Shown one piece after another: positions 1-34,768 of a DNA stretch of 34,768 bases. Position 1 is the first letter of the stretch. Each line of letters opens with the position of its first letter. Source of the DNA: Candidatus Babeliales bacterium (lineage in GTDB: Bacteria > Babelota > Babeliae > Babelales > Vermiphilaceae); the NCBI GenBank assembly GCA_035944115.1, contig DASZBJ010000015.1, forward strand, positions 1 through 34,768, given 5' to 3'. A program made the translations under genes and the position numbers. The notes beneath the pieces are model-generated. The model worked only from the letters and a program-made list of their open reading frames with translations, ran no database searches and had not been told where the DNA came from.

Positions 1-8579: not shown

Positions 8580-9632
8580 TTACAGCTTCGATTTAAGCCT
8601 TCCCTTTTCCGGCGCTACTTTTAATGCTTTTTCAAACTTTGCTATTGCACGTTGGACTTGATCGAAGGTTTTTCGCAAGTTAAGAGGATATGGTGGTTTA
8701 AATGCCATACGCAGCCTTTCAAGAACCCTCGCATTAAAATTTATCCTTTGTCCAAAACTTCTCACCTGATCATATTCGCCAGTCGATAATAGAAACTCAT
8801 TTATCTTTTCATTATGCGCCCCTCCCGCACAGAGAAAAATATTATGTACATCTGCATGTTGATATATGTCATCAATTGCTGCTATATCGACCATAAAATA
8901 TTCATTCTTCATAACATCGTCCCAAGAATTTTGCATACCGCTCGCGTCTAACACAGGATATGTATATAGAAATCTTAACAACTTCTCTTTAATATCGCTG
9001 CTTTTTATACTATTTACCGTTTGCATTATCATAATCCTATATAATGCATCCATACCTTTCTGCTCTTTCTCATTAGCAGCCCTCATGTTTATTAATTTAA
9101 AATCTCCCCACGGTATTTTATTTTTCGATATAAATTCATAAAAAACCATCCTAGATTCAATATTTTTACAAGATATACCATACGCCCACAGCTGTAGCAC
9201 TAAATACCTCATTGGAAGACACTCTATTATCATTCCTAAAAAATCGACCGCCTTTTCTTCCGTAATGCTCTCCAAAAAATCCTTCCCCGCATCAGATGCC
9301 AATTGTTGAGCCCATGATTTATCTTTATTAACGTTCCAAATAATATTCGATTCATACTCTGGATTCCAATCGATTGAAGCTGCAGATTTTACATCCTCTA
9401 TCAAGCAGTGCACAGACTCTCCTTTGCCCTTCAGCCCACTTACCATAGAAATCAAATCTTTTCTTTGAGCAATCGTATTTTCCCCACCAACCGCATCAAC
9501 ATGTATATCTGCCAATGAAAAAATCAGCTGACCCGTGTTTTTATTGCGCAAAACCGTTAGATTGTAAAAAACCGCATGCAGCGGTACGTTCAAGAATAAT
9601 GCCGCTAAAACCAGTAAAACAAACTTTTTCAT
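8580..9632 (-). CDS. Exported protein of a four-member family with a D/E-x-H ... AGxxH pattern
   Basis: About 350 residues with a signal peptide (MKKFVLLVLAALFLNVPLHA). The ATG at 9632 is chosen because AAGGGGGGAG lies just upstream; an in-frame ATG seven codons earlier would place that site inside the gene. It is clearly paralogous to 22825-23868: NLTVLRNKNTGQ, ADIHVD (position of ETHID), AQRKDL, LIED, AIDDIYQH and FLCAGGAH recur in the same order, and both end in a basic KSKL tail. The arrangement of an early D/E-x-H, a following QR, an acidic E-D and a late glycine-x-x-His recalls the TraB/GumN and ChaN/EreA-like superfamily, but this is a distant inference. It is probably secreted; the function is unknown. 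Confidence 0.7.
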   Translation of the reverse strand: MKKFVLLVLAALFLNVPLHAVFYNLTVLRNKNTGQLIFSLADIHVDAVGGENTIAQRKDLISMVSGLKGKGESVHCLIEDVKSAASIDWNPEYESNIIWNVNKDKSWAQQLASDAGKDFLESITEEKAVDFLGMIIECLPMRYLVLQLWAYGISCKNIESRMVFYEFISKNKIPWGDFKLINMRAANEKEQKGMDALYRIMIMQTVNSIKSSDIKEKLLRFLYTYPVLDASGMQNSWDDVMKNEYFMVDIAAIDDIYQHADVHNIFLCAGGAHNEKINEFLLSTGEYDQVRSFGQRINFNARVLERLRMAFKPPYPLNLRKTFDQVQRAIAKFEKALKVAPEKGRLKSKL

Positions 9633-9782
9633 GACTCCCCCCTTACAAATCAATCATTATGATAAATTCAAAATAATCAATTAGGATTCAATTTGTCAAT
9701 GATCGCTCGGTGTGGATAATAAAACAACGAATCCTGCTGCACCAGCAAGCCGTGACTTTTATCCCCTTTTTTACTAGGATTA

Positions 9783-10070
9783 GAGCTTATCCGAAAATTA
9801 TCGCCATAGTTGAAAGCAATCAGAACAAGGAGCCCCCGATCGTCGTCGCGAGCCGCCATTGGCGTGCGTGGCGATCCAGGTTAATAAAGAAATATTTAGG
9901 TAAATACAAAAAAACGATCTATTTTGTAGCGCTCATACTGAGCGCACAATTTCCTGGATCACCACGCATTCGCTCGTGAAGACGATCGGGTGCCAACAAT
10001 ACTGTACAATGCCTATCTATCTCAATATTTTGCAATACACTAAACCACCAGCCATTTTTCGGATAAGCTC
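9783..10070. mobile_element. 288-bp MITE-like element with 15-bp terminal inverted repeats
   Basis: GAGCTTATCCGAAAA at 9783-9797 is matched by its exact reverse complement at 10056-10070. Both ends are flanked by TTA (9780-9782 and 10071-10073), consistent with a three-base target duplication. TIRs starting GAG and a TNA target fit the IS5 family, IS427/IS1031 group; that assignment is from general knowledge. The interior has no transposase ORF, so this is a non-autonomous or deleted derivative. The 9633-9782 stretch to its left holds no recognisable gene. Its right end is only 38 bases from the argS ATG. Confidence 0.8.
9833..9990. repeat. Two inverted REP-like palindromic units inside the MITE
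   Basis: The left unit (about 9833-9880, from CCCGATCGTCGTCGCGAG to GTGGCGATCCAGG) is an imperfect inverted copy of the right unit (9953-9990, from CCTGGATCACCACGC to GACGATCGGG). A small hairpin GCGCTC/GAGCGC (9929-9945) lies between them. The ends resemble the CGTCATTGCGAG...GCAATCCAG repeats dispersed in many bacterial genomes, especially intracellular ones. The right unit is about ten bases shorter. Confidence 0.65.
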
Positions 10071-10108
10071 TTAGACAATACACAATCTTTCTTATCAAGG
10101 ACCTACTT

Positions 10109-11809
10109 ATGACCCGTATTCAGCAAACTCAACAAACAACAACTATGCCAGTAAATATGATCCAACAAATCCAACAGGCTTTTACCTTATTTTTACAAAC
10201 CACATTCAAGATCGATAATCCCGAATTATCTCAATGCGCTGAACTAGTACTCAATGTAGACGAAAACAAACAACAATTTGGCGATCTAAACGCTAATGCT
10301 GCAATGATCCTTGCAAAAGCACTCAAGCAAAATCCACGCGCTATTGCAGAGCAAATAGCTACCAATTTTACTCATCCCGGTATTGCACGCATTGAAATTG
10401 CTGGCCCTGGTTTTTTAAACTTCTTTTTCACTGAAAAAACATGGCATACACTCGCTCAAAACCTATATAATTCAAAAGAAGAATTCTTCACGCTCGATTC
10501 AGGCATCCCACGATACAGATACAATGTCGAATTTGTGAGCGCCAATCCTACCGGCCCATTACATCTTGGTCATGGTCGTGGAGGGATTATCGGCGACGTG
10601 CTAGCCAACATTTTAAATTTCATCGGCCACAGCGCAACTCGCGAATTTTATATTAATGATGCGGGAACTCAAATTGATAAACTTGGCAGAAGCTTTAAAA
10701 TTCGTTGCCAGCAAGAACTTGGTGCGAGCGTAGAGTTACCTGAAGATGGCTACCACGGCACCTATTTAGTTGATCTTGCCAAAGAATGCATTGCGCAACA
10801 TGGCTCATCAGTAACCGATAAGCCTGAAACATTTTTCCAAGAATACGCTCAACAAAAGCTACTTGCGCATATCAAGCAAACGCTTGCACAATACGGCATT
10901 CAATTTGACGTCTGGTTTTCAGAAAAAACATTACATACCGATGGATCCATTACCTCAGTTATAAATTTACTCCAAGAGCATGGCTATCTGTTTGAACATG
11001 AAGGGGCCCTCTGGTTCCGTTCAACAACATTTGGCGATGACAAAGATCGTGTGATGAGAAAAGCATCTGGCGAACTGACCTATGTTGCCGCCGACACTGC
11101 ATATCTAAAAAATAAAGTTGATCGCGGCTTTGACCATCTTATTATGGTGCTGGGGCAAGATCATCATAGCTATGTGGTCCGCCTGCAAGGATTATTGCTT
11201 GCTCTGCATCTGCATACCAAGGCAAAACTGGATGTTATCCTCTACCAACTGGTCAGCCTCAAAGAAGGTGATCAACAACTGCGCATGTCCAAACGAGCCG
11301 GAAGAATCATCTCACTGGCCGATGTCATAGAAACCGTTGGGGTCGACATAGCACGCTTTTTCTATCTCCATAGAAAAGCAGATGCACATCTTGAATTTGA
11401 TATAGAGCTGGCGCTTAAAAAAACTGATGAAAACCCTGTTTACTATGCACAATACGCGTATGTACGCATCAAAAGTATTTTAGAAAAAAGTAGCCAAGAC
11501 GCTGCGTTTGCCAACATATCACCAGCAGATGCGGAACACATAGGCACAGAAGAACAGCTGCTACTCAAGAAGATAATCTCGCTTAAAAAGACGCTGGAAT
11601 CTATTAGCCACAATCATCAGACGCATGTACTGACTTACTATGTACTGGAACTTGCGCAAGCATTCCATAGCTATTACGGGAAACACCGGGTAATTAACGT
11701 TGAGCGTGTAGAACAAAGCCGTGGACGACTGGTAGTTATGCAACTTCTTAAGAATAACTTTGACCTGGCCCTTACACTTTTAGGCATCAGCCTACCTGAA
11801 ACCATGTAA
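10109..11809 (+). CDS. argS: Arginyl-tRNA synthetase
   Basis: A 566-residue class I aminoacyl-tRNA synthetase that charges tRNA-Arg. It has the N-terminal Add-1-type domain (GDLNANAAMILAK; GPGFLNFF), the HIGH-equivalent HLGH in GPLHLGHGRGG (about residue 150) and the KMSKS-equivalent MSKRAGRIISL (about residue 392). The anticodon-binding domain carries NPVYYAQYAYVRI and the terminal TLLGI..PETM. The first ATG has AAGGA five bases upstream; later in-frame ATGs at codons 13 and 17 are alternatives. The gene begins just 38 bases after the MITE end, so its promoter is probably within or formed by that element. Confidence 0.97.
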   Translation: MTRIQQTQQTTTMPVNMIQQIQQAFTLFLQTTFKIDNPELSQCAELVLNVDENKQQFGDLNANAAMILAKALKQNPRAIAEQIATNFTHPGIARIEIAGPGFLNFFFTEKTWHTLAQNLYNSKEEFFTLDSGIPRYRYNVEFVSANPTGPLHLGHGRGGIIGDVLANILNFIGHSATREFYINDAGTQIDKLGRSFKIRCQQELGASVELPEDGYHGTYLVDLAKECIAQHGSSVTDKPETFFQEYAQQKLLAHIKQTLAQYGIQFDVWFSEKTLHTDGSITSVINLLQEHGYLFEHEGALWFRSTTFGDDKDRVMRKASGELTYVAADTAYLKNKVDRGFDHLIMVLGQDHHSYVVRLQGLLLALHLHTKAKLDVILYQLVSLKEGDQQLRMSKRAGRIISLADVIETVGVDIARFFYLHRKADAHLEFDIELALKKTDENPVYYAQYAYVRIKSILEKSSQDAAFANISPADAEHIGTEEQLLLKKIISLKKTLESISHNHQTHVLTYYVLELAQAFHSYYGKHRVINVERVEQSRGRLVVMQLLKNNFDLALTLLGISLPETM

Positions 11810-11846
11810 AGGCAAAAATGATATCCGAAGTCAGTAATTGATAAAG

Positions 11847-11875
11847 TAGCCATTTCTGGCACACTTACATATAAT
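11847..11875 (+). promoter_or_regulatory. Candidate sigma-70 promoter of tsf
   Basis: TAGCCA and TATAAT are separated by 17 bases, 40 bases before the tsf ATG. The -10 box is perfect and the -35 weak; it resembles the better rpmH promoter (TTGCCA, 17, TATAAT). Confidence 0.45.
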
Positions 11876-11914
11876 TATGATATATATATTTTATGCTATT
11901 TGAGCAGGAGTCCC

Positions 11915-12514
11915 ATGACAAAAACTATTGATATAAATCTTATACAAACGCTACGCCAACGTACCGGACTCGGTATGATGGATTGCAAAAATGCACTTGT
12001 TGAAGCTGATGGAGATATTGAAAAAGCAATAGAACTATTACGCAAAAAAGGTGCTGCTGTGGCAGCTAAGCGATCTGACAAAGATACCGCAGAAGGGCTT
12101 GTACACGCATACATTCACCCGGGAGCCCGCATAGGAGTTCTGGTAGAACTAAATTGCGAAACCGATTTCGTAGCACGCACAGAAGATATTAAACAGTTTG
12201 CTAATGATCTTGGTTTGCATATTACAGCACTAAAACCATTGTATCTCGCGCCTGAAGACGTTGATCCAAAATGGTTAGAAAACGAGCGACGTATCTTTAC
12301 AGAGCAAATGCAAGAAACAAAAAAACCTGAAAATATTATTAATCAAATCGTTGATGGGAAAATTAAAAAAGTATATTCAGAAGTCTGCTTGCTACAACAA
12401 TCATTTGTAAAAAATGACCAGCAAACAGTAGAAGATGTACTCCGCGAACTGATTGCTAAAACAGGTGAAAATATCCGCATCCGCCGATTTGCCCGTTTTG
12501 AAATTGGTGCATAA
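11915..12514 (+). CDS. tsf: Elongation factor Ts
   Basis: A 199-residue guanine-nucleotide exchange factor for EF-Tu. The N-terminal UBA-like domain (LRQRTGLGMMDCKNAL...KAIELLRKKG) is followed by the core with the TDFVA motif (NCETDFVART) that contacts EF-Tu. It is of the short type seen in Thermus, well below the ~283 residues of E. coli, so one core subdomain is absent. I place the start at ATG 11915, preceded by GCAGGAG; an in-frame TTG five codons earlier would lie upstream of that site. rpsB, its usual upstream partner, is absent here; frr follows directly, without pyrH between them. Confidence 0.96.
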   Translation: MTKTIDINLIQTLRQRTGLGMMDCKNALVEADGDIEKAIELLRKKGAAVAAKRSDKDTAEGLVHAYIHPGARIGVLVELNCETDFVARTEDIKQFANDLGLHITALKPLYLAPEDVDPKWLENERRIFTEQMQETKKPENIINQIVDGKIKKVYSEVCLLQQSFVKNDQQTVEDVLRELIAKTGENIRIRRFARFEIGA

Positions 12515-12571
12515 TATACCATACAAAGAAGCTCAATAGTACAAATCAACCTTTTGCAAGGACGGAACCGT

Positions 12572-13159
12572 ATGATTGAAATACAATTAGTTGAAAATGA
12601 GATAAAGCCCTTTGAAACTGCGATGGACGCAGAAATGATAAAGGCAATCAAACATTTTGAAAAAGAACTCCTTAAAATCCGAACCGGTCGCGCACACACA
12701 TCATTGATCGAAGACATTATTGTATCTTGCTACGGCAAAGACATGATGCCTCTTAAAAAAATCGCATCTCTTGCTGCACCTGATGCACGCCTTTTGACCA
12801 TCCAACCATGGGATAAAGCGCTATTGCATGACATCGAACGCGCACTTACTACTTCTGATATTGGCATCGTTCCCGTAAATGATGGAGATGTGATCAAACT
12901 CCCATTGCCTGACATGAGTCACGCTCGCCGCGAAGATCTTATAAAACAACTGGGTAAAAGACTTGAAGAATGCAAAGTTGCCATACGCAACGTACGCAAA
13001 GATTTTAACAACATCATTCGCGATGCGAAAAAAGATAAAAAAATATCAGAAAACTTTTTCAATAGATTAAGTGACTCGCTACAGAAATTTACTGATAAAT
13101 TTATCGATTCTGCTGAAAACTTGTCATCAAAGAAAGAAAAGGATATTCGATCTGTTTAA
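12572..13159 (+). CDS. frr: Ribosome recycling factor
   Basis: A 195-residue RRF that, with EF-G, splits post-termination ribosomes. Family features visible are KELLKIRTGRAHTSLIEDI near the N-terminus, the hinge/domain II region (LTIQPWDKALLHDIERAL...DIGIVPVNDGDVIKLPLP) and the C-terminal helix with RREDLIKQLGK and RNVRKDFN. The C-terminus is about ten residues longer than usual, with a Lys/Glu-rich tail (SSKKEKDIRSV). I chose the ATG at 12572, with AAGGACGGAACC upstream, rather than a TTG six codons earlier. It probably shares the tsf transcript. Confidence 0.96.
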   Translation: MIEIQLVENEIKPFETAMDAEMIKAIKHFEKELLKIRTGRAHTSLIEDIIVSCYGKDMMPLKKIASLAAPDARLLTIQPWDKALLHDIERALTTSDIGIVPVNDGDVIKLPLPDMSHARREDLIKQLGKRLEECKVAIRNVRKDFNNIIRDAKKDKKISENFFNRLSDSLQKFTDKFIDSAENLSSKKEKDIRSV

Positions 13160-13278
13160 TTCGCTTCCTTTTATAATTTTTTTTGATACAATAGTTCCAA
13201 GTTGTTTTGGAAAAAAAGCTAAAAACAACACACCTTTGAAATACACAGAGTGACAATACTCTAAAAAAAGAAAATGGA

Positions 13279-13353
13279 GGGCTGCTAGCTCAACGGTAGA
13301 GCAACAGACTCTTAATCTGCAGGTTCTTGGTTCGATTCCAAGGCAGCCCACCA
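13279..13353 (+). tRNA. tRNA-Lys (anticodon CTT)
   Basis: The acceptor stem GGGCTGC pairs with GCAGCCC and A-CCA is encoded. There is a D-arm AGCTCAACGGTAGAGC, an anticodon loop CTCTTAA giving CTT, and a T-arm with GGTTCGATTCC. The first anticodon-stem pair appears to be an A-C mismatch. Length is 75 with CCA. Confidence 0.95.
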
Positions 13354-13371
13354 AGAAATAAAAAATATAAT

Positions 13372-13458
13372 GCAAGAGTGGCGAAACTGGTAGACGCGCT
13401 GGACTTAGGATCCAGTTCCCGAGAGGGAGTGGGGGTTCAAGTCCCTTCTCTTGCACCA
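13372..13458 (+). tRNA. tRNA-Leu (anticodon TAG)
   Basis: A class II tRNA: acceptor GCAAGAG pairs with CTCTTGC and the 3' ACCA is encoded. The anticodon loop CTTAGGA gives TAG, there is a long variable arm (CCCGAGAGGGAG) and a T-arm GGGGTTCAAGTCCC. It lies 18 bases after tRNA-Lys and 16 bases before the trigger-factor gene, so all are likely co-transcribed. Confidence 0.95.
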
Positions 13459-13474
13459 AGCTAAGGAGTGAGTA

Positions 13475-14785
13475 GTGATAGAAGCAATCGATAATCAACT
13501 CCCGCTGAATTTTGAAGTGCGACACATTCGCCCCACGGCATGCGCAGCGACAGTTATAGTTCCCGCAAAATGGGTCAGTATACTGTATCAATGTGCATTG
13601 CGAGGGCAACAGCAATCTGTGCAAGCTTACGGCTTTCAACAGGGCTCCGTGCCACTTGAATACATCCATGCAAATTTTAGATCAACCCTCTTGGAACATG
13701 TTAAAGAATTTTTCTTTAACTACTGCGTCATCAGTTTTTTATATCAACAGCTACGCGAAAACAGGATCGTTTTTTCTGGTGAACCACGCATTGCTGACAT
13801 TCGCATTCAGCATGATAGCGACGCCTCCTTTACATTCGAAATAAACACATTCACACCAATTGAAATACGCGATTGGAAATATCTTCCCTTTAAAGCTCCC
13901 AAACGAAAAAAATACAAAGATCTTGATCGTCAAGTTGAAAACTTCATTAAAGAAGAAAAATCATTACTCAAAGAAACCGCTGCTGAAATCATCGCAGTAG
14001 GCGACTGGGTTAACTTCACCATATCTCTGACTGACGAACATGGGGCCACCTATTTAGATAATTATGCAGAAAACTTATGGTTTAAACTCGGCACTGAAGA
14101 AGTAGATAAATCACTTTCTGAACTCTTCATTGGAAAAAAAGTTGGTGATATATTCTGCACCAACAACAAAGATATTCAGGCTTATTTTAGTGAATGTACC
14201 AACATAGATCATTACTTTTTGATTCACATCATTGATATGCAACCGTATACATTCTTCTGCTTAGATCAATTCAAGCGAAATTTTAAATTAAAAACCAACA
14301 AAGAAATTAACCGAAAATTGATCGAAGTGTTTTCTTACCGCAACGATCTTTCACAACGTCGCTCCATGGCAGAAGAATCATTGAAGCTACTCCTTTCCAA
14401 AAATCATTTTGTTGTACCAAATCATTTTACCCTGCGCCAACAAGATCGTATTTTATACGCACTACAATCAAATCCTGATTATCAGGTATATCGCACGCAA
14501 AAAGATTTCAAACGAAGAATAGAACAGCTTGCACAACGACAAACAAAAGAATGCCTATTGCTTGATCTCATTACTCATTTCGAAAACATTGTTGTTACAA
14601 ATGAAGACATAAAACATTACCTCAATCTTATCAAACGTCCCCGCACGAAAGAATTTATTTACTTTGATTCGATACCCACTAAAATAAAAGGACAGGAAGT
14701 TCCAATACCAGCTGAAGAGCTAAAACTTGCCTGTTTGCGAGAAAAAACATTGAATCATATTATTTATCATCTAACCAAAGAATAA
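13475..14785 (+). CDS. tig: Divergent trigger factor (nascent-chain chaperone)
   Basis: A 436-residue protein of trigger-factor length and layout. The N-terminal ribosome-binding domain keeps the GF..G..P signature as AYGFQQGSVP. A central FKBP-like region begins near residue 170 (VGDWVNFTISL, LGTEEVDKSLSELFIGKKVGD) but is diverged. The C-terminal helical arms include FVVPNHFTLRQQDRILYAL and ITHFENIVVTNEDI. The start is GTG, placed by AAGGAG six bases upstream; the site begins only four bases after the tRNA-Leu CCA. RNase processing of tRNA-Leu would therefore leave an mRNA with a ~16-base leader. Identity as Tig rather than a related SurA/PpiD chaperone is supported by length, domain order and lack of a signal peptide. 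Confidence 0.8.
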   Translation: MIEAIDNQLPLNFEVRHIRPTACAATVIVPAKWVSILYQCALRGQQQSVQAYGFQQGSVPLEYIHANFRSTLLEHVKEFFFNYCVISFLYQQLRENRIVFSGEPRIADIRIQHDSDASFTFEINTFTPIEIRDWKYLPFKAPKRKKYKDLDRQVENFIKEEKSLLKETAAEIIAVGDWVNFTISLTDEHGATYLDNYAENLWFKLGTEEVDKSLSELFIGKKVGDIFCTNNKDIQAYFSECTNIDHYFLIHIIDMQPYTFFCLDQFKRNFKLKTNKEINRKLIEVFSYRNDLSQRRSMAEESLKLLLSKNHFVVPNHFTLRQQDRILYALQSNPDYQVYRTQKDFKRRIEQLAQRQTKECLLLDLITHFENIVVTNEDIKHYLNLIKRPRTKEFIYFDSIPTKIKGQEVPIPAEELKLACLREKTLNHIIYHLTKE

Positions 14786-14814
14786 CATTCTGATTTTATT
14801 CGGGACTTACACAC

Positions 14815-15747
14815 ATGGATCATTCATCTGTACACAAACTTATTATTATTGGATCTGGTCCGGCAGGACTTACTGCCGGAGTATATGCGGCTCGCGCGAA
14901 TTTAGCGCCACTCATCATTGAAGGATCAAACCCGGGCGGACAGCTCATGAGCACCAGTCTTGTAGAGAACTGGCCAGGAGAAAAAAGCATTATGGGTCCG
15001 GCACTCATGATGAAAATGAGAGATCACGCAAAATCGTTCGGCTGCACATTTTTAACAGAAAATGTCACTTCGGTCGATTTTAAAAATAGACCTTTTACCA
15101 TCACCACAGATAAGAACAAAACTATGCAAGCACATGCGGTCATCATCGCAACTGGTGCACTGTCAAAGCGTCTTAACATACCTGGTGAGCAAGAATATTG
15201 GAGTAAAGGGGTAACTACCTGCGCAGTATGCGATGGCGCCTTTTATCCGAACAAAGAGGTCATCATTGTCGGCGGTGGCGATACCGCTATGGAAGACGCA
15301 TCGTTCATGACCCGATTTACCGATAAAATAACCATCGTACATATTCTTGATAAGTTGACCGCTTCCCATGCTATGCAGCAACGGGTACTCAATAATCCAA
15401 AAATAAAGATAATTTATAACAGCACGGTAACCAAAATTGAAGGTGATGGCTCTCATGTGAAACAGGTCATCATCACCAATCAGCAAACAAAAGAAATTAC
15501 TACCCTACCAGCCGACGCACTCTTTATCGCTATCGGCATGAACCCAAACACCAAGCCATTTGAAGGCCAACTGGAACTTGATAAGATTGGGTATATGCAG
15601 GTACATAATCATACGCGCACCTCTGTAGAGGGAGTATTTGCGGCAGGAGACGTAGCAGATTTCCGTTACAGACAGGCAATAACCTCAGCCGGCAGTGGCT
15701 GTATGGCCGCTCTGGATGCCGAACGATACCTTGAATCAGTATTATAG
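14815..15747 (+). CDS. trxB: Thioredoxin reductase
   Basis: A 310-residue FAD/NADPH enzyme that reduces thioredoxin. FAD-binding GSGPAGLTAGVYAARA lies at the N-terminus, the redox-active CAVC is at residues 136-139 (TTCAVCDGAFY), the NADPH site is GGGDTAMEDASF, and the C-terminal FAD motif is GVFAAGDVAD. Length is normal. Only a weak GGGA site precedes the ATG, 29 bases after the trigger-factor stop, suggesting read-through from that gene. The rpmH promoter begins immediately after its stop codon. Confidence 0.97.
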   Translation: MDHSSVHKLIIIGSGPAGLTAGVYAARANLAPLIIEGSNPGGQLMSTSLVENWPGEKSIMGPALMMKMRDHAKSFGCTFLTENVTSVDFKNRPFTITTDKNKTMQAHAVIIATGALSKRLNIPGEQEYWSKGVTTCAVCDGAFYPNKEVIIVGGGDTAMEDASFMTRFTDKITIVHILDKLTASHAMQQRVLNNPKIKIIYNSTVTKIEGDGSHVKQVIITNQQTKEITTLPADALFIAIGMNPNTKPFEGQLELDKIGYMQVHNHTRTSVEGVFAAGDVADFRYRQAITSAGSGCMAALDAERYLESVL

Positions 15748-15776
15748 TTGCCAAAACCTCCATTTAACCCTATAAT
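15748..15776 (+). promoter_or_regulatory. Sigma-70 promoter of rpmH-rnpA-yidD
   Basis: TTGCCA (15748-15753), a 17-base spacer and TATAAT (15771-15776) begin directly after the trxB stop codon and 54 bases before the rpmH ATG. This is the best-matching promoter in the window. Confidence 0.7.
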
Positions 15777-15829
15777 TATATCGTTACAGTGGTATTAATA
15801 TATGGTTTGATCAGACCCAGGAAACAAGT

Positions 15830-15973
15830 ATGTCAGTTACATTTTTCAGAAAAAGTCGCAAAAAAAGAAATAGAAAACACGGTTTTCGTAAAAGAATGTC
15901 TACCCGTGAAGGCCGCAAAATTATCAATCGCCGTCGCTCTAAAGGTAGAAAAAGACTAGCAGTTCGCGCATAA
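15830..15973 (+). CDS. rpmH: Ribosomal protein L34
   Basis: A very basic 47-residue protein. It has the L34 core: [30 protein letters not shown] and KRLA near the end. The N-terminus is SVTFFRKS rather than the usual KRTYQPS, so the first few residues differ from the common form. It precedes rnpA by five bases, the conserved bacterial order. Confidence 0.95.
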
Positions 15974-15978
15974 ATACT

Positions 15979-16305
15979 ATGCGTTCATTGACTCGCAAAG
16001 AAATACAAACGATATTCGCAACAGCTCGGCGTGCTTTAAAACACCCGGGCTGTGATTTTCTTCTCGCTCCTCGAAGCGGTCCAGAAGCACGACTCCTTGT
16101 TGTAACCTCTCGAAAGATTGGCAACTCCCCAGAAAGAAATAAAGTTCGTCGTCGGCTGAAAGCTATTTTTTATGAAAATCAGCTCTATAATCAGCCATTT
16201 GATTGCATCATTATCGTAAAAAAACCAGGAATAGAAATTGATTTTGATACCTGGAAGTTGCTCGTACTGCAAACGATCCAAAGCTATATTCAGAAATATT
16301 CATAA
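15979..16305 (+). CDS. rnpA: Ribonuclease P protein component
   Basis: A 108-residue basic protein that assists the RNase P RNA in trimming tRNA 5' ends. The signature region reads LLVVTSRKIGNSPERNKVRRRLKAIF (shown here as its key parts: SRKIG, RNKVRRRLK), matching the family RNR motif. The ATG is five bases after the rpmH stop and has no separate Shine-Dalgarno, so coupled translation is likely. Length is near the usual 110-120 residues. Confidence 0.95.
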   Translation: MRSLTRKEIQTIFATARRALKHPGCDFLLAPRSGPEARLLVVTSRKIGNSPERNKVRRRLKAIFYENQLYNQPFDCIIIVKKPGIEIDFDTWKLLVLQTIQSYIQKYS

Positions 16306-16317
16306 CCATGCTCTGCC

Positions 16318-16524
16318 ATGCTCAAATATATTAAAAATATTCCAAAGCATCTGCTGATTACCTGCATAACGCTTTTACGGCCAATACTCGGTCCAGCAGT
16401 ATGCCGCTTTGAAGAAACATGCACGCCATACACCATCAGACAATTACGAGAGCAAAACATTTTCCGTGCAATCTGGAACAGCACAAAACGACTGCTTTCT
16501 TGTAGCCCCTTGACCCGTTTATAA
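16318..16524 (+). CDS. yidD: Membrane protein insertion efficiency factor YidD
   Basis: A 68-residue protein with the YidD pattern: an N-terminal hydrophobic/amphipathic helix, RPILGPAVCRFEETCTPY (canonical form SP.lg..CRF.PTCS.Y), a following helix, and KRLLSCSPL (canonical RllRCnP). All three family cysteines are present. It follows rnpA by 12 bases in the conserved rpmH-rnpA-yidD order. yidC, normally next, is not in the window; an unrelated family gene occupies that place. Confidence 0.88.
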   Translation: MLKYIKNIPKHLLITCITLLRPILGPAVCRFEETCTPYTIRQLREQNIFRAIWNSTKRLLSCSPLTRL

Positions 16525-16552
16525 TCGCTCACTTATTTATTGAGGAACACCC

Positions 16553-17623
16553 ATGTCTATTGTATCTACCACCACATTAGAATCACTCAGCACTAATAAA
16601 AAAATCATTCTTTTGGAAGATGTGCATGAAGGAATGGGCCAGGCTGTTATCGATCCAGAACAACGACTGCAGATAAATAAATTTTTAAAAGTTACACAAA
16701 AGCAGACCGATCTGATTATAGAGCTATCTCCTGCAACTACCACATCTCATGCAACATGGTATGCGCAAACCGGCATAGTTGCTTGGTTACGCAGAACATT
16801 CTCATTACCATCCATGCGTCCAGCTCCTGCTCTTCTGCTTTCTCAACTATTTGTCGATAGCATACATAATCAACAAGCATGGAAGCGTGTAACCTGCCAT
16901 CCCACTGATGAACGCACTATTATCGACGAGTGGATATGCGCAATCACACTGCAATGGCTGCAACTCAACATGGAAATGATCGCTGAAAAAAAATATAAAG
17001 AAACATTAAAAAGCAACCTTTCTATTGCGTATACCTCACAAGAAGATCTGTTTTTGACAATCAAAAAACGAGTACTCCATGACTTACCAAAGGTTGCAGT
17101 ACAAACGCATCTACAACGCTTGTCAGAATTAGAAAATGAACTTGAGACCATAATCTCTGCGATAGCTCAATCACCCTTAGCAACTGATGTGCTCATAGCA
17201 ACGATCAAACACGATACAACCACTGCATTGCACAATGCGCAAACAACCATACGATCATATGTAAGCACCAACGAAAATCTCACGATCAATCAATTGACCT
17301 GCACAATATTTGAAGAACAACAATCATTTGAAAAAGCATGGCCCATCATAGAAACCCTTATGCACCCCGCAATGTTACTCTGCGATCTAGGATTTTTACA
17401 AAAAATTCTTGCCTGCCATGAAGCTCCTGATGCAAAAAACATCATCCTATTCGCTGGGCTTTATCACACACTTGCTGTTGAAAATTATCTAACACAGTTG
17501 GGGTATTTCATGAGCACCCATACTACTATGACCTGGGCTCAAAAAAATCAACACAACACGTTTGATGTGATGCGACAACTACCACCGGCATTGCTTACGC
17601 ACCTTTTGAATGTAACGCAGTAA
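16553..17623 (+). CDS. D/E-x-H ... AGxxH family protein without signal peptide
   Basis: A 356-residue protein clearly paralogous to 20691-21887 (shared NKKIILLED.H, QR, LIIE, LSQLFVDS, VQRL.EL, LGFLQKI, ILFAG..HTLAVENYL.QLGY). Unlike that paralogue, and unlike the two distant relatives at 8580 and 22825, it begins directly at the first conserved block and has no hydrophobic leader, so it is probably cytosolic or exported by another route. A GAGGAA site precedes the ATG. It follows yidD by 28 bases and may be transcribed with it. The early LEDVHEG, Gln-Arg and late AGLYH positions suggest a metal- or substrate-binding core similar in layout to TraB/GumN or ChaN proteins; this is inference. Confidence 0.7.
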   Translation: MSIVSTTTLESLSTNKKIILLEDVHEGMGQAVIDPEQRLQINKFLKVTQKQTDLIIELSPATTTSHATWYAQTGIVAWLRRTFSLPSMRPAPALLLSQLFVDSIHNQQAWKRVTCHPTDERTIIDEWICAITLQWLQLNMEMIAEKKYKETLKSNLSIAYTSQEDLFLTIKKRVLHDLPKVAVQTHLQRLSELENELETIISAIAQSPLATDVLIATIKHDTTTALHNAQTTIRSYVSTNENLTINQLTCTIFEEQQSFEKAWPIIETLMHPAMLLCDLGFLQKILACHEAPDAKNIILFAGLYHTLAVENYLTQLGYFMSTHTTMTWAQKNQHNTFDVMRQLPPALLTHLLNVTQ

Positions 17624-17652
17624 ATTAGATCACGCCCTCCGCTAGGCGCACC

Positions 17653-17680
17653 AAAAAAATGGGGCAGTATGTACTGCCCC
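17653..17680 (-). terminator. Terminator at the end of the four-gene paralogue cluster
   Basis: On the minus strand GGGGCAGTA pairs with TACTGCCCC (nine-base perfect stem, two-base spacer) and is followed by ATTTTTTTGG. It lies 34 bases beyond the stop codon of the last cluster gene. Confidence 0.8.
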
Positions 17681-17714
17681 AAAACATTTGCTATGTTTGT
17701 TTAATTATTGTGCA

Positions 17715-18266
17715 TTACAATGAGTTTGCTGCTAAATCAATGTGAGGATAAAAACTAGGCAATCCCTCAGAAAGCGTGCAACCAACAATTGCTCCCGTAA
17801 CTAAAGAAGCGAGCACAGCAGCCACAGCGGAGAGACAAGACTCACTTTTATAACCAGCGGCTTCGCGGCGCAAATATTGTTTAGATTCACAATAGTCCAC
17901 TTCTTCTTCAGATTTCGCCGTTTCAGCGCGTTTTGAAAAATCCCGATAACGGCAATATGTCCCAAAACTATCAATAGCTGCCAAAGTACTCACACTGCCA
18001 AAAAATCCAAGAAGCGCAACTCTTCCTGCAACTTGCCTCCCATGATTCTTGATCACGTCAACTACTTGCTGAGTTGTTTCATGTTGCGCAACTGTGCGCA
18101 TCGCTTTACCAGCGCTTTTGAACGCCTTGGCTACATTCTCAAGTGCAACCGTCGTCCCGCTTGCATAAACTCCGCCCAATTGGTTTGCTGCGTATGCAGA
18201 ACTGCCCGCTTGCAAAGCTGCCCCGGCAATAATGGCTAAAAATATCTTTTTTACTATTGAATGCAT
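17715..18266 (-). CDS. Signal-peptide protein, tandem paralogue 4 of 4
   Basis: A 183-residue member of a tandem family. It starts with a family signal peptide (KKIFLAIIAGAALQAGSSAYA), then the conserved QLGG.Y.SG.TVALENVAKAFKSAGK block. Two further hydrophobic stretches follow (about residues 80-95 and 135-160, AAVLASLVTGAIVG), with a charged helix between them. The end, LAANSL, matches the family ending. The ATG has GGAGG at good spacing within a leader (ATTAATGGAGGTTTATC) nearly identical to that of two sister genes. It is probably membrane-associated or exported; the function is unknown. Confidence 0.7.
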   Translation of the reverse strand: MHSIVKKIFLAIIAGAALQAGSSAYAANQLGGVYASGTTVALENVAKAFKSAGKAMRTVAQHETTQQVVDVIKNHGRQVAGRVALLGFFGSVSTLAAIDSFGTYCRYRDFSKRAETAKSEEEVDYCESKQYLRREAAGYKSESCLSAVAAVLASLVTGAIVGCTLSEGLPSFYPHIDLAANSL

Positions 18267-18323
18267 GATAAACCTCCATTAATCCATTATTTATTTTTTT
18301 ATATTATTACAATACGTTTGCCG

Positions 18324-18830
18324 CTACTGGCCAAGATATGCACGACATCCTGCTGCATATGCCGCTGAGAGTACACCAAATACAAAAGAACCCGTCTTCT
18401 TGGAAGAAGCTCGTTCTAACCAATATATTTTTTTAGGTCCACAGTGTAAACGACCACTGTCATCACGCCAAACGCCTTGCTCATCATCAGATGGCTCCTT
18501 CTCCTTTTCAGCGCGAATTAATGCATCTCGATACAACCGATACTGCCAGATACTCGAAGCTGCCAAGAAACTACTGAAAAGCGCACAATTTTTTGCTTCC
18601 TGGCTACTATTCTTAACTGCACCTACCATTAATTGAATTGTCTCATCTTTTGAAATGTTCCGCATCATATTACCAGCGCTTTTGAACGCCTTGGCTACAT
18701 TCTCAAGTGCAACCGTAGCACCGCTTTTATAAAGACCGCCTAACTGGCTTGCTCCGTACGCAGAATTACCTGCTTGCACAGCCACTCCGGCAATAACGAC
18801 TAAAAATATTTTTTTTGATATTGAGTTCAT
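18324..18830 (-). CDS. Signal-peptide protein, tandem paralogue 3 of 4 (altered C-terminus)
   Basis: A 168-residue member of the same family, with signal peptide (KKIFLVVIAGVAVQAGNSAYG) and the QLGGLYKSGATVALENVAKAFKSAG block; it shares the GGAGGTTTTATC leader. The reading ends YLGQ-stop, while a shifted frame directly after encodes VAANVL-stop, matching the ending of its sisters (AANAL, LAANSL). The C-terminus therefore looks truncated by a small indel near the 3' end. Most of the protein remains intact, so it may still function. Confidence 0.7.
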   Translation of the reverse strand: MNSISKKIFLVVIAGVAVQAGNSAYGASQLGGLYKSGATVALENVAKAFKSAGNMMRNISKDETIQLMVGAVKNSSQEAKNCALFSSFLAASSIWQYRLYRDALIRAEKEKEPSDDEQGVWRDDSGRLHCGPKKIYWLERASSKKTGSFVFGVLSAAYAAGCRAYLGQ

Positions 18831-18869
18831 GATAAAACCTCCATTAATCCATTTAAATTCTTTTTACTA

Positions 18870-19769
18870 TTACAATGCATTTGCTGCTGATTCAACTGCA
18901 AAATTTGCTGCTACTGGTAGAGCTTCAAGAACTTCTGCACCAACACACGCTGCTAAACCCGCTTCAAACGCTGCTGTGATGCCACATATAACAGATTTCC
19001 CTTTGCAATCTGATGCTCGATTCAGCCAATATTCTTTAGTGTAAGGTTGATCATTTTCATCCCACTGTTCATGCCATGATTTTGCACCTTGAGCATGTTT
19101 TAATGCGTCTTGATATGCACGATATTCCTTAACACTTTTTGCCGCCAAGTAACAGCTCACGAGCGCAATAACTACTCCTCCCGCTGCTCTGCCGCCCAAA
19201 ATACTGATCTCCTGCTGCACATCTTCATGTTGCATAACTTTCTGCATCATCTTACCAGCACCTTTGCAAGCATCTGTGATGGCTTTGCATACGATAGGTC
19301 CATTTTTACGCACTTGATTTATCGCATATTGTAGAGCTCCCATCTCATGTAGGCATGCCGCTCCTACCGCTGCTTCGCTTACTGCTCCTGCGCCACATAT
19401 CAAAGCTTGAATCCTATTTTCTCTTGCGACGTTTAAATGGTTATCATAATAACTGCGCTGGAACCAATTTCCAGATACCTTCGCTCGTTCGGCAGCAGCT
19501 AACGCCCATTGGCGTTCATCGCAGTGATATTTAGCCCACTTAGCAAAGACCGCACTAGCGATTCCAGCCAACGCTGCTGTGCCGGCCATTCCGACCATCG
19601 GACCATGCTTTTTGATCACATCTATCGCCTTGTCTGCAGTTGCAAGTGCAACCGTAGCACCGCTTTTATAAAGGCCGCCTAACTGGCTTGCTCCGTACGC
19701 AGAATTACCTGCCTGCAAAGCTGCCCCGGCAATAACGGCTAAAAATATTTTTTTTGATATTGAATTCAT
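18870..19769 (-). CDS. Signal-peptide protein, tandem paralogue 2 of 4 (internally duplicated)
   Basis: A 299-residue member, nearly twice the length of its sisters. The signal peptide and QLGGLYKSGATVAL are followed by two related units: one from about residue 45 (AIDVIKKHGPMV) with hydrophobic AGTAALAGIASAVFAKWA, and one from about residue 150 (AINQVRKNGPIVCKAI..ACKGAGKMM) with GGVVIALVSCYLAAKSV. Each unit has a KxGP motif, a hydrophobic helix and a following tyrosine/alanine-rich charged helix. It ends ESAANAL. It probably arose by fusion or internal duplication. No enzymatic motif is seen. Confidence 0.7.
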   Translation of the reverse strand: MNSISKKIFLAVIAGAALQAGNSAYGASQLGGLYKSGATVALATADKAIDVIKKHGPMVGMAGTAALAGIASAVFAKWAKYHCDERQWALAAAERAKVSGNWFQRSYYDNHLNVARENRIQALICGAGAVSEAAVGAACLHEMGALQYAINQVRKNGPIVCKAITDACKGAGKMMQKVMQHEDVQQEISILGGRAAGGVVIALVSCYLAAKSVKEYRAYQDALKHAQGAKSWHEQWDENDQPYTKEYWLNRASDCKGKSVICGITAAFEAGLAACVGAEVLEALPVAANFAVESAANAL

Positions 19770-19814
19770 GATAAAACCTCCATTAATCCATTTCTTTAAA
19801 CGCTCAACAAAAAA

Positions 19815-20264
19815 TTAGTTTCCGAAAACTAGCGCTGCCGTGCCCGCTATTCCAGCCCCTGCCAACAGACCAAATGTCATTGAACATAGTCCATAAGCAA
19901 AGATTTCGTCCTCTTCGCGCTGCCTATCTCTCTCTCTATCAGACCGTTTCTTATCATCAGCACGGTTTAGCGCCCTTTTATATGCGCAGTAGTAGCCGAT
20001 ACTTGCTGCCGCCAAACAGCCGCTCAGAGAAGCCAACAATATTGTTCCCATCGGTCTCTTGCTGCATTTGGCCTTGGTCATACTAGCCGCCTTCTGCATT
20101 GCTTTACCAGCGTTTTTGCATGCCTTAGCTACGTTTTCAAGCGCGATAGTAGTTCCACTTTTATAAAGACCGCCCAACTGGCTTGCCGCACACACAGAAC
20201 CGCCTATTTGCAAAGCTGCCCCGGCAATAATGGTCAAAAATAGCTTTTTTAATATTGATTTCAT
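19815..20264 (-). CDS. Signal-peptide protein, tandem paralogue 1 of 4
   Basis: A 149-residue family member with signal peptide (KKLFLTIIAGAALQIGGSVCA) and QLGGLYKSGTTIALENVAKACKNAGKAM. Two hydrophobic helices follow (around residues 75-92 and 125-145, LLAGAGIAGTAALVFG), separated by a highly charged Arg/Asp/Glu stretch (DDKKRSDRERDRQREEDE). The leader has AGGGGGG before the ATG and differs from the other three. It is the first gene of the cluster in transcription order. Confidence 0.68.
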   Translation of the reverse strand: MKSILKKLFLTIIAGAALQIGGSVCAASQLGGLYKSGTTIALENVAKACKNAGKAMQKAASMTKAKCSKRPMGTILLASLSGCLAAASIGYYCAYKRALNRADDKKRSDRERDRQREEDEIFAYGLCSMTFGLLAGAGIAGTAALVFGN

Positions 20265-20386
20265 AGTAACCCCCCTACTGAATTAACCTTTATCAATACA
20301 AATAGTATAAACCAGACAATTCTATTTGCAACCGCCCTTATGAGAGCATAGCCCTAAAGAAAGCCCCTGGTACCCTCTATGCACAC

Positions 20387-20414
20387 AAAAAAATAGGGCA
20401 GCGTTTACTGCCCC
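20387..20414 (-). terminator. Terminator of the orphan small ORF 20449-20541
   Basis: On the minus strand GGGCAG (20408-20413) pairs with CTGCCC (20396-20401) across a six-base loop and is followed by TATTTTTTTG. It resembles the terminator at 17653-17680 in sequence. Confidence 0.7.
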
Positions 20415-20448
20415 ACAACATTCATTATTTTTTGCTTCATCAATCCTC

Positions 20449-20541
20449 TTACAACCCATACAAATGCATTATTTTTGATACGAGGATTGCAAACCAGAAG
20501 CTACTCGCCCAGAATAGATAATCTTTAGTTCTTTGACTCAT
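20449..20541 (-). CDS. Orphan 30-residue hydrophobic peptide
   Basis: A 30-codon ORF with a strong AAGGAG site seven bases before the ATG and a terminator 34 bases after the stop, so it looks like an independent small transcription unit. The peptide begins with a short polar segment (SQRTKD) followed by a hydrophobic aromatic-rich stretch (YLFWASSFWFAILVSKI) and ends HLYGL, compatible with a single membrane helix. I do not recognise it. It could be a membrane microprotein, a type I toxin-like peptide or a signal peptide; no neighbouring partner gene identifies which. Confidence 0.5.
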   Translation of the reverse strand: MSQRTKDYLFWASSFWFAILVSKIMHLYGL

Positions 20542-20690
20542 TTTTTTACTCCTTCCTTTTTATTTCTTCTCTCAACAACGTCAATACACTAATGATAAAA
20601 ACAGAAAAATCAACGCAAGATTAAAAGGCTGTACTTATTAAATTTTCGTATAAGCTGTAACGTAATTAACAATTAATCGGGGATATTATA

Positions 20691-21887
20691 ATGAACAATA
20701 AAACAATATTCTTTTTAATCCTTTTACTTGGATCAAAAAATAGTTTCACCACGGTCGTATCCGCTACAATACTCAAATCACCTGCTGCCAATAAAAAAAT
20801 CATCCTTTTAGAAGATATACATTATGGAATAGCAGAAAACTTCCTGGATCCAGTACAACGCGAGCAACTGGGAGGATTTCTAAAAGATATGCAACATCAA
20901 ACAAGTCTCATCATTGAACAGCCCATTCCAAACCAGAGAACCCTTTCTTTCTGGTATCAAAAGTTATATTTTTACTCCTGGATATTACGTAAATTATCAT
21001 ACTTATCAAGAAATTGTCCTATTATAAGCTTGAGAGAACCACGACACCTTCTTAGTCAACTCTTTGTTGACAGTATGGATAATCAAACCACATGGAAAAG
21101 AATAGATACTATTGCCACAGCCGACCAACGTATTAGTGTCGATATGTCAGTATGTTTAATGATGCAAAACTTTCTCTATATTTTCCCAGAAACTATGTCC
21201 AAAAAAACATATAAAGAAATAGTTGCGACCAAAGATTATGTTCCATACAACACTAATGATGTATACTTTGCACTGGTCAAAAAAGCTTTATTTACTCATC
21301 CAATCCAATTACTACTACAAGGTATTCATCCAAGAGTAACCCTACAAACGTATGTACAACGCTTAACGGAACTGAACGCAGAACTTGATACACTGATCAA
21401 TTCTCTTGCGCAATGCAACCTAGCGACCGATGATTTCATTGCAACGCTCAAACAAGAAAAAGAAACTGTTATATACAACGCCTACACAAGCATAGAGCCC
21501 TATAAAAAAAAGATAAACCTTACTATCAACCAAGTAATGTATAAAATCTTCAAAAAACAAAAATCGTTTGATAATGCATTTCCAATAATACAAACTCTTG
21601 CACAACCCGCAATGCTACTCAGCGAATTAGGATTTTTACAAAAAATAGTAGAAGCCCATGCATCGCCAAAAACAGAAACTGTTATTTTATTTGCCGGAAT
21701 CTGGCATACATTAGCTGTTGAAAATTATTTACAGCAGCTCGGGTATTCTATCACTACACAGTTACCACTGATACAGGTATCCAAACATGAAGAAGGTTAT
21801 GAAATGAATTATTGGCCGTGGCTTACCTTGCTCGATTATGATGATATCAATACACGGCTACAGGATTTTATCGTAAAGCCAACTTGA
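20691..21887 (+). CDS. D/E-x-H ... AGxxH family protein with signal peptide
   Basis: A 398-residue paralogue of 16553-17623 with an added N-terminal signal peptide (IFFLILLLGSKNSFTTVVSA). The conserved blocks follow: NKKIILLEDIHYG, Gln-Arg, LIIEQ, LLSQLFVDSMDNQ, VQRLTELNAELD, LGFLQKI and ILFAGIWHTLAVENYL. The C-terminus extends about 30 residues beyond the shorter paralogue. GGGGAT six bases upstream supports the ATG. The stop codons of this gene and the convergent kinase gene are two bases apart. It is probably exported; a hydrolase- or metal-binding-like core is suggested only by the conserved His, Glu and Gln positions. Confidence 0.7.
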   Translation: MNNKTIFFLILLLGSKNSFTTVVSATILKSPAANKKIILLEDIHYGIAENFLDPVQREQLGGFLKDMQHQTSLIIEQPIPNQRTLSFWYQKLYFYSWILRKLSYLSRNCPIISLREPRHLLSQLFVDSMDNQTTWKRIDTIATADQRISVDMSVCLMMQNFLYIFPETMSKKTYKEIVATKDYVPYNTNDVYFALVKKALFTHPIQLLLQGIHPRVTLQTYVQRLTELNAELDTLINSLAQCNLATDDFIATLKQEKETVIYNAYTSIEPYKKKINLTINQVMYKIFKKQKSFDNAFPIIQTLAQPAMLLSELGFLQKIVEAHASPKTETVILFAGIWHTLAVENYLQQLGYSITTQLPLIQVSKHEEGYEMNYWPWLTLLDYDDINTRLQDFIVKPT

Positions 21888-21889
21888 GA

Positions 21890-22630
21890 TCAGCTATTTT
21901 GTGAAGATACAATAAATTCTTTAACATCATTAAGACATTTTTCTTGAATGGCACAATCATCTTTAAAATTTTGTGTTGCATCAATAATAAGTACAGGAAT
22001 TTGGGCTATATCGTGCGCAATATCTTTTTTTTCAATGAACCATTCATTATAATATCGCTCTTGATTTATTTGGTACTGTAACGGCAAGTCCTTTTCTTCA
22101 ATTCTATCTCGCTGCTGAACGCGCCTTAGCACCACTTGGGCAGGAGCCTTCAAATAAATAAAACCACATGGCTTTATTGCGTTGTTATTTGTAATCCACA
22201 TAAAAAAATCTTTATAGACATTCCATTCAAGTGCACTTATCATGCCCGTCTCACAGGCCATTTTTCCATATACATAACAATCTGCATACAATGAACGATC
22301 GACAATCATCATTGCAGTATTCATAGATTGTTTCGCGGCCTGAGCATGCATCAGCGTAATATAAATGTTAGTAGTAAACGTCCATCGTTTAGGATCACTA
22401 AAGAAAAGTTCTAATATATTGCCTGCCCCATGAACATTGGTAAATGATTCAACTGGCTCATATACAATTGCAACATCAGGAAGATTATTTTTGAGTAATT
22501 GGACAAACGTTGTCTTTCCCACACCCGTAGCGCCTTCCACAAAAAAACAACCGGTTTGTTGGGCGAGTGCATGTGATGATGTGATTATAACAGCCAGCAG
22601 TAGATATACCATCTTATTAAAAATATGCAT
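21890..22630 (-). CDS. Deoxynucleoside kinase family protein with an N-terminal signal peptide
   Basis: A 246-residue protein. Residues 1-23 form a hydrophobic leader (VYLLLAVIITSSHALA). The rest is a deoxynucleoside kinase: P-loop GATGVGKTTF at residues 33-42, EPVESF (catalytic Glu region), the DRS motif in IVDRSLYADCYVY, GFIYLKAPAQVVLRRVQQRDR and a LID-like EEKDLPLQYQ. Such enzymes phosphorylate deoxynucleosides with ATP and are normally cytosolic. The fusion to an export signal is unusual and is seen directly in the sequence; no later ATG precedes the P-loop with a good ribosome-binding site. The site before the ATG (GGGAG) has long spacing (12 bases). Substrate preference cannot be read. 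Confidence 0.85.
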   Translation of the reverse strand: MHIFNKMVYLLLAVIITSSHALAQQTGCFFVEGATGVGKTTFVQLLKNNLPDVAIVYEPVESFTNVHGAGNILELFFSDPKRWTFTTNIYITLMHAQAAKQSMNTAMMIVDRSLYADCYVYGKMACETGMISALEWNVYKDFFMWITNNNAIKPCGFIYLKAPAQVVLRRVQQRDRIEEKDLPLQYQINQERYYNEWFIEKKDIAHDIAQIPVLIIDATQNFKDDCAIQEKCLNDVKEFIVSSQNS

Positions 22631-22758
22631 TGTATTATTTTTCTCCCGAAACCGTAATGACTGTATCCTATAATCGTCTCTATAATAAAACTACCTAACT
22701 CAGCATTGAACCATTTTATTCATTTTTTAATTTCGCTCTATACTATAGATTAAACGAT

Positions 22759-22798
22759 AAAAAGCGCCAATGAATGTTTATAATCCATTGGCGCTTTT
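22759..22798 (-). terminator. Terminator downstream of 22825-23868
   Basis: A 13-bp perfect stem (AAAAGCGCCAATG with CATTGGCGCTTTT) spans 22760-22798 with a 13-base loop. The minus strand continues with TTTTATCG, about 26 bases past the stop. Confidence 0.8.
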
Positions 22799-22824
22799 CA
22801 TAATTCAAAATAAAAACCAGATTT

Positions 22825-23868
22825 TTATAATTTCGATTTAGGGCGCAATTTCTTACGCTCTTCTGCCCTATCAAGATCTTCTGCACGACCTAAGCCCTGC
22901 ATAATCGTTTGTTGTATATTAATTGGATATAACGGAACGGGTTTACCAGCTTTTTCTAATTCCTTATATTCGTCGTCAGTAAGTGACATTTTTCCAACAA
23001 AATAAATCTGATCATAATCGCCCGTCGATTTTAAAAACTCAACAACTTTTTCGGTGTGCAATCCACCTGCACATAAAAAAATATTTTGTACATGTACATG
23101 TTGATAAATATCATCGATCGCAGTAGCGTCCACCATATACTGTGATCCTGCAAACATATTCCCTGTATCCAATACAGGGTAAGTACTATATATAAAATCA
23201 AGCAACTTATCTTTAATCTGCACGCTCTTAATACTTTTTACCGTTTTTCCCATCATAATCCTATACAATCCACGAACCCCTTTACGCTCCTTTTCATCAA
23301 GATGCAATATATCCATAACAGCTGCTTTCATATCCATATTGTTGACTATAAAATCAAAAAAGATATCTCTAATCTCTATATTTTTAACCGGCACTCCCAA
23401 AGCATCTAAATGTTTTTCTAATAAGAACAACGCTGAAGCCTGCCGTTGCCCGTTCTCTACCTCAGTAAACATATCAAACCACTGCTTAAGCAACTCTGTT
23501 ATCTTATCACCACCTCGTGAGCCATTCTGATCGAAACGACCCGCAAAGCAATCCTGCAGCGCATATAAAAAGCCTGGATCCTCTTGCCGTAACAACGTAG
23601 TTGCACCCTCAACATTCTGCCGTATTGAATCTTCTACGAGAAACCGAACCGATTCTCCTCGATTTTCAAGAGCTTGCACAACAGTAAAAAGATCTGTCCT
23701 CTGTTCAAATGTATTATGCATATCAGCTTCATCAATATGCGTCTCTGAAAGAACAAAAACTCGCTGACCGGTATTTTTATTACGCAACACGGTACAATTT
23801 TTGAAAATAGCCTGTAATGTGACTGGCAGCAATAGAAAAGCCGTAAAAAATAAAATAAGTTTCTTCAT
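22825..23868 (-). CDS. Exported protein, paralogue of 8580-9632
   Basis: A 347-residue protein with signal peptide (KKLILFFTAFLLLPVTLQA). It shares with 8580-9632 NCTVLRNKNTGQ, an acidic-x-His element (SETHIDE), EQRTDL, LVEDS, MDMKAAV..I, GLYRIMM..TVKSIKS, TYPVLDTG, AIDDIYQHVH, FLCAGGLH and the KSKL terminus. The order D/E-x-H, QR, E-D, AGG.H matches the shorter family at 16553 and 20691 as well, suggesting one fold. A GGGGAT site precedes the ATG. It is probably secreted or periplasmic, of unknown function. Confidence 0.72.
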   Translation of the reverse strand: MKKLILFFTAFLLLPVTLQAIFKNCTVLRNKNTGQRVFVLSETHIDEADMHNTFEQRTDLFTVVQALENRGESVRFLVEDSIRQNVEGATTLLRQEDPGFLYALQDCFAGRFDQNGSRGGDKITELLKQWFDMFTEVENGQRQASALFLLEKHLDALGVPVKNIEIRDIFFDFIVNNMDMKAAVMDILHLDEKERKGVRGLYRIMMGKTVKSIKSVQIKDKLLDFIYSTYPVLDTGNMFAGSQYMVDATAIDDIYQHVHVQNIFLCAGGLHTEKVVEFLKSTGDYDQIYFVGKMSLTDDEYKELEKAGKPVPLYPINIQQTIMQGLGRAEDLDRAEERKKLRPKSKL

Positions 23869-24005
23869 TCTTTATCCCCTTCCGCCTACGCATAAAGCTC
23901 CGGCGTGATTTTTAATACAATGACCTTTATATAAACAAAAATAGCTTATTTGATTTCAGCTTGTCAATGAAACCCGCAGGCGAGCAAAACCCAAAAGGTT
24001 GTATT

Positions 24006-24034
24006 TTGGCACAATTTGCGATACATTGCATTAT
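24006..24034 (+). promoter_or_regulatory. Candidate promoter of the toxin-antitoxin operon
   Basis: TTGGCA, 17 bases and CATTAT lie about 30 bases before the antitoxin ATG. The -10 box is weak, and an overlapping TTATAT two bases further on is an alternative. Confidence 0.35.
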
Positions 24035-24062
24035 ATAGCATTTCGTTATCAAGGAGTTATAT

Positions 24063-24287
24063 ATGTCTTCAGTAAAGTTATCTGAAAGTATTGTTAGTGA
24101 TGCAAAGATCATGTCTAAGGCGCTCAATCGTTCAATAGCAGGTCAAATTGAGTACTGGGTAAAAATAGGTAAAATTGCAGAGGAAAACCCCGATTTGACG
24201 TATGAATTTATCAAAGCCCTTCTGATTGCGCAAGAAGAATCTAAGGCGGGGAAGCTTGAGGCATACACATTCGATAGTAAAGCATGA
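24063..24287 (+). CDS. ParD-like antitoxin
   Basis: A 74-residue protein matching the ParD-like antitoxin family: an N-terminal beta strand (SSVKLSESIV), KALNRSIAGQIEYWVKIG, EENPDLTYEFIKALL and a C-terminal EESKAGKLEAYTF. It would bind DNA as a ribbon-helix-helix-like dimer, autoregulate the operon and neutralise the following toxin. AAGGAG lies seven bases before the ATG. Its stop overlaps the toxin start (ATGA), as is common in type II modules. Confidence 0.85.
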   Translation: MSSVKLSESIVSDAKIMSKALNRSIAGQIEYWVKIGKIAEENPDLTYEFIKALLIAQEESKAGKLEAYTFDSKA

Positions 24288-24553
24288 ATATCCTGCAAAC
24301 TCCCACGTTTAAAAGCCAAGTCAAAAAATTACATAAAAATCAAAAATGTGATTTGGATATTGCTATACAAGCGATTTGTAAAGACCCATCTATTGGAGAC
24401 GGAAAAAAGGGTGATTTGGGCGGCGTACGTGTCTACAAGTTTAAAATGAACAAACAACTCACATTACTTGCTTATACAGCTGTTTATGATGAGCTACAAT
24501 TAATACTTCTAGCACTTGGGTCACATGAAAATTTCTATCGTGATTTAAAATAG
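24284..24553 (+). CDS. RelE/ParE-superfamily toxin (YafQ-like)
   Basis: An 89-residue basic protein with the RelE fold pattern: TPTFKSQVKKLHKN near the start, GDGKKGDLGGVRVYKFKM in the middle, an LLAYTAVYDELQLILLALGSHENFYRDL end. RelE/YafQ-type toxins cut mRNA on the ribosome; ParE-type ones poison gyrase. The ending G-S-H-E-N-F-Y resembles mRNA-cleaving YafQ/RelE relatives, but the distinction is uncertain. It is translationally coupled to the antitoxin. Confidence 0.8.
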   Translation: MNILQTPTFKSQVKKLHKNQKCDLDIAIQAICKDPSIGDGKKGDLGGVRVYKFKMNKQLTLLAYTAVYDELQLILLALGSHENFYRDLK

Positions 24554-24569
24554 ATAAAATCTATATTTT

Positions 24570-24605
24570 AAGAGCCGATGAGTATTTATAATCCCATCGG
24601 CTCTT
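24570..24605. terminator. Shared hairpin between toxin gene and phoH
   Basis: AAGAGCCGATG (24570-24580) pairs with CATCGGCTCTT (24595-24605), an 11-bp stem. It lies between convergent genes. Neither side has a long T-tract, so termination efficiency is uncertain. Confidence 0.55.
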
Positions 24606-24621
24606 GTATTACCAAAAACTT

Positions 24622-26088
24622 CTACAACAAATCGATCGCCAACTGACTCAGCGCACTTCGTTCACTGATTTCTAAATACACAGATCCAAAAAGCGCCTGT
24701 CCTTTAAATTTCTCATTCACCACAACCAACCCGTTACTACTAAAATCAAGATAGGGTGAATCAATCTGATACGGATCTCCTGCAAGCACCAGCTTACTTC
24801 CTTCACCCACACGACTCACAATTGTTTTTACTTCATGCGGCGTTAAATTTTGCACTTCATCAATTAAAATAAATTGATAGGGAATAGAACGACCCCGCAT
24901 ATAGGTAATTGCTTCGAGACTAATTTTTTCATCTTCAATTAAATAATCGAGCGGCTTAAGCCCCATTTTATCTGCACGATGCCCGCCGTAATCCTGACGA
25001 CCATTACCACCACGCCGCCTATCATCAAATTTACCTCGTTTTTTGCGATGTTGATCATGGCGCTGTTCATGATGCTGTCGACGATGATGCTGATTATCAC
25101 CCATATCTTCTAATGATTTGCGATGAGACCCAATTGCCGCGTTATGCAAAATCAATTCCATGTTATCATACACAGGCAACATCCAACTATACAATTTTTC
25201 CTGTAAGGTTCCTGGTAAATACCCAACATCACGCCCCAAAGGAATTACTGGTCGTGCGATTAATAACTTTTTAAATTCATCAGTCACCAGCACTGAATGC
25301 AAACCAGCAAGTAATGCTAAAAAGGTTTTCCCTGTTCCGGCTGGACCAAATAATGTGATCAGCTGAATATCTGGATCAAGTAACAAATTAAGGGCCATTA
25401 ACTGCTGCGCATTACGCGCTTTCAACGGCCATTTAAGTGCTGGCTCCTGAACGTTAATAACCTTCGACCCACCACAATATCGCATAAGTCGATAGTTATA
25501 CGCATTATGCTGACTTTCAACAATAATAAATTCATTGCGCTGTAATGAGCCAGCACTAATCAGATCATTAACCGCATCAGGCACCTCTTTTTTAAGCTGC
25601 ACTGCAGGAACTTCAAGCCGCTGCCATCCGCGATAAAACGATTCTGGCGTCAGATTTTGAGTTAAATAATCTTCCGCAATAATATTAAGCGCATCTGCTT
25701 TAATGCGAACGTTCAAATCTTTTGAAATCAAATGCACTTCAAAATTTTGCTGTTTTAAAAAAAAGGCGGTTAATAATATCTCATTATCATTGGTGGCTAT
25801 TTTAAAAGGAAGATGTGGAATAGAGCCTTCTTGCAAAAAAACAACTCTCAATGTTCCACCCGTTTCTAACGGTACCCCATCTTTTAGAGAGCCTGCTGCG
25901 CGCAACGAATCTAATATCCGAATCACTTCCCGCGCACTACGCCCCCGATCGCTCGGCTCTCGCTTGAACACATCCAACTCTTCCAAGATTACCGCTGGTA
26001 TGCCCACCATTGCACTTCCGAAAGAAAACAGTGCATGAGGGTTATAAATCAATACATTTGTATCAAGAAGATATATTTTTTGCGCCAT
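24622..26088 (-). CDS. PIN domain plus PhoH-like ATPase
   Basis: A 488-residue protein of the YlaK type. Residues 1 to about 145 form a PIN nuclease-like domain (LLDTNVLIYNP, EELD, ATNDNEILLTA, LISKDLNVRIKA). The PhoH ATPase follows, with Walker A FGPAGTGKT near residue 250 and Walker B FILIDEVQNLTPHE, then LVLAGDPYQID. Such proteins are linked to RNA unwinding and cleavage. Between them, about residues 325-375, sits an unusual His/Arg/Gln-rich insertion (HHRRQHHEQRHDQHRKKRGK). The ribosome-binding site is weak (GAGAGTG). Confidence 0.92.
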   Translation of the reverse strand: MAQKIYLLDTNVLIYNPHALFSFGSAMVGIPAVILEELDVFKREPSDRGRSAREVIRILDSLRAAGSLKDGVPLETGGTLRVVFLQEGSIPHLPFKIATNDNEILLTAFFLKQQNFEVHLISKDLNVRIKADALNIIAEDYLTQNLTPESFYRGWQRLEVPAVQLKKEVPDAVNDLISAGSLQRNEFIIVESQHNAYNYRLMRYCGGSKVINVQEPALKWPLKARNAQQLMALNLLLDPDIQLITLFGPAGTGKTFLALLAGLHSVLVTDEFKKLLIARPVIPLGRDVGYLPGTLQEKLYSWMLPVYDNMELILHNAAIGSHRKSLEDMGDNQHHRRQHHEQRHDQHRKKRGKFDDRRRGGNGRQDYGGHRADKMGLKPLDYLIEDEKISLEAITYMRGRSIPYQFILIDEVQNLTPHEVKTIVSRVGEGSKLVLAGDPYQIDSPYLDFSSNGLVVVNEKFKGQALFGSVYLEISERSALSQLAIDLL

Positions 26089-26296
26089 TTCACTCTCACT
26101 TTTTATTGAGGCTTCACATAACTATCGCCCATTTCCATTTTTCAAGAAAGCTAACATAGTGATTTAAAGGACGCAATCTTAATATCTTTAAATTAAATAC
26201 TTCCATGCACACATCCATCCGTCAGCTATGATTTATCATTATTTTTGCTATATTTTATATGGTTGTTTTCATATTAATTTTGCAAAAGGAGACATC

Positions 26297-28006
26297 ATGC
26301 AATCCGATCAAGATTTAAAAATCTTACGTCACTCAGTTGCGCATTTACTCGCACAAGCAGTAGTCGAGCTATTTCCTGACACCAAACTCACCATCGGACC
26401 TGCAACGGCCGACGGCTTTTTCTATGATTTTCTCCCCACGACCAATTTTAGAGAACAGGATCTTGAGCAAATCAGCGCAAAAATGCATGATATTGTACAA
26501 CGAAATTTACCTATTACCCATGAAGAAATCACCAAAGAAAAAGCTCGCATGCTTTATTGCGAAAACCGCTTTAAACTTGAGCTTATTGATGGCATCGAAG
26601 GAGATACCGTTGGACTATCAGTACAAGGTGATTTTTATGATCTATGTCGTGGCGGTCACGTTGCATCAACAGGAATACTTAAACATTTTAAGTTAGAAGC
26701 AATTTCAGGTGCTTATTGGCGAGCAGATCGCAACAACCAACCGCTGCAACGCATCTCTGGAACCGCTTTTCACACTGCAGAAGAGCTCCATGCATATGAA
26801 GCAAGAAAAGAGCAAGCTCTCAAATATGACCATCGTAAACTTGGCAAACAACTCGATCTTTTTTCATTCCATGTCGAAGGTACTGGATTTCCCTTTTTTC
26901 ATCCCAAAGGGACAACTATTTTGGATGTGATGAAACAGTATCTGCGTAAACAACTGAAAAAAGCACACTATCTTGAAATCGCAACCCCGACCATGCTCAG
27001 CGATGAATTGTGGAAGCAATCGGGACATTATGCCCATTACAAAAACAATATGTATTTTTGTACTGTTGAACAGGGTACGTATGCAGTAAAACCAATGAAC
27101 TGCCCCGGCTCCATACTCATTTACCGAGAGCGCCCACGATCATATCGTGAGCTCCCGATGCGTTTAGCAGATTTTGGTCTTGTACACCGACACGAACTAT
27201 CAGGCGTACTCCATGGACTATTTCGAGTACGCGCATTTACTATTGATGATGGGCATATTTACTGTACCCCTGCTCAAATTGAAGAAGAAGTACGAACAAC
27301 TATTGCCATCACTTTTGAAGTTCTGAAAAAATTCGGATTTGATTCAATCAATGTTGCCCTTTCAACGCGTCCTGAAAATTCAATGGGAAGTGAAGAACTG
27401 TGGAATCAAGCAACAAATGCTCTTAAGCATGCGCTAGAAAAAGCACATGTTGCATATGAGCTTCTTGAAGGAGAAGGGGCATTTTACGGACCAAAAATAG
27501 AATTTCATATCAAAGATTCAATGGGACGTAGCTGGCAATGTGGCACCGTCCAACTTGATTTCTTCCAACCGGAAAATTTCGATCTCAGTTATAATGATAG
27601 CGACGGCACAAAAAAACGCCCGGTCATGATTCACCGAGCCATCTATGGTTCATTTGAACGATTCTTGGGTGTGTTACTTGAACATTATCAAGGAAAACTT
27701 CCTTTCTGGTTGGCGCCTGTACAAATCCAGGTACTCACTATCACAGACAGCCATAAACCGTATGCACGTGCAATTGCCGAGCAGCTCACTGCCAAAGATT
27801 TTCGCGTGGAAATCGATGAAAGTTCAGATCCACTCGCTGGCCAGATTAAATCAGCTCAGCTACAAAACATCCCCTGGATGGTGGTTATTGGACAAAAAGA
27901 GATGGATACCAACACACTCACTCTGCGGCATTTGAATGGTAAACAAGAATTTGGTCTTACCTTCGAACAACTGATTGAAAAGGCAAACGAGCTCAATCAA
28001 TCATAA
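26297..28006 (+). CDS. thrS: Threonyl-tRNA synthetase lacking the TGS domain
   Basis: A class II synthetase of 569 residues that charges tRNA-Thr. The ATG at 26297 is chosen because AAAGGAG lies six bases upstream; an ATG 23 codons earlier has no such site and a non-homologous extension. The editing domain is present (RHSVAHLLAQA, FYDLCRGGH). The catalytic core carries NCPGSILIYRERPRSYRELPMR (key parts: MNCPGS, RELP), HRHELSGVLHGLFRVR and IHRAIYGSFERF, and the C-terminal anticodon-binding domain is intact. The N-terminal TGS domain (about 60 residues) found in most bacterial ThrRS is missing. Confidence 0.96.
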   Translation: MQSDQDLKILRHSVAHLLAQAVVELFPDTKLTIGPATADGFFYDFLPTTNFREQDLEQISAKMHDIVQRNLPITHEEITKEKARMLYCENRFKLELIDGIEGDTVGLSVQGDFYDLCRGGHVASTGILKHFKLEAISGAYWRADRNNQPLQRISGTAFHTAEELHAYEARKEQALKYDHRKLGKQLDLFSFHVEGTGFPFFHPKGTTILDVMKQYLRKQLKKAHYLEIATPTMLSDELWKQSGHYAHYKNNMYFCTVEQGTYAVKPMNCPGSILIYRERPRSYRELPMRLADFGLVHRHELSGVLHGLFRVRAFTIDDGHIYCTPAQIEEEVRTTIAITFEVLKKFGFDSINVALSTRPENSMGSEELWNQATNALKHALEKAHVAYELLEGEGAFYGPKIEFHIKDSMGRSWQCGTVQLDFFQPENFDLSYNDSDGTKKRPVMIHRAIYGSFERFLGVLLEHYQGKLPFWLAPVQIQVLTITDSHKPYARAIAEQLTAKDFRVEIDESSDPLAGQIKSAQLQNIPWMVVIGQKEMDTNTLTLRHLNGKQEFGLTFEQLIEKANELNQS

Positions 28007-28029
28007 ATAGCACACCAAAAATAGACTTT

Positions 28030-28063
28030 GCGGAAGAGGGGGCAGCAATGCCCCCTCTTCCGC
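28030..28063. terminator. 14-bp GC-rich hairpin downstream of thrS
   Basis: GCGGAAGAGGGGGC (28030-28043) pairs perfectly with GCCCCCTCTTCCGC (28050-28063) across AGCAAT. It is very stable and begins 23 bases after the thrS stop, but no T-tract follows. It could be a terminator aided by Rho, an RNA 3'-end stabiliser or part of a repeat. Confidence 0.55.
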
Positions 28064-28303
28064 CTGCGCTTTACGACCTGTCCTATATGCAGTCTTGGCG
28101 ACAGTGGGAAGCTTTATACGCAGTCTGGCTTCGGCGGACCACGTTTTGATCCATTTTCCCCTTTTCATGGACTTTTCGCCTCACGTTGAGCCAATTCACG
28201 GCCAAACACGAATGGCGCACGAACCCCCATTTGATTGGTATAAAAAATTTATCAAATTGTTGCTATTTGAATACACTGCCTGATAAGATAGTAATTAATA
28301 AAT
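28064..28303. other. Non-coding stretch between thrS and the tandem exported genes
   Basis: It holds a GC-richer part (28064-28200) with two similar segments (GCAGTCTTGGCGACAG near 28090, GCAGTCTGGCTTCGGCGG near 28121). The rest is AT-rich up to the duplicated leader. I see no convincing gene; the longest frame has no ribosome-binding site and no recognisable protein features. Confidence 0.4.
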
Positions 28304-28330
28304 GATTACCATTAAAAAGGAGCGTTATTC

Positions 28331-28798
28331 ATGAAAACAATAAAATTAATAGTATCTGCAGGATTATTATTCGGATCATTCAGCCTATTTGCAACGGACG
28401 TTCGAAGAACATCTACTGTTTTGATACCTTTTGGATCATTTGATACCGTAAAAGCAATCACCTTTACGGGAACAGGTGACCAGACTTCTGCTATCTCAAT
28501 GTATAATAAAAATAAAGCCGAACAAGATGGTGTTGTCTGGGTAAGCGGTCAAGTATATTATCGAGCTTACAATTCTAACAAAAAATCACCTATCGGATCA
28601 ACCGCAATGGGCTCTACGTGTCCAACGACACAACCACTATTTGGCGGCATCAAAGGTTCATTGGTAAATGCTGCAACGGATAATCCAGGTGTAACTGCTG
28701 GTACAACAGGATACTGTATGACACCAATTTCAAGTACTGCGACCGAAAAAAACACCGCTTCAACTTTAGCTGATTTAAAATTCAAATTAGGTTTATAA
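28331..28798 (+). CDS. Small exported protein, copy 1 of a tandem pair
   Basis: A 155-residue protein with a signal peptide (KTIKLIVSAGLLFGSFSLFA). The mature part has conserved blocks AVxAITFTG.GDQTSAI, GVVWVSGQ.YYR, TQPLFGGIKGSLV and ASTLADLKFKLGL at the terminus, with two Cys (TCPTTQ, YCMTP) shared with copy 2. AAAAGGAG is well placed before the ATG. The conserved, glycine- and threonine-rich body suggests a compact extracellular or surface protein. I do not recognise a family. Confidence 0.7.
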   Translation: MKTIKLIVSAGLLFGSFSLFATDVRRTSTVLIPFGSFDTVKAITFTGTGDQTSAISMYNKNKAEQDGVVWVSGQVYYRAYNSNKKSPIGSTAMGSTCPTTQPLFGGIKGSLVNAATDNPGVTAGTTGYCMTPISSTATEKNTASTLADLKFKLGL

Positions 28799-28823
28799 CC
28801 TTCACACAAGCCCTACCCTACCC

Positions 28824-28859
28824 AAAAAAAGGCTCGCCATTGTATGGTGGGTCTTTTTT
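28824..28859 (+). terminator. Terminator of copy 1
   Basis: AAAGGCTCGCCAT pairs with ATGGTGGGTCTTT through several G-U pairs (13-bp stem, three-base loop) and ends in TTTTTT. Confidence 0.8.
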
Positions 28860-28897
28860 ATCGAGAAAATAATTACCATTAAAAAGGAGCGTTACTC

Positions 28898-29350
28898 ATG
28901 AAAACAATAAAATTAATAGTCTCTGCTGGTTTATTATTCGGATCATTCAGCCTTTTTTTTGCAACAGATGTGCGAAGAACCATTAGAACCTTAGTTCCTT
29001 TCTCAAACTTTGATACCGTAAAAGCAATCACCTTCACCGGAATAGGAGACCAGACTTCTGCTATCGCAAAATATAACAAAGATAAGGCAGAACAACTTGG
29101 TGTTGTTTGGGTAAGCGGTCAAACATATTACAGAATTTATAACACCAAACAAAAATCATCAAAAGGAACAATATATTATGCGCCTTATGTCTGCACTGCA
29201 ACACAACCTCTATTTGGAGGAATCAAAGGCTCATTAGTACATGGCCCGTATGGCACTGTAGCATATTGCACAGAACCAATTGCAAGCACTATGATTGAAA
29301 GAGGAACAGCTTCAACCTTAGCTGACTTAAAATTCAAATTAGGTTTATAA
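28898..29350 (+). CDS. Small exported protein, copy 2 of a tandem pair
   Basis: A 150-residue paralogue of 28331-28798 with the same signal peptide apart from an extra Phe (FSLFFATDVRRT) and the same conserved blocks, including both Cys. The central region is more divergent (KQKSSKGTIYYAPYVC). It has a separate AAAAGGAG site and its own terminator, so the pair need not be co-transcribed. It is probably exported; the function is unknown. Confidence 0.7.
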   Translation: MKTIKLIVSAGLLFGSFSLFFATDVRRTIRTLVPFSNFDTVKAITFTGIGDQTSAIAKYNKDKAEQLGVVWVSGQTYYRIYNTKQKSSKGTIYYAPYVCTATQPLFGGIKGSLVHGPYGTVAYCTEPIASTMIERGTASTLADLKFKLGL

Positions 29351-29374
29351 CCTTCACACAAGCCCTACCCTACC

Positions 29375-29410
29375 CAAAAAAAGGCTCGCCATTATGGTGG
29401 GTCTTTTTTT
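29375..29410 (+). terminator. Terminator of copy 2
   Basis: The same stem as copy 1 without the three-base loop insertion, followed by TTTTTTT. Its T-tract overlaps the stop codon of the convergent nth gene. Confidence 0.8.
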
Positions 29411-30077
29411 ATCGAGATGTGGTAACAGCAATTCGAGGACACAAAGAAATAATGGGACATTGAGAACATTTTGGTGAGATAGGAACACAAATATTTTGCC
29501 CCCACACAACCACCAATTGGCCATATTCAATCCAATATTCCTGCGGTAAAACCTTTTTGAGTTCTTGCTCAGTCTCCGCTGGCGTATCAGTAGTTACCAA
29601 CCCCAGCCGGTTGGAAATCCGATGCACATGGGTATCAACGCAAATAGCGGGAATATCAAAACCTTGTGCAAGGACCAGATTCGCCGTTTTAAGTCCTACT
29701 CCATTAATAGTTAACAGTTCTTGCAAAGTAGAAGGCACGCTTCCATTAAACCGATCCAACAGATCCCGACATACTTCATGCAAATTTTTTGCCCGCCGGC
29801 GATAAAATGCCACCGGATAGATGATAATTTCTAAATCATGTACAGGGATTTGTACAATATCTTGCGGCGTCTGAGCCTTGGCAAACAGTCGCTGGGATGC
29901 AGGCAATGATACGGTGTCTTTGGTGCGCAACGATAATAAACAGCTAATGAGTATTAAAAAGGGATTCTTACCAAACTGATTGATGATTGTTGTAGATGCC
30001 AGCTCTTGCATGCCACACGTTGCCTTTCGCAGGATATCAACAATCTGTATTGCACGAATAGTACGATCATTTTTCAC
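29409..30077 (-). CDS. nth: Endonuclease III (DNA glycosylase/AP lyase)
   Basis: A 222-residue base-excision repair enzyme that removes oxidised pyrimidines. The helix-hairpin-helix with the catalytic lysine reads LLTINGVGLKTANLVL, and the catalytic aspartate is in VDTHVHRISNRLGL. The four-cysteine iron-sulfur motif C-x6-C-x2-C-x5-C is intact near the C-terminus (CVPISPKCSQCPIISLC). The start is GTG at 30077, preceded by AAGGG; there is no in-frame ATG nearby. It sits just downstream of the peptide gene at 30169-30249 on the same strand, with that gene's hairpin between them. Confidence 0.95.
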   Translation of the reverse strand: MKNDRTIRAIQIVDILRKATCGMQELASTTIINQFGKNPFLILISCLLSLRTKDTVSLPASQRLFAKAQTPQDIVQIPVHDLEIIIYPVAFYRRRAKNLHEVCRDLLDRFNGSVPSTLQELLTINGVGLKTANLVLAQGFDIPAICVDTHVHRISNRLGLVTTDTPAETEQELKKVLPQEYWIEYGQLVVVWGQNICVPISPKCSQCPIISLCPRIAVTTSR

Positions 30078-30101
30078 AGACAGCCCTTAATATTACTATT
30101 A

Positions 30102-30142
30102 AAATCAACAAACGCATCCAGACGGAACGCGTTTGTTGATTT
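30102..30142 (-). terminator. Hairpin terminator of the peptide gene 30169-30249
   Basis: AAATCAACAAACGC pairs perfectly with GCGTTTGTTGATTT (14-bp stem, 13-base loop). On the minus strand it ends in TTGATTTTAAT, 27 bases after the peptide stop codon, so the peptide gene forms its own short transcript before nth. Confidence 0.65.
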
Positions 30143-30168
30143 AACGATTTTATGCTAACTTTGAACTA

Positions 30169-30249
30169 TTAGCATCCTGGAGGATAGTCTCCTAAAAAAA
30201 CTAATACCAAAGAAAGCAACTGAAAAAGAGAAAAACTAAATTTAATCAT
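30169..30249 (-). CDS. 26-residue hydrophobic peptide ending YPPGC, divergent from the receptor-like regulator
   Basis: The ORF starts with ATG six bases after GGGAG and has its own downstream hairpin. The first ~19 residues are hydrophobic (IKFSFSLFQLLSLVLVFL) and the end is GDYPPGC. A second gene at 33274-33348 encodes a peptide of the same design, with an identical 12-nt TTAGGGAGTTTT leader. Both are transcribed away from a paralogous large membrane regulator, with start codons about 86 and 115 bases apart. This position matches short-hydrophobic-peptide genes next to their receptors in Firmicutes. The C-terminal heptapeptide would be the plausible mature signal, possibly modified at Cys. 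A role as signal is inference; a leader peptide or microprotein is the alternative. Confidence 0.6.
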   Translation of the reverse strand: MIKFSFSLFQLLSLVLVFLGDYPPGC

Positions 30250-30302
30250 AAAAAACTCCCTAACAACAACAAGTTTTCAACAGTTAGAACCCGAATTTTC
30301 AG

Positions 30303-30322
30303 TATAATTACCCAACTATAAT
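30303..30322 (+). promoter_or_regulatory. Two overlapping TATAAT boxes upstream of the regulator
   Basis: TATAAT occurs at 30303-30308 and 30317-30322, just before the regulator ATG at 30336. No good -35 box is seen, so activation by a regulator is possible. The second box leaves almost no leader, which would give a nearly leaderless mRNA. Confidence 0.35.
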
Positions 30323-30335
30323 AAATCAACAAACA

Positions 30336-33056
30336 ATGTTAGATCTAATACAATACTTTACAATATTTTTCGAGAGCCCTTACTTATTGTTTACGGTAAC
30401 AACTCTCTTTTTTATATTAAAAATTTATATCATTGCACGACTCGTATCGCAACGATTTGCAAAAACCTATCTCCATCGATCATGGATTTTGCTTATTCTC
30501 GTACTTATTGGATCCGCAACAAGTGATCTTACCTGGATCTTTTACCTTGTTCGCAACTTATGGGTGCCATCAATTCCTTACCCTGCGTATCTATGCATCT
30601 TACGAATAGCATGGGGTATGACTGCTGTTCAGTATCAATCCCTTACACTGTTTTTAGAAAGCCTTGTAGATCAATCAACTCATTTATCGCCCAGACAAAA
30701 AATTTTCACATTCATTAGTTGCTGTTTTTTACTATGGACTATTATCATTGCATGTATAGATTTTAATTGCTCTATACCTACCGATAGAATGCCCATAGAA
30801 TTTCTTATCCGCCAGGTAGAAATCATATATTTATCATATATTTTAATACCCTCAACAATCTGTGTCATTATTTGGAAAACATACAATAGCACCCTGCCTC
30901 GCATACTAAAACAACAAATAAAGGTACTTCTTCCTGCTATTATAATCCCGCTCTGGATTTCTGATATGTTACAAATAACCCCATTTTCAAACCTCATCCC
31001 ATTGTGGGTAACTAATAGTATTGCATCAGTTTGCTTATCAAACATATTTCTCATTGGCGCCATCCATTACTGTACCCGCCGCATGATATCTCTGCGATTC
31101 TTAAATCTCAGAGGGCATGTTGAATCTAAGAAAAAATTCTCATTCGTTGATGGATTCAAACTCATCTTAGAACAGCTTAGTCGCGCTACAACACATGCAG
31201 AACTGCGCCACATTACCCAAACATTATTTAAAGAAGCATTTAATACCCCCCTGCATAAAACAATGCTCTATATCAGACAATCAAAAAAACAGGTACCGAT
31301 CGAATCAATCGTACAAACAGAAACTGATAAATTTCAGTCATTAGTTGAAAGCTTCATTGATACGCATGGACCAGAAATTCTTGAAGAAGGAAAACATGCA
31401 AAAATTTTTATATACGATGAACTAGAATTTAATAACTTTTATGCAAAAACGAAAATGTACAATCCAGTTATTAATTTTCTTGAAACAATTGATGCGGATA
31501 TTTTTATACCCTTGTATGAAAAAAACAACATGATCGGGTATATCATTGTTGAACGCCATGTTCGAAGCAACAGCTTCTATGGGGACACCGAACGAGACGA
31601 AATGCTTGTTTATTCAAGCTATCTCAGCAATATAATATCTCTACTACAAACAAAAAATCTCAATCTTATACTACAACAAGAAAAAGAACTCAAAGAAGAA
31701 CTCTACCACAAAAATCAAGAAATCAATCAATACAAAGAGAGCATCCGCTCATTCATCCGTACGGTAAAAGATAAAGAAATTGGGATTATATTTTATAAAA
31801 GTCGCAACTTTATTTTTGGTAACAAAGCAGCAAAAGAGTTGATTCAAATCAACCTGAACGCCCAAGAAGGACATCCCATTACCAAAACATTAAAAAATGT
31901 TGCACGACAAGTTGAAGAGTATAAAACAGCGATAACGCAATTTACCTTCGACACTGAAGGGAAAAAAATAATTATTTCTGGCATGCCTAATTTAGACAAA
32001 AACAATGTGATCATAACTATCTACTACCCAGAGATATCTGACATTATCAAAAAACAGATTGAACTGCTCAAAGATCCTTCCATGTGGGATTATCTCCTGT
32101 ACTTAGAAACTACTGAGTCAGGAAAACTCATTAATAAGCTCATTCCGAGTTCAAGTGAAACAATACTACAATTTAAAATCGAGCTACTTAAATTGGCCCT
32201 TACGAAAAAGAGTCTTTTACTTGAAATGCCCGATGATGACATAATACCAACAGTAGAAATCATCCATCATATTAGTTTGAGAGAAACATTACACCGATTA
32301 AAACTCCATGGCCCTGTGCAATCAAATGAAACAATAATCAAATTATTTGGTATCAATCCAATCCTCGGCATCAAACAACCTGAACAAGCATTACTTGAAC
32401 AGCTTGATGAAACAGGTACTTTATTTATCGAGAATGTGCATTTACTTGACCTGGAAAGCCAGGAACATCTTGCTGAGTTTTTACAATATGGTCTCTATCG
32501 TCTCTATAAAAGTGATCAAAAAGTACCAAGTACCGCACGAGTTATCTGCTCTACAAATCAAAACTTACAAACATGCATACAAGACGGCACATTCTCAAAG
32601 AATCTTTTTGCTGTTCTAAAACAGACCGCCCTCCACTTGCCATCACTCCTTTCATTACCTGAACAAGAATTATCACTACTGGTTGATGGATTTGCTGAAC
32701 AAATCATCCAAAGCCAGCCTTTGAAAAGCCTACTCGAATTAACACCAACAGAAAAATCTCAGATTGCTCATAACCGCCCGGTTAGTCTGCACGAGCTTAA
32801 AAATAAGGTTCAACTCCTGCTGACGAATAGATCAAAGAAAAATCAGATTTATGATGAAACCAAGTTTGATCCTGCATATCAACTGACAGATCCCCAATTA
32901 ATAGAAGCTGCACGCCTTGGTAAGCATGCCTTAAAAGATCCACGCATTATGACAATATTATGGAACAAATTCAAAAGCCAAGCCAAAATTGCGACATTCT
33001 TGGGGGTAAATCGTTCTTCCATCAATAGAAGATGTAAAGATTATAATTTGCTATAA
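30336..33056 (+). CDS. Seven-segment membrane receptor fused to GAF, PAS-like, decayed NtrC-type AAA+ and Fis-type HTH
   Basis: A 906-residue protein. Seven hydrophobic segments occupy about residues 15-250, followed by a GAF-like domain (about 270-440, with DIFIPLYEKNNMIGYIIVERH), a coiled coil (about 440-475) and a PAS-like region to about 560. Residues about 590-830 align by eye with sigma-54 activator AAA+ domains: GTLFIENVHLL (Walker B region), VICSTNQNL (sensor I), LPSLLSLPEQEL. However, Walker A is replaced (EMPDDDII), the GAFTGA loop is absent and the arginine fingers are lost (FSKNLFAVL). The last ~38 residues form a Fis-type HTH (AKIATFLGVNRSSINRRCKDY). It therefore reads as a membrane-bound one-component regulator without ATPase function. 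There is no clear ribosome-binding site. A divergent peptide gene lies directly upstream. Confidence 0.8.
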   Translation: MLDLIQYFTIFFESPYLLFTVTTLFFILKIYIIARLVSQRFAKTYLHRSWILLILVLIGSATSDLTWIFYLVRNLWVPSIPYPAYLCILRIAWGMTAVQYQSLTLFLESLVDQSTHLSPRQKIFTFISCCFLLWTIIIACIDFNCSIPTDRMPIEFLIRQVEIIYLSYILIPSTICVIIWKTYNSTLPRILKQQIKVLLPAIIIPLWISDMLQITPFSNLIPLWVTNSIASVCLSNIFLIGAIHYCTRRMISLRFLNLRGHVESKKKFSFVDGFKLILEQLSRATTHAELRHITQTLFKEAFNTPLHKTMLYIRQSKKQVPIESIVQTETDKFQSLVESFIDTHGPEILEEGKHAKIFIYDELEFNNFYAKTKMYNPVINFLETIDADIFIPLYEKNNMIGYIIVERHVRSNSFYGDTERDEMLVYSSYLSNIISLLQTKNLNLILQQEKELKEELYHKNQEINQYKESIRSFIRTVKDKEIGIIFYKSRNFIFGNKAAKELIQINLNAQEGHPITKTLKNVARQVEEYKTAITQFTFDTEGKKIIISGMPNLDKNNVIITIYYPEISDIIKKQIELLKDPSMWDYLLYLETTESGKLINKLIPSSSETILQFKIELLKLALTKKSLLLEMPDDDIIPTVEIIHHISLRETLHRLKLHGPVQSNETIIKLFGINPILGIKQPEQALLEQLDETGTLFIENVHLLDLESQEHLAEFLQYGLYRLYKSDQKVPSTARVICSTNQNLQTCIQDGTFSKNLFAVLKQTALHLPSLLSLPEQELSLLVDGFAEQIIQSQPLKSLLELTPTEKSQIAHNRPVSLHELKNKVQLLLTNRSKKNQIYDETKFDPAYQLTDPQLIEAARLGKHALKDPRIMTILWNKFKSQAKIATFLGVNRSSINRRCKDYNLL

Positions 33057-33104
33057 CCGTACAAAAGGACATAATCCAACAAACTACGCTGATCACAATA
33101 GAAA

Positions 33105-33132
33105 GAGGCACACTTTTTAAAAAGTATGCCTC
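33105..33132. terminator. Hairpin between the regulator and the second peptide gene
   Basis: GAGGCACACTTTTT and AAAAAGTATGCCTC form a near-perfect 28-base palindrome with one C-A mismatch. It lies 48 bases past the regulator stop. The minus strand continues CTCTTTCTATT, so it may also end transcripts from the peptide gene. Confidence 0.5.
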
Positions 33133-33273
33133 ATTAAAATTCACAACCATGGACATAATTGTAAATTACGGCAAAGAGCATAAAACATCCGATATCAATT
33201 ATAGATCGCTCTTCAACTAACGGAAATAAAATGTAAAAGCTCTCTCCTTAAATATTCTGCATCCTACAGCAAA

Positions 33274-33348
33274 TTAATCGGGTGGGTATCGAAACATTTT
33301 CTTTACAATAACCTGTAATAGGCTGAGAAAGCGCGCATAGAGTAACAT
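33274..33348 (-). CDS. 24-residue hydrophobic peptide ending YPPD, divergent from the second regulator
   Basis: ATG at 33348 follows GGGAG by six bases; the leader TTAGGGAGTTTT is identical to that of the peptide at 30169-30249. The peptide has a hydrophobic N-terminal part (LLYARFLSLLQVIV), two lysines and the end FRYPPD. The YPP motif and overall length match the first peptide, while the flanking residues differ, as expected of a signal specific to its own receptor. It is encoded divergently from the regulator at 33464. No terminator lies immediately after it; the nearest is at 33105-33132. Confidence 0.55.
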   Translation of the reverse strand: MLLYARFLSLLQVIVKKMFRYPPD

Positions 33349-33381
33349 GTAAAACTCCCTAATTAAAAATTATTTTATAAA

Positions 33382-33402
33382 TTGTTGCTACCATTGCAAC
33401 AA
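33382..33402. promoter_or_regulatory. Operator-like 7-7-7 palindrome in the peptide/regulator intergenic region
   Basis: TTGTTGC (33382-33388), seven-base spacer TACCATT and GCAACAA (33396-33402) form a perfect inverted repeat. It ends ten bases before a TATAAT box (33412-33417), the position of a regulator binding site. Dyad half-sites 14 bases apart suit a Fis-type HTH dimer. Confidence 0.45.
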
Positions 33403-33411
33403 GGATAGTAG

Positions 33412-33417
33412 TATAAT
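33412..33417 (+). promoter_or_regulatory. -10 box of the second regulator
   Basis: A perfect TATAAT 46 bases before the regulator ATG. No convincing -35 sequence is present at 16-18 bases; the palindrome at 33382-33402 overlaps that position. Confidence 0.4.
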
Positions 33418-33425
33418 CGGAGCAT

Positions 33426-33467
33426 ATGAGTTTATCAACGCTTATAAGAAAAATTGATGAAAAATGA
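33426..33467 (+). CDS. 13-codon mini-ORF overlapping the second regulator start
   Basis: ATG at 33426, three bases after CGGAG, opens a 13-residue frame (MSLSTLIRKIDEK) whose TGA overlaps the regulator ATG as ATGA. It could couple translation of the regulator, which lacks its own clear Shine-Dalgarno sequence. The other regulator gene has no such element. Confidence 0.3.
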   Translation: MSLSTLIRKIDEK

Positions 33468-34768
33468 TATATATATTGAATCCTATTAGCGAAATAATTC
33501 GAAGTGATAGCTTTGCACTCACCGTTCTTATCTTATCTTTCACTACAAAAATATATTTATTAAAAAAACTCATTCCGCTAGGACTGACTTCATCGGTAAT
33601 CCGCACTCCATGGTTTCTCTTACTGGGTATTCTTGTGGGCTCTTCATTTGGTGATATTGCATGGATCACGAAATTAATACATAAATTATTCTTTTTTGAA
33701 AAACCTTACGCTCTTGTAATATTTTGGACTCGCATCTCTTGGGCATTTGTCATCATTCAATATCAATCATTCGGATTATTCATCGAAAGCTTTTTTCTCA
33801 AGTCTTTCACTCTCAATAGACGACATACAGCAACCATTCTGTGCAGCGCCATATATTCACTCTATTTTTTTATCATAGCATTTTTTGACTCCAACCTTAC
33901 TGATCTTGCATCTCGAGACTATGCACGGGCGATCTCTGACTCCTCGCTTATGCCATTAGAATTTAAAGCGATACGATATGCTGGATTATTCATGCTTTCG
34001 TTGCATATTATTCCCGGCACCCTCAGTATGATACGGCATCTGTATAAACATCCGCTACCAACATTACTCAAGCGTCAAATTAAAATAATAATATGTTACT
34101 TGTTCGCCCCTTATATTTGTATGGAAGCAATGCTTGCAATACAGTATATAACACCCGCATTCCGACATAACTTCACTGCAATAGTTGCCGTTTCTACAAT
34201 ATTTATCACATATGCAATTGCGTATTGCATGCATACTGTTATCAAACTACGATTTTTGAATGCAACACCACACGTACAATCACCATATAGCGATAATTTT
34301 ATTAATAACTTTAAAACATTATTAGAAGCATGCAGCCATATAACAAAAAAATCAGAACTTACCGAGCTCACGAAAAATTTCTTCGAACAAACTTTTGCCA
34401 TTAATCAAGCAGACACGACGTTTATTATCTGTTCTGATGGCGTCTATTCAAATAGTTTAAAAGCTGTGCCAACCCCTCATCCTACAGAGATCCTGATCAA
34501 ACAATTTTTATCAAACACTCTTCAAGCAGACTATTTAAAAAAACAGAAAATTTTACTGTATAATGAGATAGAATTTTCACAATTTTATCAAGATACTCCA
34601 CTGAACACTGCAGTTCTTACATTCTTAAAAACTCTTAATGCAGAAATGTTTATTCCGGTGTATCAGCACGGCATAGTGATTGCGTATATTATCATTAATC
34701 GCCAAAAAAATGGTCTGTATGGTAACCACAAGCAGGATGAAATAATTGTATTTGCTCGCTATCTTAAA
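33464..34768 (+). CDS. Second seven-segment membrane receptor-like regulator (3' end outside window)
   Basis: A paralogue of 30336-33056; 435 residues are visible before the window ends. Shared positions include GSSFGDIAWIT (GSATSDLTWIF), ISWAFVIIQYQSFGLFIES (IAWGMTAVQYQSLTLFLES), LLKRQIKI (ILKQQIKV), YNEIEFSQFYQ (YDELEFNNFYA) and AEMFIPVYQHGIVIAYIIINRQ (ADIFIPLYEKNNMIGYIIVERH). Seven hydrophobic segments span about residues 12-265, then a GAF-like domain begins near residue 290. The start ATG is the first after an in-frame stop at 33458. The PAS, AAA+ and HTH parts, if present, lie beyond the window. Confidence 0.8.
   Translation, partial: MIYILNPISEIIRSDSFALTVLILSFTTKIYLLKKLIPLGLTSSVIRTPWFLLLGILVGSSFGDIAWITKLIHKLFFFEKPYALVIFWTRISWAFVIIQYQSFGLFIESFFLKSFTLNRRHTATILCSAIYSLYFFIIAFFDSNLTDLASRDYARAISDSSLMPLEFKAIRYAGLFMLSLHIIPGTLSMIRHLYKHPLPTLLKRQIKIIICYLFAPYICMEAMLAIQYITPAFRHNFTAIVAVSTIFITYAIAYCMHTVIKLRFLNATPHVQSPYSDNFINNFKTLLEACSHITKKSELTELTKNFFEQTFAINQADTTFIICSDGVYSNSLKAVPTPHPTEILIKQFLSNTLQADYLKKQKILLYNEIEFSQFYQDTPLNTAVLTFLKTLNAEMFIPVYQHGIVIAYIIINRQKNGLYGNHKQDEIIVFARYLK

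Follow-up and report, generated by a model that had tools for sequence, protein, structure and literature searches.

A candidate peptide-pheromone system with a one-component seven-helix receptor-regulator in Candidatus Dependentiae

Does a 26-codon gene that stands divergently beside a large membrane-anchored regulator encode a peptide signal for that regulator? The question is raised by the window analysed here, a stretch of 34,768 nucleotides that is an entire contig (C15) of a 1.5 Mb genome of the phylum Candidatus Dependentiae (TM6/Babeliales). An earlier note, made from the sequence alone, had proposed such a signal–receptor pair. A reading frame of 26 codons carries little weight by itself, and its significance has to come from comparison across genomes. 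On the evidence below, we consider it quite likely that the two divergent genes encode an autocrine or paracrine peptide pheromone and the one-component seven-helix (7TM) membrane receptor-regulator that senses it.

Two peptide–receptor pairs in the window

Both reading frames of the proposed pair were recovered exactly as described, divergent and 86 bp apart (Table 1). The ribosome-binding site claimed for the small gene, peptide gene A, corresponds to AGGGAG on its 5' side, and the hairpin terminator claimed for it was found as a strong hairpin, though with a modest T-tract. The earlier note overlooked a second pair, peptide gene B and receptor B, the latter running off the contig. On the minus strand, no gene lies 3' of peptide gene B before the receptor A 3' end. 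The B-type peptides look amphipathic more than classical signal peptide-like, and their membrane segment is weak.

Table 1. Features of the two pairs and of the related peptide array. Positions are those of the window unless another locus or protein residues are named.
Feature	Position	Strand	Description
Receptor A	30336..33056	+	906 aa
Receptor A, 7TM	residues 15-252		Seven membrane helices in model
Receptor A, GAF-like	residues about 270-440		Predicted from model
Receptor A, coiled coil	residues 442-479
Receptor A, PAS-like	residues 483-563		Predicted from model
Receptor A, degenerate NtrC-type AAA+	residues about 567-835
Receptor A, Fis-type HTH	residues 853-903		Most conserved block
Receptor B	33464..34768	+	N-terminal 435 aa, 7TM and GAF-like; runs to contig end
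Peptide gene A	30169..30249	-	26 codons, MIKFSFSLFQLLSLVLVFLGDYPPGC; hydrophobic N-terminal segment, Pro-Pro tail
Hairpin directly 3' of peptide gene A	30096..30145	-	Intrinsic-terminator-like; folded stretch 30088-30150, -23.2 kcal/mol, z -7.0
Divergent intergenic region A	30250..30335	.	86 bp; extended -10-like AGTATAAT for receptor
Peptide gene B	33274..33348	-	MLLYARFLSLLQVIVKKMFRYPPD; basic residues ahead of Tyr-Pro-Pro
Hairpin 3' of peptide gene B	33105..33132	-	Terminator-like, 12-bp stem, between B and receptor A 3' end; z -6.5
Four-peptide array, locus L008 (contig C21)	7709-8516	-	Tails KMFRFPPG, KMFRFPPS, KMFRYPPA, KMFRFPPQ

Further copies lie elsewhere in the genome. Contig C21 ends in a third receptor (C) with four tandem peptide genes ahead of it, whose cores (FIVKKMFR[FY]PP) are nearly identical and whose last residue differs (Q, A, S or G; the copy in the window has D). 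At one end, contigs C16 and C29 each hold the C-terminal half of a B-type receptor. Since the contig breaks (at the window end and in C16, C21 and C29) fall inside a nearly identical GAF-coding stretch, the number of full receptors is hidden by the assembly. It should also be noted that three tandem paralogous small secreted-looking proteins of 116-134 aa are encoded beside the peptide array (L008, 6039-7441).

The pairing recurs across the phylum

Of 101 genomes of the phylum, 67 encode the receptor, and two or three copies in tandem are frequent. As a strict test of pairing, we scored a divergent ORF with an ATG start, 18-110 codons long and at <=450 bp, that holds a hydrophobic 12-mer and Pro-Pro in its last 12 residues. 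Such an ORF stands beside 54 of 93 receptors, compared to 0.18 expected from dinucleotide shuffles, and the same test was passed at 0/93 receptors on the other strand and at 1/93 in the next 450 bp. For the named loci, which were fetched separately and share species with the first set, 42 of 69 receptors passed compared to none of 343 other genes in the same loci. Because the criteria were fixed after the first examples had been seen, the argument rests on these controls and not on the raw count. Together the shuffles, the opposite strand, the neighbouring DNA and the other genes rule out a chance small ORF. The peptide ORF is thus conserved next to orthologous regulators, as the proposal of the earlier note implies. 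When the start codon and hydrophobicity rule were relaxed, 68 receptors had a Pro-Pro peptide, while beside some receptors (e.g. L041, L046 and L082) no peptide gene was recognisable.

Using an alignment as the query of genome contigs we retrieved 61 loci; a single-protein query retrieved none. These loci belong to Dependentiae or, in a few records, carry other labels on probably misassigned MAGs, and no relatives were found in viral contigs. As judged from sequence, the pair recurrently lies between nth/thrS and a xerC-like recombinase with a penicillin-binding protein; nth is often near it and in the window lies downstream of peptide gene A on the same strand. That the pair keeps to one chromosomal neighbourhood is consistent with its vertical descent in the phylum, accompanied by losses and duplications. 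Among the neighbours compared across loci, no exporter, protease, immunity or peptide-modifying gene is conserved beside the pair. Two receptors and two peptides are also present in isolate Noda2021, which was cultured in Vermamoeba vermiformis. In one genome a third receptor (L044, G004:C5:189575-192232) has one in-frame TGA flagged in the matched stretch.

The small genes are constrained as proteins

Among the 68 Pro-Pro peptides, the third base of the Pro-Pro codons varies freely (CCT, CCA or CCG). This genome has five paralogous cores, that of peptide B and those of its four paralogues on contig C21; synonymous changes account for 10 of their 14 variable sites, compared to 21% expected under neutrality (p = 6e-5). 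Purifying selection therefore acts on the peptide core, and the substitution patterns carry the protein-coding constraint expected of the proposed peptide gene. The suggestion that the mature signal could be the C-terminal segment GDYPPGC stands only in part. A Pro-Pro tail is conserved, but its usual form is Pro-Pro followed by one to four residues (one to three in most of the 68 tails) and not YPPGC itself, and some clades have other repeated motifs.

Relatives also encode longer precursors with tandem cores (DDFPPMG, DDFPPMG and DDEFPPMG; three copies of QCPP; three of KPGPDVPSF; five of the CPTPPxRY type), and at L064, L076, L054, L091, L058 and L034 secreted precursors repeat the presumptive core two to five times in tandem. 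Tandem repeats of this kind are typical for processed secreted signals, and they speak against the small protein being a leader peptide or a permanent subunit in the membrane. Elsewhere Pro-Pro has been lost but a secretion-type ORF is kept at the same place, as in the three tandem genes of L092 ending in SCVKKG and the copies of L071 ending in PFPF; divergent secretion-type ORFs without C-terminal Pro-Pro also occur at L083 and L095-L097. The non-Pro-Pro tails of these deep clades suggest different signal chemistries.

A 7TM receptor descended from NtrC-type activators

The AlphaFold model of receptor A (71 sequences, pLDDT 85) contains seven helices where the earlier note had counted seven membrane segments, and the DNA-binding end that it had described is a Fis-type HTH. 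It had overlooked two further domains, one PAS-like and one a degenerate sigma-54 activator. The GAF-like and PAS-like assignments come from secondary structure of the model and are confirmed by no Pfam family. Modelled alone, the 7TM domain reached a pLDDT of 92. Basic residues lie on its predicted inner side (net charge +12.1 inner, -1.4 outer), suggesting an N-out/C-in topology. The domain is fast-evolving, while the HTH beside it is nearly fixed. Its profile had no sequence match in the PDB. Foldseek comparison with class A GPCR folds gave a best E of 1.5e-3 and TM-scores of about 0.5-0.6, which is sub-threshold; this weak resemblance of the model could reflect over-representation in the PDB and is taken as a lead only.

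The C-terminal half is where the earlier label 'NtrC-like' needs to be divided. By descent it is correct: PF00158 matches receptor A (3.1e-11) and all 40 receptors scanned, Sigma54_activat families are the only ones consistent across those 40 in Pfam, Foldseek matches of the C-terminal half include NtrX, DmpR and PspF, and the HTH is of the Fis type. Functionally it is not. Where GAFTGA would be expected, after LFG and before the GTLF strand, no stretch resembling it is evident. The Walker A region also looks degenerate, and RpoN was detected in none of 95 genomes of the phylum, with a positive control. As both the sigma-54 contact loop and RpoN are missing, the receptor is NtrC-type by descent only, and a functional NtrC-type activator working with sigma-54 is ruled out.

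There are precedents for such a loss. Like the receptors, the NtrC-family proteins TyrR, DhaR, HupR and VpsR retain AAA+ and Fis-type HTH domains and have lost the sigma-54 contact motif, and homologues without GAFTGA (TyrR, DhaR and HupR) use sigma-70 (PMC3162934). The present case differs from all four in that the whole phylum is without RpoN. We know of no member of this group with an input domain resembling a 7TM peptide receptor.

Peptide tails co-vary with the membrane domain of the receptor

For 62 pairs, dissimilarity of the tails correlated with distance in the 7TM domain (r = 0.41), and less with distance in the GAF-like region (0.29) or the C-terminal half (0.22). In a partial Mantel test that controlled for the C-terminal half the correlation with the 7TM domain was retained (r = 0.36, p = 0.0005), while the reverse partial was not significant (r = -0.02, p = 0.62). 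The tails therefore co-vary with the membrane domain, as the earlier note had supposed they might, although the peptide gene adjoins the 7TM-coding end, so linked inheritance or gene conversion of the 3' end could cause part of the effect.

The two receptor types show the same relation. A basic residue stands two positions before Pro-Pro beside 7 of 9 B-clade receptors compared to 2 of 59 others (Fisher p = 1.3e-6), and A-type tails are acidic or neutral. The B-clade receptor is usually the second in tandem, and A and B occur in the same genomes. Receptors B and C of this genome diverge most strongly in the 7TM domain, where they are 73% identical, compared to 89% in the GAF-like region. The idea that outer loops and tails are complementary in charge was also considered and rejected, as A and B receptors showed no difference in outer-loop net charge (p = 0.42).

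Proposed mechanism and alternatives

In the mechanism that we propose, the small gene would give rise to a precursor with an N-terminal hydrophobic segment for export or membrane insertion and, at its C-terminus, a short signal that is usually x-Pro-Pro with one to four further residues. After entry of the precursor into the membrane, its tail would be exposed or released outside. Since no exporter or protease is linked to the pair, the cell would have to rely on general Sec export and on signal peptidase or intramembrane proteolysis. We infer that the 7TM receptor encoded by the divergent gene is bound by the tail on its outer face, and that binding is relayed via the GAF-like module, the PAS-like module and the coiled coil so that the degenerate NtrC-type AAA+ domain is reorganised. 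The Fis-type HTH would then control transcription, whether up or down, with the housekeeping RNA polymerase, as there is no sigma-54. A phosphorelay would not be needed, as the signal would reach the HTH within the same protein. Targets would include the receptor's own short divergent intergenic region, for which autoregulation is likely, and a presumed regulon, perhaps as a switch that responds to density or confinement within the protist host. For the phylum as a whole, we lean towards a common peptide-pheromone language of obligate intracellular Gram-negative-type bacteria, in which a 7TM receptor of an undescribed family would itself be the transcription factor, through a repurposed sigma-54-activator domain working without sigma-54, and in which precursors would become diverse through tandem repetition of the core and through gene arrays.

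It is conceivable, though we judge it unlikely, that the small protein is not released and acts in cis as a membrane partner of the 7TM receptor, a regulatory subunit like MgrB with PhoQ, so that there is no cell-to-cell signalling. Pairing and covariation would be expected equally, the compact forms resemble one hydrophobic helix with a short tail, and the lack of a linked exporter or protease would be natural. However, some precursors have three to five tandem cores and a single receptor can stand beside an array of paralogous peptide genes, both of which better fit a processed, secreted signal, and the weak membrane segment of the B-type peptides is a poor match to a membrane subunit.

Two further readings are far less likely. 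Pro-Pro motifs slow ribosomes, and with most tails ending shortly after this motif and nth often nearby (here downstream on the same strand), the ORF could be a regulatory leader or arrest peptide that stalls ribosomes near its stop and controls a co-transcribed gene such as nth. Both peptide genes, however, have strong hairpins on their 3' side, peptide gene B lacks a downstream gene on its strand before the receptor A 3' end, Pro-Pro occurs repeatedly within precursors and in some clades has given way to other motifs, and the tail varies with the 7TM domain of a receptor that is divergently transcribed; we regard this reading as highly improbable. The peptide is equally improbable as a small membrane toxin or bacteriocin-like product with the receptor as its sensor or immunity regulator. 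Short peptides that are hydrophobic, or amphipathic and basic, can act on membranes, and rapid diversification fits antagonism, but no immunity or export gene is recurrent beside the pair, the A-type tails are not basic but acidic or neutral, covariation is with the 7TM domain of the receptor, and the locus context is conserved and apparently vertically inherited. A secreted pheromone with its own receptor-regulator thus remains our preferred explanation.

Relation to known peptide-signalling systems

The pheromone system proposed here would work like peptide quorum sensing yet lies outside the Rgg-SHP, RNPP, ComX-ComP and Agr families. With streptococcal Rgg-SHP it shares a short hydrophobic peptide gene divergent from its regulator, a C-terminal signal and several divergent copies per genome. 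Rgg, however, is a TPR regulator of the cytoplasm that responds to peptide taken back into the cell, whereas the regulator here sits in the membrane with its 7TM domain and has an AAA+ domain of the NtrC type; Pfam gave no TPR or HTH_3 match in the receptors, and the HTH is C-terminal, not N-terminal as in Rgg/RNPP. ComX-ComP, ComD and AgrC-type systems resemble it in combining an extracellular peptide, a polytopic membrane receptor and peptide/receptor co-diversification, with release and binding here predicted from sequence. ComP, ComD and AgrC are histidine kinases with separate response regulators, whereas this receptor has its own DNA-binding domain, and no kinase domain (HisKA or HATPase) was consistent in the Pfam scan of 40 receptors. 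In addition, a peptide-modifying enzyme (ComQ or AgrB) adjoins ComX-ComP and Agr, but none stands beside the pair here. The earlier note was therefore right that the receptor domain order differs from Rgg-SHP and ComX-ComP. Tandem core copies in some secreted precursors, together with a 7TM receptor, also recall yeast alpha-factor-type precursors, but no sequence relation was shown and the class A GPCR fold match is weak.

We did not find this system described in the literature searched (preprints and most subscription journals were outside its scope). Few members of the phylum are in culture, Chromulinavorax destructans among them. Quorum sensing has been reported absent from C. destructans (PMC6561590), and Babela massiliensis has been credited with only five transcription regulators (PMC4378268). 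If the proposal is true, reduced intracellular parasites would have a means to gauge their own number or their confinement within a protist host, and a one-component 7TM receptor-regulator would be added to the known types of peptide signalling.

Intergenic regions

The hexamer AGTATA occurs in 39 of 65 homologous intergenic regions, and the extended -10-like element of region A lies ahead of many receptors. Shortly after it, at 30280-30335 and in homologous regions, an A-TCAATA-like element directly precedes many receptor start codons in place of a clear Shine-Dalgarno site. No palindromic operator or dyad common to the intergenic regions was found. A dyad of the B-type region, TTGCTACCATTGCAACA, recurs exactly in the genome only at the two B-type loci.
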